A stretch of 64,000 nt of DNA from an uncultured Roseburia sp. GTDB lineage: Bacteria; Bacillota; Clostridia; Lachnospirales; Lachnospiraceae. The stretch is taken from contig CAMFYL010000001.1 in assembly GCA_946002055.1 (NCBI GenBank), positions 1-64,000 of the forward strand. The letters are read 5' to 3'. A model generated the notes under the pieces. It saw nothing but the letters and a program-made list of their open reading frames with translations, was not told where the DNA came from and searched no databases. Below are positions 1 to 64,000 of the stretch, piece after piece (positions within the stretch are counted from its first letter, which is position 1; each line of letters begins with the position of its first letter). A program made the position numbers and the translations under genes.

Positions 1-979
1 AAAGTGCATCTTCATAGTCGTATGTGTTCATCAGGCAGTGGAAGTGATTGTCCATGCGAGGGTCAGTATGATAGTTTATGTTGGCTTGATTGGATAGGAT
101 TAACCAGCGGTATTTTTGCAGTAGGTACACTTCGTTAGATATTGGGAGATTTACAGGTTGTTGTAATTCATAAGAACGCATATCAGCAAGCTCGCGGTCA
201 CGCTGGCGATATTTTTTTATAAGCTGACGGATGTAATTATCAATCGCTCTTACAATCCATTGTGTCACATGGAAAGAGTCTACGACAGGGACAGCATTAG
301 GAAAGTACTTGTCTACAAAAGCAAGGTAAGGATTATACATGTCAGAGATTAAATACTTAACGGAGTAACGCTCCTCAGTGGGTACAGACACAAAATAAGG
401 TTCAGTGGTGACTGTGCGTCTGCTTTGTAATAAATCAATTGGATCATCGGTGTAAAAGTCTTGAATGACTAGAGCATAGCGACAGTGTTCATCCATATCT
501 AAGTGAACTTCGTCCACAGAGATGATGTCGCTGAGAGGAAGGCGGTCCATTTTTACATAACGATCAAAAATTTCCAGCGCATGAGTATCAGAGGTGTGAA
601 ACTTGTTGGCGATGGCAGAAGTTGAACTGGCAAGATCCTTGTAAGCCTGGACTATAAGCATATCAGTAGCATTAGTGCTGCGACGACTCTTATTTACAAA
701 CTTAAAAGATTCATTGGTCTCATAGCGGCATTCTGGATTTGAACAACGCCACCGGCGCTGTTTCAGAATAAGAATTAATTCATAGTTGTCTTGGAGTAAG
801 GGGTGAGAAATAGTTCGGGTTTTTATTCCCCTAGAATGCATTTTGAATCCGCAAGACGGACAGAAGTGGACACTAGGATGAGTTTCCAAAGTGAGGTATT
901 TCTTGGTGCCATTGATAGAGATGTCAGAAATGAAGACATCGGAGTCTTCTAAGTTGAGAAGTTCTGTTATACAATTCAT
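1..979 (-). CDS. ISL3-family transposase, 3' end truncated by window edge
   Basis: Read manually on the minus strand: ATG at 979 with upstream AAGGAGGAT RBS; MNCITELLNLEDSDVFISDISINGTKKYLTLETHPSVHFCPSCGFKMHSRGIKTRTISHPLL...RRWRCSNPECRYE...SVDEVHLDMDEHCRYALVIQDFYT...VVDSFHVTQWIVRAIDNYIRQL. N-terminal zinc-finger cysteines followed by a DDE-type core, ISL3-like. Absent from the ORF track because it runs off the window. Confidence 0.85.
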   Translation of the reverse strand, partial: MNCITELLNLEDSDVFISDISINGTKKYLTLETHPSVHFCPSCGFKMHSRGIKTRTISHPLLQDNYELILILKQRRWRCSNPECRYETNESFKFVNKSRRSTNATDMLIVQAYKDLASSTSAIANKFHTSDTHALEIFDRYVKMDRLPLSDIISVDEVHLDMDEHCRYALVIQDFYTDDPIDLLQSRRTVTTEPYFVSVPTEERYSVKYLISDMYNPYLAFVDKYFPNAVPVVDSFHVTQWIVRAIDNYIRQLIKKYRQRDRELADMRSYELQQPVNLPISNEVYLLQKYRWLILSNQANINYHTDPRMDNHFHCLMNTYDYEDAL

Positions 980-1094
980 ATATCCTCCTTATCTGCGATA
1001 GATTGTTGGTAAATCCATTATAGGATAAAGAGAGATAAAAAGGAAAGGTGCCGTTAGCTCAACATGGACTAGCAGCACCTTTTGGTTGTTGTGG

Positions 1095-1178
1095 ACCCTA
1101 AAACCAGACCCTAAAAGTAAACCCTAAAGTTTGTCCCTACAACTGTACCCTAAAAAAGTATGACCCTAAAAAACTTTG
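1095..1178. repeat. Short tandem array of ACCCTAAA motifs with ~13-bp period
   Basis: ACCCTAAA at 1095, 1108, 1121, 1147, 1163 and degenerate TCCCTACA at 1134; spacing 13,13,13,13,16. Confidence 0.8.
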
Positions 1179-1260
1179 AATACCCATGATATATCCTTAC
1201 ACGGCCTTTGTCTTGAATGAGTTCTATATTATATTTATGCAATGCATAACGAGGTGAACT

Positions 1261-1449
1261 ATGGAAGCAAGAGAAGAATTGAAAAAATTAAGAGAAAGTA
1301 CCGGTATGAATAGAAAAGAAATTTGTGATATAATATGTAAGACGTTTAAGAAGGTGCATACCATCTCTAGTGGGGAACTTGGGGAGATACATCATGAAAA
1401 AGATCGCAACAAAACTGAAGGATATGCTGCTATATGCGGGATTGAGTAA
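1261..1449 (+). pseudogene. Probable truncated HTH (XRE-like) gene fragment
   Basis: N-terminus MEAREELKKLRESTGMNRKEICDI resembles the start of small HTH proteins; the rest is out of frame over the start of the downstream kinase. Confidence 0.4.
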
Positions 1450-3601
1450 AGAGGAATATGAGAGGGTTCAGGGGATATATTTATCACCTAACTGGTTAAT
1501 CTTGTGCATCTTTTCATCATTAGTGTCTGTAACAATGCTTGCCTTTTCCATTTATTCATTTTTTAATGAGGATTTGGCGGGCAGTCGATACATTTACTTG
1601 GCGGTAAGCGCAGTAACTCTGGCTATTGCCCTTGTAAATGTCTTTAAGGGAAAAGAGAATCTACGCTCGTTGGCATTCTTAAGTGAGCTGTTTATTGCGG
1701 TGGCTTATTTGATGGGGATGTTGAACGGTACGGTGGGAGACCCGAATCATTTATCTGTCACCTTTATGGTTCTTATCTTTGTTTTACCAATGATTTTTAA
1801 TGGAAGACCCATCATTATTATGGGGGAGATGTTGATTTCCTGCATCTTATTTGTAATATTGGCGGTTCGATTCAAGGATCCCGGCATTGCCAGAATGGAT
1901 ATTTCTAACATACTTGCATTTGCCGTTACTAGTTTTGTATTAAATATGCACCTGTTTTACACCAAAGTGGAGGGCTATCTATCTAGGTACAAGGCTACAA
2001 ATGCAAAGCAGAGAGCTGAAAAGCAACTTCAGTTGGTGGAGGCATTTAGCCGAGAAACGGCAGATGTTTTCATTGTGGAATTGCGTAACATGAAATCTAC
2101 AGTGATCAAAACAGGCGGGGGCATTTTGCCAGAGGAAAGGCAGACGTCCCGTCCTTATATGCAGACATGGGAATGGTATGTTAACAAATATGTCTGTGAA
2201 GAGGACAGAGAACAACTCTTACATAGTGTTCAAATCAGTCAAGTACTGAAAAAGTTAGAACGTATTGACGAGTACGCTTGTAGATATCGTATTGATCAGG
2301 GGGGAAACAAGGTATACTACCAGGTAAAATTCAGTTATCTGGGAAGGAGAGACTTTAATCGAATTGTCTTTGGTATACGTTGTATCGATGACATTATTTC
2401 CTTGGAAAAACAACACCAGACTTTGGTGGAGGAAGCATTAGAGCAGGCAGAGGTGGCAAATAAGGCAAAGTCAGCATTTTTGTTTAATATGTCACATGAT
2501 ATTCGCACGCCGATGAACGCCATTGTAGGCTACACAGAATTAATACAAGCACATAGCGATGAGCAAGAAAAATGTATGGATTATATAAGGAAAATTCGTT
2601 CATCCTGTGATTTTTTACTTTCGTTGATTAATAACGTTTTGGAGATGTCCAAAATTGAGAGTGATAAAATTGTTTTGGATGAATCTCCCATTCGAACCGG
2701 TCAGATTCTGGAAGAGGTAAGTGACGTTTATGAAGAACTGATGAGGGATAAGAATATTGAATTTGTGCATGAACTGGATGTTCAGACAAAATATATCTAT
2801 GCGGATAAGGTGAAGCTAAAGGAGATTTTCTTGAATCTGGTTTCCAATGCATATAAATACACCTTGGAAGGCGGTAGGGTGTATTTCGCAAGACGGGAGA
2901 TACCAAGCGATAGAGAAGGCTACGCTCTTATGGAAACTATAGTTTCTGATACGGGAATTGGTATGTCGAAGGAATATCTCCCGGCATTATTTGATGAGTT
3001 TTCAAGAGAGAAGCATGGTGCCGACAATAAAATTCAAGGTACAGGACTGGGTATGCCTATTGTGAAACGCCTGGTTGATTTGATGGGTGGGACCATTTCT
3101 GTAGAAAGCGAACTGGGGAAAGGAACAACCATCACATTCATGATTCCGCACCGAATTGCCGGAATCGAAGATATCCATTCGGAAGATGTGGATGTGATTG
3201 ATAAAAGTGATTTCAAGGGGAAGCGCATTCTTCTGGCTGAGGATAATGATTTTAATGCAGAAATTGCCACAGAAATTTTACAGGATGTAGGATTTATTGT
3301 TGAAAGAGCAGAAGACGGCATTATATGCGTTGATATGCTGCAGAAGGCAGAAACGAATTACTATGATTTGATTCTTATGGACGTGCAAATGCCCAATATG
3401 AATGGATACAAAGCAACTCAGATGATCAGAGCCATGGAGGAACCAAAACGCAGAGACATTCCGATTATTGCAATGACAGCCAATGCATTTGAGGAAGATA
3501 AAAGGGATGCATTGGCGGCCGGTATGGATGGACATCTGGCCAAGCCAATCAACACCAATAAGCTTATGAAAATGCTTGCGATGGTTCTTAAGAGTTGTTA
3601 G
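1394..3601 (+). CDS. Hybrid sensor histidine kinase/response regulator
   Basis: N-terminal TM helices, HisKA ([15 protein letters not shown]), HATPase ([18 protein letters not shown]), receiver domain (LLAEDNDFN...[14 protein letters not shown]...AKPI). ORF track start is 1370; ATG 1394 follows GGGGAG. Confidence 0.9.
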
Positions 3602-3637
3602 GGAGCCGATAGGAACAAGAACGATAGGGGAAAACAA

Positions 3638-5140
3638 ATGAAAAAGAAATTAAGAATTGGACTCATTGGTTTGCTGGTATGTTTTTTAGGAGTAGGTGGT
3701 GGCCTGTGGTTTAGGGCCAATTTCGTTATTACCGCTGCCTTTCACGAACAAACCATAGAACTTGGAAGTGGCAGCATCAGTAACGATATCGAGGATTATC
3801 TGCGAGGACCCATTGATTCACTGGAGAGTGTTACACTGGATACCGGCAAGGTCAATCCAAACAAAATCGGCGACTACAAGGTTACTTGCATTACACCGAA
3901 GAAAACCTTTGAATATACGATTCGTGTTGAGGATACCACGGCTCCGGAAGTAAAAATCCAAGAAATGAAGTGTATGGCAATCGAAAGGGAATATGTGCCA
4001 TCTGACCTAATAGAAGAGGTGTTTGACTATTCCCGGGAGATTCATACCTATTTTGTTGTTGATGATAAGAAGCAGGAGACACTCTGCTTCGATAAAGAAG
4101 GCACATATGAATTTTCCCTGTGTGTTGCTGATGCATCGGATAACATTGCAAAGCAGGATTTTACCATCGCTTTTGCTAATGCCCCCGAATTCTATCTGTT
4201 AGATGACCGATACATATCTGTGGGAACTGACTTTGACTTGATGACCTACGTTTTCGCCTATGACAGAAAGGATGGAATTCTCACAGAAGACGTAAAGGTG
4301 GAGTCTGGCGGTTATGATTGCAATACAGCGGGGGATTACGAAGTTACGTACACGGTTACTAACAGCAAAGGCGTAACGGCGAAACAACAGATACATATTT
4401 ATGTTGGAGAACAGACCAATTATAATGTGGATTTGTCTGACGAAGAACTGCAGACATTGATAGAATATGGATACTTTACATATAAGCCTTTGGACGAGGA
4501 GAATATTGATAAGGTGTTGGAAATCACCAAACCAACACTTGCAAACGTTTACACACAGGATCTCCTTGGCTCTATGGGAATTTATAAAATCACACCGGAA
4601 CAGACATATTTTATCAGCATAGGACATGTGGGCAAACAGCATAATCATGTGGCTTCCAAAATCGTATTTTGGGATGGAACAGTGGTTAGCGCAACACCAA
4701 CATCATCTTTTGCCCATGGAGATGATCCAATTGCTATGCTTGCGATACCCACAGAGACAATTCCTATGGAAACATTGTTAAAATTAAAGGAAGTATATGT
4801 GGATGAGCATGCCCTGGATGAGGCCTATGAAAATCAAGAGGTTGTTGCCAGACAGCTGTATCATTTGTTTGGAATCAATGACGTTAGATTAGATGACAAG
4901 ATTTGTCGTTTGCATTGTTTGTCTCCCGGCAGTGATTGCTTGAAGGAGGCGGGCGACAATGATATATACTTATCCACGGACCATGGTGTTCGATCCGGTA
5001 TGTCAGGGACGCCTCTCTTTGATGGGAAAGGAAGGATTTTGGCTACCTTGGGAGGACATTTGATTGTGCCGGGCAAACCCACCATTGATTATTGGTCTAG
5101 AATTGATCAGTTGGATGAATTACTTTCCAACACACCTTAG
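3638..5140 (+). CDS. Membrane-anchored extracellular protein with Ig-like repeats and a C-terminal trypsin-like serine protease domain
   Basis: N-terminal signal/TM; Ig-like segments (DTTAPEVKI..., GDYEVTYTVTNSKG); C-term ISIGHVG, DDPIAMLAI and GMSGTPLF resemble a His/Asp/Ser triad. Confidence 0.65.
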   Translation: MKKKLRIGLIGLLVCFLGVGGGLWFRANFVITAAFHEQTIELGSGSISNDIEDYLRGPIDSLESVTLDTGKVNPNKIGDYKVTCITPKKTFEYTIRVEDTTAPEVKIQEMKCMAIEREYVPSDLIEEVFDYSREIHTYFVVDDKKQETLCFDKEGTYEFSLCVADASDNIAKQDFTIAFANAPEFYLLDDRYISVGTDFDLMTYVFAYDRKDGILTEDVKVESGGYDCNTAGDYEVTYTVTNSKGVTAKQQIHIYVGEQTNYNVDLSDEELQTLIEYGYFTYKPLDEENIDKVLEITKPTLANVYTQDLLGSMGIYKITPEQTYFISIGHVGKQHNHVASKIVFWDGTVVSATPTSSFAHGDDPIAMLAIPTETIPMETLLKLKEVYVDEHALDEAYENQEVVARQLYHLFGINDVRLDDKICRLHCLSPGSDCLKEAGDNDIYLSTDHGVRSGMSGTPLFDGKGRILATLGGHLIVPGKPTIDYWSRIDQLDELLSNTP

Positions 5141-5206
5141 GATATATTGACAGATCAACTTTCAGTAGAAGAATACTATTTCATAGTCGTTAGGAGGGGA
5201 AATCAA

Positions 5207-5812
5207 ATGACAGAACAGGAAAGAATGAAACAGGGGTATGTATGGAAAGATGACGAAGAAAACCTTGCTTTGCAGGCAAAATGCAAGGCTTTGGTAAAAA
5301 AGTGGAACGAATTGCCCACGGAGGCTATGAAAGAGCGAGAGGCTATGCTTCATGAGATTTTCGGTGAAGTGGGAGAGAATGTATGGATGAATTCTCCGCT
5401 GACAGTTACCGTTGGCAAGTATGTATCCATTGGTTCCGGTACCTATGCCAATATGAATCTTGTGTTGATTGACGATTGGAAGATAACCATTGGAAAAAAT
5501 GTGCTGATTGGACCAAATGTTACCATGAGCACTACCGGTCATCCCATTGACCCGGCACATCGTCAGGATGGTATGTATTCTTTCCCCATTACCATTGGTG
5601 ACAATGTGTGGATTGGGGGCAATGTAACCATTCTTCCGGGTGTTACCATTGGGGAGAATTCTGTCATTGGTGCAGGCTCTGTAGTGACCAAGGATATTCC
5701 TGCAAATGTGGTTGCCTTCGGGGCTCCGTGTAAGGTGTATCGGGAGATTAATGAACGGGATAGAGAGTACTATTTTGGAAACAGAAGATTTGATGAACAA
5801 CCGGAGAGATAA
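5207..5812 (+). CDS. Maltose/galactoside O-acetyltransferase family protein (left-handed beta-helix)
   Basis: Hexapeptide repeats (IGKNVLIGPNVTMSTTGHPIDPAHR, GDNVWIGGNVTILPGVTIGENSVIGAGSVVTKDIPANVVAFGAPCKVYREI); ATG 5207 preceded by AGGAGGGG. Confidence 0.9.
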   Translation: MTEQERMKQGYVWKDDEENLALQAKCKALVKKWNELPTEAMKEREAMLHEIFGEVGENVWMNSPLTVTVGKYVSIGSGTYANMNLVLIDDWKITIGKNVLIGPNVTMSTTGHPIDPAHRQDGMYSFPITIGDNVWIGGNVTILPGVTIGENSVIGAGSVVTKDIPANVVAFGAPCKVYREINERDREYYFGNRRFDEQPER

Positions 5813-5847
5813 ATCCAATGTTTTTTTGTGAAAGTGAAGGAAACAGA

Positions 5848-5884
5848 AAAAGGGAAGAGGACGCATAGATCTCTTCCCTTTTTA
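5848..5884. terminator. Bidirectional intrinsic terminator between convergent genes
   Basis: AAAAAGGGAAGAG-GACGCATAGAT-CTCTTCCCTTTTT inverted repeat. Confidence 0.85.
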
Positions 5885-7321
5885 TCATTTCTTTGCCTGA
5901 ATTAAATTCTTGTAAAATCTCACAGCACCCGGTAAGCAGTTGTACTCGATATTCTCGTTAATGCCGTGCATACCCTTCATCTGCTCCGGACCATAAATGA
6001 CAGGTGCAAATCGCACACAGTTTTTACAGATTGGCTGGTAAAACTGTGCATCGGTTGCTCCGGTCATCACATAGGGACTGGAAGGCAGTCCCGGGAAGGT
6101 CTTGGCGATGGTTTCTTCCACCAGCTTGAAACCTTCACCATGGATATCAACGGGCTCGGTGTAATCGTTGGAATGAAATACTTCCATTTCCAAACCGTGT
6201 TTTGTTGCCACCTGCTCCAAAAGCTCTAAGCTTTCCTTTTCTCCCTGATGAGGGATGAAGCGAAGATTTGCACCAAGGGTTGCCTCCTGTGGAAGCACAT
6301 TATAGGCGTTGGAGCCTGACTGCATGGTAAAGCCGATGGTGGTTTTTAGCATGGCACCAGCCTGAGCGCTAATTTTGGGAAGGACAATCTTAAGAAGTGG
6401 TCCAAAGAGCCATAAGTTGCTAAACACCAGTTTCAAACCGAAGTTACCGTAAGGTGCTAAGGTGCGAAACATGGCAGCTACTTCTTTGGAAATCTCCTTG
6501 CGGAAAGGAGAGTGATGTTCCATCTCCTGTACGAAAGCAGAGAGCCTAGCAATAGGAGTGTTGGCTGCAGGGGCACTGGCATGTCCGCCGGTACTTCTGG
6601 CGGTAAATTTCACATCTGCCTTGCCCTTCTCAAAGACACCTACCATGGCAAAATTGCCGTTGATACCTCCGATGGGATTCGTGATAATTCCGCCTCCCTC
6701 GTCGCATACAAGGAATAGTTCCACGCCTCGTCGTTGTAATTCGGCCACAATCTTTGGTGCGCCGTCACCGGCCCACTCCTCGGTGCAGGAGGAAGCCAAA
6801 TATACATCGGTCTCCGGAACAAATCCCTCTGCTAAAAGTTGTTCTACAGCCTCGAAAAATCCCATAACGGAACATTTGGTATCTGAGGTTCCACGTCCCC
6901 AGACTTTTCCATCTGCAATATCTCCGGAAAATGGTTCATGAATCCATTCGCCCTCTGCTACAACCACATCCTGATGGCTCATTAGAAGAATCGGCTTTTG
7001 ATCTGACGTTCCTTTCCAGTGAAAGAGCAGGTTGCCGTCAATTTCTGTTTTTTCCAAATTGGCGTGAACCAGGGGAAACAGTTCTTCCAATATCTTGTGA
7101 AAACCTCGAAATTTCTCGGCTTCGTCCACGTGGTCGTGGGAAGTGGTATCGTATTGTACCATTTTTGACAGTTTCTCTGCCAGGCGTAAAGATTCCGCCT
7201 CATCCTCATGGGCAACATATGTAGATGTTTTGGAAGGAAGAAGCAGTGTATGAAGGACTGCAATCAAAAGCAGAACAATCAAAATTACCAATACTGCCGG
7301 AAAAATCAATAATACTTTCAT
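5885..7321 (-). CDS. M20 family metallopeptidase (carboxypeptidase PM20D1/CPS1-like)
   Basis: N-terminal TM; LLMSHQDVV, WGRGTSDTK, CTEEWAGDGA, GGHASAP, TGATDAQFY. Confidence 0.9.
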   Translation of the reverse strand: MKVLLIFPAVLVILIVLLLIAVLHTLLLPSKTSTYVAHEDEAESLRLAEKLSKMVQYDTTSHDHVDEAEKFRGFHKILEELFPLVHANLEKTEIDGNLLFHWKGTSDQKPILLMSHQDVVVAEGEWIHEPFSGDIADGKVWGRGTSDTKCSVMGFFEAVEQLLAEGFVPETDVYLASSCTEEWAGDGAPKIVAELQRRGVELFLVCDEGGGIITNPIGGINGNFAMVGVFEKGKADVKFTARSTGGHASAPAANTPIARLSAFVQEMEHHSPFRKEISKEVAAMFRTLAPYGNFGLKLVFSNLWLFGPLLKIVLPKISAQAGAMLKTTIGFTMQSGSNAYNVLPQEATLGANLRFIPHQGEKESLELLEQVATKHGLEMEVFHSNDYTEPVDIHGEGFKLVEETIAKTFPGLPSSPYVMTGATDAQFYQPICKNCVRFAPVIYGPEQMKGMHGINENIEYNCLPGAVRFYKNLIQAKK

Positions 7322-8016
7322 TGGTTGCCTCCTTTATCTGCAGCTATTTTTTTCTTATGAAATACATAGGCAACACCGATGGCGATGGCACCGGATGGAA
7401 TAATCATAAAGCTGGTGGAGCCCATAAGTGCCGGCACAAAGATGAACAGCGCACTCATAATGATGAGTGGGAAAATGGCAATGTGCATATTCTTGCGATA
7501 ATACTTGTAGGCCATGGCACCAAAGAGGGCAGGAACTACATTGTCAAAAGCAGGCTGCAAAGCAGGGTTCTGAAGGATTGGCTGTAATGGCACCATGAGA
7601 AGTACACCTAATGCCAACACCAGTATGGTCACAAGAGAGGAGGTGGCAATGGAGATGGTGGAAATAATTTCATTTTCCGGAGTGCCGGTTTTGGCGTCCA
7701 CCATATCTCTGGCATTTACTGCACAGGGAATCTTCATATTAATCAGGTTACCGGTGATGAAGGCCAAATATCCACCACCGGAACCAAGCATAGGTGTGTA
7801 GATTAAAAATTCAGCAACACTGCTGACAACCCATACAATGCCCACTGCAAAAAACCCGTTCATTGTGGCCCTTAAATCAGGATATGCCCCAAGGTAGTGT
7901 CCCATAAGAAAAGGTGCACCAATGAGCATAATCAGCATAATCACACTGACAACGCGACCGATGATATGAGTGTGCTTGTTGTAATTTGTCCATTCTGTAT
8001 TCTTATTCTGTTCCAT
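7318..8016 (-). CDS. Multi-pass membrane protein, probable partner of the adjacent DUF5058-like protein
   Basis: Several TM segments; overlaps the M20 gene by 4 nt and follows the DUF5058-like gene directly. Confidence 0.6.
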   Translation of the reverse strand: MEQNKNTEWTNYNKHTHIIGRVVSVIMLIMLIGAPFLMGHYLGAYPDLRATMNGFFAVGIVWVVSSVAEFLIYTPMLGSGGGYLAFITGNLINMKIPCAVNARDMVDAKTGTPENEIISTISIATSSLVTILVLALGVLLMVPLQPILQNPALQPAFDNVVPALFGAMAYKYYRKNMHIAIFPLIIMSALFIFVPALMGSTSFMIIPSGAIAIGVAYVFHKKKIAADKGGNQ

Positions 8017-8031
8017 TTTACACACTCCTTT

Positions 8032-8778
8032 CTATAACAATCCAAAAATTGCAGCTGCGGCCATTCCCGCAATCATACTTCCGGCAATGGAAAAACTGTC
8101 CACCCAGGCAAGACTCTTCTTTTGGGAGAGCCGGATGAAAATGGCCATGGCTGCAGCTGAAACTACAATGACAATGATTGGGGTAACATCTCCGTTAAAG
8201 GTAAAAAGTCCATTTTCAGAGATAAAACCGCCAAAGTAACGCCCGATGTATGTACTTACCAAACCAATAAACATAGCAGTCATGGCAGTGTCACCAAAAC
8301 CTGCGGAAGAGGAATTGCCGGACTTTGATAATTTGTTCGTATACTTCTTGTTGAGAAATACAGATAGTACCATTCCCCACATAATGCATATGCTCATTAA
8401 TAGAGCAATGGTGGCAAAGGATGATGCAGTCATCTCCGATGCTGATAAAGTTGTCATGCCGGTTTGTTCTGCTGCGGCTTGCGCAATTTGTGTCTCGTAG
8501 TGAAGAGCTCCAATCACGGAAAGTCTCAACCATGGAAGTGGTGTGCCTAAACTGCCCGACAGTGCAATGACGCCTAGCAAGATGCCCACACTTGGCAAAA
8601 GAGAAAACGTTGCACTGGATATTATGGTACGCTTCATTTTCGTGGTGTCCATACCGATGGCTTTTCCTGCTTTATATGCTCGTATCAGGAAAATCACGCA
8701 GATGACTGCCACAAAAGCAACAATGGTGCCACATATCAGATACATTGGCCCACTGTTAAGTTGATTTAAAATTGTCAT
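8032..8778 (-). CDS. DUF5058-like integral membrane protein
   Basis: MTILNQLNSGPMYLICGTIVAFVAVICVIFLIRAYKAGKAIGMD...SFSLLPSVGILLGVIALSGSLGTPLPWLRLSVIGALHYE; recalled family resemblance. Confidence 0.65.
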   Translation of the reverse strand: MTILNQLNSGPMYLICGTIVAFVAVICVIFLIRAYKAGKAIGMDTTKMKRTIISSATFSLLPSVGILLGVIALSGSLGTPLPWLRLSVIGALHYETQIAQAAAEQTGMTTLSASEMTASSFATIALLMSICIMWGMVLSVFLNKKYTNKLSKSGNSSSAGFGDTAMTAMFIGLVSTYIGRYFGGFISENGLFTFNGDVTPIIVIVVSAAAMAIFIRLSQKKSLAWVDSFSIAGSMIAGMAAAAIFGLL

Positions 8779-8848
8779 TTATAATCAGCTCCTTTTCTAT
8801 CGTGAAATGTATTGAGCTCATTGTACCATTCTTTTACCGCTATTCCAA

Positions 8849-8940
8849 TAGTGAGCCATTAGGGGTGCCATTAGGGACAGTCCCTAATGGCACCCAGAAG
8901 TGTCCCTGATGGCACCCAGGTCTGTCCCCAATGGCTCACT
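8849..8940. repeat. Composite intergenic palindrome with ~22-nt direct repeats
   Basis: Outer arms AGTGAGCCATT.../...AATGGCTCACT; inner perfect 16-bp-stem palindrome GGGTGCCATTAGGGAC-A-GTCCCTAATGGCACCC at 8863-8895; direct repeats GTCCCTAATGGCACCCAGAAGT / GTCCCTGATGGCACCCAGGTCT / GTCCCCAATGGCTCACT. Confidence 0.85.
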
Positions 8941-9040
8941 TGACAAGAACAACAGTTGGTAACTACAATGTGGTTATCGACTGTTTTTCTTATAAAAACT
9001 GGCAACATATGAAAGAACGATAAATGTGCGGGGAAGGATT

Positions 9041-10066
9041 ATGGGAGAAACAAGTGTTACCATCAAAAAAAGAATAGACTGGATTGATATGGCCAAGGGA
9101 TATGGTATGCTCTTCGTCATTATGGCCCATTGCGATGTGGGTGTGTTGGGATTGTGGATGTATACCTTTCACCTTCCACTATTTTTTATGCTATCGGGAT
9201 ATACATTTTCCCATAAAGAAAACGTTAAAGATTTTCTGCTAAAAAAGTGCAGAACCATGCTGGTGCCATATTTTTTGCTGGGCATACCCATGATTTTATA
9301 TGAGTGGTGGCAGTATGATTCCATGGGGTATGGGGGCGTGGAAAATTTTCTGTACTTAAGTATGGAGTTCGTGAAACAAAGGAGAATGTCCACTTTGTGG
9401 TTTTTGGCTTGCTTGTTTTGCGTGCAAATTGTATTCTATTTTTTGGCAAGATACATAAAAGATTTGAGATGGCTGGGGCTGGTGTGCCTGATCATCACTG
9501 TTTTGGGCTATGTGTACTATTTAAACGGCGGTGGCAGCCTTCCTTGGAATTTTGATGCATCGTGGATGGCAATTACATTTTTCTATATAGGATATGCGTA
9601 CAAACAAAGGGGGCAGAACATCGATAAAATTTTGGATAAAAAGAGTTATTCCATACCATTGTTTGCAATTATGGTGATTTTGAACTTAGGTTTGGCAGTT
9701 TTGAACTTGAAGCTTGGTTATCAGAATTTGGAAATGTTTTATTCATCCTATGGAATGCTTCCGCTGGTGTATGGATCGGCCATTGCGGGATGTTTTGGCG
9801 TTATCATTTTTTGTAAATGGTTTACATTTCGACCTATCAGGTATATTGGAGCCAACTCTATGTTATACTTTGCGTGGCATCAGACCATTATGATGCCTCT
9901 GATATCGAAACTACTGCAGAGACTGGGGTGGTCAATCAGTGGGGCTACACCGTTGCCGGAACTTATTGTATACAAGATGGTATATGTATTGCTCATTATT
10001 GCCGTCATAACGGTTTTAAATATGATAATCTCAAATACGAGATTACGATTTATTCTTGGAAGATAA
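9041..10066 (+). CDS. Acyltransferase 3 family membrane protein
   Basis: RIDWIDMAKGYGMLFVIMAHCDV...FHLPLFFMLSGYTF; about 10 TM segments; ATG 9041 preceded by GGGGAAGG. Confidence 0.85.
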   Translation: MGETSVTIKKRIDWIDMAKGYGMLFVIMAHCDVGVLGLWMYTFHLPLFFMLSGYTFSHKENVKDFLLKKCRTMLVPYFLLGIPMILYEWWQYDSMGYGGVENFLYLSMEFVKQRRMSTLWFLACLFCVQIVFYFLARYIKDLRWLGLVCLIITVLGYVYYLNGGGSLPWNFDASWMAITFFYIGYAYKQRGQNIDKILDKKSYSIPLFAIMVILNLGLAVLNLKLGYQNLEMFYSSYGMLPLVYGSAIAGCFGVIIFCKWFTFRPIRYIGANSMLYFAWHQTIMMPLISKLLQRLGWSISGATPLPELIVYKMVYVLLIIAVITVLNMIISNTRLRFILGR

Positions 10067-10420
10067 ATGCTATTAATCCATACGAAAGGGGTGATTCCAA
10101 TTTCATCATATTGGTATGTGTGGTTCGTGTTGATTATGGTATTTTTTATGCTATGGTCACAGCAAAAAAGAAGGCACAGAATTATCAGAAAAAATAAGCG
10201 ATTAAAAAAGAAAGGAATGAAGAAAAAAATGCCAACAGAAATGTTAAATGAATGCATTGGAAAAGAAGTTACTATCTGCGTGGAGGGTGAACTAAGCGGT
10301 TTTCGAGCTACTGTATTGTCGGTGGAAGAGAACTGGATTAAGGTGGAAGAAAAGGCCCACATCAGACTCATCAACGGTGACATGATTACTCAGATATATA
10401 TTCAAAAAAAGACCAAGTAA
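10067..10420 (+). CDS. Small hypothetical protein, N-terminal TM plus small soluble domain
   Basis: WYVWFVLIMVFFMLW then basic linker and MLNECIGKEVTICVEGELSGFRATVLSVEENWIKVE. Internal start near 10218/10230 is also possible. Confidence 0.5.
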   Translation: MLLIHTKGVIPISSYWYVWFVLIMVFFMLWSQQKRRHRIIRKNKRLKKKGMKKKMPTEMLNECIGKEVTICVEGELSGFRATVLSVEENWIKVEEKAHIRLINGDMITQIYIQKKTK

Positions 10421-10449
10421 TACACATACATACGAGACAAAATCAATGA

Positions 10450-10478
10450 GAGGCGGGAGATTCTCCCGCCATTTTTAT
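10450..10478 (+). terminator. Intrinsic terminator
   Basis: GGCGGGAGATTCTCCCGCC followed by ATTTTTA. Confidence 0.8.
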
Positions 10479-10621
10479 TACACCGATGTTAGACTTAAAT
10501 GTGAAAGATAAAAATATAAAATTAACATTTCGAAAACATTTTAAAAACATTACAGAAATATCATCATGTTATCCTGTGTTCAGAAAAATGAGTGATAGAA
10601 ACTCAGATAGAAAAGGAGATT

Positions 10622-11641
10622 ATGATGATGAGTAACACATTATATTTAGTGACCGGCGCAGCAGGATTTCTAGGGAATACGATCTGCAGACAATTAGTGG
10701 AACGGGGAGACCATGTGAGAGCCTTTGTGCTTCCGAATGATCCTTCAATAAAATACCTCCCGTATGAGGTGGAATTGTGTATGGGCGACATATGTAATAT
10801 GGAGGACGTAAAACGTTTTTTTACTGTGCCGGAAGGGACGGAGACCATTGTTCTACATATTGCCAGTATTGTGACAGTGAATCCGGAGTATAACCCACTT
10901 GTTATGAATGTTAATGTTGGGGGAACAAAAAATATTGTGAGAATGTGTATCAAACACGAAGAATGTAAGAAATTGGTGTACTGCAGCAGTACCGGTGCCA
11001 TACCGGAAGTGAGAAAAGGAACCAAAATTAAAGAAGTTATATATTTTGATGAGGATCAGGTACTTGGGTGTTATAGCCGCTCAAAGGCACTGGCAACCCA
11101 GACGGTTTTGGATGCGGTTAAACTGGAAGGGTTAAATGCATGTGTGGTGCATCCAAGCGGTATTCTAGGCCCGGAGGATTTTGCCATAGGGGAAACCACA
11201 AGAACAGTGATTGACATTATCAATGGCGAAATGCCTATGGGAATTGATGGCTCATTTAATTTATGCGATGTTCGCGACTTGGCAGCAGGTACCATTGCGG
11301 CGGCCGATAAAGGAAGAAAGGGCGAATGCTATATTCTGGGTAACGAGGAGGTCTCATTTAAGGACTTTATGGAAATGGTAGTGGCTGAATCAGGATGTCG
11401 ACCCATCAAGAAATTTTTACCCATTAAAGTGGCAAATCTTATTGCCTCTGTGCTGGAAAAACAGGCTCGTAAAACCGGAAAGGAACCACTTATGACAACA
11501 TTTTCAATCTATAACCTGGCCAGAAATAATTCCTTTGATTCTACCAAGGCAAAGAGTGAATTGGGATACACCACTCGTCCTTACGAGGAAACCATCCGGG
11601 ATGAAGTGGCATGGCTGAAAGCGAATGGGAAAATCAGGTAG
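10622..11641 (+). CDS. NAD-dependent epimerase/dehydratase (dihydroflavonol-4-reductase-like SDR)
   Basis: YLVTGAAGFLGNTICRQLVERG Rossmann motif, YSRSKALA active site; start after AAAGGAGAT. Confidence 0.85.
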   Translation: MMMSNTLYLVTGAAGFLGNTICRQLVERGDHVRAFVLPNDPSIKYLPYEVELCMGDICNMEDVKRFFTVPEGTETIVLHIASIVTVNPEYNPLVMNVNVGGTKNIVRMCIKHEECKKLVYCSSTGAIPEVRKGTKIKEVIYFDEDQVLGCYSRSKALATQTVLDAVKLEGLNACVVHPSGILGPEDFAIGETTRTVIDIINGEMPMGIDGSFNLCDVRDLAAGTIAAADKGRKGECYILGNEEVSFKDFMEMVVAESGCRPIKKFLPIKVANLIASVLEKQARKTGKEPLMTTFSIYNLARNNSFDSTKAKSELGYTTRPYEETIRDEVAWLKANGKIR

Positions 11642-11717
11642 AAAGTTTAATGTAATTGATATCAAACATAACCAATTTCATGCTATAATTATGGAAATTG
11701 TTGTGGAGGAAACGCCC

Positions 11718-12389
11718 ATGTTTAAGTTACTTGTAGTGGAAGATGACATAGAACTCAATAACTCTCTATGTTCTTTTTTGGCATATAGCGGATATGAAAC
11801 AAAAGGGTGCACCAATGTAGAAGATGCATATGAGGCATTGTACAATGGTACATTCGATTTGATTATTTCTGATATTATGATGCCGGGGAGCGATGGTTTT
11901 GAACTGGCACAAACCATTCGTCAGCAGAATGAGAACATACCATTTATGTTTATGACAGCTCGTGATGATCTGGCATCCAAGCAGAGAGGATATGGAATTG
12001 GAATAGATGAATATATGGTTAAGCCTATAGATTTTGATGAATTATTGCTGCGAATCGGTGCATTATTGAGAAGAGCTAGAATTGCTACAGCAAGAAGGAT
12101 TGAAATAGGCGATTTCAGAATGGATGTGGATGAACACACGGCATACTTGAATGAGGAAGAAATATCCTTGACCAATAGAGAGTTTAAACTGTTGTACAAA
12201 TTGTTGTCATATCCAAAGAAGACTTTTACAAGGTCGCAGCTTATGGATGAATTTTGGGAGGCAGAGACAGAATCCAGTCCTAGAACAGTGGATGTGTATA
12301 TGACTAAATTAAGAAGTAAATTATGCAAGTGTGAATCTTTTGAAATTGTTACGGTTCATGGCTTGGGATATAAGGCGGTGTTAAAATGA
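11718..12389 (+). CDS. OmpR-family response regulator
   Basis: VVEDDIELNNSL, DLIISDIMMPGSDGFEL, winged-helix C-term (LTNREFKLLYKLLSYPKKTFTRSQLMDEFW). Confidence 0.92.
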   Translation: MFKLLVVEDDIELNNSLCSFLAYSGYETKGCTNVEDAYEALYNGTFDLIISDIMMPGSDGFELAQTIRQQNENIPFMFMTARDDLASKQRGYGIGIDEYMVKPIDFDELLLRIGALLRRARIATARRIEIGDFRMDVDEHTAYLNEEEISLTNREFKLLYKLLSYPKKTFTRSQLMDEFWEAETESSPRTVDVYMTKLRSKLCKCESFEIVTVHGLGYKAVLK

Positions 12390-13462
12390 TTGAAAAGAAA
12401 ATAAAGAAAAAAATGACCGCAGTTGCCTTTAATTACTTTGTTTTTTTCCTTATGGTTGCATTTTTGATATCGTGTTGTATGTTTTTGTTTGTCACTGCTT
12501 TGTCCCAATCTTTGGATGTAACATTTAACAGTGAGAATATGGGGAATGCAGCCAAAATCACATTTGCCAACGTTCTGGTGCTGAGTTTTTTGTGTACGAT
12601 GATCGATTATTTTAGAAGAAAACTTATGGTGGAACGACCGGTGAATGAAATAACGGAGGTTTTAAGTCAACTGAGAAAAGGCGATTTTTCAGCGAGAATT
12701 GATACTGAGTTATGTAGAAATAAATTTGACCATTTTGATGAGATGGCAGAGGATATTAATGCGTTAGCAATTGAATTGAACAGTGTGGAAACATTGAGAA
12801 CGGATTTCATTGCAAATGTATCCCATGAACTGAAAACGCCCCTGTCTGTGATACAGAATTACGGGATGTTGCTTCAGGAACCGCAATTATCGGAAGAAAA
12901 GCGAATGAAATACGCCAAGACGATAGCAGATAGCTCTAGGCGTTTGGCGGACTTGATTACAAATGTTCTGAGGCTAAATAAATTAGAGAATCAGCAAATT
13001 TTCCCGACAGCAGAAGTCTATGATTTGGGGGAACAATTATGCGAGTGCTTGTTACAATTTGAGGATATTTGGGAAACAAAAAAAATTGATATAAAAACAG
13101 ATATCGCTGAAGAGGTGAAGATAAAAGCGGATAGAGAATTACTTTCGCTGGTGTGGAACAATTTATTGTCAAATGCTTTCAAATACACAGAACAGGGAGG
13201 GCAGGTCTCGGTGACGATGAAAGCAGAAGGGGATGACTTGGTTGTGGAAATCAAGGACACCGGATGCGGTTTTGACGTGCAGACAAGAGAACATATCTTT
13301 GAAAAGTTTTATCAAGGGGACACATCCCATGCCGGTCAGGGGAATGGTTTGGGACTGGCTTTGGTGAAGAAGGTGGTTGACATAATGCAAGGAGAGATTG
13401 ATGTGAAAAGCACCTTGGGCCAGGGAAGCACCTTTTGTGTGAGATTGTACTGTGTATGGTAA
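12386..13462 (+). CDS. Sensor histidine kinase
   Basis: Two TMs, HAMP, NVSHELKTPLSVIQNY, GNGLGLALVKKVVDIMQG; overlaps the response regulator by 4 nt. Confidence 0.92.
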   Translation: MIEKKIKKKMTAVAFNYFVFFLMVAFLISCCMFLFVTALSQSLDVTFNSENMGNAAKITFANVLVLSFLCTMIDYFRRKLMVERPVNEITEVLSQLRKGDFSARIDTELCRNKFDHFDEMAEDINALAIELNSVETLRTDFIANVSHELKTPLSVIQNYGMLLQEPQLSEEKRMKYAKTIADSSRRLADLITNVLRLNKLENQQIFPTAEVYDLGEQLCECLLQFEDIWETKKIDIKTDIAEEVKIKADRELLSLVWNNLLSNAFKYTEQGGQVSVTMKAEGDDLVVEIKDTGCGFDVQTREHIFEKFYQGDTSHAGQGNGLGLALVKKVVDIMQGEIDVKSTLGQGSTFCVRLYCVW

Positions 13463-13560
13463 ATGAAAATGGGAAAAGCATCCAACCATTTAGACGTGAT
13501 AGATTTATCACAACAAATATGATAAAATGTCTCACGGAAAAATAATAGGAGGCTTTATCT

Positions 13561-14598
13561 ATGGAATGGATGAAAAAGAATATATTAGGAATTGTTGTAT
13601 GCCTAGCTATCGCTGTGCCTTCTTGGTATTTGGGTAAAATGTTTCCCATTATCGGTGGACCTGTGATTGCCATTATTGCAGGCATGATCATTACCATGTT
13701 TTGGAATGACAAGAAGGGCGCCGCTGATGGCATTCGCTTCACATCCAAAATGATTCTTCAGGCAGCAGTGGTGTTGCTGGGATTTGGTATGGATTTGCAT
13801 ATCGTTTTGCAGACAGGAAAGCAGTCTTTGCCAATTATTCTTTGTACGATTTTTACATCGCTGATGATTGCATGGGCACTTCACAAGGTGATGCATATTG
13901 ACCGTAATACATCCATTTTGATTGGTGTAGGTTCTTCCATTTGCGGAGGATCTGCCGTGGCTGCTACAGCGCCGGTAATTGATGCAGATGATGATGAGGT
14001 GGCACAGGCCATTTCCGTTATCTTTTTCTTTAATGTGTTGGCGGCGATTTTGTTCCCGATGTTTGGAAAAGCCATTGGGTTTGATACTACAAGCGGTGAG
14101 GCTTTTGGGATTTTCGCAGGAACAGCTGTGAATGATACCTCTTCTGTGACGGCGGCCGCATCTACCTGGGACAGTATGTTTGGCCTGGGTAACCAGACAT
14201 TGGACAAGGCGGTTACAGTGAAACTAACACGTACGTTGGCTATTATTCCCATCACCTTGGTGTTGGCGTTTCTTCGGGCCAGAGCTGCTAAGAAAGATGG
14301 AAGCCATGCTAATGGATTCAGCTTAAAGAGAGCATTTCCTATGTTCATTTTGTTCTTTATTGCAGCATCAGTTATCACAACCATTGCGATTGGCAACGGT
14401 GTGTCTGCACAGGTGTTTGCTCCGTTGAAGGAACTGAGCAAATTCTTTATCATTATGGCTATGGCGGCCATTGGTTTAAACAGTAACGTTGTGAAATTAA
14501 TCAAATCAGGTGGCAAGCCAATCTTGCTTGGTGCATGCTGTTGGATCGGTCTTACTGCAGTAAGCCTTGTGATGCAGCACATTATGGGAATCTGGTAA
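13561..14598 (+). CDS. YeiH-family putative sulfate exporter
   Basis: Multi-TM; GFGMDLHIVLQTG, SSICGGSAVAATAPVIDADDDEVAQAIS, FGIFAGTAVNDTSSVTAA. Confidence 0.85.
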   Translation: MEWMKKNILGIVVCLAIAVPSWYLGKMFPIIGGPVIAIIAGMIITMFWNDKKGAADGIRFTSKMILQAAVVLLGFGMDLHIVLQTGKQSLPIILCTIFTSLMIAWALHKVMHIDRNTSILIGVGSSICGGSAVAATAPVIDADDDEVAQAISVIFFFNVLAAILFPMFGKAIGFDTTSGEAFGIFAGTAVNDTSSVTAAASTWDSMFGLGNQTLDKAVTVKLTRTLAIIPITLVLAFLRARAAKKDGSHANGFSLKRAFPMFILFFIAASVITTIAIGNGVSAQVFAPLKELSKFFIIMAMAAIGLNSNVVKLIKSGGKPILLGACCWIGLTAVSLVMQHIMGIW

Positions 14599-14607
14599 AG
14601 CGTGTAT

Positions 14608-14809
14608 GGGAGATTGCTTAGCTATAGGAACAATTTAGTTATACAAAATGAAAAATTCATTCGCTGGGCACGCTTTCGCTACTGGGCTGCTCATGGCGGT
14701 ACATAAGGTGCTGCAAAGCACCACCTAAGTACCGACGGCACCCAAAGTACCCCGCTTATGAATGTTTTATTTTGTATAACTTATCTGTAGATGGTATCTG
14801 CAATCTCCC
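14608..14809. repeat. Large imperfect inverted-repeat element (MITE-like or structured RNA)
   Basis: Arms GTTATACAAAATGAAAAATTCAT (14638-14660) and ATGAATGTTTTATTTTGTATAAC (14758-14780), 21/23 complementary; outer arms GGGAGATTGC (14608-14617) / GCAATCTCCC (14800-14809); inner GGTGCT-GCAA-AGCACC. Confidence 0.75.
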
Positions 14810-14870
14810 TGGAAAGGCAGGTTGTTTTGTATAATTTGGTTGTGGTTGTACAACTTTGGATGGGGGAGTT

Positions 14871-16673
14871 ATGAAAAAGAAAAAGGGAAACATTGGTTTT
14901 TATATTGGCTTTGTTTTACTGGCCATTGTCTTTGCTCTATATTTGGAAATTTACAAACACACACTTCTGGGTTGGGGACTGGCAGTAGCTTTTTTTGTGT
15001 TGTTTTTTGCGATACGAAAGAAGTGGCTGACATACAAGAAATGGTATGTGAAATTTTTGAGCTGGGTGGTGATGTTTGCCCTTTTGATGGGAACAGCGGC
15101 AGTGAGCAAAGCTCCGTATAAACAACTTCCTGCTGTGGAGGGCAAGGATCCTAAGGTGACGGATGTTCGCCATGTGCAACAGGGGGATTTGACCGGAGTG
15201 TATTCTCAGGATGAACAGGTGGAAGTTTATGCAGGCATTCCTTACGCTAAGCCGCCGGTGGGCCAATTGCGCTGGAAAGAGCCCCAGGCGCCGGAAAATT
15301 GGGAAGGAGTTCGGGCCTGTGATACCTTTGCCCCAATGTCCATGCAAAAGGAGAGCAATCCCATATATTCCGCCGGGTCTCAAATCGTGGGATATCACAA
15401 CATTAATGTCACAACAAAGGATAATTACAAAGAGGCTCGTTCTGAGGACTCGTTATATTTAAATATTTGGACCCCGGCCAATGTGAAAGCGGGAGAAAAA
15501 CTGCCCGTTCTTTTCTACATACATGGGGGTTCTCTGAATTCGGGGCAGAGTTATTATAGGGACTACAATGGTGAAACCCTTGCGAAAAAAGGCATCATCG
15601 TGGTGACTATTACCTATCGTCTGGGTGTATTCGGTTATTTGGCCAATGATGAATTGGCAGCAGAATCAGAGAATAACACCACAGGCAATTATGGTCTGCT
15701 GGATCAGATTGCGGCGTTGCAGTGGGTGAACGACAATATCAACAGCTTTGGTGGTGATAAGGATAATATTACCATTGCGGGAGAGTCTGCCGGAGCATCT
15801 TCTGTAAATGCCATTTGCGTTTCTCCTCTTGCTAAGGGACTGTTTCGCCGGGCAGTGGCGGAGTCCAGCGGAATTACAGCCGTGGTTCCCTACCACACCT
15901 TCCGCACCATGGAAGATGCCAAAAAGGTCGGGAATGATATCCTGAAGGAATTTAATTGTGATTCGGTGGAAGAGTTGCGACAAATACCGGCAGAAAAGTT
16001 GGTGGATACCCGGTATAGCAACAATGAGATGACTGTGGATGGCTATGCCATCACGGAACAGCCGTATTTGACCTATGAAAAGGGTGAGAACAACGAAGAG
16101 GCAATTCTTGGTGGATACAATGCCAATGAGGCGTATGTTTTTCTGATGTTTTCTAAGGATGTGACACTGGATAATTATGAAAGAACGCTGCGGTGGCTGG
16201 TTGGAAGAGAAGGAGCAGAGGAACTGGAAAAAATGTATCCGGCTGCTACAGACGAAGAGGCGTGGGAGAACTACGTTGAGATTATGGGATTGATAGGGTT
16301 TGGCTATAGTCACTACAGATGGTCAGAACTTATGACCGCTGAGGAACGCCCGGCATATCTGTATTATTTTACTAAGGAAAATGGCGGTATCGGCACTTGG
16401 CATGCAGGAGAAATGCCCTATATGTACGGCAACTTGTTCCGAAATCCCGGATGCTATGATGAGTCTGATGAGGCTTTGTCAGAGACTATGCAGAGCTATC
16501 TGGTAAACTATGTAACGACGGGGAATCCTAACGGCGGTGATTTGCCGGAATGGAAGACCTATGGAGAGGAATGCGACCAAATTATGTCTTTCGGGGAAAA
16601 GGTAGGTATGATGGAACAAAAACACAATGATTTTTACAAGATTGTGGATGCTTATATGGAAGGATTGCGATGA
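14871..16673 (+). CDS. Type B carboxylesterase/para-nitrobenzyl esterase family protein, membrane anchored
   Basis: GIPYAKPPVGQLRWKEPQ, EDSLYLNIWTPA, ITIAGESAGASSV, GTWHAGEMPYMYGN. Confidence 0.9.
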   Translation: MKKKKGNIGFYIGFVLLAIVFALYLEIYKHTLLGWGLAVAFFVLFFAIRKKWLTYKKWYVKFLSWVVMFALLMGTAAVSKAPYKQLPAVEGKDPKVTDVRHVQQGDLTGVYSQDEQVEVYAGIPYAKPPVGQLRWKEPQAPENWEGVRACDTFAPMSMQKESNPIYSAGSQIVGYHNINVTTKDNYKEARSEDSLYLNIWTPANVKAGEKLPVLFYIHGGSLNSGQSYYRDYNGETLAKKGIIVVTITYRLGVFGYLANDELAAESENNTTGNYGLLDQIAALQWVNDNINSFGGDKDNITIAGESAGASSVNAICVSPLAKGLFRRAVAESSGITAVVPYHTFRTMEDAKKVGNDILKEFNCDSVEELRQIPAEKLVDTRYSNNEMTVDGYAITEQPYLTYEKGENNEEAILGGYNANEAYVFLMFSKDVTLDNYERTLRWLVGREGAEELEKMYPAATDEEAWENYVEIMGLIGFGYSHYRWSELMTAEERPAYLYYFTKENGGIGTWHAGEMPYMYGNLFRNPGCYDESDEALSETMQSYLVNYVTTGNPNGGDLPEWKTYGEECDQIMSFGEKVGMMEQKHNDFYKIVDAYMEGLR

Positions 16674-17608
16674 TGAAGCTGGTATTTTTGGACAGAAAAA
16701 CCATCGGAGAAGATTTAGATTTGACACCCTTTGAGGATTTTGGCGAAGTGGTTATGTACCCGTTTTCCACTCCGGAGGAAGTGCCGGAGCGCGTAAAGGA
16801 TGCAGATGTCATTATTTTAAATAAGGTTCCTATTAATGAAGCCACCATTGGTGGCGCGAAAGCATTAAAACTTGTTTGTGTCACTGCAACGGGAACCAAT
16901 AACTTGGATAAGGAGTATCTGGAACAACAGGGCATTGCCTGGAGAAATGTGGCAGGGTATTCCACAGAGTCGGTGGCACAGCACACCTTTGCCATGCTGT
17001 TCTACTTATATGAAAACCTGTCATACTATGATTCCTATGTGAAGCAGGAACGCTATGTAAACGATAAGATGTTTACCCATTTTGACAGTGTGTTTCATGA
17101 AATCCATGGGAAAACATGGGGAATCATTGGACTGGGCGCCATCGGTAAGCGCGTGGCAGAGATGGCAAAATGCTTTGGATGTGATGTACAGTATTATTCC
17201 ACATCGGGAAAGAATCATAATTCAAAATATCAAGAGGTGGATTTTGACACACTGCTTCGCACGTCAGATATTATATCCATCCACGCACCACTGGATGATA
17301 ACACATATCATCTGATGGACAAAGAAGCGTTTGCCAAGATGAAATCATCGGCAATTCTGATCAACGTGGGCCGAGGCCCAATTGTGGTGGAAGAGGATTT
17401 GCGATATGCGCTAGATACAAACCTCATTGGTGGAGCCGGACTGGATGTGTTAGATGTTGAACCCATGTCAGAACAGAATCCTTTAAGGGATCTTAAGGAC
17501 AGCAGTCGCCTGCTTATTACACCACATATTGCCTGGGCCAGCGTGGAGGCAAGAACACATTTGATGGACATCATTTATCATCAGATCAAGGATTACTTGA
17601 GCCAATAG
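16670..17608 (+). CDS. D-2-hydroxyacid dehydrogenase
   Basis: GKTWGIIGLGAIGKRVAEMA, LINVGRGPIVVEEDL, ITPHIAWAS. Confidence 0.9.
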   Translation: MMKLVFLDRKTIGEDLDLTPFEDFGEVVMYPFSTPEEVPERVKDADVIILNKVPINEATIGGAKALKLVCVTATGTNNLDKEYLEQQGIAWRNVAGYSTESVAQHTFAMLFYLYENLSYYDSYVKQERYVNDKMFTHFDSVFHEIHGKTWGIIGLGAIGKRVAEMAKCFGCDVQYYSTSGKNHNSKYQEVDFDTLLRTSDIISIHAPLDDNTYHLMDKEAFAKMKSSAILINVGRGPIVVEEDLRYALDTNLIGGAGLDVLDVEPMSEQNPLRDLKDSSRLLITPHIAWASVEARTHLMDIIYHQIKDYLSQ

Positions 17609-17628
17609 GGATCGTCACCCATGTATTG

Positions 17629-17655
17629 TTAGCACTCTTTTTAAAAGAGTGCTAA
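17629..17655. promoter_or_regulatory. CIRCE element (HrcA operator)
   Basis: TTAGCACTC-TTTTTAAAA-GAGTGCTAA, perfect 9-N9-9. Confidence 0.95.
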
Positions 17656-17662
17656 TTTTCTA

Positions 17663-17691
17663 TTGACTTTTAACATTGCCGGTATTAAGAT
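17663..17691 (+). promoter_or_regulatory. Candidate SigA promoter for htpG
   Basis: TTGACT (17663-17668), 17-bp spacer, TAAGAT (17686-17691). Confidence 0.6.
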
Positions 17692-17730
17692 ACATTTATG
17701 CAAAATTTTAATACAAAAGGAGTGTTTGAA

Positions 17731-19800
17731 ATGAGTAATAAGCATGGCAGTTTATCAATTACAAGTGAAAACATTTTTCCAGTGATCAAGAAATGGTTGT
17801 ATTCTGATCATGACATTTTTTATAGAGAGTTAATCTCCAATGGTTGCGATGCCATCACCAAGCTGAAAAAGCTGGATTTGATGGGAGAGTACACCTTGCC
17901 GGAAGACTACAAGCCTAAGATGGAAGTGATTGTAAATCCTGAGGAGAAGACCCTGACATTTATCGATAATGGTCTTGGTATGACAGAGGAAGAGGTTGAG
18001 GAATACATCAATCAGATTGCTTTCTCCGGTGCGACAGACTTCTTGGAGAAGTATAAGGACAAGGCAAGTGAGGAACAGATTATTGGACACTTTGGTCTGG
18101 GCTTCTACTCTGCTTTTATGGTTGCTGACGAAGTGCATATCGATACACTTTCCTACAAGGAAGGCGCAAAACCGGTACACTGGGAGTGCGACGGTGGCAC
18201 AGAGTTTGATATGAAAGATGGTGACAAGGACACGGTTGGTACCAAGATTACCTTATTCTTAAATGAGGATTGTCTTGAGTTTGCCAACGAGTATCGTGCA
18301 AAAGAAGTCATTCAGAAGTATTGTTCTTTCATGCCAACAGAGATTTACCTTACAAAGGCAAATGCTGAGACTGAGTATGAGACCATCGATGTAGAGGATA
18401 AGCTTGATACAGACACTGTTGTAGAGGAAATCCATGAGGAAGCAAAGATGGAGGAGCAGGAGAAGGAAGATGGAACCAAGGAAATGGTGGAAGTTTCCCC
18501 TGCAAAGGACAAACTTAAGATTGTAAAGCGTCCGGTTCCATTGAACGATACCACACCACTTTGGACAAAGCATCCAAACGAGTGCAGTGATGAGGACTAT
18601 ATCGCCTTCTACCGCAAGGTATTTATGGATTACAAGGAGCCATTGTTCTGGATTCATTTGAACATGGATTATCCATTCAACCTGAAGGGTATTTTGTATT
18701 TCCCTAAGATTAACACAGAGTACGATTCTATTGAGGGAACCATTAAGCTCTACAATAATCAGGTGTTTATTGCAGATAACATCAAGGAAGTGATTCCGGA
18801 GTTTTTGATGCTCTTAAAGGGTGTCATCGATTGCCCGGATTTGCCGTTGAACGTATCCCGTTCCGCATTGCAGAATGACGGATTTGTTACAAAGATTTCT
18901 GAGTATATCACCAAGAAGGTGGCCGACAAGCTTTCCGGTATGTGCAAGACGGATAAAGAAAGCTATGAGAAATACTGGGATGACATTTCCCCGTTCATCA
19001 AGTTTGGCTGCCTGAAGGATGACAAATTCTGTGACAAGATGAATGATTACATTTTGTTCAAGGATTTGGATGGCAAGTATACAACTTTGCCGGAACTCCT
19101 TGTGGCAGAAGAAAAGGAAGAAGCCAAGGATGAGGAAGGCAATACCGTAGAGGCTGAAGTTGTGGATGAGGCCAAGGAAGATACCGAGCCGGAAGATAAG
19201 AGAAAGACTGTATTCTATGTGACGGATATGCAGCAGCAGAGCCAGTACGTAAACCTTTTCCGTGAGCAGGGAATGAATGCTGTTATCTTAGATCATTCCA
19301 TTGATAATTCCTTCATTACGCATTTGGAGTCACGGAATCAGGATTACAAGTTCCTTCGCATTGATGCCGATTTGACAGAGAACCTGGTAGAGGAAGTATC
19401 AGAGGAGGAGTTGAAGGATGCCCAGGAAGCTTTGAGCGAGCTTTTCAAGAAGGCTGTTGGAAAAGACAACTTAACGGTTAAGGTTGAGAAGTTTAAGAAT
19501 AAAGAGGTATCATCCATGCTTACTGTTTCTGAAGAGGGACGCCGTATGCAGGAAATGATGAGAATGTACAATATGTACGGTATGGATCCATCCATGTTTG
19601 GTGGAGATGAGACATTAGTTCTCAACGCCAACAATGAGTTGGTGCAGTTCATGTTTGAGCATGCGGATGGAGAGAATGTAAAACTCTTTGCTCAGCAGTT
19701 GTATGACTTGGCAGTTCTTGCCAACAAGCCATTGTCACCGGAGGCTATGACAGCCTTTGTAAATCGCAGCAACAAGATTATGATGTTGTTGGCAAAATAA
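17731..19800 (+). CDS. htpG: Molecular chaperone HtpG (Hsp90)
   Basis: SNGCDAITKLKKL, DNGLGMTEEEVEEYINQIAFSGA, GHFGLGFYSAFMVAD; ATG 17731 with AAAGGAG; track start is 17698. Confidence 0.95.
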   Translation: MSNKHGSLSITSENIFPVIKKWLYSDHDIFYRELISNGCDAITKLKKLDLMGEYTLPEDYKPKMEVIVNPEEKTLTFIDNGLGMTEEEVEEYINQIAFSGATDFLEKYKDKASEEQIIGHFGLGFYSAFMVADEVHIDTLSYKEGAKPVHWECDGGTEFDMKDGDKDTVGTKITLFLNEDCLEFANEYRAKEVIQKYCSFMPTEIYLTKANAETEYETIDVEDKLDTDTVVEEIHEEAKMEEQEKEDGTKEMVEVSPAKDKLKIVKRPVPLNDTTPLWTKHPNECSDEDYIAFYRKVFMDYKEPLFWIHLNMDYPFNLKGILYFPKINTEYDSIEGTIKLYNNQVFIADNIKEVIPEFLMLLKGVIDCPDLPLNVSRSALQNDGFVTKISEYITKKVADKLSGMCKTDKESYEKYWDDISPFIKFGCLKDDKFCDKMNDYILFKDLDGKYTTLPELLVAEEKEEAKDEEGNTVEAEVVDEAKEDTEPEDKRKTVFYVTDMQQQSQYVNLFREQGMNAVILDHSIDNSFITHLESRNQDYKFLRIDADLTENLVEEVSEEELKDAQEALSELFKKAVGKDNLTVKVEKFKNKEVSSMLTVSEEGRRMQEMMRMYNMYGMDPSMFGGDETLVLNANNELVQFMFEHADGENVKLFAQQLYDLAVLANKPLSPEAMTAFVNRSNKIMMLLAK

Positions 19801-20144
19801 TTTCTATTTCGTAATTATAAATTTCTAAAGAGTTGTGTCTGCCCCCCCGGAGCCGTGGATACGGGCCGGGGGCAGATGAATTCTATGATTTCTAGGCACA
19901 ATCTAGTTTGTCTATCTACCCTATAGGATAATATTGGTCCCTAAGGGCACAAAAATCCCCAAGAATCTTACGCGAGCCCTTTGGATATGGGAATTGTAAA
20001 ATTGCTATTGCAGCAGCTAATGGCATAAATCATCGGATGCTTTTGTAAATTTATCTCTCATCTGATATGATGAGTGTAAAATGCCAAGGAATTTAAGTCA
20101 TATTGTATTTGCTGACGCAGTAAACCAGGAGGACGGAGTAGAAA

Positions 20145-21254
20145 ATGAAAACAAAGAATCATAAAAGAGAAATGACAAAAGAAGAGCGCAAAATGGAAAG
20201 AAAAAGAGTGCTCATGATCATTTCGTTTTTTTTATGGGGGATTTGCTTGCTGATAGCTGGAATTGGAGTGTGGAAGGCGGCAACATCTGCTCCTGATAGT
20301 TCGCAAAACCAATCTAGTGAAAATGATAACAAGAAGAATTCCAATAAAAAAACGAAAACGGAAATGTCAGACACAGGCGACAGTATAGAAACCTGGACAG
20401 TTTGGACCACAGATCAAGTGCGCTTGCGGGCAAAGGCAAACGGTGATGCGGAAGTGCTGGATGTTATTCCGAGGAATACAGAGCTTACTGCGTCTCGGGA
20501 AACCGGAGAGTGGGTAGAGGTCACATATGAGAAACAAGAAGGCTTTGTGAGTAAGGAATATATCACAACGGAGAAACCGGAGGATAAGCTGACGTCTCAG
20601 GTGCAGCGCCCGGCGGGACCCACAGGTGGACATGTCATTTGCATTGACCCGGGACACCAGAGCAGCGGCGATAGCACACCGGAGCCAAACGGACCGGGAT
20701 CTGCCACTATGAAGGCTCGCGTCACCGGGGGAACTTCCGGTAGAACCACAGGAGTTCCTGAATATCAGCTGAATCTGGCTATTGGGTTGCAGCTTCAACA
20801 GGAACTGCAGGCAAGAGGTTACACAGTATACATGACCAGAACATCCCATGATGTGAATATCAGTAACAAGGAGAGGGCGGAATACGCCACTTCTGTAGGG
20901 GCGGAAATTACCGTGCGCCTTCACGCTAATGGTGCGGAGAATACCGGACTGAGCGGTGCTTTGGCGCTATCACCATCCGCAGGTAATCCGTATGTGGCCC
21001 ATTTGGCGAATGCCAGTCAAACCCTTAGTGGGTGTGTGTTAAATGCATATTGCTCAGCCACAGGGATGAATAACCAAGGGGTGCAGGCCAACGATACTAT
21101 GACAGGAATCAACTGGTGTACCATGCCGGTAACGATTTTGGAAATGGGATATATGACAAACCCAAATGACGACTGCAACATGCAGGATAGGGGATTTCAG
21201 TACAATATGGTACAGGGAATTGCCAACGGAATAGACCAATACTTTGGGTATTAA
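20145..21254 (+). CDS. N-acetylmuramoyl-L-alanine amidase with N-terminal TM and SH3b domain
   Basis: SH3b segment (VRLRAKANGDAEVLDVIPRNTEL), Amidase_3 (VICIDPGHQ, YMTRTSH, RLHANGAEN, VTILEMGYMTNPNDD). Confidence 0.9.
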   Translation: MKTKNHKREMTKEERKMERKRVLMIISFFLWGICLLIAGIGVWKAATSAPDSSQNQSSENDNKKNSNKKTKTEMSDTGDSIETWTVWTTDQVRLRAKANGDAEVLDVIPRNTELTASRETGEWVEVTYEKQEGFVSKEYITTEKPEDKLTSQVQRPAGPTGGHVICIDPGHQSSGDSTPEPNGPGSATMKARVTGGTSGRTTGVPEYQLNLAIGLQLQQELQARGYTVYMTRTSHDVNISNKERAEYATSVGAEITVRLHANGAENTGLSGALALSPSAGNPYVAHLANASQTLSGCVLNAYCSATGMNNQGVQANDTMTGINWCTMPVTILEMGYMTNPNDDCNMQDRGFQYNMVQGIANGIDQYFGY

Positions 21255-21258
21255 TGAA

Positions 21259-21291
21259 TCGAGCCATTGGTACCCGCCCCTAATGGCTCGA
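21259..21291. repeat. Intergenic palindrome sharing GAGCCATT/AATGGCTC arms with other copies
   Basis: TCGAGCCATTGGTACCCGCCCCTAATGGCTCGA. Confidence 0.8.
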
Positions 21292-21359
21292 CCTAGCATT
21301 TTAAAAATAAGCGTGCTATACTAGGGTGGATAAGGAAATACAAATTGAGGAGGAGAGCG

Positions 21360-22862
21360 ATGTTACAGGAAAGTATTAAGAAATTAGTTCAGTATGGAAT
21401 TGACACCGGATTGACACCGGAGTGTGAGAGAATCTACACCACAAATCTTTTGTTAGAGGTGATGAAAGAGGATGAATATTTAGATCCGGATTGCGATTTG
21501 TCTCAGATTGTTTTAGAGGATGTACTGGCAGATTTATTAGATGAAGCTGTTGCAAGAGGAATTATTGAGGACAGCATCGTATATCGCGATTTGTTTGACA
21601 CAAAGCTTATGAATTGCTTGATGCCAAGACCGGCACAGGTACAGGAGAAGTTTGCGAAGACTTATGAGCAGTCTCCTCAGGCTGCTACCGATTATTTCTA
21701 CAACCTGAGCCAGAACAGTGATTATATTAGAAGGTATCGCGTGTGCAAGGATAAGAAGTGGACAGTGGATACCAAGTATGGCACCTTAGATATCACAATC
21801 AATTTGTCGAAGCCGGAGAAGGATCCCAAGGCGATTGCAGCAGCGAAGAATGCAAAGCAGTCATCTTATCCTAAGTGCTTGCTCTGTGTAGAGAACGAGG
21901 GATATGCCGGTAGAACAAATCACCCGGCAAGAGAGAATCATCGTATTATTCCACTTACTATGAACGGGACAAAGTGGGGATTCCAGTACTCGCCATATGT
22001 ATACTACAACGAGCATTGTATCGTATTTAATGGCGAACATACACCGATGAAGATTGAGAAGGCAACTTTTGTCAAGTTGTTTGATTTTGTAAAGACGTTC
22101 CCACATTACTTTTTGGGTTCCAATGCAGATCTCCCAATCGTAGGTGGATCTATTCTGAGTCACGACCATTTCCAGGGAGGTCATTATACATTTGCCATGG
22201 AAAAGGCTCCGGTGATTGAGGAGTTTACCGTAGCTGGTTTTGAAGATGTAAAGGCCGGAATTGTAAAATGGCCACTTTCTGTCATCAGACTTTCATGTGT
22301 GGATGAGAAGAGAATTATCGAGCTGGCGGATCATATCTTACAGGTGTGGAGGGGCTATACAGACGAAGACGCATTCATTTTTGCCGAGACGGATGGAGAG
22401 CCACACAACACCATCACGCCAATCGCCAGAAAGCGGGGAGATATGTTTGAATTGGATCTGGCTCTTCGAAATAACATCACGACAGAGGAACATCCACTTG
22501 GCGTTTATCATCCGCACGACAAGTTGCATCATATCAAGAAAGAGAATATTGGCTTGATTGAAGTTATGGGACTTGCTGTATTGCCATCAAGACTGAAAGG
22601 CGAGATGGAAAGCTTAGCGGATGCTATTGTTGGTGGTGCTGATATTCGAAGTGATGAGACTCTTGAAAAGCATGCAGACTGGGTAGATGAATTTATGGCT
22701 GAGTACAAGGCTGCCGGAGTTGCTGTTGATGCATCCAATGTTGAGGAGATATTGCAGCAGGAAGTTGGCAAGGTGTTCTGTCAGGTTCTGGAAGATGCCG
22801 GCGTATTTAAGTGCGACGAGAAAGGTCTGGAAGAGTTCCGCAGATTTATTGCAGCACTCTAA
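21360..22862 (+). CDS. galT: UDP-glucose--hexose-1-phosphate uridylyltransferase
   Basis: NEGYAGRTNHPARENHRIIPLTMNG, SHDHFQGGHYTFAME, Firmicutes-type long GalT; ATG 21360 after GAGGAGAG. Confidence 0.93.
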   Translation: MLQESIKKLVQYGIDTGLTPECERIYTTNLLLEVMKEDEYLDPDCDLSQIVLEDVLADLLDEAVARGIIEDSIVYRDLFDTKLMNCLMPRPAQVQEKFAKTYEQSPQAATDYFYNLSQNSDYIRRYRVCKDKKWTVDTKYGTLDITINLSKPEKDPKAIAAAKNAKQSSYPKCLLCVENEGYAGRTNHPARENHRIIPLTMNGTKWGFQYSPYVYYNEHCIVFNGEHTPMKIEKATFVKLFDFVKTFPHYFLGSNADLPIVGGSILSHDHFQGGHYTFAMEKAPVIEEFTVAGFEDVKAGIVKWPLSVIRLSCVDEKRIIELADHILQVWRGYTDEDAFIFAETDGEPHNTITPIARKRGDMFELDLALRNNITTEEHPLGVYHPHDKLHHIKKENIGLIEVMGLAVLPSRLKGEMESLADAIVGGADIRSDETLEKHADWVDEFMAEYKAAGVAVDASNVEEILQQEVGKVFCQVLEDAGVFKCDEKGLEEFRRFIAAL

Positions 22863-22918
22863 AGAAGACAAGTTCGGGAATTGTAGATTCGTTGGTAATA
22901 AAATATAGAAAAAGAAAA

Positions 22919-22949
22919 GGTTCAGACCGTTATGCGTCTGAACCTTTTT
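22919..22949. terminator. Intrinsic terminator, likely bidirectional
   Basis: GGTTCAGAC-CGTTATGC-GTCTGAACC-TTTTT, preceded by AAAAGAAAA. Confidence 0.85.
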
Positions 22950-23067
22950 AATAGCATCCCAAAGCAAATTTGAAATAACCAACTGCTTTTTCTCTCTTTG
23001 CCACCTGTGCGAAGATGTATCTTTCATATTCTGCTAATGATAATCCATAATGTTCTGATTTCATCAT
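22948..23067 (-). CDS. Small ORF, 39 aa, paralogous to the adjacent 42-aa ORF
   Basis: Manual translation: MMKSEHYGLSLAEYERYIFAQVAKREKAVGYFKFALGCY*; AGGAGGAATGA RBS upstream; below the ORF-track size cut-off. Confidence 0.7.
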   Translation of the reverse strand: MMKSEHYGLSLAEYERYIFAQVAKREKAVGYFKFALGCY

Positions 23068-23111
23068 GTTTCATTCCTCCTTTGTTATTTTGGTTGTATG
23101 CTTGGAGTAAA

Positions 23112-23240
23112 TTAGAATTTACCGAAAGCATACTTGATGAGGGAAACGGCTTCTTTGCCCTGCTCCTTCTGTGCTGCTACATAGCGCTCATAATCTGCTA
23201 CTACACTGTAAATGGAATAAGATAAATTTTCATCGAACAT
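23112..23240 (-). CDS. Small ORF, 42 aa, paralogous to the adjacent 39-aa ORF
   Basis: Manual translation: MFDENLSYSIYSVVADYERYVAAQKEQGKEAVSLIKYAFGKF*; GAGGAGGTAC RBS upstream. Confidence 0.75.
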   Translation of the reverse strand: MFDENLSYSIYSVVADYERYVAAQKEQGKEAVSLIKYAFGKF

Positions 23241-23662
23241 TTTTTGTACCTCCTCTTGTTCTTTACGGGTACATCATATCACCGGATGTCGTGATTGTCA
23301 ACAAAGAAATGATATAAAATTTGTGTAAAATATACAAGAAATGAGAGCTTTTGCAACAGAACAACTAAAAGGAAGGAAAAACGGTGTGGCAAATGTGCAC
23401 AATAAAACAATCATTTATATGTGCATAATAACAATTAAACATAGAATCAGGAGAGGAAACTGAGATGCATGGAGAGAGTTTTTTGGCAGATTTTTATAAA
23501 AGTGAAGTGGAAAATAAATTTTTGCACAAGAACAATGTGAATTTTTTGTTATATATGCTGTGTTGCTGATGTGGAAACTGGATGTTACAATAGAGGAAAC
23601 GACAAAACGCATTCTAGTTTTCTGGTTTTTATTTTTGGAAAAGATGGGAGAAGATATACGAT

Positions 23663-24217
23663 ATGGAGAAAAGAATTGTTGAGGGTGCATTAAGCGTTGT
23701 AGAGAGGCAGGGAATCAAATTCACAATGGATGATTTGGCATCCGAATTGGGAATGAGCAAGAAGACAATTTACACTGTTTTTAGAGATAAGAGTTCTCTA
23801 ATGATTGCAATGGTGGATTATGTTTTTGATATTATTAAGGAAAGTGAAGCTGCAGTATTGCAGGAGAAGAATTTGACACTTCCGCAAAAGTTTCGCAAGA
23901 TACTTGGGGTGATGCCTGAGAGTTACAGCAATTTCGATTTTACGCAGTTCTATGCGCTAGAAGGCAAATATCCAGAGGTTTATGAAAGAGTACGCCAGCG
24001 TTTGGAGAGCGGATGGGAGATGACTCTTAGTTTGATTGAACAGGGAGTTGCAGAAGGCGTTTTTCGAGATGTTGATTATCGCGTATTCCAGTTGGCCTTT
24101 GAAGCAGCTGTTGAGAGGTTTTTGATGGGAGATGAACTGGAACAGACAGGAATTCCTTATATGAAAGCGTTAGATCAACTGGTCAACATTATGGTTGATG
24201 GAATTGTACAAAAGTAA
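23663..24217 (+). CDS. TetR/AcrR family transcriptional regulator
   Basis: RIVEGALSVVERQGIKFTMDDLASELGMSKKTIYTVFRDKSSL. Confidence 0.92.
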   Translation: MEKRIVEGALSVVERQGIKFTMDDLASELGMSKKTIYTVFRDKSSLMIAMVDYVFDIIKESEAAVLQEKNLTLPQKFRKILGVMPESYSNFDFTQFYALEGKYPEVYERVRQRLESGWEMTLSLIEQGVAEGVFRDVDYRVFQLAFEAAVERFLMGDELEQTGIPYMKALDQLVNIMVDGIVQK

Positions 24218-24233
24218 TTTTTTGGAGGATGGT

Positions 24234-26684
24234 ATGAATAAAAGAATCTACCTAATGAAAGAATGGGATTTTTGTGAGACATTTACAGAGGAAATGATTG
24301 CACAGCCTATGGCATGCGAGAATGCCATAAAGGTATCCCTTCCGCATACATGCAAGGAAACGCCGTTTCATTATTTTGATGAACACATTTATCAGATGGT
24401 AAGTTGCTACCAGCGTGTGATTGTTCCGGAGGACTCTTGGAAGAATCAGGTGGTGCTCCTTACATTTGAGGCTGTAGGACATAAAGCAGATGTATACTTG
24501 AATGGTACACATCTTTGCAGTCACGAAAATGGCTATACAGCATTTACCGTTGATTTATCCGGCGCACTTAGATTTGGACAGGAGAACCTTCTTACTGTCA
24601 AAGTAGACTCTAACGAAGATTTGCATCAGCCACCGTTTGGATTTGTTATCGATTATATGACATATGGTGGAATTTACAGAGATGTATACCTTGATATCAA
24701 AAATCCAATTTATATGGAAGATGTTTTCTTGAAACCTTTCTTCCAGCAGAGTATTTCTACTCAGGGCAAGAGTCCGGAAGAAATTGCGAATATGCTTGTC
24801 ACAGGTGTGCTTTCTACAGAAATTACGTATTCGCCGGAGGCTTGCGAGGCCATGGCGTCCGGAAAACTTGGTGTACGCCAGTACATTGATGGCCTTGCTG
24901 TTGTGGAATCCCCTCAGGCAAGCACATCTTTTTCAGCGATTGTCAAGGATGTGAAACCTTGGGATGTGGAAAGCCCGGTGGTATATGATGTGACAACCCA
25001 GATATTGTATGAGGACGAAGTTGTGGACGAGAAAACAGTATCCATTGGGTTTAGAGAGGCAATCTTCAAAAAAGATGGTTTCTATTTAAATGGTAGAAAG
25101 TTAAAGATACGAGGTTTGAATCGCCACCAGAGTTATGCTTATGTGGGATATGCAATGCCGGAATCTATGCAGCGCTTTGATGCCAAGATTTTGAAGAGAG
25201 AGTTGGCACTCAATGCTGTTCGTACTTCTCACTACCCTCAGTCCCATTACTTTATTGACGAGTGTGATCGTCAGGGTCTTTTGGTTTTCACGGAGATACC
25301 GGGATGGCAGCATATTGGCGACGAGGAATGGCAGGATAAGGCTGTGGAAAATGTCAAAGAGATGGTGATGCAGTATCGCAATCATCCATCTATCATTCTT
25401 TGGGGAGTTCGCATTAACGAGTCTCTGGACAATGATGCCTTCTATGAAAGGACCAATGCAATGGCCCATAAATTGGATGACACCAGAGCCACCGGTGGTG
25501 TGCGTTGCATTAAGAAGAGCAATCTTTTAGAGGATGTATATACATATAATGACTTTGTTCACAGCGGTGATAATCCGGGCTGTGAGCCAAAGGAAAAGGT
25601 TACCTCTGATGTGGAGAAGGGCTATTTGATTTCTGAGTACAACGGCCATATGTATCCCACCAAAGCCTTTGATTGGGAAGAACACCGAAGAGAGCATCTG
25701 ATCCGTCATGCCAACGTTTTGGACGCAGTGGCAGGCCAGGAGGATATTGCAGGAAGCTTTGGCTGGTGTATGTTTGACTACAATACCCATAAGGACTTTG
25801 GTAGTGGAGATCGTATCTGCTATCACGGTGTTATGGATATGTTTCGTAATCCTAAGTTCGCCGCTTCTGTTTATGCAGCCCAGGGACAGGAAGAGCCGGT
25901 GCTTGAACTTAGTTCAACCATGGATATTGGTGAGCATCCGGCTTGTAATCGAGGTGCTACTTATCTTGTTTCCAATGCAGACAGCGTTCGTATGTACAAG
26001 AACAATATTCTGATTAAGGAATATACACAGGAAGATTCTGCTTATAAGAATTTGGCACATGGACCAATACTTCTTGATGACTACATCGGTGATGCAATGC
26101 TCAAGGGAGAAGGATATGGTAAGAGACAGGGTGAACTTGTCAAGTATTGCATGAATTCCGTTGCTACCAATGGTATGAAGGTGACACCTAAGTTGGTGTG
26201 GACAGCGCTTCAGTTGGTGCTCATTTATCATATGAATCCAAATGATGCAGTTCCGCTTTACAACAAATATGTTGGTGATTGGGGTGGACAGTCTAAGCAG
26301 TATCGTTTCGATGCAGTAAAGGATGGTAAGGTTGTCCGTTCTATTATAAAAGATGCGATGACAGAGGCACACTTAGAAGTCTCTTCCAGTCATACACAGT
26401 TAGTGGAAAATATCACATACGATGTGGCAGAAATCCGTATCAAGGCTACAGACGAATATGGCAACCAGCTTATGTATATGCAAGAGCCGGTGGAAGTGTC
26501 TGTGGAAGGTCCAATTGAAGTTGTAGGACCAACTGCATCGCCACTTCGAGGTGGTATGACAGGTATTTATGTGAAGTCTACAGGAACTCCAGGCGAAGCG
26601 AAGGTAACACTTCGATGCGCAGGTATGGAACCTGTTGCAATTAATATGCAGGTAATCTGCAATGAAATGAGGGAGGAAGTATAA
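24234..26684 (+). CDS. Glycoside hydrolase family 2 (beta-galactosidase/beta-glucuronidase-like)
   Basis: GH2 jelly-roll, RGLNRHQSYAYVGYAMPESMQRFD, NAVRTSHYPQSHYFIDECDRQGLLVFTEIPGW, HPSIILWGVRINES; ATG 24234 after TTGGAGGATG. Confidence 0.92.
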   Translation: MNKRIYLMKEWDFCETFTEEMIAQPMACENAIKVSLPHTCKETPFHYFDEHIYQMVSCYQRVIVPEDSWKNQVVLLTFEAVGHKADVYLNGTHLCSHENGYTAFTVDLSGALRFGQENLLTVKVDSNEDLHQPPFGFVIDYMTYGGIYRDVYLDIKNPIYMEDVFLKPFFQQSISTQGKSPEEIANMLVTGVLSTEITYSPEACEAMASGKLGVRQYIDGLAVVESPQASTSFSAIVKDVKPWDVESPVVYDVTTQILYEDEVVDEKTVSIGFREAIFKKDGFYLNGRKLKIRGLNRHQSYAYVGYAMPESMQRFDAKILKRELALNAVRTSHYPQSHYFIDECDRQGLLVFTEIPGWQHIGDEEWQDKAVENVKEMVMQYRNHPSIILWGVRINESLDNDAFYERTNAMAHKLDDTRATGGVRCIKKSNLLEDVYTYNDFVHSGDNPGCEPKEKVTSDVEKGYLISEYNGHMYPTKAFDWEEHRREHLIRHANVLDAVAGQEDIAGSFGWCMFDYNTHKDFGSGDRICYHGVMDMFRNPKFAASVYAAQGQEEPVLELSSTMDIGEHPACNRGATYLVSNADSVRMYKNNILIKEYTQEDSAYKNLAHGPILLDDYIGDAMLKGEGYGKRQGELVKYCMNSVATNGMKVTPKLVWTALQLVLIYHMNPNDAVPLYNKYVGDWGGQSKQYRFDAVKDGKVVRSIIKDAMTEAHLEVSSSHTQLVENITYDVAEIRIKATDEYGNQLMYMQEPVEVSVEGPIEVVGPTASPLRGGMTGIYVKSTGTPGEAKVTLRCAGMEPVAINMQVICNEMREEV

Positions 26685-28154
26685 ATGGTTGACAAGTCCA
26701 AAGTGATTTTTGGTAACGAGATGAGCGACAAGGTATACAAGAAGGCTGTAAAGTCTAAGAAAAAGTATGCTAAGAAGTTCGGAGATGATTCTAATGTGGA
26801 TTATCCTGTATACATTCAGAAGAATGAACATATTGGAGATTCTCTTGGAGTATATGACATTCTCTTAAAAGAGGGTGAAGGTTCTGAGGAATTCGATCAT
26901 GAGAAGGGTATTATCGTGGGAAATATCCGAATGGGGTTTGGTCACTATCGTATTTCTATGGCTATGGCATCTGCGGCAAAGGCTATGGGATACACACCAT
27001 ATTGGATGGATTTGAACGGATATCCACAGACCACATGTACCAAGGTTATCAGCGCACAGAACGATTTGTATTCGCTGGGGTCGCGTTTATCAAAGAATGC
27101 ACTTTTCAATAAGCTTGTTTGGGAGCCAATGAACTACGAAGGTTTCCGTGCTTTGTCTTACAATGCATCTGATCAGAAGAATGCAGAGCTTATGGCTCCT
27201 GTATATCGCAACGTTCCGAAGGATATTCCTGTGATTGGAACACATGTATGGCCGGCACAGGCAGCAATCCATGCGGGAATGAAGAACGTGGTCAATGCAA
27301 TTCCGGATAACTGGCCAATGGCCCTTCATTTCTCAGAGGGAAGTGTTCACACCATCCAGTGTAAAAATGCTTACATGGGATACCGTATCTGTAACGGTAT
27401 GAACAAGGATAAGGTTTGTAAGGAAATGCCAAACGACGCATTGATTTACACAGGCCACTACATCGATCACGAGCTTGTTTCTAATATCGAGGCAGACTGT
27501 GATGCAAGAATGGCTAGAAAAGCCAATGGTAAGCCAATGAGATTCTTGCTTACTATCGGTGGCGCAGGTGCACAGAGAGAAATCTTTGCTGCAATCATCA
27601 AGTATCTGCTTCCAATGATTAAGGAAAATAAAGCAGCTTTGTATGTCAACATTGGTGACTATAAGGTAGTTTGGGATTATCTCTTAAATGAAATTCCGGA
27701 GATGAAGTCTGTATCTACAGAACATTTTGATGAGTTTGATAAGACTACTAAGTTTGCTGAAGAGGCAATCACAGGTGATGTAACCGGCATTCATGGGTTC
27801 TATCATGGCAATATCTTTGAAGCAGTTTACTGTACAAATCTTTTGATGAGAAGCTGCGATGTGCTTGTTACAAAGCCTAGTGAATTAGCATTCTATCCGG
27901 TGCCAAAGCTTTTCATCAAGCGTGTAGGAAAGCATGAGATGTGGGGAGCAATTCATGCTGCAGAAATGGGAGACGGAACCTTAGAGTGCCGTGATATTCC
28001 ACACACACTGCAGATGATTGATTTGTTTATGAAGGACGATCAGTTGCTTGGAGAGATGTGTGACAGTATTAAGTTGAACAAGTCCATCGGTTTATACGAT
28101 GGTGCTTATAAAGTGGTAGAAATTGCCATGGGATTAAAAGATAAAAACAAATAA
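26685..28154 (+). CDS. Uncharacterised GT-B-fold-like protein (MurG/MGDG-synthase-like motifs)
   Basis: GNIRMGFGHYRISMAMASAAKAMGYTPYWMD (GxGHxxxA-like), LTIGGAGAQREIFAAIIKYLLP, SCDVLVTKPSELAFYPVPKLFIKRVGKHE (donor-site-like). Confidence 0.6.
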   Translation: MVDKSKVIFGNEMSDKVYKKAVKSKKKYAKKFGDDSNVDYPVYIQKNEHIGDSLGVYDILLKEGEGSEEFDHEKGIIVGNIRMGFGHYRISMAMASAAKAMGYTPYWMDLNGYPQTTCTKVISAQNDLYSLGSRLSKNALFNKLVWEPMNYEGFRALSYNASDQKNAELMAPVYRNVPKDIPVIGTHVWPAQAAIHAGMKNVVNAIPDNWPMALHFSEGSVHTIQCKNAYMGYRICNGMNKDKVCKEMPNDALIYTGHYIDHELVSNIEADCDARMARKANGKPMRFLLTIGGAGAQREIFAAIIKYLLPMIKENKAALYVNIGDYKVVWDYLLNEIPEMKSVSTEHFDEFDKTTKFAEEAITGDVTGIHGFYHGNIFEAVYCTNLLMRSCDVLVTKPSELAFYPVPKLFIKRVGKHEMWGAIHAAEMGDGTLECRDIPHTLQMIDLFMKDDQLLGEMCDSIKLNKSIGLYDGAYKVVEIAMGLKDKNK

Positions 28155-28179
28155 GAGGGGTTTTTAGGAGGAAACAAGA

Positions 28180-29580
28180 ATGGAAACAAAGAAAAAGCTT
28201 TCGGGCAGAGAGAAGTTCGCCTATGGTCTTGGTGCTGTTGGAAAGGATATGGTTTACATGTTCTCAGCATCATACATCCTGTACTACTATCAGGATATCT
28301 TGGGCGTAAGTGCTATTGCAATGGGTATTATCTTGATGGCTGCTCGTGTGTTTGATGCATTTAACGATCCTATCATGGGTGTTTTGGTTGCTAAGACTAA
28401 GACAAAATGGGGTAAATTTAGACCTTGGTTGTTTATTGGTACGCTTATGAATGCAGTTGTGCTGTACTTAATGTTTGCTGCACCACCTTCATTAAACGGT
28501 AGTGGTTTGGTAGCATATGCTGCTGTAACATATATCCTTTGGGGTGTTACATACACAATGATGGATATTCCTTACTGGTCAATGATCCCTGCTTTCACAG
28601 AGAGTGGTAAGGAAAGAGAAGGACTTTCAGCATTGGCTCGTTCTTGCGCCGGTGTTGGTTCTGCTATCATTTCTATCATTACTGTTATGACTGTAGCTGC
28701 TCTTGGTAATGCCTTTGGTTCAGGCTCTGATGATGAACTTACAGGCTTTAAGTTTTTTGGACTTGGCGTAGCAGTTCTTTTCATAGTATTTATCACAGTA
28801 ACATGTGCTGTTGTAAAAGAGAAGTCTACTGTTGAGATGGAGTCTGTATCTGTAGGAGATATGTTCAAGGCTTTGATTGCAAACGATCAGGCTATGACAA
28901 TCGTTGTGGCTATTGTTATGATTAACACAGCACTTTACATTACACAGAACCTGTTGATATATTTCTTTAAGTATGATTTCAGCCCAGAAGCTTGGCAGGG
29001 AAATTACACTTTGTTTAACACATGTGGAGGTGGATTCCAGATTTTAGCTATGATGCTTATGTTCCCACTTCTTCGTAAGTTTATGAACACTATGAAGATT
29101 TTTACAACAAGTTTTGTAATGGCTCTGGTTGGTTATGTTATCATCCTTATTATTTCAGCAAGTGGAACAAGCAATGTGTACATTCTTTTGATTCCTGCAT
29201 TTCTTATTATGTCAGCTATCGGTATGTTGAATGTAGTAATTACAATCTTCCTTGCAAATACAGTAGATTACGGTGAGTTGAAGAATGGCCGTAGAGACGA
29301 GTCAGTTATCTTCTCAATGCAGACATTCGTTGTTAAGTTGGCATCAGGTATCTCTGCTTTGATTGCGTCTGTTGTACTTACTGTATTCCACATCCAGAAG
29401 GATGAAGAGGGTGTTCTTTCAACCCTTGATGCTGGACAGCGTTTAGGTCTTCGTGGTTGTATGACAATCATTCCAATTGTTGTTCTTATCATTGGATACA
29501 TCGTTTACAAGAAAAACTATGTATTGACAGACGAGAAGTTGGAAGAGATTACAGAGGAATTGAACAGCAAGAGAGCATAA
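28180..29580 (+). CDS. Glycoside-pentoside-hexuronide:cation symporter (MelB-like MFS)
   Basis: REKFAYGLGAVGKDMVYMFSASYILYYYQDILGV, FDAFNDPIMGVLVAKTKTKWGKFRPWLFIG. Confidence 0.93.
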   Translation: METKKKLSGREKFAYGLGAVGKDMVYMFSASYILYYYQDILGVSAIAMGIILMAARVFDAFNDPIMGVLVAKTKTKWGKFRPWLFIGTLMNAVVLYLMFAAPPSLNGSGLVAYAAVTYILWGVTYTMMDIPYWSMIPAFTESGKEREGLSALARSCAGVGSAIISIITVMTVAALGNAFGSGSDDELTGFKFFGLGVAVLFIVFITVTCAVVKEKSTVEMESVSVGDMFKALIANDQAMTIVVAIVMINTALYITQNLLIYFFKYDFSPEAWQGNYTLFNTCGGGFQILAMMLMFPLLRKFMNTMKIFTTSFVMALVGYVIILIISASGTSNVYILLIPAFLIMSAIGMLNVVITIFLANTVDYGELKNGRRDESVIFSMQTFVVKLASGISALIASVVLTVFHIQKDEEGVLSTLDAGQRLGLRGCMTIIPIVVLIIGYIVYKKNYVLTDEKLEEITEELNSKRA

Positions 29581-29600
29581 TTGTTTTGTAGTATGCATAT

Positions 29601-29634
29601 AAGGTCGGGGTCTTTTGACCCCGGCCTTTTTTGT
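29601..29634 (+). terminator. Intrinsic terminator after the symporter gene
   Basis: AAGGTCGGGGTC-TTTT-GACCCCGGCCTTTTTT. Confidence 0.9.
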
Positions 29635-29640
29635 GCCATG

Positions 29641-29691
29641 GAGCCATTAGGGACAGTCACTAACGGCACCCAGGTCTGTCCCTAATGGCTC
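29641..29691. repeat. Intergenic palindrome of the GAGCCATTAGGGACAG family
   Basis: GAGCCATTAGGGACAG (29641-29656) and its perfect reverse complement CTGTCCCTAATGGCTC (29676-29691). Confidence 0.88.
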
Positions 29692-29802
29692 GAACAAGTC
29701 ATCATAAAACCCATAAATATTATATCGAAATTTCTTTATTTCTAGCGCTAGACAAGGTATAATGGGAATGGATTATTTTAACATTAATACGGGGGAAAAG
29801 AC

Positions 29803-32157
29803 ATGATACAGATTCGTGATAATTCTTATGTGTTGCACACAGACAACACCACTTATGCATTTCGAGTAATGGAGACAGGTCAGCTAGAGCATCTTTACTA
29901 TGGCAGACGGATTTCTGTTGAGAATCCGGATACTTTGGTGGAACAGCATGCGTTCGCACCAGGTAATACCGTGGCCTACGATCAGGATCATTTGAACTTT
30001 ACCTTGGAGGATATGTGCCTTGAGACCTCCGGTTATGGCAAGGGAGATATTAGAGAGCCTTTTGTGGAGGTAATTGCGGCAGATGGCAGTGCAACTACAG
30101 ACTTTGTCTTTGAAAAGGCAGAGCAGCTTGACGGTAAGGAGCCACTTAAGACGTTGCCATCTACATATGATGAGACAGGCAAGGTAGAACACCTTGTTGT
30201 TACCATGAAGGACAAGAACCATGGATATACTATGGAACTCCACTACTTTGTATTTGCAGCTACCGATGTCATTGTTCGCTCTACAAAGTTTGTGAATGCA
30301 TCAAAGGAGCCTGTGACTTTAACAAGACTTATGAGCTCACAGCTTGACTTTAATCAGTCCGGCTTTGTTGTGACCACCTTTAACGGTCACTGGACCAGAG
30401 AGATGAATAAGTTCGAGACGAAGGTAAATATCGGCAAGTTTGTAAATGCATCCTACACAGGTGGCTCATCAAACAGAAGCAACCCATTCTTTATGTTGGG
30501 ACAGGACGATACCTCAGAGGAAATCGGTGACTGTTATGGAATTAACTTAGTATATAGCGGTAACCACTACGAGGCAGTGGAAGTCAACTCTTTTGAGAAG
30601 ACAAGAGTTGTCACCGGTATCAATCCCAATGGATTTGCTTTTCGTTTGGAACCGGGAGAAACCTTTGAATCACCTGAGGCAGTGATGACATTTTCTCATA
30701 GAGGATACGCAGGACTCAGCGCTCATATGCACGAATTTGTACGTGAGCACGTTGTTCGTGGTACATGGAAGAAAAAGACTCGTCCGGTGCTACTCAACAG
30801 CTGGGAAGCTGCATATTTTGATATTTCGGAGAGCAGTCTTTTGAAGCTGGCAAAGGCTGGCAAGGATGTAGGCGTTGAACTCTTTGTTATGGACGACGGA
30901 TGGTTTGGTGAGAGAAATGATGACAAGAGAGCCTTGGGCGACTGGACACCGAATAAAAAGAAGCTTCCTAATGGCTTAGAAGGACTTTGCAAGAAGGTGA
31001 ACGACCTTGGACTTGACTTTGGTATCTGGATTGAGCCTGAGATGGTAAATGTGGACAGCGATCTGTACCGCGCCCATCCGGAATGGAGTATGGAGATTCC
31101 GGGTATGGATCACTCAGAGGGACGTAACCAGCGCGTACTTGATTTTGCCAATCCGGAAGTGGTTGCTTACATGACAGAGCAGATGAAGAATATCTTATCC
31201 AGCGCTAATATCGCTTATGTAAAGTGGGACATGAACAGAATTTTCTCTGATTGCTATTCTCAGTACCTTGCTAAGGACAGACAGGGTGAAGTTGCCCATC
31301 GATACATTATGGGTGTATATCAGTTGGCTAAGAATTTAACGGAGAGTTTTCCGGAGATTTTATTTGAGGGATGTGCATCCGGCGGAAATCGTTTCGACCT
31401 TGGTATGCTTTGCTATTTCCCACAGATTTGGGCTAGTGACAATACGGATGCTGTCAGCAGACTGACCATTCAGGATGGTTATAGCTATGGATATCCAATG
31501 TCAGTGGTATCTGCCCATGTATCTTCTTGCCCGAACCATCAGACACTTCGTGTGACACCAATTGAGTCTCGCTTTGCTGTGGCATCCTTTGGTGTGCTTG
31601 GTTATGAGTGTAATCTTTGCGATGCTTCTAAGGAAGATCTAGAAAAGATTAAGAAGCAGATAGAAGTATATAAGCAGTACAGAGATGTATGGCAGTGGGG
31701 TGACTTCTACCGGGTAGCCGCCGGCAACCAGTACCAGTGGACAGTGGTGTCCAAGGACAAGACCAAGGCCATCGGTATGATTATGCAAAGAGAGGTTCAG
31801 CCAAACTTTATGTTTACAAGATTCTCTGCTAAGGGACTTGATCCCAATAAGAAATATCACTTCATAGGCCAGGAGAGAAAGTTCAATATCAAGGAGTTTG
31901 GCGATTTGGTAAATACGGTGGCACCATTCCACATTAAGCAAGACTCTCTGGTACATAACACACTTGCTAAGTTCATTAAGATGGACGGAGAGACAGAGGA
32001 TGTCATCTGTGGCGGTGATGAGCTTATGTACGAGGGTGTGAAATTAAAACAGGGATTTGTTGGAACAGGATATAGTGACCAGGTTCGCCACTTCCCGGAT
32101 TATGCATCCAGACTTTACTTTATGGAAGAAGTGAAAGAGCAGACAACAGAAGCGTAA
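29803..32157 (+). CDS. Alpha-galactosidase, GH36
   Basis: FVMDDGWFGERNDDKRALGDW, GIWIEPEMVN, YVKWDMNR, FEGCASGGNRFDLGML, WASDNTDA. Confidence 0.94.
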   Translation: MIQIRDNSYVLHTDNTTYAFRVMETGQLEHLYYGRRISVENPDTLVEQHAFAPGNTVAYDQDHLNFTLEDMCLETSGYGKGDIREPFVEVIAADGSATTDFVFEKAEQLDGKEPLKTLPSTYDETGKVEHLVVTMKDKNHGYTMELHYFVFAATDVIVRSTKFVNASKEPVTLTRLMSSQLDFNQSGFVVTTFNGHWTREMNKFETKVNIGKFVNASYTGGSSNRSNPFFMLGQDDTSEEIGDCYGINLVYSGNHYEAVEVNSFEKTRVVTGINPNGFAFRLEPGETFESPEAVMTFSHRGYAGLSAHMHEFVREHVVRGTWKKKTRPVLLNSWEAAYFDISESSLLKLAKAGKDVGVELFVMDDGWFGERNDDKRALGDWTPNKKKLPNGLEGLCKKVNDLGLDFGIWIEPEMVNVDSDLYRAHPEWSMEIPGMDHSEGRNQRVLDFANPEVVAYMTEQMKNILSSANIAYVKWDMNRIFSDCYSQYLAKDRQGEVAHRYIMGVYQLAKNLTESFPEILFEGCASGGNRFDLGMLCYFPQIWASDNTDAVSRLTIQDGYSYGYPMSVVSAHVSSCPNHQTLRVTPIESRFAVASFGVLGYECNLCDASKEDLEKIKKQIEVYKQYRDVWQWGDFYRVAAGNQYQWTVVSKDKTKAIGMIMQREVQPNFMFTRFSAKGLDPNKKYHFIGQERKFNIKEFGDLVNTVAPFHIKQDSLVHNTLAKFIKMDGETEDVICGGDELMYEGVKLKQGFVGTGYSDQVRHFPDYASRLYFMEEVKEQTTEA

Positions 32158-32170
32158 TTTCAGATGAAAT

Positions 32171-32206
32171 AAGAGGTTCTCATCCGTGTGGAAGAGAACC
32201 TCTTTT
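32171..32206. terminator. Intrinsic terminator between convergent genes
   Basis: AGAGGTTCTC-ATCCGTGTGGAA-GAGAACCTCTTTTT. Confidence 0.85.
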
Positions 32207-32976
32207 TAATCACATATTTCGTTGTCGTGCATGTGGTGTAAGATGTGATGTAATGCATTCGCTTCAATTTGGCCCGGCGCGGATGACTTATGAGCAATAC
32301 CAAAGGTTATTGCGGAACCAAAGAATTCTCCGCAGAGTCGACTGATGGCCCCCAACTTTCCCATAGACATTGTAACGATGGGACAGCGGGCGTAATGGGA
32401 ATGCATTTCCTCTGTGGCGGCAAGGAGCGTGATAACATCCTCTTTGCATTGAGGCATTACTGCAATCTTTGCAATGTCGGCATTCATATCTTGCATTTTT
32501 CGGAGTCTTGCAATAATCTCTTCCTTGGATGGAGTTGTGTAGAAATCATGGTTGGATGCAATGACCTTTACGTGGTTTGCATGTGCGGCATCAATGATTT
32601 CGGTGACACTTTTTTTCTCCGAAAAGGCCTCCACGTCGACCATATCAATGCATCCGGATGTAATAGCTGAGATATTGATACTGGCGTATTCTTCCGGAGT
32701 GATTGTTTTCTCTCCGCCTTCATTGGAAGTACGGAATGTCATTAAAAGAGGTAACTCTTCTAAAACAACACGCAACTCTTGTAATACAGAGAGGATTTGG
32801 TTGATATTATATGCATGTTCAAACCAATCAACCCGCCACTCTACCATATCTGCCGGAAGGCATTTTAGAGCTTTAGCATCAGCGATGATGTCATCTTTTT
32901 TTACACCTGTGATGGGAACACATATTTTGGGCATTCCCTGACCGATTTTTAGATTTCTGATTATGACGGGCTTCAT
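32206..32976 (-). CDS. aroD: Type I 3-dehydroquinate dehydratase
   Basis: PKICVPITG, VEWRVDWFEH, LLMTFRTSNEGGE, KVIASNHDF, AKIAVMPQ, MSMGKLGAISRLCGEFFGSAITFG. Confidence 0.93.
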   Translation of the reverse strand: MKPVIIRNLKIGQGMPKICVPITGVKKDDIIADAKALKCLPADMVEWRVDWFEHAYNINQILSVLQELRVVLEELPLLMTFRTSNEGGEKTITPEEYASINISAITSGCIDMVDVEAFSEKKSVTEIIDAAHANHVKVIASNHDFYTTPSKEEIIARLRKMQDMNADIAKIAVMPQCKEDVITLLAATEEMHSHYARCPIVTMSMGKLGAISRLCGEFFGSAITFGIAHKSSAPGQIEANALHHILHHMHDNEICD

Positions 32977-33205
32977 TTATGGTATCCTTTCCTTTTGCGC
33001 TTTTGCATATTTGTGTGTTTCTTCTATGGATATAATAATACAGAATATTCATAGAATGGCAAGTACAATCATGTAGATTTCCCAATGGGGAGAAAATGCT
33101 GTGATATTATTTGAAATAAGGTTGTATAAGTACAATGCTTTTGTTATAATAACTCAATGTACAACTTTAAAGTGTTGAAGTGTGATTTTACAAAAGGAGT
33201 TAACG

Positions 33206-33736
33206 ATGTCAGGTAAATATGTTCCCTTTGGGTTTAATATTGTTTTGATTGGGTTTATGGGGTGTGGAAAGTCTACAATAGCCAAAGCCCTCAGCAATCT
33301 TTTTGCCATGGACGTAGTGGAGATGGACCAGCTGATTGCCGAGAGAGAAGGCATGAGTATTCCGGAGATTTTTGATACTTATGGAGAACCGTATTTTAGG
33401 GATTTGGAGACGAATCTTTTGATTGAGATGCAGTCTAAGAAGAATGTTATTATTTCCTGCGGAGGCGGTGTTCCTATGCGGGAAGTCAATGTGCGGGAGA
33501 TGAAGAAGAATGGTAAAGTAATACTTCTCACCGCTAAGCCGGAGACCATTTTAGAGAGAGTGAAGGACAACCATGACAGACCGCTCTTGGAGAATAACAA
33601 GAATGTGGATTATATTGCTCATTTGATGGAGCAGCGCTGGGAGAAATATCAGGCTGCAGCAGATATTATTATTGAGACAGATGGCAAGAGTGCTTTTGAG
33701 ATTTGTGAGGAAATCATAGCGAAAGCAGGCCAGTAA
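33206..33736 (+). CDS. aroK: Shikimate kinase
   Basis: NIVLIGFMGCGKSTIAKAL, FRDLETNLL, ISCGGGVPMRE; ATG 33206 after AAAAGGAG. Confidence 0.9.
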   Translation: MSGKYVPFGFNIVLIGFMGCGKSTIAKALSNLFAMDVVEMDQLIAEREGMSIPEIFDTYGEPYFRDLETNLLIEMQSKKNVIISCGGGVPMREVNVREMKKNGKVILLTAKPETILERVKDNHDRPLLENNKNVDYIAHLMEQRWEKYQAAADIIIETDGKSAFEICEEIIAKAGQ

Positions 33737-33751
33737 CAGATAGAAAGAAGG

Positions 33752-34630
33752 ATGAAGACCATGGAAGGAAGAATTTCAGGAAAGACAAAATTATACGCAC
33801 TTATTGGATCACCGGTGGGACATTCCGGTTCACCGGCTATGTACAATTATAGCTTTGCAGCAAAGGGAATTGACAGTGTTTACGTTGCATTTGATGTAGA
33901 CGTAGAGCATACCAAGGATGCTATTGCCGCCATGAGAACATTTGATATGGGTGGTATGAATGTTACTATGCCGTGTAAGGTGGAAACTGCCAAATATATG
34001 GACGAGCTCTCTGATGCAGCCCGTATTATGGGCGCTGTCAATACCATTGTTAATCAGGATGGCAAATTGATTGGCCACAATACTGACGGAGTGGGCTTTG
34101 TAGGTAATCTGAAGGACCACGGAATTGAGATTATGGGAAAGAAGATGACCATCTGCGGAGGTGGCGGTGCTGCCACAGCCATTCAGGTACAGTGTGCTCT
34201 GGATGGTGTTCGTGAGATTTCAATTTTTAACAAGAAGGATTCTTTCTTTGAGCGGACGGTACATACAGCAGAAACATTGATGAAGGAAATTTCAGGGCTT
34301 GTTGTCAATGTGTTTGACATTGATGATATGGATAAGATGAAAGAGGAGATGGCTACTTCAGATATTTTTGTCAACGGTACCATCGTGGGCATGAAGCCTA
34401 TGGATGATCAGAGCGTGGTAAAAGATGTCAGTGCTTTCCACAAAGACTTGGTGGTTTGTGATGTTGTATACAATCCGGTTGAGACAAAACTTTTGCGAGA
34501 GGCTGCAGAAGCAGGTTGCAAAACGGTAGGCGGTAAGGGTATGTTGCTGTGGCAGGGTGCATACGCATTTAACCTATACACAGGAGAAGAGATGCCGGTA
34601 GAGGAAGTGAAGGAGAAATTCTTTTCCTAG
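33752..34630 (+). CDS. aroE: Shikimate dehydrogenase
   Basis: LIGSPVGHSGSPAMYN, GMNVTMPCK, NTIVNQDGKLIGHNTDGVGF, GGGGAATAIQVQCA, KGMLLWQGAYAF. Confidence 0.92.
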   Translation: MKTMEGRISGKTKLYALIGSPVGHSGSPAMYNYSFAAKGIDSVYVAFDVDVEHTKDAIAAMRTFDMGGMNVTMPCKVETAKYMDELSDAARIMGAVNTIVNQDGKLIGHNTDGVGFVGNLKDHGIEIMGKKMTICGGGGAATAIQVQCALDGVREISIFNKKDSFFERTVHTAETLMKEISGLVVNVFDIDDMDKMKEEMATSDIFVNGTIVGMKPMDDQSVVKDVSAFHKDLVVCDVVYNPVETKLLREAAEAGCKTVGGKGMLLWQGAYAFNLYTGEEMPVEEVKEKFFS

Positions 34631-34644
34631 ATGATAAAAAAAGA

Positions 34645-34686
34645 GGACAGGCGATGCCACCTGTCCCTTCAGTGGCTCGCCTGTCC
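34645..34686. repeat. Intergenic hairpin sharing sequence words with the other dispersed palindromes
   Basis: GGACAGGCGATGCCAC...GTGGCTCGCCTGTCC, 15-bp stem with one bulged T; contains GTCCCTTCAGTGGCTC and is followed by CTAATTTTT. Confidence 0.75.
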
Positions 34687-34703
34687 CTAATTTTTGCACA
34701 ATA

Positions 34704-35975
34704 TTATCTAACTTGTTTATCTATGTAATTTGACTGATATTTGGAATATACGATCTTCTGACTACTGTAGAGACCGTAGTATCCGGATACGGTGTAACTG
34801 AAGCCGATAGCCAAAAGGAAGAATGGTGTTGCTTCAAAACCAAAGAGTTCAAAGCAGACTAACAGCGAAGTGATGGGACAGTTGGTGACGCCGCAAAACA
34901 GAGCGCCCATACCCACCGCTGCGCACAGTGATGGAGAGAATCCTATCAAGTTGCCAAACATACAGCCGAAGGATGCACCAATGAAAAAGGTGGGTACAAT
35001 TTCGCCACCCTTATAACCACATCCCAAGGTGAGGGCTGTGAAGATGATTTTGATGGCAAATGCAGCGGAACTGATTTCTCCGTCAATACACTTCTGAATC
35101 ATGGCAGTACCGGTGCCGTTATAGGTCTGATTGCCCACGAAAATGGTCAGTGCCAGAACGATACTACCACCTACAAAAGCTCGCAAATAGGGGCTTTTGA
35201 GGTACTTTTGATACAGTCTTCCCACTTGCCTTAACACGATACAAAACAGGATGCTTACCAATCCGCAGAGGATGGCCAATAGGGAAATCTCCATGGCCGA
35301 GAGAAGTCCAAAGGCAGGGGTTTTTAAGATGTCGTATGCCGGAGCACTGATACCAAAGAAATATTTGGCAATTATCCTGGCAATGAGCGAAGAAATGGCG
35401 CAGGGCAAAAGTGCTGCATAATGCATAATGCCCACACTGACAACTTCCATAGAAAAGACAGCAGCGGCAATTGGTGTTCCAAAGAGTGCAGAGAATGCGG
35501 CGCTCATACCACACATAATCATAATGTTTCTGTCTTCTTTTTGCTCCGATTTTAAAAATCGGCTCATGGCATTACCGATACTGCCACCAAGCTGAAGGGC
35601 GGCACCTTCTCGTCCGGCAGAACCACCCACCAAATGTGTAAGGATGGTGGAAATAAAAATCAGTGGAGCCATACGAAGGGGTAAGTGGTCATCCGAATGG
35701 ATGGCAGATAACACCAGGTTGGTTCCGGGATCTTTCTGCTTTAATACCAGTTTGTACATTCCCACAATGATTACACTTCCCACAGGAAGGAGCAGCAATA
35801 GCTCACCGTGAGCTAGACGAAGAGCGGTAACTTCTTGTAAAAAGTATCCAAACACTCCGCTGATAAAGCCTACAATTACGCCAATGATGATAGCCATACC
35901 CACCCATTTGGAGGTGGTATAGCCTCTTTTGAAGTTGTGTTTAATCTTATGCTTTAGTATTTTTTTCTTTTCCAT
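34704..35975 (-). CDS. ClC-family voltage-gated chloride channel/antiporter
   Basis: GGSAGREGAALQLGGSIGN, GTPIAAAVFSMEV, GCGYKGGEIVPTFFIGASFGCM. Confidence 0.92.
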   Translation of the reverse strand: MEKKKILKHKIKHNFKRGYTTSKWVGMAIIIGVIVGFISGVFGYFLQEVTALRLAHGELLLLLPVGSVIIVGMYKLVLKQKDPGTNLVLSAIHSDDHLPLRMAPLIFISTILTHLVGGSAGREGAALQLGGSIGNAMSRFLKSEQKEDRNIMIMCGMSAAFSALFGTPIAAAVFSMEVVSVGIMHYAALLPCAISSLIARIIAKYFFGISAPAYDILKTPAFGLLSAMEISLLAILCGLVSILFCIVLRQVGRLYQKYLKSPYLRAFVGGSIVLALTIFVGNQTYNGTGTAMIQKCIDGEISSAAFAIKIIFTALTLGCGYKGGEIVPTFFIGASFGCMFGNLIGFSPSLCAAVGMGALFCGVTNCPITSLLVCFELFGFEATPFFLLAIGFSYTVSGYYGLYSSQKIVYSKYQSNYIDKQVR

Positions 35976-36075
35976 AATCTCACCTTAAAATAATGTATCA
36001 TTTCTTAGAAAATATTTCAAATTCCAAAGCAATTGTGTTATACTAAATCTAATATTGTATAGAGCGGTGATTACC

Positions 36076-37002
36076 ATGGATAAAACATATCAATTTATTG
36101 TAAATACACATTCAAGGACCGGTAAGGCAGTACATATATGGGAGAATTTAGAGAATATTTTGTGGTCTCGCAATGTGTCATATCAAGCTCACATTACAGA
36201 ATATGCAGGTCACGCCACAGATTTGGCAGCATCTCTTACACAAGGGGATGAGGATGTGTACCTGATTACCTGTGGTGGGGATGGCACCGTCAATGAAGTG
36301 TTGAATGGTATTCGCGACTTGTCCAAGGTGGTCTTTGGCTATATTCCTTTGGGCTCAGCCAATGATTTTGCGAAAGGCCTACATCTGGAAGGAGAACCGG
36401 AAGAGATTTTGATTCGCATGTTAGATAGCACCGGGGAGCATGCTATTGATTTGGGATGTGTCAGCTGGGAAGGAGGAAGTCGCAGGTTTTGCATCAGTGC
36501 CGGTGCAGGTATTGACGCTATGGTATGCCGTCGTGCACTGACATCCAAACTGAAGGTGTTTCTGAATCATCTTCATCTTGGCAGTTTAACCTATGGCTTT
36601 TTGACCATATCGTCACTGTTTGGGGCGCCCTTTGTCAATGCAAACGTTGTGACAAATGATGGTAGAAGTCTTTCTATGCCAAAGGCAATTTTCAGTGCTG
36701 CTATGAATTTTCCGTGGGAAGGTGGCGGTGTTCCCATGGCGCCTAAGGCGTCTGCAACAGACGGAAAGCTATCCGTATGTTGTGTTTATGGAATTCCAAG
36801 ACTTCTTTGTCTGTTTTGCTTTCCCTTTCTTTTAGCGGGGAAGCATGAGAATATTAAGGGATTTGATGTGGTGGATGCCACCGAAATAAAAGTTACATTT
36901 GATAAGCCGATGGTTGTCCATGCAGACGGTGAGGACTGTGGAGATCTGAGGGAAGTGACGTTTATGGCATTGCCGGATGCTTTGCGTATGCCGATGGTTT
37001 GA
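36076..37002 (+). CDS. Diacylglycerol/lipid kinase family protein
   Basis: FIVNTHSRTGKA, CGGDGTVNEVLNGI, GYIPLGSANDFAKGL. Confidence 0.9.
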   Translation: MDKTYQFIVNTHSRTGKAVHIWENLENILWSRNVSYQAHITEYAGHATDLAASLTQGDEDVYLITCGGDGTVNEVLNGIRDLSKVVFGYIPLGSANDFAKGLHLEGEPEEILIRMLDSTGEHAIDLGCVSWEGGSRRFCISAGAGIDAMVCRRALTSKLKVFLNHLHLGSLTYGFLTISSLFGAPFVNANVVTNDGRSLSMPKAIFSAAMNFPWEGGGVPMAPKASATDGKLSVCCVYGIPRLLCLFCFPFLLAGKHENIKGFDVVDATEIKVTFDKPMVVHADGEDCGDLREVTFMALPDALRMPMV

Positions 37003-37033
37003 TGCAAAGAGGCAATGATTTTTTGGGGGAGAA

Positions 37034-38137
37034 ATGGCAAGTTTTAAAGAAGTACAGAATGGTAGCTTGCGCTACATAACGGACAATAAGAAGGAAGTGA
37101 CGCGAAGTAATCAGAAGACGCTGGTAATTCTTAATATCTTCTATACAGCTGTGTTAGCCAGTTATTTGGTGGCGTCTCTTACGGTGTTTCGCGCGTGGAA
37201 TGTAACCGCACTTTATACTGCGGCAACGTCAGTTCAGATTGTATTGTTGGTTTTGACTTTGCTTCGCTACAATAGTAATCAAAGAAGGAACTGGAAGGAA
37301 GTGAAAGGTGCGTGCACCTTCTTCCAGTTATATGCAATGCTTTTTGTTGGCATTATGAGTATCGTTCCGGTAGAGATGAATCAGCCGGCTGTATATTTAG
37401 CACCAATTGCCATGGGCTTTGCGGCAACTTTTGTCTTTGAATTATATTATGGAATTATACTCTTGACGGCGGAGATGGGAGTCTATCTGGTGATTGCTTT
37501 TATTTTTAAGGATCCGGGAGTGTTTGCAGTGGATTGTTGCAGCTCTTTGTTGGCAATTTTGATGGGAGCCTTTCTGGCAAAGATTCTCTATACCCAGCGT
37601 ATGCGTGAGAATGATACCAGACAGCATATTAAGCGCATGGGAATGGTTGATACCCTGACAGGACTCTACAACAAGGCCAGTACAGAGTTTTTGTGTAAGA
37701 ATTATCTTCACACCAAGACCAATCGACCATGTGCCATGATGATTTTAGATTTTGACAATTTCAAATTTGTAAATGATACTTATGGTCATCAGGCGGGAGA
37801 CGCCGTTTTGCGAAGTTTCGGCCGTATTTTAAAAAGCGAGGCCGGTGAAGAACACATCGCAGGGCGTATTGGTGGTGACGAATTCTTTTTATTCTTAAAG
37901 GACTGTGGTCCTCAGGAGGCAGAGGCTCATGCAGAGAGAATTCTCAATAAGACCAGAATGATTACTGCAAAAGACGGCACCAGACCTTTTTCTTGCAGCA
38001 TTGGTATTGCGGTGAAAGGCACAAACGAGGGGAGCAGCAGTGCATCAGAGACATATCGGGATATTTTCTCCCGGGCGGATGAGGTCTTATACCAAGTGAA
38101 AGAAAATGGCAAGAATAATTACATGACACAATCATAA
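37034..38137 (+). CDS. GGDEF-domain diguanylate cyclase with N-terminal TMs
   Basis: MGMVDTLTGLYNKASTEFL, GGDEFF, FSCSIGIAVKG. Active-site motif reads RIGGDEFFLF. Confidence 0.92.
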   Translation: MASFKEVQNGSLRYITDNKKEVTRSNQKTLVILNIFYTAVLASYLVASLTVFRAWNVTALYTAATSVQIVLLVLTLLRYNSNQRRNWKEVKGACTFFQLYAMLFVGIMSIVPVEMNQPAVYLAPIAMGFAATFVFELYYGIILLTAEMGVYLVIAFIFKDPGVFAVDCCSSLLAILMGAFLAKILYTQRMRENDTRQHIKRMGMVDTLTGLYNKASTEFLCKNYLHTKTNRPCAMMILDFDNFKFVNDTYGHQAGDAVLRSFGRILKSEAGEEHIAGRIGGDEFFLFLKDCGPQEAEAHAERILNKTRMITAKDGTRPFSCSIGIAVKGTNEGSSSASETYRDIFSRADEVLYQVKENGKNNYMTQS

Positions 38138-38160
38138 ATATACGCTCTTTCCCATATATT
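38132..38160 (+). promoter_or_regulatory. Candidate SigE promoter for spoIVA
   Basis: TCATAAA (38132-38138), 14-bp spacer, CATATATT (38153-38160). Confidence 0.6.
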
Positions 38161-38193
38161 GAATTAGACAAATTATGGGAAGGGCGTTTTTTT

Positions 38194-39672
38194 ATGGGCG
38201 AGACAAAGTATTCTTTATATAGTGACATTCAGAATCGTACCAATGGTGAAATTTATCTGGGAGTGGTGGGACCCGTGCGAACAGGAAAATCCACCTTTAT
38301 CAAACGATTTATGGAGCAAATGGTATTGCCTCATATGACAGATGAACACAGCAAGATGAGAACCGTGGATGAATTGCCTCAGTCCGCCCAGGGGCGAACC
38401 ATTATGACCACAGAGCCGAAGTTCGTTCCCAAGGAGCATGTGGAGATTACACTGGATAATGACTTGGTGTGTAAGGTTCGGCTCATTGACTGCGTAGGGT
38501 TTTTGATAGAGGGAGCCAAGGGTTCTATGGAAGGGGATAAGGAACGCATGGTGAAGACACCTTGGTTTGACCATGAGATTCCTTTTGCCAAGGCGGCAGC
38601 CATCGGAACAGAGAAAGTCATCAAAGACCATGCTACCATCGGTATTGTTGTTACCTGTGACGGTACCTTTGGGGAACTGGATCGGGAGGCGTACATCTCG
38701 GCGGAGACAGAGACCATTGCTGCCCTAAAGCAGATTGGGAAGCCGTATGTGGTGCTCCTGAATACAAGTTATCCCGCCAGTGGAGATACCATAAATCTGG
38801 TCAATCAGATGGAAAAGACCTATGGCTGTAGCGTGGTGCCGGTGAATTGCCAACAAATGAATCGGCGAGATATCGATGAAATTCTGAAAAAAGTGTTATA
38901 TGAATTCCCCGTAAGTGGAATATCCTTTTCTATTCCCAAATGGGTGGAGATGTTGGATGCCAACAACGAGATTAAGCAAAGTATTGCAAATTACGCCAGA
39001 AAAATTTTGGAGAGTACCGATAAGGTGCGGGACGTTTTTGATATCGACTTCTCGCTGCCGGAGGACTACATTCAGAAAACAGAACTCACCGGGGTTGATT
39101 TGTCTACGGGTAATATTGACATTGTCATGACCTTGGAAGACAAATATTACTACGACAATATTTCCCGGTTGGCAGGAGTCCCCATAGGGGGAGAGTATCA
39201 GTTGTTGGCCTTTGTTCAGAAACTTTCCGCTTTGCGACAATCCCACGAGAAGGTGGCGGATGCCCTTCTTGCTGTGGAACAAAAAGGGTATGGTGTGGTG
39301 ACGCCCAGTCTGTCAGACATCACTATGGAGGACCCGGTACTAATTCGTCACGGGAATAAGTTTGGAGTGAAGATGAAAGCCCTCTCTCCATCTATCCATA
39401 TGATTCGCGCAAACATTGAGACGGAGATTGCACCCATTGTGGGCAGCGAGCAACAGGCTCAGGATTTGATTACATATATTAAGGAAGGACAAAAGACAAA
39501 AGAGGGGGTGTTTGAGACAAATATCTTTGGAAAATCTGTAGGGGAATTGATGGAAGATGGTATGCGAAGCAAGATTGCTATGATGGATGATGAGTGTCAG
39601 ATGAAGCTTCAGGACACCATGCAAAAAATCGTAAACGACAATAATGGTGGCTTGATTTGCATCATAATTTAA
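38194..39672 (+). CDS. spoIVA: Stage IV sporulation protein A
   Basis: SLYSDIQNRTNGEIYLGVVGPVRTGKSTFIKRFMEQMVLP, highly characteristic. Confidence 0.96.
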   Translation: MGETKYSLYSDIQNRTNGEIYLGVVGPVRTGKSTFIKRFMEQMVLPHMTDEHSKMRTVDELPQSAQGRTIMTTEPKFVPKEHVEITLDNDLVCKVRLIDCVGFLIEGAKGSMEGDKERMVKTPWFDHEIPFAKAAAIGTEKVIKDHATIGIVVTCDGTFGELDREAYISAETETIAALKQIGKPYVVLLNTSYPASGDTINLVNQMEKTYGCSVVPVNCQQMNRRDIDEILKKVLYEFPVSGISFSIPKWVEMLDANNEIKQSIANYARKILESTDKVRDVFDIDFSLPEDYIQKTELTGVDLSTGNIDIVMTLEDKYYYDNISRLAGVPIGGEYQLLAFVQKLSALRQSHEKVADALLAVEQKGYGVVTPSLSDITMEDPVLIRHGNKFGVKMKALSPSIHMIRANIETEIAPIVGSEQQAQDLITYIKEGQKTKEGVFETNIFGKSVGELMEDGMRSKIAMMDDECQMKLQDTMQKIVNDNNGGLICIII

Positions 39673-39730
39673 ATAGTGTGTATTAACATAAAATTCCCTG
39701 TTAAAAAAATGACAACTTGCCGGAAAACTA

Positions 39731-39759
39731 TTGAAACTTACAATTTTTGGTGCTAGAAT
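39731..39759 (+). promoter_or_regulatory. Candidate SigA promoter
   Basis: TTGAAA (39731-39736), 17 bp, TAGAAT (39754-39759). Confidence 0.6.
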
Positions 39760-39821
39760 AAAGTCGATTTGAGAGTTTTCTCAAACAACGTATAAATAAC
39801 ATCTATAAGGGAGGAAGAGAT

Positions 39822-40931
39822 ATGTTATTTCAGATTTATGGCAGTACTTCCGCAACTCAGTTGTTGGGTTGGGTGTTAGTATTTGCCGGACTCATCATTA
39901 TGAATGAGATTGGTCGTCGTACCAAGGCAGGTGGAATCTTAATCTTCGTTATCATTCCACTTATTTTAACAGGTTACTTTATCGGTATCCATTGTGGATT
40001 GTTCGGCGGTGCAGAGTCACAGACCATGATGTATATGGACGGATGGTTCCATTACTTCAAACTCTATGCGGCAGATATCGGATGTGTGGGCTTCATGATG
40101 ATTAAGTACAAGTGGGGCATCGGTGCTAAGGAGTGGTTCAAGCCATTCCCATGGTTAATCGTTAGTATTAACATCTTAATCGCAGTTGTATCTGACCTTG
40201 AGTCTGCAGTGAATGCTTTCGCTGTAACAGGTGATCTTTCTGGTGCTTGGTGGGCATCTAAAGAAGGTGTATTCCTTTACGGTGGATGGTGGAATGTAGT
40301 AAACGCTATCGCAGGTCTGATCAACATCTTCTGTATGACAGGTTGGTGGGGAATCTACTCATCAAAGGATAAGAACACATCAGATATGTTGTGGCCGGAT
40401 ATGACCGTTTGGTTCATCGTAGCTTACGACATTTGGAACTTCCAGTATACATATGCTAACTTGCCTACACACACATGGTACTGTGGTGTTGCTTTGCTTC
40501 TTGCTCCTACCTTTGCAAACGCATTGTGGAACAAGGGCGGTTGGATCCAGAACCGTGCTAATACATTAGCTATCTGGTGTATGTTTGCTCAGGTATTCCC
40601 ATTGTTCCAGTTGAGTGATACATTCTCTGTATTGCCTTCTGTATATGGCGGAGCACAGGCCAACGGCGTAACTGCAATGGATCTTTATCAGACAGCTATT
40701 GATGTTTACAACAGTGGCGTTAACACAGCTAACGAGGCAATCGCAAGCTTCGGTATTACAGCTAACCCTACAGCTCAGGGTGTTGTTGCAATTCTTGCTT
40801 TGGTTGCTAACGTTGTCTGCATCTCTGTTATCATCAAGAGATCTATCGAGCAGAAGAAGAACCCATACAAGAACGAAATTTGGGTTGGAACAAGAGACTT
40901 CGAACTTGCTATGGCTAGAAAAGCTGATTAA
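39822..40931 (+). CDS. DUF5692-like polytopic membrane protein
   Basis: LLGWVLVFAGLIIMNEIGRRTKAGGILIFVIIPLILTGYF..., Trp-rich TM segments; GAGGAAG RBS; recalled family resemblance. Confidence 0.65.
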   Translation: MLFQIYGSTSATQLLGWVLVFAGLIIMNEIGRRTKAGGILIFVIIPLILTGYFIGIHCGLFGGAESQTMMYMDGWFHYFKLYAADIGCVGFMMIKYKWGIGAKEWFKPFPWLIVSINILIAVVSDLESAVNAFAVTGDLSGAWWASKEGVFLYGGWWNVVNAIAGLINIFCMTGWWGIYSSKDKNTSDMLWPDMTVWFIVAYDIWNFQYTYANLPTHTWYCGVALLLAPTFANALWNKGGWIQNRANTLAIWCMFAQVFPLFQLSDTFSVLPSVYGGAQANGVTAMDLYQTAIDVYNSGVNTANEAIASFGITANPTAQGVVAILALVANVVCISVIIKRSIEQKKNPYKNEIWVGTRDFELAMARKAD

Positions 40932-40960
40932 TATTCTTAGATTATTTATACGTTTTAAGG

Positions 40961-40990
40961 AAGGACACACCTTTAGGGTGTGTCCTTTTG
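40961..40990 (+). terminator. Intrinsic terminator
   Basis: AAGGACACACC-TTTA-GGGTGTGTCCTTTTG. Confidence 0.85.
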
Positions 40991-41053
40991 TATTGCCAAA
41001 AGTGGCGAAAGCAACTATAATTTATGTAGTTGTGAAGAAAGGACGGATGATTT

Positions 41054-41887
41054 ATGAATCCAGTATATGAGAAGTTATGTGGCTGTTATGAGAGTGTCAA
41101 GAATCAGATTCCTTTTGAGCCGGAAATTGCGTTAGTGCTTGGTTCAGGGTTAGGTGACTATGCGTCTCAGATGAAGATAGAAGGAACCATTGATTATAAG
41201 TCTATTGATGGTTTCCCAGTGTCTACTGCACCAGGTCACGTGGGACGTTTTGTCTTTGGGTATGTGAATGATATTCCAGTGGTGGCTATGCAGGGAAGAG
41301 TGCACTACTATGAAGGCTATGATATGTCGGACGTGGTATTGCCAATTCGATTGATGAAAATGATGGGAGCAAAGGTGTTGTTTTTGACAAATGCCTCCGG
41401 TGGAATCAAACAGGGATTCCATGCAGGGGATTTAATGTTAATCACAGGTCAAATCTCAACTTTTTTGCCATCACCTCTTCGGGGAGCCAACATTCCGGAA
41501 CTGGGAGTACGTTTCCCGGATATGAGTGAGATTTATGACAGGGATTTGGCACAGATTGTTCGAAAAAGTGCCTGTGAACTTGATATGTCCATCAAAGAAG
41601 GCGTCTACGTTCAGACCCCTGGTCCCAATTACGAATCTCCGGAAGAAATCGCAATGTTTCGCACGTTAGGTGCTGACGCTGTTGGTATGAGTACCGCCTG
41701 TGAAGCTATTGCAGCTAATCATATGGGCATGCGCATTGTTGGCATCTCCTGCATTGCCAATCTTGCCGCCGGCATCTCACCAACTCCACTCACTGAGGAA
41801 GAGGTTATCGAGGCCGGTAAAAGTGTGGCACGGGAGTTCACCGCTCTGGTGAATACCACCATTAAAAACATACATGAAGCGATTTAA
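41054..41887 (+). CDS. Purine-nucleoside phosphorylase
   Basis: LVLGSGLGDYA, FPVSTAPGHVGRFVFG, GRVHYYEGYDMSDVVLPIR, NASGGIKQGF, GPNYESPEEIAMFRTLGADAVGMST. Confidence 0.94.
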   Translation: MNPVYEKLCGCYESVKNQIPFEPEIALVLGSGLGDYASQMKIEGTIDYKSIDGFPVSTAPGHVGRFVFGYVNDIPVVAMQGRVHYYEGYDMSDVVLPIRLMKMMGAKVLFLTNASGGIKQGFHAGDLMLITGQISTFLPSPLRGANIPELGVRFPDMSEIYDRDLAQIVRKSACELDMSIKEGVYVQTPGPNYESPEEIAMFRTLGADAVGMSTACEAIAANHMGMRIVGISCIANLAAGISPTPLTEEEVIEAGKSVAREFTALVNTTIKNIHEAI

Positions 41888-41897
41888 CACAAATTAG

Positions 41898-41978
41898 GTT
41901 GTGCGTCGGAAGCATTTTTATTGGCGGGGCGATTCGCGCAAGCGTGCCCTGCGAATAAAAGTGCTTCCGACGCACAAC
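41898..41978. repeat. 81-bp near-perfect hairpin (about 34-position stem)
   Basis: GTTGTGCGTCGGAAGCATTTTTATTGGCGGGGCG...CGTGCCCTGCGAATAAAAGTGCTTCCGACGCACAAC. Confidence 0.88.
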
Positions 41979-41995
41979 GGAAAAAGGAGTATAAG

Positions 41996-43273
41996 ATGAA
42001 AATAAGATTTTATAATGCCAAGATTTTGACCTTGAATGAAGAGGAGAAGTTTGAGGTTGTAGAAGGCGAACTTTGGACAAAAGATAATCTGATTGCCTAT
42101 ATTGGTCAGGGCAAGGAGAATAAGGAAGAGAAGTGGGATAGGCAGATTGATGCTAAGGGCAATTTGTTGATGCCCGGATTTAAGAATGCTCATACACATA
42201 CAGCTATGACATTTCTTCGCTCCTTTGCAGATGATTTGCCGCTGCAGAGCTGGCTGTATGAATCCGTGTTCCCAAGAGAGGGCCAGCTTACCGAGGATGA
42301 TATTTATTGGCTGGATATTTTGGGGATTATGGAATATTTGACCAGTGGTGTTACATCCAATTTTGATATGTATTTCTTCCCTGAAAAGAATGCCAAGGCG
42401 TCTATCGACTGCGGTTTCCGTACTGTACAGACGTCAGGACTGAACAACTTTGGCGGAACCATTGAGCAGTTGGAAGAACATTACAATATTGTCAATGATA
42501 TGGGAGAACTTTCCTCCTTTATCTTAGGCTTTCACGCAGAGTACACAACTTCCAAGGAGCTGATGGAGGGTGTAGCTTCACTTGCTGAGAAGTATCATTC
42601 GCCAGTGTTTTTGCACAATGCAGAGACAGCGTTAGAAGTAAAAGAGTGCAAGGAGCGCTGGGGAATGACTCCAACCCAGCTTACGGATTCTCTGGGAATG
42701 TATCAGTATGGTGGCGGTGGATATCACTGCGTACATATGGAGGATGCTGACTTTGAGATTTTCAAGAAACGTGGCCTTACCGCAGTAACCAATCCTGCCT
42801 CTAACTTAAAGCTTGCCAGCGGTGTGGCTCCCATCAAGAGATACCTGGATGAAGGGATTGCCCTTGCCATTGGTACGGATGGTCCGGCAAGTAATAACTG
42901 CCTGGATATGTTCCGGGAAATGTTTCTTACCACAGCCCTTGCAAAGGTGCGGGAGAATGACGCGGCTTGTGTTCCTGCTGAGGATGTTTTGTATATGGCA
43001 ACAACAGCAGGTGCAAAATGTATGGGGCTTGATGACTGTGATCGTCTGGCAGTTGGCAAGAAGGCTGATATTGTGATGATTGATTTACAGCAACCTAATA
43101 TGCAGCCTGAGAATAACACCGTTAAGAATATTGTATACAGTGGCAGCAAGTCAAACGTTGCCCTTACTATGGTAAATGGCAAGGTGTTATATGAAGCCGG
43201 CAAGTTTGATATTGGATTTGAACCATCAGAGATTTATGCCAAGGCAAATGCCGTTATTGGCAGAATGAAATAG
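41996..43273 (+). CDS. Amidohydrolase, SAH/MTA deaminase-like
   Basis: LLMPGFKNAHTHTAMTFLRSFADDLPLQSWL, HNAETALEVKEC, IGTDGPASNNCLDMF; ATG 41996 after AAAAAGGAG; track start 41921 lies inside the hairpin. Confidence 0.9.
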   Translation: MKIRFYNAKILTLNEEEKFEVVEGELWTKDNLIAYIGQGKENKEEKWDRQIDAKGNLLMPGFKNAHTHTAMTFLRSFADDLPLQSWLYESVFPREGQLTEDDIYWLDILGIMEYLTSGVTSNFDMYFFPEKNAKASIDCGFRTVQTSGLNNFGGTIEQLEEHYNIVNDMGELSSFILGFHAEYTTSKELMEGVASLAEKYHSPVFLHNAETALEVKECKERWGMTPTQLTDSLGMYQYGGGGYHCVHMEDADFEIFKKRGLTAVTNPASNLKLASGVAPIKRYLDEGIALAIGTDGPASNNCLDMFREMFLTTALAKVRENDAACVPAEDVLYMATTAGAKCMGLDDCDRLAVGKKADIVMIDLQQPNMQPENNTVKNIVYSGSKSNVALTMVNGKVLYEAGKFDIGFEPSEIYAKANAVIGRMK

Positions 43274-43283
43274 GAGATAGCAT

Positions 43284-43802
43284 ATGCGTGTAAATATTTT
43301 TACAGATGGCGCGGCAAGAGGAAACCCGGAAGGACCGGGGGGATATGGCGCTATCCTACAAGTGGTAGGCGCGGATGGTACTGTCCATGAGAAGGAATTG
43401 TCCTGTGGCTATAAGAAAACAACAAACAATCGAATGGAGCTTTTGGCTGCCATTCGTGGATTAGAAGCATTAAATCGTCCCTGTGAAGTGGTTTTGTATT
43501 CCGATTCCAAGTATTTGGTGGATGCTTTTAATCAGGGATGGATTGACAACTGGGTAAAAAAAGGCTGGGTAAAGTCGGATAAGAAGCCTGTGAAAAATGT
43601 AGATTTGTGGAAGGCTCTGTTAAAGGCGAAAGAGCCACATCTTGTGCAGTTTGTTTGGGTGAAAGGTCACGACGGACATCCGGAGAATGAGCGGTGCGAT
43701 GTGCTGGCAACCACAGCTGCAGATCAGCCGGAAGAATTTCTGATGGATGATGTAGAACTTTCTACATCACAGGATGTGCAGATGACCCTTCCATTTTCGT
43801 AA
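43284..43802 (+). CDS. rnhA: Ribonuclease HI
   Basis: [64 protein letters not shown]. Confidence 0.94.
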
Positions 43803-43808
43803 AAAGTA

Positions 43809-43841
43809 GAGTGCTTGTCTTGAAAAGACAGGCACTTTTTT
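43809..43841 (+). terminator. Intrinsic terminator
   Basis: AGTGCTTGTCTT-GAAA-AGACAGGCACTTTTTT. Confidence 0.85.
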
Positions 43842-43893
43842 ATATAATGTAGTGTGAATGTCAAAAGGATTCCATTTTTAAGGAGGAAAGAAA

Positions 43894-44049
43894 ATGGTTG
43901 TTTTAAATAGCTTTTTATCCTATTTATTATTATTTGTGATTTTAGTTGCAATAGCAGTTGCAGGTGCTATGATTGGTATCAAGTTGGCGAAGAACAAAAA
44001 CGCCAAGATGGCTGCACAGCAGGATGATGCAGAGAGCACAGAAGAATAG
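43894..44049 (+). CDS. Small single-TM protein, 51 aa
   Basis: Manual translation: MVVLNSFLSYLLLFVILVAIAVAGAMIGIKLAKNKNAKMAAQQDDAESTEE*; RBS AAGGAGGAAAG; absent from the ORF track. Confidence 0.8.
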   Translation: MVVLNSFLSYLLLFVILVAIAVAGAMIGIKLAKNKNAKMAAQQDDAESTEE

Positions 44050-44067
44050 ATATCGGAGGAAGATAAT

Positions 44068-46749
44068 TTGAGTACATTTGGAGTGAATGAATTAAGAAGA
44101 AAGTATTTGGAGTTCTTTGAGAGCAAGGACCATTTGGCTATGAAGAGTTTCTCTCTTGTGCCACAAAATGATAACAGTCTGTTGCTTATCAATGCAGGCA
44201 TGGCTCCTCTTAAGCCTTACTTTACCGGACAGGAGATTCCACCCAGAAAGCGTGTAACCACATGCCAGAAGTGTGTGCGTACCGGTGATATTGAGAATGT
44301 AGGTAAGACAGCTCGTCACCTTACATTTTTTGAGATGTTGGGTAACTTCTCTTTTGGTGATTACTTTAAGGAAGAGGCAATCAGCTGGTCCTGGGAGTTT
44401 TTGACAGAAGTGTTAGGTCTTGAGGAAGATCGTCTGTATCCATCCATTTACGGAGAGGACGATGAGGCTTTCGAGATTTGGAATAAGAAGATTGGCATTG
44501 CAGAGGATCGTATTACCCGTTTCTATCGTGACCCTGAGACGGGAGCCTGTGATAATTTCTGGGAGCACGGTGCCGGACCTTGCGGACCATGTTCAGAGAT
44601 ATATTATGACCGTGGGGAGAAATACGGCTGCGGTAGCCCGGATTGTAAGGTTGGCTGTGAGTGCGATCGTTTTATGGAAGTGTGGAACAACGTATTTACC
44701 CAGTTTAACGGAGACGGTAAGGGTGGCTATGAAGAATTAGAAAACAAGAACATCGATACCGGTATGGGACTTGAGCGTCTTGCAGTTGTTATGCAGGATG
44801 TGGATTCTGTTTTTGATATTGATACCATGAAGGCCATTCGTGACCGTATATGTGAACTTTGCGGTAAGGAGTATCACGTAGATGCAATGGATGATATTTC
44901 CATCCGTCTGATTACAGACCACATTCGTTCCGCAACATTTCTTGTATCCGATGGTGTTATGCCATCCAACGAAGGCCGTGGTTATGTACTACGCCGTTTG
45001 ATTCGTCGTGCTGCACATCACGGAAGAATGCTTGGTATTTCTGATATGTTCCTTGCAAACCTTTCTGAGACTGTCATCAACGAGTCAAAAGATGGATATC
45101 CGGAATTAGAAGAGAAGAAGGCATTTATCTTTAAGGTACTCACACAGGAAGAGGAGAAGTTCAATAAGACCATCGATCAGGGTCTTGCCATCTTAGGAGA
45201 TATGATGGATGAGATGAAACAGTCCGGTGCAAAGGAACTCTCCGGAGAGAATACCTTTAAATTATATGACACTTATGGATTCCCGGTAGATTTGACTGCT
45301 GAAATTTTGGAAGAGAAGGGATTTTCCTATGATGAGGCCGGGTTTGCCGCTTGTATGGAAGAACAGCGTCAGAAGGCAAGAGCAGCTCGTAAAGTGACGA
45401 ACTATATGGGAGCAGATGCATCGGTATTCGAGCAGGTAGATGCTGCCATTACCACAGAGTTTGTTGGTTATGACAGATTAGAGGATGCGTCTTCCATTAC
45501 CGTTATCGCTACTGCAAAAGAAGAGGGTGACGAAGTGGTAAGCGAGTTGGCTGCAGAAATTGCAGAAGGTGAAAATGGAACCATCGTTACCGCCAAGACT
45601 CCTTTCTATGCAACCATGGGTGGACAGCAAGGGGATAAGGGTGTCATTGAGACAGCCAATGGCCGTTTTGTAGTGGATGATACCGTCAAGCTTGTAGGTG
45701 GCAAGTATGGCCACGTTGGTCATATGGATCAGGGAATGTTTGCAGTAGGTGATACTGTTACATTAAAGGTTGACGCAGCAAACCGTGCTAAGATTTGTAG
45801 CAATCACTCTGCAACTCACTTGTTGCAGAAGGCGCTTCGTGAGGTTCTTGGTTCACATGTTGAGCAGGCTGGTTCCTCTCAGGATAGTGAGCGAACAAGA
45901 TTTGACTTTTCTCATTTCTCTGCGTTGACTGCTGAGGAATTGCAGCAGGTAGAGGATATGGTAAATGCTAAGATTGCAGAGCATATTGATGTGGATACAC
46001 AGGTTATGACTGTAGATGAGGCGAAGAAGACAGGCGCTATGGCTCTCTTCGGCGAGAAGTACGGTGAGACAGTACGAGTGGTATCTATGGGTGATTTCTC
46101 TAAGGAATTCTGTGGTGGTACACATGTGAAGAATACAGGAGATATTATGGCCTTTAAGATTATTTCCGAGAGTGGTGTGGCTGCCGGTGTGAGACGTATT
46201 GAGGCTCTTACAGGGGAAAATGTACTTGCATACTATGCAAACCTTGAGAAGGAGTTACAGCAGGCAGCTAAGATTGTGAAGGCAACTCCCGCAAACCTTA
46301 CCGAGCGGTTAGAGAAGTTGATGGCTGAGGTGAAGGAGCTCCAGAGTGAAAATGAGTCATTAAAGGCTAAGGCTGCCCAGAGTGCCCTTGGTGATGTTAT
46401 GGATGCAGTGGTAGAGATTAAGGGAGTGAAACTCTTGGCTACTTCTGTGGATGATGTGGATATGAATGGTCTTCGTGATTTGGGAGATGATTTGAAGAGT
46501 AAATTGGGCGAGGGTGTTGTTGTTCTTGCCTCTGCAAAGGATGGCAAGGTAAATCTTGTTGCTATGGCAACAGATGAAGCTATGAAATCCGGTGCCCATG
46601 CAGGTAATTTGATCAAAGCCATTGCAGGCCTTGTTGGCGGTGGCGGCGGCGGCCGTCCAAATATGGCACAGGCCGGTGGTAAGAATCCGGCTGGCATTTC
46701 AGATGCCATTGCAGCTGTTGCCGGTGCTTTGGAGAGCCAGTTGTCATAA
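44068..46749 (+). CDS. alaS: Alanyl-tRNA synthetase
   Basis: LRRKYLEFFESKDH, LINAGMAPLKPYFTGQEIPPRKRVTTCQKCVRTGDIENVGKTARHLTFFEMLGNFSFGDYFK, FCGGTHVKNTGDI. Confidence 0.97.
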   Translation: MSTFGVNELRRKYLEFFESKDHLAMKSFSLVPQNDNSLLLINAGMAPLKPYFTGQEIPPRKRVTTCQKCVRTGDIENVGKTARHLTFFEMLGNFSFGDYFKEEAISWSWEFLTEVLGLEEDRLYPSIYGEDDEAFEIWNKKIGIAEDRITRFYRDPETGACDNFWEHGAGPCGPCSEIYYDRGEKYGCGSPDCKVGCECDRFMEVWNNVFTQFNGDGKGGYEELENKNIDTGMGLERLAVVMQDVDSVFDIDTMKAIRDRICELCGKEYHVDAMDDISIRLITDHIRSATFLVSDGVMPSNEGRGYVLRRLIRRAAHHGRMLGISDMFLANLSETVINESKDGYPELEEKKAFIFKVLTQEEEKFNKTIDQGLAILGDMMDEMKQSGAKELSGENTFKLYDTYGFPVDLTAEILEEKGFSYDEAGFAACMEEQRQKARAARKVTNYMGADASVFEQVDAAITTEFVGYDRLEDASSITVIATAKEEGDEVVSELAAEIAEGENGTIVTAKTPFYATMGGQQGDKGVIETANGRFVVDDTVKLVGGKYGHVGHMDQGMFAVGDTVTLKVDAANRAKICSNHSATHLLQKALREVLGSHVEQAGSSQDSERTRFDFSHFSALTAEELQQVEDMVNAKIAEHIDVDTQVMTVDEAKKTGAMALFGEKYGETVRVVSMGDFSKEFCGGTHVKNTGDIMAFKIISESGVAAGVRRIEALTGENVLAYYANLEKELQQAAKIVKATPANLTERLEKLMAEVKELQSENESLKAKAAQSALGDVMDAVVEIKGVKLLATSVDDVDMNGLRDLGDDLKSKLGEGVVVLASAKDGKVNLVAMATDEAMKSGAHAGNLIKAIAGLVGGGGGGRPNMAQAGGKNPAGISDAIAAVAGALESQLS

Positions 46750-46885
46750 AATTTTCTATGATTCTGTAGAAAAGAGTTGACGACAGAATAAAATGTGCTA
46801 TAATACTAAGCAGTGCAATGAAATCATTCACCCAATCAGTTGAATATGCACAATACCCAACTGGAGGGAGGTTAGGTGTAAGACT

Positions 46886-47062
46886 ATGTCAAGTGTAACA
46901 GTTAAAGAAAATGAATCTTTAGATAGCGCATTACGTAGATTTAAGCGCAACTGTGCTAAGGCAGGTATCCAGCAGGAGATCCGCAAGAGAGAGCACTATG
47001 AGAAGCCAAGCGTAAAGCGTAAAAAGAAGTCTGAAGCTGCTAGAAAACGCAAGTACAACTAA
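46886..47062 (+). CDS. rpsU: 30S ribosomal protein S21
   Basis: Manual translation: [58 protein letters not shown]. Confidence 0.96.
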
Positions 47063-47074
47063 GACGAAATTTGA

Positions 47075-47104
47075 AGAGATGCGATTTATCGCATCTCTTT
47101 TTTT
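47075..47104 (+). terminator. Intrinsic terminator after rpsU
   Basis: GAGATGCGATTTATCGCATCTCTTTTTTT. Confidence 0.9.
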
Positions 47105-47105
47105 G

Positions 47106-47133
47106 TCATAAACAACGTGTCCCTACATATATT
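47106..47133 (+). promoter_or_regulatory. Candidate SigE promoter for the spoIIIA operon
   Basis: TCATAAA (47106-47112), 13-bp spacer, CATATATT (47126-47133). Confidence 0.6.
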
Positions 47134-47138
47134 GAACT

Positions 47139-48089
47139 ATGGCTATGAATCAAAAGGACGAGTTGTTAAAAATATTTCCCCTTCAGTGGCGAGAACTTTT
47201 ACAAGGAATGGACTGGTGTGGGAGGGATTTGGAAGAAATACGTATTCGTGTAGGACAACCGCTACAGTTTGTTTATGGGGGGAGAACTACATATATACAG
47301 ACAGGTGGTGGATTTACAAACCAGTGGGAGCATAGCCTAAGGGTTCAGCCACAGCAGGTGCAGGAGATGATGACATATCTATGTCAGTATTCCCGATATG
47401 CCTATGCAAGGCAAATGAAAAATGGATATCTTACCCTTGATGGGGGGATTCGAGTTGGAGTAGCCGGAGAAGCAATCTGGGACGATCATCAGTTTCTGGG
47501 AGTGGAGCATCCCATGTTTTTGAACATTCGAATTCCAAGGGAGTATCCGGGGTGCGCCAGCTGGGCCATGCCTTATTTGCTGTCAGAAAACAGGGTATAT
47601 CATACTTTGATCCTGGCACCTCCGAGAGGGGGAAAAACAACGCTTTTGCGAGACTTACTTCGTCAAATATCAAATTATGATGACATTGGAAGTGTGGCTA
47701 TTTTAGATGAGAGATTTGAAATAGCTGCTTGTCACAGAGGAATACCTACAAATGATGTGGGAATCCACTCAGATGTGTACTCCGGATACGACAAGGCAGT
47801 TGCATGTATGCAAGCCATACGAACCATGGGGCCCGGAGTGGTTGCTATGGACGAGATTGGCGGACAGGAGGAGGGACAGGTCATATCTTATGCTATGCGC
47901 TGCGGAATCTCTGTGATTGCTACGATGCACGCAGGTTCCGTGAGAGAGTATGAAGAATTGGCAAGTCAAAGCCATATCTACGAAACGTTAAAATTTGAAA
48001 GAATTCTCTGGGTGATGCCGGGGGAAAAAGGAAAACGGCGATATCAGCTTTGGGATGACAGGGGGGAGCTGTTGTGTGTAAATCAATAG
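47139..48089 (+). CDS. spoIIIAA: Stage III sporulation protein AA
   Basis: LAPPRGGKTTLLRDLLRQIS, DERFEIAACHRGIPTNDVG; first gene of the SpoIIIA operon. Start uncertain: ATG 47139, ATG 47145 or TTG 47163. Confidence 0.92.
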   Translation: MAMNQKDELLKIFPLQWRELLQGMDWCGRDLEEIRIRVGQPLQFVYGGRTTYIQTGGGFTNQWEHSLRVQPQQVQEMMTYLCQYSRYAYARQMKNGYLTLDGGIRVGVAGEAIWDDHQFLGVEHPMFLNIRIPREYPGCASWAMPYLLSENRVYHTLILAPPRGGKTTLLRDLLRQISNYDDIGSVAILDERFEIAACHRGIPTNDVGIHSDVYSGYDKAVACMQAIRTMGPGVVAMDEIGGQEEGQVISYAMRCGISVIATMHAGSVREYEELASQSHIYETLKFERILWVMPGEKGKRRYQLWDDRGELLCVNQ

Positions 48090-48589
48090 GGGCACTTGTA
48101 TTCCTTTTGGGAGTAGGGGGGCTGGTGATTCAGCAGTATCTTACCATTCAGGAGCGAAGTCAATTCTTGCAGGAGATGAATCAGTCCTTGCTCCGGTTAC
48201 ATCAGAGCATTTCCAAGAGAAATCTGCCTGTGGGGATTGCGCTTTTAAAGGAGAAGGAAGTGTGCAATGGAGCCTTGGCTTGCTACTATCAGGTGCTCTG
48301 TGAAAAACTACAGGAAAACACATGCGATAAGGTATTCCCACTTTTTTGGCAAGAGGTGACACCAGAGATGGTACAGTATACCAAAGAGGAGGAAAGGCGT
48401 CTGTGGGTGCAGGCACTTTGTTCCTTATTTATGGTGGAAAGCCCTGGGGAGGATTCGGGATTTTTGGCTTACTATGAGGGGTTTTTGAATATGTTAAAAA
48501 GGGATGATAGTACAAAAAAGGAGAGACAAAAGGTGACGGCTTGTACTACGGGACTAGGTCTTCTCACGCTGTTGCTGTTTTTGCTGTAA
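48074..48589 (+). CDS. spoIIIAB: Stage III sporulation protein AB
   Basis: Position in operon, terminal TM segments. Confidence 0.85.
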   Translation: MCKSIGALVFLLGVGGLVIQQYLTIQERSQFLQEMNQSLLRLHQSISKRNLPVGIALLKEKEVCNGALACYYQVLCEKLQENTCDKVFPLFWQEVTPEMVQYTKEEERRLWVQALCSLFMVESPGEDSGFLAYYEGFLNMLKRDDSTKKERQKVTACTTGLGLLTLLLFLL

Positions 48590-48594
48590 GAAAT

Positions 48595-48789
48595 ATGCCC
48601 ATAAATCTTTTGTTCAAAATTGCTGCGGTGGGAATCATTGTCACCATATTAAATCAGGTGTTGAAGCATAGCGGAAGGGATGAACAGGCCTTTTTTATCA
48701 GCTTGGGAGGACTTTTGGTGGTGCTCTTTTGGATTGTGCCATATATCACAGATTTGTTTGAGATGATGGAAAAATTATTTGATATGTAG
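48595..48789 (+). CDS. spoIIIAC: Stage III sporulation protein AC
   Basis: MPINLLFKIAAVGIIVTILNQVLKHSGRDEQAFFISLGGLLVVLFWIVPYI. Confidence 0.95.
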   Translation: MPINLLFKIAAVGIIVTILNQVLKHSGRDEQAFFISLGGLLVVLFWIVPYITDLFEMMEKLFDM

Positions 48790-48797
48790 GAGGAGCT

Positions 48798-49181
48798 ATG
48801 GATATTGTAAAAACTGCAGCGGTGGGGATTGGCGCCGTGCTGCTTGCATTAATTTTTAAAACACAGCGACCGGAGTATGCAACCTTGATTCATCTTGCCT
48901 GTTGCGTGGCAATTTTCTTTTGCATTATGTTAAAAATGAAGGAGGTACTTTCCTACATCACCAGGCTCTCTTCCTATATACATATTGATGACACTTATAT
49001 TTCCTCTATTATGAAAATGGTTGGTATTACATACATATCAGAGTTTGCTTCAAATATATGCAAAGACGCAGGCTATAGCAGCGTGGCGGGGCAGATTCAG
49101 GTTTTTGCCAAATTATCTGTGCTGGTGCTTAGCATGCCGGTGCTGCTCACCTTTTTGACTACAGTGGGAGAGTTTCTATGA
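48798..49181 (+). CDS. spoIIIAD: Stage III sporulation protein AD
   Basis: MDIVKTAAVGIGAVLLALIFKTQRPEYATLI, ISEFASNICKDAGYSSVAGQIQ. Confidence 0.95.
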   Translation: MDIVKTAAVGIGAVLLALIFKTQRPEYATLIHLACCVAIFFCIMLKMKEVLSYITRLSSYIHIDDTYISSIMKMVGITYISEFASNICKDAGYSSVAGQIQVFAKLSVLVLSMPVLLTFLTTVGEFL

Positions 49182-50242
49182 GTGACGGCAGTGAGGTGGA
49201 GGAGCTCCTTGGCTCCATAGATTTTAGTGGTATTGACAAGGCGCTCTCCGGGGTGGAGAGCCTATCCGATATTAGCTTTGGCCAGCTGGTTTGGAAATTG
49301 ATAACAGGACAGGGACAGCCTACAGAGGAATTGGGAAAATGGATTTGGAACATTTTTGCTGCAGAGTGGGAGGCGAATAAGACATATCTTCTGTACATTC
49401 TGCTTTTGGCAGTGGTGTTTTCCCTTCTGAAAAATTTTGCACAGGTGTTTGAAAAGTCCTATGTGTCCAATGTGTGCTTTTTGCTGGTGTACGGTTTGCT
49501 TATGGTGTTGCTGATGAAATCCGTTCTCATCTTAAATGGCGTGGTGGGAAATGCCATTTCGGTGGTGATAGATTTTATGACGGCATTTATTCCGGTGTTT
49601 GCCACAACCGTTGTGGTGTCAAGGGGAAGCGCAACGGCTATGGGATTTTATGAATTGGGATTTTTGGTGGTGTATGTGGTGCAGTGGATATTAAGCTGTG
49701 GCATGATTCCCATGATTCGCATGTATGTGGTGATGGGGCTTTTAAACTATGTGGTGGAGGAGGGAAGATTTTCCAAACTGACGGACCTTTTGGAAAATAT
49801 GATTTCCTGGGCGCTAAAGCTGCTTACCTCCGTGGTGCTTGGAATCAACATTATTAAAAATGCCATTGCACCGGTGGGAGATACCTTTGCCAGACAGACG
49901 CTGCGCAAATCCCTGGCCTTTGTACCGGGCATCGGATCTACACTGACAGCCGTATCCGATATGTTTCTGGCGGCAGGCGATGTGATACGAGGCGGTATCG
50001 GAGCAACGGCTCTGGTGGTTTTGATTGCTATTGTTGTGGTGCCGATGACAAAGGTTGGGGTTATGGTGATTTTTTACCGTGTGCTGGCAGTGTTTGTGGA
50101 ACCTGTGGCGGACAAGCGCATAAGCAATGCCATCTTAATTGCGTCCAAGGGTGGAAGTATGCTTTTTCGCATTCTGTCCACCTGTGTCATCTTGGTGTTT
50201 CTTACCGTGGCTATGACCACGTTGCTGGGAGGTTTGGGATGA
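49178..50242 (+). CDS. spoIIIAE: Stage III sporulation protein AE
   Basis: Polytopic protein, LGINIIKNAIAPVGDTFARQTLRKSLAFVPGIG; operon position. Confidence 0.93.
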   Translation: MSDGSEVEELLGSIDFSGIDKALSGVESLSDISFGQLVWKLITGQGQPTEELGKWIWNIFAAEWEANKTYLLYILLLAVVFSLLKNFAQVFEKSYVSNVCFLLVYGLLMVLLMKSVLILNGVVGNAISVVIDFMTAFIPVFATTVVVSRGSATAMGFYELGFLVVYVVQWILSCGMIPMIRMYVVMGLLNYVVEEGRFSKLTDLLENMISWALKLLTSVVLGINIIKNAIAPVGDTFARQTLRKSLAFVPGIGSTLTAVSDMFLAAGDVIRGGIGATALVVLIAIVVVPMTKVGVMVIFYRVLAVFVEPVADKRISNAILIASKGGSMLFRILSTCVILVFLTVAMTTLLGGLG

Positions 50243-50547
50243 GTGCAATCGTAGAGTGGGTGAAAGAGTATGTAAGTCTGTTTTTGGCATTTACATTAGT
50301 TCTCTATGTGATTCCCTCCAATGAATACAGGGGTTACCTTCGCTTTTTTCTGGAAATGGTGTTGGTTTTGTTTTGCCTGCGGCCGTTGCTGGAAACCACC
50401 CATTTGAATTTACAGGAACAGTGGGAGGATACCTATCATTCCTTGTATGAGGAAATGGAAAAGCGAGAGGAAGAGGCAATGGAAATGGTATTTTTAGATG
50501 ATGGATACATAAAGGCCTTGCTTGAACACAGTGAGGAGGAGCAGTGA
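50239..50547 (+). CDS. spoIIIAF: Stage III sporulation protein AF
   Basis: Operon position, two TM segments (VLYVIPSNEYRGYLRFFLEMVLVLFCLRPLL). Confidence 0.88.
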   Translation: MSAIVEWVKEYVSLFLAFTLVLYVIPSNEYRGYLRFFLEMVLVLFCLRPLLETTHLNLQEQWEDTYHSLYEEMEKREEEAMEMVFLDDGYIKALLEHSEEEQ

Positions 50548-51095
50548 TGAAAAAATATCTTATGCTATTCCGGAAAATGAACAAGCAAAAATGGATTGTT
50601 TGTATATTGCTTGGCATACTGTTGCTGGTGATTGCCATTCCGGTAGAACCCAAGTCGGAAAATGACAGGCAAAACGATTCCGAGAATGAGGAGAAGCAGG
50701 AAATCACCTCCGGTGTATATGAAAAACAATTGGAAGGCCGGCTGGAGAATATCATTGGACAAATGGAGGGAGTGGGAAAGGTACAAGTCATGATTACCTT
50801 GGAAGATGAAGGGGAGAGTGTTGTGGCTCAGGATGTCAACCGCAAGACAGATTGCACAGAGCAGCAGGAGGAAGTGAGGCGGGAGACTTCTATGGAAGAA
50901 AGTACGGTGTTCTCCGGTGAAACTCCATATGAGACGAAGGTGAAAGCCCCAAAGATACAAGGTGTTCTCATTGTGGCCCAAGGGGCTGGTGGCAGTGAGA
51001 CAAAGGTAAAAATCTATGAGGCAGTACAGGCATTATTTGGAATTGAGGCTCATAAGATATCAATAGTAGAAATGGGAACACAGGAGGGATCATGA
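50544..51095 (+). CDS. spoIIIAG: Stage III sporulation protein AG
   Basis: YEKQLEGRLENIIGQMEGVGKVQVMITLED, PKIQGVLIVAQGA. Confidence 0.94.
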   Translation: MMKKYLMLFRKMNKQKWIVCILLGILLLVIAIPVEPKSENDRQNDSENEEKQEITSGVYEKQLEGRLENIIGQMEGVGKVQVMITLEDEGESVVAQDVNRKTDCTEQQEEVRRETSMEESTVFSGETPYETKVKAPKIQGVLIVAQGAGGSETKVKIYEAVQALFGIEAHKISIVEMGTQEGS

Positions 51096-51685
51096 AGCGT
51101 ATTTTTCGCAAAAACCAATTGGTGGTCACTGCCCTGGCGTTGTTAATTGCTGTGGCGGGATATTTCAATTATACATATGATGCCGATGAGCATGAAATAG
51201 CAACGATGGCAGAAAAGAGCAATCAAAAGACAAAAGAGACCAAGGAGAAAAAGGAAAAGAAAACAGCACAGGTAGACGATAATATGGGAGATGAGTCGGC
51301 AGGGGAGACGGTGCTTACAGAAAGCGATAGCATTGCCATCAGCAAAGCCGCCTCTCTTAAGATGGATCGGGAACAGACAAGAGCGGCAGGAAAGGCAACC
51401 CTTCTTGATGTGGTCAATAACAAAGAACTCACAGAGCAGGAACGAAAAAGCGCGGTAGATGAGCTGGCAAAGATGACCGATATTACAGAGCGGGAATCAG
51501 CCTGTGAAATGATGCTTCAATCCAAGGGATTTGAGGAGGCAATTGTGAGCATTTCCGCTGACGGAGCGGACGTGATTGTAAATAAAAAGGAAGTAACCGA
51601 TGCGGAGCGAGCCCAGATTGAAGATGTGATTAATCGAAAGGGTGGCGTGGCTCCGGACCACATTGTTATCTCCACTATGAATTGA
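51092..51685 (+). CDS. spoIIIAH: Stage III sporulation protein AH
   Basis: RIFRKNQLVVTALALLIAVAGYFNY; YscJ/FliF-like C-terminal region. Confidence 0.94.
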   Translation: MKRIFRKNQLVVTALALLIAVAGYFNYTYDADEHEIATMAEKSNQKTKETKEKKEKKTAQVDDNMGDESAGETVLTESDSIAISKAASLKMDREQTRAAGKATLLDVVNNKELTEQERKSAVDELAKMTDITERESACEMMLQSKGFEEAIVSISADGADVIVNKKEVTDAERAQIEDVINRKGGVAPDHIVISTMN

Positions 51686-51780
51686 TTAGAAATAAGGACT
51701 TCATCTTGACAAGCACTTCCTGTGTGGGCTAAACTGTACGGGGCAGTCTGTCAGGCTGCCTCATATAGGAGGAATTTAGC

Positions 51781-53370
51781 GTGTCAAACTTACAGAAAGA
51801 AATAGAAAAAAGAAGAACATTTGCCATCATCTCCCATCCGGATGCAGGTAAGACAACTCTTACAGAGAAGTTTTTGCTTTATGGTGGAGCAATTAATCTG
51901 GCAGGCTCTGTAAAGGGAAAGGCAACTGCCCGTCATGCAGTGTCTGACTGGATGGAAATTGAGAAGGAGAGAGGTATTTCTGTCACTTCTTCCGTGTTGC
52001 AGTTTCATTATGATGATTATTGTATCAATATATTGGATACGCCGGGGCATCAGGACTTCTCGGAGGACACCTATCGTACCCTGATGGCGGCGGATTCTGC
52101 CGTGATGGTAATCGATGCATCCAAGGGTGTTGAGGCGCAGACCAGAAAGCTGTTTAAGGTTTGCGTGATGCGTCATATCCCTATTTTTACATTCATTAAC
52201 AAGATGGATCGCGATGCCAATGACACCTTTGAACTTTTGGATGATATTGAGAAAGAACTGGGAATTGCCACTTGTCCCATTAACTGGCCCATTGGCTCCG
52301 GTAAAAACTTCCAGGGTGTGTATGACAGAAATACAAAGAAGGTTCGCACCTTTGCTGACACCTTAAAGGGAACAAAGGAAGGTACGGAGAAGATTATTGA
52401 CATTGACGATGATGCTTTGGTGGATGAAATTGGACAGGAATACAAGGACACTTTGTTAGAGGAGATTGAACTCTTGGATGGAGCCAGTGCAGAGTTTGAT
52501 ATGGAACTGGTTTCAAAGGGAGAACTGTCGCCGGTATTTTTTGGTTCCGCTCTTACCAACTTTGGCGTTGAGACCTTCTTGCAACACTTTTTGCAGATGA
52601 CCACATCTCCGTTGCCACGACAGTCAGATGCGGGTGAAATTAATCCGTTTTCCCCTGACTTCTCGGCATTTGTATTCAAAATTCAGGCAAACATGAATAA
52701 AGCCCACAGAGACCGTGTGGCGTTTATGCGCATTTGTTCCGGTGAGTTTGATGCAGGTATGGAAGTGTTCCATGTACAGGGAAATAGAACCATGAAGCTT
52801 TCACAGCCACAGCAGCTGATGGCACAGGAGAGAAAAATTGTGGACAAGGCATATGCCGGTGATATTATCGGTGTATTTGACCCGGGTGTATTTTCTATTG
52901 GAGATACCATTGTAGGAGGAAAAGACAAGTTTGCCTTTGAAGGAATTCCTACCTTTGCCCCGGAGCATTTTGCAAGGGTTCGCCAGGTGGATACCATGAA
53001 GCGTAAGCAGTTTATGAAGGGTATTACCCAGATTGCCCAAGAGGGTGCCATCCAGATTTTCCAGGAGTACAACACGGGTATGGAAGAGATCATTGTGGGC
53101 GTTGTTGGCGTGCTGCAATTTGATGTGTTGAAATATCGATTGAATAACGAATACAACGTGGAAATTGTGATGGAGAATTTGCCATATGAGCATATTCGCT
53201 GGATTGAAAATAAGGATATTGATCTTGATAAGATATCGGGAACCTCTGATATGAAGAAAATCAAAGACCTGAAGGATCGACCACTGTTACTCTTTGTTAA
53301 TAGTTGGAGCGTAGGTATGACCTTGGATAGAAATGAGGGCTTGATTTTATCTGAGTTTGGTCGCAGCTAA
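51781..53370 (+). CDS. prfC: Peptide chain release factor 3
   Basis: RRTFAIISHPDAGKTTLTEKFLLYGGAINLAGSVKGK, LDTPGHQDFSEDTYRTL; GTG start 51781. Confidence 0.95.
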   Translation: MSNLQKEIEKRRTFAIISHPDAGKTTLTEKFLLYGGAINLAGSVKGKATARHAVSDWMEIEKERGISVTSSVLQFHYDDYCINILDTPGHQDFSEDTYRTLMAADSAVMVIDASKGVEAQTRKLFKVCVMRHIPIFTFINKMDRDANDTFELLDDIEKELGIATCPINWPIGSGKNFQGVYDRNTKKVRTFADTLKGTKEGTEKIIDIDDDALVDEIGQEYKDTLLEEIELLDGASAEFDMELVSKGELSPVFFGSALTNFGVETFLQHFLQMTTSPLPRQSDAGEINPFSPDFSAFVFKIQANMNKAHRDRVAFMRICSGEFDAGMEVFHVQGNRTMKLSQPQQLMAQERKIVDKAYAGDIIGVFDPGVFSIGDTIVGGKDKFAFEGIPTFAPEHFARVRQVDTMKRKQFMKGITQIAQEGAIQIFQEYNTGMEEIIVGVVGVLQFDVLKYRLNNEYNVEIVMENLPYEHIRWIENKDIDLDKISGTSDMKKIKDLKDRPLLLFVNSWSVGMTLDRNEGLILSEFGRS

Positions 53371-53413
53371 GATAGGCTTTTTCTTGACAATGCAAACAGG
53401 TGACGTATAATGA

Positions 53414-53442
53414 AGACAGTGGAAGCCTCCACTGTCTTTTTT
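53414..53442 (+). terminator. Intrinsic terminator after prfC
   Basis: AGACAGTGGA-AGCC-TCCACTGTCT-TTTTT. Confidence 0.9.
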
Positions 53443-53515
53443 CGTTTCGAAAACATTCCATTAGAATTTGTTGTTGACTTTTCCGGGCAAGTATAATACT
53501 ATTAGAACATAAAAA

Positions 53516-53529
53516 CGAACAAAGGTTCG
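53516..53529. promoter_or_regulatory. LexA (Firmicutes-type) SOS box upstream of recA
   Basis: CGAAC-AAAG-GTTCG. Confidence 0.9.
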
Positions 53530-53549
53530 ATACACGGAGGGTTAAGAAT

Positions 53550-54572
53550 ATGGCAAATGAAGAAAAGCTTAGAGCGCTTGATGCGGCGATTTCACAGATA
53601 GAGAAGCAGTATGGTAAGGGATCTGTTATGAAACTGGGAGATACCAGTAACCAGATGAAGGTGGAGACGGTACCTACCGGTTCTTTGAGCCTTGATATTG
53701 CACTTGGACAGGGTGGTTTACCAAAGGGACGTATCATTGAGATCTACGGACCTGAATCAAGTGGTAAGACCACGGTGGCATTACATGCAGTTGCAGAAGT
53801 TCAAAAGGCGGGTGGTATTGCAGGGTTCATTGATGCGGAGCATGCCCTTGATCCTATTTATGCCAAAAATATAGGCGTTGATATTGATAATTTATATATC
53901 TCTCAGCCGGATAACGGTGAGCAGGCCTTGGAGATTACGGAGACCATGGTTCGTTCCGGTGCAGTGGATATTGTGATTGTGGACTCCGTTGCAGCTTTGG
54001 TACCTAAGGCAGAGATTGATGGTGATATGGGAGACTCACACGTAGGTTTACAGGCACGTTTGATGTCTCAGGCATTGCGTAAGCTTACTGCAGTTATCAG
54101 CAAGTCGAACTGTATTGTGATTTTCATCAACCAGTTGCGCGAGAAGGTTGGCGTCATGTTTGGTAATCCGGAGACAACCACAGGTGGTCGTGCATTGAAG
54201 TTCTACTCATCTGTACGTTTGGATGTACGTCGTATTGAAGCATTGAAGCAGCAGGGCGAAGTTATCGGTAACAGGACCCGTATTAAGGTTGTAAAGAATA
54301 AGATTGCGCCACCTTTTAGAGAGGCGGAGTTTGATATTATGTTTGGGGAAGGAATCTCCAAGGAAGGTGATATCTTAGATATCGCTACGAACTTGGATAT
54401 CATCAATAAGTCTGGCGCCTGGTACGCTTATAAGGGCGAGAAGATTGGACAGGGTAGAGAAAACGCCAAGGTCTTTTTGAAGGAGCACCCTGAGATTTGC
54501 TCTGAGATAGAAGCGTTAGTACGTGCGCACTACGCTCCGGAGCCTGACGGAGAGGAAACGATAGAAGAGTAG
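53550..54572 (+). CDS. recA: Recombinase A
   Basis: [52 protein letters not shown]. Confidence 0.98.
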
Positions 54573-54576
54573 ATGT

Positions 54577-55191
54577 ATGGTTTATATTACTGCAATCAAA
54601 CAAGATAAGAACTACAAAAGAAAGGTCTGTCTCAGCGATGGGACAGACTTTGTTCTCTATAAGAGGGAAGTTGAGACCTTTGGTCTGCGTGAAGATATGG
54701 AGATGACAGAGGATATTTATGCATCTTTGATGGAACAGGTTTTCATACCGAGAGCAAGGCGTAGAGCCATGCATCTGTTAGAGCATATGGATCGCAGCGA
54801 GGCACAGCTTCGCTGTAAACTAAAAGAGAATGGATACCCCCAGGAAGCCATAGATGCAGCGATTGATTATGTGGCTTCTTATCATTATATAGATGATGAG
54901 CGGTTAGCCAAGGCGCATATTCGTTTTTATCAGGAGAGCAGAAGCAGGGTGCGTATCACGCAGGACTTGATGAAGAAGGGGATTTCTCGAGACGTGATTG
55001 AACGCTGTTTGGAGGAAGAGTACACCGCATCTCAGGTGGATATGATCCGCTTCTTGATGGAGAAGAGACATTACCATCCCTCGGAGGCAACGAGAGAAGA
55101 GAAGGCCAAAATGTATCGTTTTTTGGCTCAACGAGGGTTTCCTTCCGGTGATATCAATCGGGCCTTGGGGGAGTGTTGGGAGGATTCGTAA
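54577..55191 (+). CDS. recX: Regulatory protein RecX
   Basis: HLLEHMDRSEAQLRCKLKENGYPQEAIDAAIDYVASYHYIDDERLAKAHIRF; follows recA. Confidence 0.92.
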   Translation: MVYITAIKQDKNYKRKVCLSDGTDFVLYKREVETFGLREDMEMTEDIYASLMEQVFIPRARRRAMHLLEHMDRSEAQLRCKLKENGYPQEAIDAAIDYVASYHYIDDERLAKAHIRFYQESRSRVRITQDLMKKGISRDVIERCLEEEYTASQVDMIRFLMEKRHYHPSEATREEKAKMYRFLAQRGFPSGDINRALGECWEDS

Positions 55192-55325
55192 AATGCACTA
55201 TATTTAGAGGGCAGGTGCTTGACAGAATACACAAAGAAGTTTAAAATTTACTTGTTGTATTTATATGCAAATTGATAAATTTTCGTGTAAAATATACAAT
55301 AAAATTTCATAAAGGAGGTGCTCCT

Positions 55326-56870
55326 GTGCAGACGATTATTGCAGTGATTGTAACCTTAATCGTTGCCGTTCCGGTGTCTCTTGCAATTGCCAACGCATCC
55401 TACAAGAAGGCTTCTGCTAAGAAGATTGGTAGTGCGGAGGAGAAGGCTCGTGAGATTATTGACGAGGCAGTTAAGACAGCAGAGACCAAGAAGCGCGAAG
55501 CTCTCTTAGAGGCGAAGGAAGAGTCGTTGAAGACCAAGAATGAGCTTGATAAGGAGATTCGCGAGCGCAGAGCAGAAATTCAGCGTAACGAGCATCGAGT
55601 TCTTCAGAAGGAAGAGAACTTGGACAAGAAGTTAGATGCTCTTGAGAAGAGAGAAGCTGAATATGCTGTGAAAGAGGAAGCGGTCAACAAGCAGAAGGAA
55701 GAAATTGCGAAGTTGAATCAGCAGAGAGTACAGGAACTGGAGAGAATCTCTGGTTTAACCTCCGAACAAGCGAAAGAATTTCTTTTAAAGACTGTTGAAG
55801 AAGATGTTAAACTTGACACAGCTAAGCTTGTCAAGGAATCCATTGCTCAGGCAAAGGACGAAGCGAACAAGAGAGCGAGAGATATTGTGGTTACTGCCAT
55901 TCAGAAGTGTGCGGCTGACCATGTAGCTGAGACTACGATCTCTGTGGTTCAGCTTCCAAACGATGAAATGAAGGGAAGAATCATCGGTCGCGAGGGACGT
56001 AACATTAGAACCCTTGAGACACTTACCGGCGTAGAGTTGATTATTGATGATACACCGGAAGCCGTTATTCTTTCTGCATTTGATCCGGTTAGAAGAGAAG
56101 TAGCTAGAATTGCCTTAGAGAAGTTGATTGTAGATGGACGTATTCATCCAGCTAGAATTGAAGAGATGGTTGAGAAGGCTCAGAAGGAAGTTGAGACTTT
56201 GATTCGTGAAGAAGGTGAAGCTGCTACACTTGAGGTTGGTGTTCATGGAATTCATCCTGAATTAATCAAGCTCCTTGGTAAGATGAGATATCGTACCAGT
56301 TATGGCCAGAATGTTTTAAAGCATTCCATCGAGGTTGCTCAGTTAGCAGGTCTACTTGCTGCTGAACTTGGTTTGGATGTCAGAGTTGCTAAGCGTGCAG
56401 GTTTGTTGCACGATATTGGTAAGGCAGTAGACCGTGAGATGGAAGGTTCTCATATTCAGCTTGGTGTTGAACTGTGTAAGCGCTATAAGGAATCACCTGT
56501 AGTAATCAACGCAGTGGAAGCACATCATGGCGACGTAGAGCCGGAGACTTTAATTGCTTGCTTGGTACAGGCTGCAGATACAATCAGCGCTGCCAGACCA
56601 GGTGCAAGAAGAGAGACATTAGAGGCTTACTCCAACAGATTACAACAGTTAGAAGAAATCACAGACAGCTTTAAGGGCGTCGAAAAATCTTTTGCTATTC
56701 AGGCAGGTAGAGAGGTTCGCGTAATGGTAGTTCCTGATCAGGTTAATGATGCTGAGATGGTATTGTTAGCTCGAGATATTTCTAAGAGGATTGAGTCCGA
56801 ATTAGATTATCCGGGACAGATTAAAGTAAATGTTATCCGTGAATCGCGTGTAACAGATTACGCAAAGTAA
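55326..56870 (+). CDS. rny: Ribonuclease Y
   Basis: KH domain ([34 protein letters not shown]), HD domain ([13 protein letters not shown]); GTG start after AAAGGAGG. Confidence 0.96.
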
Positions 56871-56929
56871 ATTTTATAAAACAGTCGAGATGCTGGATAA
56901 GTATTTCGACTGTTTTTTATTTCAAGCAT

Positions 56930-57559
56930 CTAGATGTTCAGCATAGTTTTTCCGAAGCTTAACAGTATGGGATTTACGAAACATTCCAGATAAATGCCGG
57001 CGAAGAGTAGTGCAATAACACCTAAGCCGAAAAGAGCATATTTTGGTATGCTCTTACTTGGTTTTTCTCCCAAAGGAGTATCCTGGTTGCCAATAAAAAT
57101 CCAATATAAAAACACGTAGAGTATTCCGTATACAATCCAGTGAGGAATCAGTGAAATTACCAAAATACAGATTCCCCTCCAACGAAAGGAGTGACAGAAG
57201 GAGAGGGTGACAATGCCAAGAAAGCATCCTGCAGTTCCGCAGATCAAATGGTATAGCACTTTACGCAACTTTGTAATACCACAGAGAATAAGCAAGGCAA
57301 GTAACTCGCCTCTATGTAATAGGAGATAAAAGAAGAGAGATTTCTGATCCAGTGTTTGTAAATTTAACCTGCCCATACAATTTTCGTTCCAGTGCTCAAA
57401 CTGGCAAATAGTATCCCAAAGAAGAAGTTTTCCCAGTATGAGGGCAATAAAAAAAGACATAAGAAAAATGCCTCTCTTTCCTCGCAGTATGCGAAGAAGG
57501 ATACTTCCCGGCATTCTTCTTTGTCTGTGATATGCGTCATAGTAAACATAGTTTTTCAT
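56930..57559 (-). CDS. SpoIIM-like (stage II sporulation protein M) membrane protein
   Basis: Multi-TM protein ending FAGIYLECFVNPILL; N-term YYDAYHRQRRMPGSILLRILRGKRGIFLMSFFIALILG. Confidence 0.6.
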   Translation of the reverse strand: MKNYVYYDAYHRQRRMPGSILLRILRGKRGIFLMSFFIALILGKLLLWDTICQFEHWNENCMGRLNLQTLDQKSLFFYLLLHRGELLALLILCGITKLRKVLYHLICGTAGCFLGIVTLSFCHSFRWRGICILVISLIPHWIVYGILYVFLYWIFIGNQDTPLGEKPSKSIPKYALFGLGVIALLFAGIYLECFVNPILLSFGKTMLNI

Positions 57560-57590
57560 ATAAGCCCTGTCCTATCATCTCTTTACTATT

Positions 57591-57618
57591 ATCCTATGAC
57601 ATTTGCTTTATATTATGC
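57591..57618 (-). promoter_or_regulatory. Candidate SigE promoter for the spoIIM-like gene
   Basis: Minus strand GCATAAT-13 bp-CATAGGAT. Confidence 0.4.
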
Positions 57619-58161
57619 CTGCTGGGATAGAACCTTGGTCTGGTAGGCAAAGATAGCAGAGACCGTTTTACTGTCCTGAATGCGACCGGCGTATATCTCT
57701 TCAAGCAAATCCTTCATTTCCCAAGCTTTCACGCTAATTTCTTCCGCATCGTCCAGACGCTGTTCACCGGGAATTAAATTCTTGGCTAAATATACATCAA
57801 TGAATTCATCGCAAAAGGCAACCGTGGTGCGAAGCTTGATCAGTGGTGTTATCTCTTCACTTCGATACCCGGTTTCTTCTTCCAGCTCTCTGGCAGCACA
57901 GATTGCAGTGTCTTCCGTGAGAGAATCTCTACACCCGGCAGGTATTTCCCAAGTCATTCGCTCCAGCGCATGACGATACTGATGCACTAAAACAACACGT
58001 CCGTCCTCCAGCACCGGAAGAACAGCAGCGGCTCCTTTCCTGTGACTGACAAAATCCCAATGCTCGATATTGCCATTAGGCAAACGAACCGTGTCTGCAT
58101 AGACATCTAAAATCGAACCTTTATGTACTAATTTTCTTTCTTCTAACGTTACATGCTCCAT
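57613..58161 (-). CDS. NUDIX hydrolase, ADP-ribose pyrophosphatase-like
   Basis: Nudix-type box GCRDSLTEDTAICAARELEEETGYRSEE. Confidence 0.92.
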   Translation of the reverse strand: MEHVTLEERKLVHKGSILDVYADTVRLPNGNIEHWDFVSHRKGAAAVLPVLEDGRVVLVHQYRHALERMTWEIPAGCRDSLTEDTAICAARELEEETGYRSEEITPLIKLRTTVAFCDEFIDVYLAKNLIPGEQRLDDAEEISVKAWEMKDLLEEIYAGRIQDSKTVSAIFAYQTKVLSQQA

Positions 58162-58215
58162 TATATTTCCTCCTATCAACCAAATGAGACGGACCTATGA
58201 TGCCTGCATATATCA

Positions 58216-59250
58216 TTATTTGTTTAACTCAGCAATGGTGTACAGCAGTTGCTTGGAATCTTCCCAGCCAAGGCACGGGTCAGTAATGGATTGACCGTAA
58301 ACCGGATTATCCGTAATCTTCTGGCAACCCTCCTCAATATAACTCTCAATCATAACACCCTTCACAAGGTTCTTAACTTCAGGAGAAAACTGACGGCTCA
58401 CCATCACTTCCCGAACGATACGAATCTGCTGACGGAACTGCTTGTTTGAGTTGGAATGATTGGCATCAACAATGGTTGCAGGATTTACAAGGTTCATAGT
58501 CTGATACATTTCTGCCAGTCGCACCAAATCTTCATAGTGATAATTCTGTACACAGTTGCCGTGTTTGCTGACAGCACCGCGCAATATTGTGTGTGCCAAA
58601 GGATTTCCTGTAGTGCGCACCTCATAGCCTGAGAAGGTGAAATGGTGAGGATGCTGTGCTGCATACACGGAATTTAACATAACGGAGAAATCTCCACTGG
58701 TTGGATTTTTCATACCGGATGCAACATCAAAACCGCTGACAGTAAGGCGATGATGCTGATCCTCCACAGAACGGGCACCGATGGCAACATAGGAGAGCAA
58801 ATCCTCTACATATCCCCAGTTTTCCGGGTAAAGCATTTCGTCAGCACAGGTAAGGCCTGTTTCAGAAATGGCTCGAAGATGCATCTTTCTCATAGCGATC
58901 AGACCTTCTACCATATCAGGAGCCTTGGTTGGATCTGGTTGGGAAGCAATTCCCTTGTAACCGGAACCGGTGGTACGAGGCTTATTTGTATAGATTCTTG
59001 GAATGATTAAAACCTTGTCCTTGATTTCTTCCTGAACGGGAGCAAGACGATTTACATAGTCAATAACAGAATCTTCGCTGTCTGCAGAGCAAGGGCCGAT
59101 GATGGCAAGCACTCTATCGTCTTTTCCGGTGATAATGTCAGCAATCTGTCTGTCCCGTTCTTTCTTTGTTGCCATCATCTCCGGAGTCATAGGATATTGG
59201 GATTTGATTTCTTCTGGGCTAGGCATAGCCTTTAAGTAAGTAAAACTCAT
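58216..59250 (-). CDS. 3-deoxy-7-phosphoheptulonate synthase (class I DAHP synthase)
   Basis: IIGPCSADSEDSVIDYVNRLA, IPRIYTNKPRTTGSGYKGI, DANHSNSNKQFRQQ, SITDPCLGWEDSKQLL. Confidence 0.94.
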   Translation of the reverse strand: MSFTYLKAMPSPEEIKSQYPMTPEMMATKKERDRQIADIITGKDDRVLAIIGPCSADSEDSVIDYVNRLAPVQEEIKDKVLIIPRIYTNKPRTTGSGYKGIASQPDPTKAPDMVEGLIAMRKMHLRAISETGLTCADEMLYPENWGYVEDLLSYVAIGARSVEDQHHRLTVSGFDVASGMKNPTSGDFSVMLNSVYAAQHPHHFTFSGYEVRTTGNPLAHTILRGAVSKHGNCVQNYHYEDLVRLAEMYQTMNLVNPATIVDANHSNSNKQFRQQIRIVREVMVSRQFSPEVKNLVKGVMIESYIEEGCQKITDNPVYGQSITDPCLGWEDSKQLLYTIAELNK

Positions 59251-59370
59251 AGTTGTTCTCCTTCGTATCATATGTCTTTAATTCCTTATAATATAAGAAA
59301 TCAAAAGGTGTGTCAAACGATTGTAAACATTGACTTTACTTTCGTTTTTTGCTATTATTGTTTGGTGTTT

Positions 59371-59444
59371 GTAGGCGTAGCGTAGCTGGATAACGCATCG
59401 GACTCCGACTCCGAAGATCGCTGGTTCGAATCCAGTCGTCTACA
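59371..59444 (+). tRNA. tRNA-Arg (CCG)
   Basis: Cloverleaf: acceptor GTAGGCG/CGTCTAC, anticodon arm TCGGA-CTCCGAC-TCCGA (anticodon CCG), T arm CTGG-TTCGAAT-CCAG. Confidence 0.93.
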
Positions 59445-59507
59445 TTTTTTCTGAAAATTTATGAATGTAATTCGTTTGGTATAGATTGTTTAGGGAGGAT
59501 TTGGAAC

Positions 59508-60773
59508 ATGGACAAGATGAAGGAAATGATACAAAAGATTAAGATAGATAAGCTAGTGACATTCTGTAAGAACAATGCCAGATACTTTGGGGCGGTAGCA
59601 GTATTTATTGCGATTGTTCTTTTGCTTGCATTTGGACTCAATGGAACAGCGTCGGAAAAGGATCCCATGGCCGGTGCCTATCAGAATTACGAAGAGGATG
59701 ACAACGAAGAAGTAACCAAGTTAATCAAGTCATATCTTAAGAACTATGCAGCCGGCGATGTCGAGACGTTGAAGACCATTGCTACGCCAATCTCTGATGC
59801 AGAGGTTAGCTACATTCAGTTTTACAGTCAGTATATTGAGAAATATCAGAAGGTGAAGGTTTATACCAAGCGCGGCGTAACAAAGGACTCATATCTTTGC
59901 TCTGTGTACCTGCAGATTAAATTTAAGGATATTGATACACCGGTTGCAGGATTGGATTTCTTCTATGTTCAGACAGATGAGAAGGGCAAGTTATACATCA
60001 ACAATGTGTATGGCTCATTTAATCAGGCAAATGGTGAGTTTGATATGGATACAGAAGTGTCCGCACTGATTGCCACATTCGAACAGCAGCCGGATGTTTT
60101 GGCGTTGCAGGCAGAGGTTCAAAAGGAATGCAATGAGGCGATGCTTGCTGACGAGAAGTTAAATTCTTTTGTAAATGGTACTTTACAGCAGGGAATTGCC
60201 AAGTGGGCAACAGACTATAAAGCAGCTGTAGCACAAGCCGCTGAGGAGGCAGCCGCTGCAAAGAAGGCTGAGGAGGAAGCAGCAAAGAAAGCTGAGGAAG
60301 AGGCTAAGGCTGCTGAGGAAGCCAAGAAGCAGGAAGAGCAGGAAAAGGCCAATGCCACAAAGAAGATTGCTACAGACAAAATTAACGTTCGCGACGCAGC
60401 AGAAAACGGCAACAAGATTGGTCAGTTAGAAAAGGGACAAGAGGTTACCTGCTATGCCATCGAAAACGGTTGGGCAAAGATTGACTACAATGGAACCAAG
60501 GCGTATGTAAAGGCGGATTTCCTGACGGATGCCACATCTGGCAATGACCAGACATCATCTGCCAACACGGATAATACAGCAAACCAGAGTGGAAAAGAAA
60601 TCACTCTTTCTAATACCGTAAATGTGCGTGAGAGCATGAGCGAGACAGCTTCTAAGGTTGCTGTTGCTTACGCTGGCGAGCCGTTGACAATTATTCAGGA
60701 ATATGCGGAAGGCTGGTCAAAGGTTAGGTATAATAACAAAGAGGGATACTGTAAGACAGAATTTTTAAAGTAA
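59508..60773 (+). CDS. Membrane-anchored protein with Ala/Glu/Lys linker and two SH3b domains
   Basis: N-term TM; AAEEAAAAKKAEEEAAKKAEEEAKAAEEAKKQEEQ; two SH3b segments (KINVRDAAENGNKIGQLEKGQEV; TVNVRESMSETASKVAVAYAGEPL). Confidence 0.85.
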   Translation: MDKMKEMIQKIKIDKLVTFCKNNARYFGAVAVFIAIVLLLAFGLNGTASEKDPMAGAYQNYEEDDNEEVTKLIKSYLKNYAAGDVETLKTIATPISDAEVSYIQFYSQYIEKYQKVKVYTKRGVTKDSYLCSVYLQIKFKDIDTPVAGLDFFYVQTDEKGKLYINNVYGSFNQANGEFDMDTEVSALIATFEQQPDVLALQAEVQKECNEAMLADEKLNSFVNGTLQQGIAKWATDYKAAVAQAAEEAAAAKKAEEEAAKKAEEEAKAAEEAKKQEEQEKANATKKIATDKINVRDAAENGNKIGQLEKGQEVTCYAIENGWAKIDYNGTKAYVKADFLTDATSGNDQTSSANTDNTANQSGKEITLSNTVNVRESMSETASKVAVAYAGEPLTIIQEYAEGWSKVRYNNKEGYCKTEFLK

Positions 60774-60842
60774 TCCATAAGATAATACATGAAAAGTGAA
60801 GGGTCAGGCTTGTGTGGTCTGACCCTTTGTGAATAGGGGGAA

Positions 60843-63561
<2,719 letters not shown>

Positions 63562-63567
63562 AGCAAA

Positions 63568-64000
63568 ATGCCAATTAAGACACAAAGTGATTTGCCGGCA
63601 AAGGCAATCCTTGAACACGAAAATATATTTGTTATGGATGAGGAGAGAGCTCTTCATCAGGACATTCGACCAATTGAGATTGGAATCTTAAACCTGATGC
63701 CCTTAAAGGAGGATACGGAGCTTCAGATGCTTCGTTCCCTTTCTAACACACCATTGCAGGTAAATATTACCTTCATTGCGGTAAAGTCTCATCAGTCAAA
63801 AAACACATCCAAGAGCCACTTGAATCAATTCTATTTGTCCTTTGAGGAAGTGAAAGATAGAAACTTAGACGGTTTGGTTATCACAGGGGCACCGGTAGAG
63901 CTGATGGAATTTGAAGAGGTGGACTACTGGGATGAGCTGGTGGAGATTATGGAGTGGTCAAAGACACATGTCACATGTACCTTCCATCAGTGCTGGGGCG
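63568..64000 (+). CDS. metA: Homoserine O-acyltransferase MetA, truncated by window edge
   Basis: Manual translation: [70 protein letters not shown]...[39 protein letters not shown]. Confidence 0.94.

What the first reader, a model, noticed from the sequence alone, without database searches (positions are those of the whole stretch)
22948..23240. Tandem pair of homologous ~40-aa proteins missed by the ORF track
On the minus strand two ORFs follow each other: MFDENLSYSIYSVVADYERYVAAQKEQGKEAVSLIKYAFGKF (23112-23240) and MMKSEHYGLSLAEYERYIFAQVAKREKAVGYFKFALGCY (22948-23067). They share A[ED]YERY[IV]xAQ...[KR]E.AV...K[FY]A[FL]G at the same register, each has a good Shine-Dalgarno sequence, and the pair ends at a terminator. 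Paralogy plus RBSs argues against chance ORFs. I recognise no family; this may be a duplicated microprotein family with regulatory, quorum or membrane-associated function. It lies divergently next to the TetR gene of the sugar cluster.
Basis: partly seen in the sequence, partly recalled or inferred. Interest (0 to 1): 0.72.

Follow-up and report, generated by a model that had tools for sequence, protein, structure and literature searches.

The report
Unannotated tandem microprotein gene pair
Two adjacent genes for related proteins of about 40 amino acids are real, conserved and protected by natural selection in a small group of gut-type Clostridia; they form a so far unnamed microprotein family, probably made in quantity in the cytosol, whose target is not known.

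Summary
Both ORFs are exactly where stated, each with a strong Shine-Dalgarno sequence, behind one near-consensus promoter (TTGACA-17-TATGAT) and before one intrinsic terminator. Tandem homologues lie at the same place (between galT and a TetR/GH2 cluster) in all 5 genomes of the genus. Single or tandem homologues occur in four more genera of the family, plus one diverged copy on an unplaced bacterial contig at a different locus. dN/dS for orthologues is about 0.05-0.24, or synonymous change is saturated, so these are translated proteins under purifying selection. An HMM built without the second-copy group still finds it, so the two ORFs are paralogues. No Pfam, NCBIfam, PHROG, PADLOC, Rfam or PDB match supports a known family. 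Two further features were found: an upstream ACAA(A/T)TT element at near-constant distance from TTTGTTGAC, kept in all aligned promoters, and a stem-loop spanning the stop codon, strong in five genes of the window's genus. The proteins are soluble, near-neutral and predicted as helix-turn-short helix, without membrane segment or leader, which argues against membrane, quorum or toxin roles. Best reading: an abundant cytosolic adaptor/modulator microprotein, possibly tied to galactose metabolism; its target is unproven.

The parts
23112..23240 (-). microprotein gene, copy 1 (42 aa, MFDENLSYSIYSVVADYERYVAAQKEQGKEAVSLIKYAFGKF)
   Evidence: orthologues in 5/5 genus genomes; dN/dS 0.17
22948..23067 (-). 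microprotein gene, copy 2 (39 aa, MMKSEHYGLSLAEYERYIFAQVAKREKAVGYFKFALGCY)
   Evidence: held-out HMM E=1.2e-5; dN/dS 0.09 with G003
23273..23301 (-). sigma-A type promoter TTGACA-17-TATGAT
   Evidence: 11/12 consensus; aligned in all 11 family promoters
23318..23324 (-). conserved upstream element ACAAATT, at near-constant distance from TTTGTTGAC
   Evidence: ACAA, TT and TTTGTTGAC invariant in 11 of 11 family promoters
23249..23254 (-). Shine-Dalgarno AGGAGG of copy 1
   Evidence: sequence
23076..23083 (-). Shine-Dalgarno AAAGGAGG of copy 2
   Evidence: sequence
23096..23133 (-). RNA stem-loop spanning the stop codon of copy 1 (last six codons pair with the 3' flank)
   Evidence: -14.9 kcal/mol against mean -2.5 for shuffled flanks, z -6.7; native arms more stable than swapped arms on average
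22915..22948 (-). intrinsic terminator of the pair
23663..24217 (+). divergent TetR-family regulator gene (context)
   Evidence: Pfam PF00440; adjacent in g1, g155, g169
21345..22862 (+). convergent galT (UDP-glucose--hexose-1-phosphate uridylyltransferase; context)
   Evidence: TIGR01239 and NF003629 above cut-off

Best explanation
Shown by sequence evidence: the two ORFs are genuine protein-coding genes of one small family, under purifying selection, arranged as a self-contained unit (conserved upstream element, near-consensus promoter, SD-ORF, SD-ORF, terminator). Inferred: the unit is strongly transcribed and yields an abundant, soluble, cytosolic protein that is mostly one amphipathic helix (about residues 4-26) followed by a turn and a short C-terminal helix carrying the conserved (A/P)VSxxKYAxG motif. 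It works stoichiometrically, by docking its conserved Tyr-bearing helix on a larger cytosolic protein and altering that protein's activity or stability. In genera with two copies the paralogues have specialised. The most likely targets are the products of its habitual neighbours, GalT or the TetR/GH2 cluster, by analogy with sugar-linked regulatory microproteins such as SgrT; this step is a guess from gene order. The stop-codon stem-loop probably protects or insulates the short messages.
For: Orthologues: 5/5 genomes of the genus with tandem pairs, pairs in g155, single copies in g169, g268 and g291. dN/dS low. Promoter, upstream element and SD conserved, also at the unrelated MT836534 locus. 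Soluble, near-neutral, amphipathic. AF2 helix 4-26 plus 34-38, pLDDT 78. Codon bias (C-ending NNY 39% in the pair, 45% family-wide) is nearer htpG (39%) than TetR (19%), hinting weakly at high expression. Adjacent to galT and/or TetR in every genome of the family where its surroundings were examined.
Against: No partner, expression or phenotype data. Gene neighbours vary: g169 lacks galT beside it, the g268 member has no TetR beside it, the MT836534 copy has neither. TetR homologues in other genera lack the microprotein, so it is not a required part of the TetR system. The AF2 model rests on two sequences.
Confidence: 0.42

Rival explanations
1. Dual-function transcript: a small regulatory RNA with stem-loops that also encodes the peptides.
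For: Strong stop-spanning stem-loops in G000a, G003a, G001b, G004b, G002b (z -3.5 to -7.0); native arms more stable than swapped (mean -14.1 against -8.9); self-contained strong unit.
Against: Amino-acid selection is clear; the stem-loop is absent or not significant in most other members and in the window's copy 2; no Rfam family.
Confidence: 0.18
2. Galactose-locus modulator in the strict sense: the microproteins bind and tune GalT or antagonise the adjacent TetR regulator.
For: Next to galT and/or TetR in the genomes of the family where its surroundings were examined.
Against: Neither neighbour is constant; the MT836534 copy is between an amidase and a FliB-like gene; other TetR homologues have no microprotein.
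Confidence: 0.2
3. Secreted peptide: leaderless bacteriocin-like, surfactant (PSM-beta-like) or signalling peptide.
For: Tandem peptides of about 40 aa without leader, with strong SDs, recall leaderless two-peptide bacteriocins and staphylococcal PSM-beta pairs in layout (own knowledge).
Against: Near-neutral, hydrophilic (GRAVY -0.06 to -0.89), no supporting family match in Pfam or NCBIfam even at E 1-10, no immunity or export gene among the immediate neighbours.
Confidence: 0.08
4. Toxin of a toxin-antitoxin unit.
For: Small, strong promoter.
Against: No transmembrane segment typical of type I toxins, no antitoxin gene recognised, no PADLOC match.
Confidence: 0.03
5. Chance ORFs, or leader peptides for attenuation of a downstream gene.
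For: Very short; stem-loops near stops.
Against: Purifying selection on the proteins; a terminator follows and the next gene, where it is galT, is convergent.
Confidence: 0.02

Closest known systems
SgrT (43-aa regulator of PtsG/EIICB-Glc; PMC3901232, PMC4021124)
   Same: Microprotein of about 40 aa, acting by binding a larger protein of sugar metabolism; RNA structure on the same transcript.
   Different: No sequence comparison was made here; SgrT is carried by the sRNA SgrS and acts on a membrane transporter; here two paralogous ORFs, no sRNA demonstrated, target unknown.
PSM-beta / leaderless two-peptide bacteriocins
   Same: Tandem pair of homologous peptides of about 40 aa, amphipathic helix, no leader.
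   Different: No profile match, hydrophilic, no export or immunity genes beside it.
Uncharacterised small-protein families of microbiome catalogues (e.g. GMSC, PMC11364881)
   Same: Conserved multi-genus smORF family without Pfam domain, as most are.
   Different: Here promoter, synteny, selection and paralogy were worked out; whether this family sits in such a catalogue was not checked.

Membership tests
Bacterial microprotein family (generic) | translated ORF under 50 aa with synonymous-biased change among orthologues | tested here: met
   dN/dS 0.05-0.24 or saturated dS; lengths 38-43 aa
Bacterial microprotein family (generic) | protein detected in cells | not testable with these tools
   needs Ribo-seq or MS
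Staphylococcal PSM-beta / leaderless bacteriocins | profile match to a Pfam/NCBIfam model of that class | tested here: not met
   0 families for the window proteins at E<=10 in Pfam and NCBIfam; only unrelated weak hits for other members
Staphylococcal PSM-beta / leaderless bacteriocins | hydrophobic amphipathic secreted peptide | tested here: not met
   GRAVY -0.06 to -0.89; secretion itself not testable
Type I toxin | transmembrane hydrophobic segment | tested here: not met
   best 15-residue KD mean 0.95
SgrT-like sugar-stress regulator | encoded on a sugar-stress sRNA; binds a sugar transporter | not tested
   no expression or binding data; Rfam scan finds no family
Known defence systems | PADLOC profile match | tested here: not met
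   no match up to E 1

The most novel reading that the evidence does not exclude
A new family of paired cytosolic microproteins that assemble with each other and tune galactose (Leloir) metabolism or its TetR-controlled cluster, made from a promoter with its own dedicated upstream operator and short messages closed by a stop-codon stem-loop.
Probability: 0.12. Interest if true: 0.6.

Novelty: new member of a known kind. Interest (0 to 1): 0.4.

Why it matters
The pair has no match in the family libraries searched, yet it is under strong purifying selection and carries a near-consensus promoter. It gives a compact, testable microprotein family with built-in comparisons: one-copy and two-copy genera, and members at different loci. 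If it tunes GalT or the TetR cluster it would add a microprotein layer to sugar use in gut-type Clostridia.

Tried and rejected
Weak HMM hits in many other genera: 19 candidates, chosen mainly for short frames, were read one by one and none has a convincing start codon with SD and a fitting ORF, so they are taken as noise; hits inside long frames were not followed. Microprotein beside other TetR homologues: none found with an SD in 17 loci, whose scanned upstream stretch varied in length. Promoter as a general strong-promoter class: in the own genome TTTGTTGACA-17-TAnnnT occurs 4 times, one before hrcA. The longer pattern in 338 genomes hits 4 known members and 8 unrelated places, against 5 control hits. 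Phage origin: the MT836534.1 'phage' record carries bacterial-type genes such as nrdD/nrdG-like and GGDEF-EAL. Foldseek against PDB: best E 3.8, uninformative. Rfam: nothing above gathering scores.

Full report
What is there. On the minus strand the window holds two short ORFs at the stated places, 23112-23240 (42 aa) and 22948-23067 (39 aa), with Shine-Dalgarno sequences AGGAGG and AAAGGAGG, each 8 nt from its ATG. Upstream is a TTGACA-17-TATGAT promoter (11 of 12 consensus bases, TG before the second hexamer) and downstream a 13-bp terminator. The pair is thus a transcription unit of its own, convergent with galT (TIGR01239 above cut-off) and divergent from a TetR gene that is followed by a GH2 enzyme and a DUF6937/DUF6938 protein.

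Is it real? Homologous tandem pairs occur at the same place in all five held genomes of the genus. A profile search of 397 genomes in 334 genera of the family finds convincing members in only five genera; further searches add genomes of the same genera. They are g1 (the window's genus, pairs), g155 (pairs in two genomes), g169 (one copy, seven genomes), g268 (one copy) and g291 (one copy). Short-frame weak hits elsewhere were read individually and dismissed.

Nei-Gojobori dN/dS is 0.17 for copy 1 (G000/G003), 0.09 and 0.05 for copy 2 (G000/G003, G003/G002), 0.13 for g155 copy 2, and 0.12-0.24 where defined in g169, with synonymous change saturated in some pairs and no amino-acid change in the closest pair. 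Changes sit mainly at codon position 3. These are genes.

Are the two copies related? A profile built without the second-copy subgroup (G000b, G003b, G002b) and without the MT836534 copy still finds them at E 1.2e-5, 5.7e-8, 1.1e-7 and 1.3e-10; the best of 20,000 shuffled sequences is 0.042. Paralogy stands. The protein tree cannot resolve whether all pairs stem from one duplication.

A member elsewhere. A tblastn search of phage records found a diverged copy (MYTIDPAMSFGEVILYYEKYLTETKAEGKKPVSFLHFITGRY) on MT836534.1, a record labelled bacteriophage whose other genes look bacterial: GGDEF-EAL, a methyltransferase-like protein, amidase, FliB-like, nrdG- and nrdD-like (gene names from my reading of the sequences). 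It has the same kind of promoter, an SD and a following stem-loop, but no galT or TetR in the stretch searched. The unit therefore occurs with its own promoter outside the sugar neighbourhood, which is usual but not obligatory. Conversely, many TetR homologues in other genera have no microprotein beside them.

Promoter element. In an alignment of 11 family promoters the columns ACAA, the TT after the following A/T, and TTTGTTGAC are invariant at a near-constant distance. ACAA...TTGT could be a dyad of some 20 bp overlapping the -35 box, that is, a regulator site, or an UP-type element; this is inference. The promoter core alone is not unique, since hrcA in the same genome has a similar one. 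The longer pattern hits four known family members and eight unrelated places in 338 genomes, against five control hits.

Stop-codon stem-loop. In the window's copy 1 the last six codons pair with the 3' flank around the stop (-14.9 kcal/mol; shuffled flanks average -2.5; z -6.7). G003a, G001b, G004b and G002b show the same (z -7.0, -5.9, -6.1, -3.5). G004a and two near-identical g169 members are weaker; the window's copy 2 and most other members are not significant. Native arms are on average more stable than arms swapped between eight genes of the genus (-14.1 against -8.9), though the native arm is best in only 4 of 8 rows because close relatives can exchange arms. It is a feature of the window's genus, probably for message stability or insulation (inference), and not a defining trait of the family.

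Protein. Net charge is -5 to +4, mean hydropathy negative in every member, with no membrane segment. AF2 on the two window proteins gives helices 4-26 and 34-38, mean pLDDT 78, pTM 0.51; PDB fold comparison is uninformative. There is no useful match in Pfam, NCBIfam, PHROGs, PADLOC or PDB sequences. One weak Pfam hit, a baculovirus LEF5 C-terminal domain at best E 0.00098 in 3 of 10 members, is taken as chance because the window's own proteins have no hit at all. C-ending codons in the NNY boxes counted are as frequent as in htpG and commoner than in the neighbouring TetR gene; with 23 codons this is only a hint of high expression.

Verdict. The membrane and quorum ideas are not. The most economical reading is an abundant cytosolic microprotein that acts by binding a larger protein, with GalT or the TetR cluster as first candidates only because of gene order. 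SgrT (PMC3901232, PMC4021124, found) is the nearest functional analogy, from the literature, not a homologue tested here. Most small-protein families in the GMSC catalogue lack a Pfam domain (PMC11364881), so the finding is a solid new family of a common kind, not a new kind of system.

Noticed in passing
window 23500-23662: Upstream of TetR lies TGTTACAATAGAGGAAAC, seen again in G002 and G001; G158 and g169 have related GTTTCC / GGAAAC motifs near their TetR gene: a candidate TetR operator separate from the microprotein promoter.
   Followed up: partly
window 26685-28154: DUF6937/DUF6938 protein, strongly conserved (about 82-85% identity in g155 and g169) in the TetR cluster, although the GH2 gene is missing there in g155.
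   Followed up: no
L171 (MT836534.1): Record deposited as 'Bacteriophage sp.' looks like a bacterial chromosome fragment.
   Followed up: partly
window 23350-23370: Second recurring stretch GTTGTTCTG..GCAAAA / GTTCTGCTC.AAAA further upstream of the promoter, seen in several genomes of the window's genus.
   Followed up: no
L152 (G000:C46): hrcA heat-shock gene of the same genome uses a similar TTTGTTGACA promoter, with a CIRCE-like repeat after it.
   Followed up: no
L069, L070, L148: Members with C-terminal tails that differ from the usual end (FGQYED, FGQFD, FGFEK), so the exact C-terminus is not fixed, which argues against a C-terminal signal peptide.
   Followed up: no
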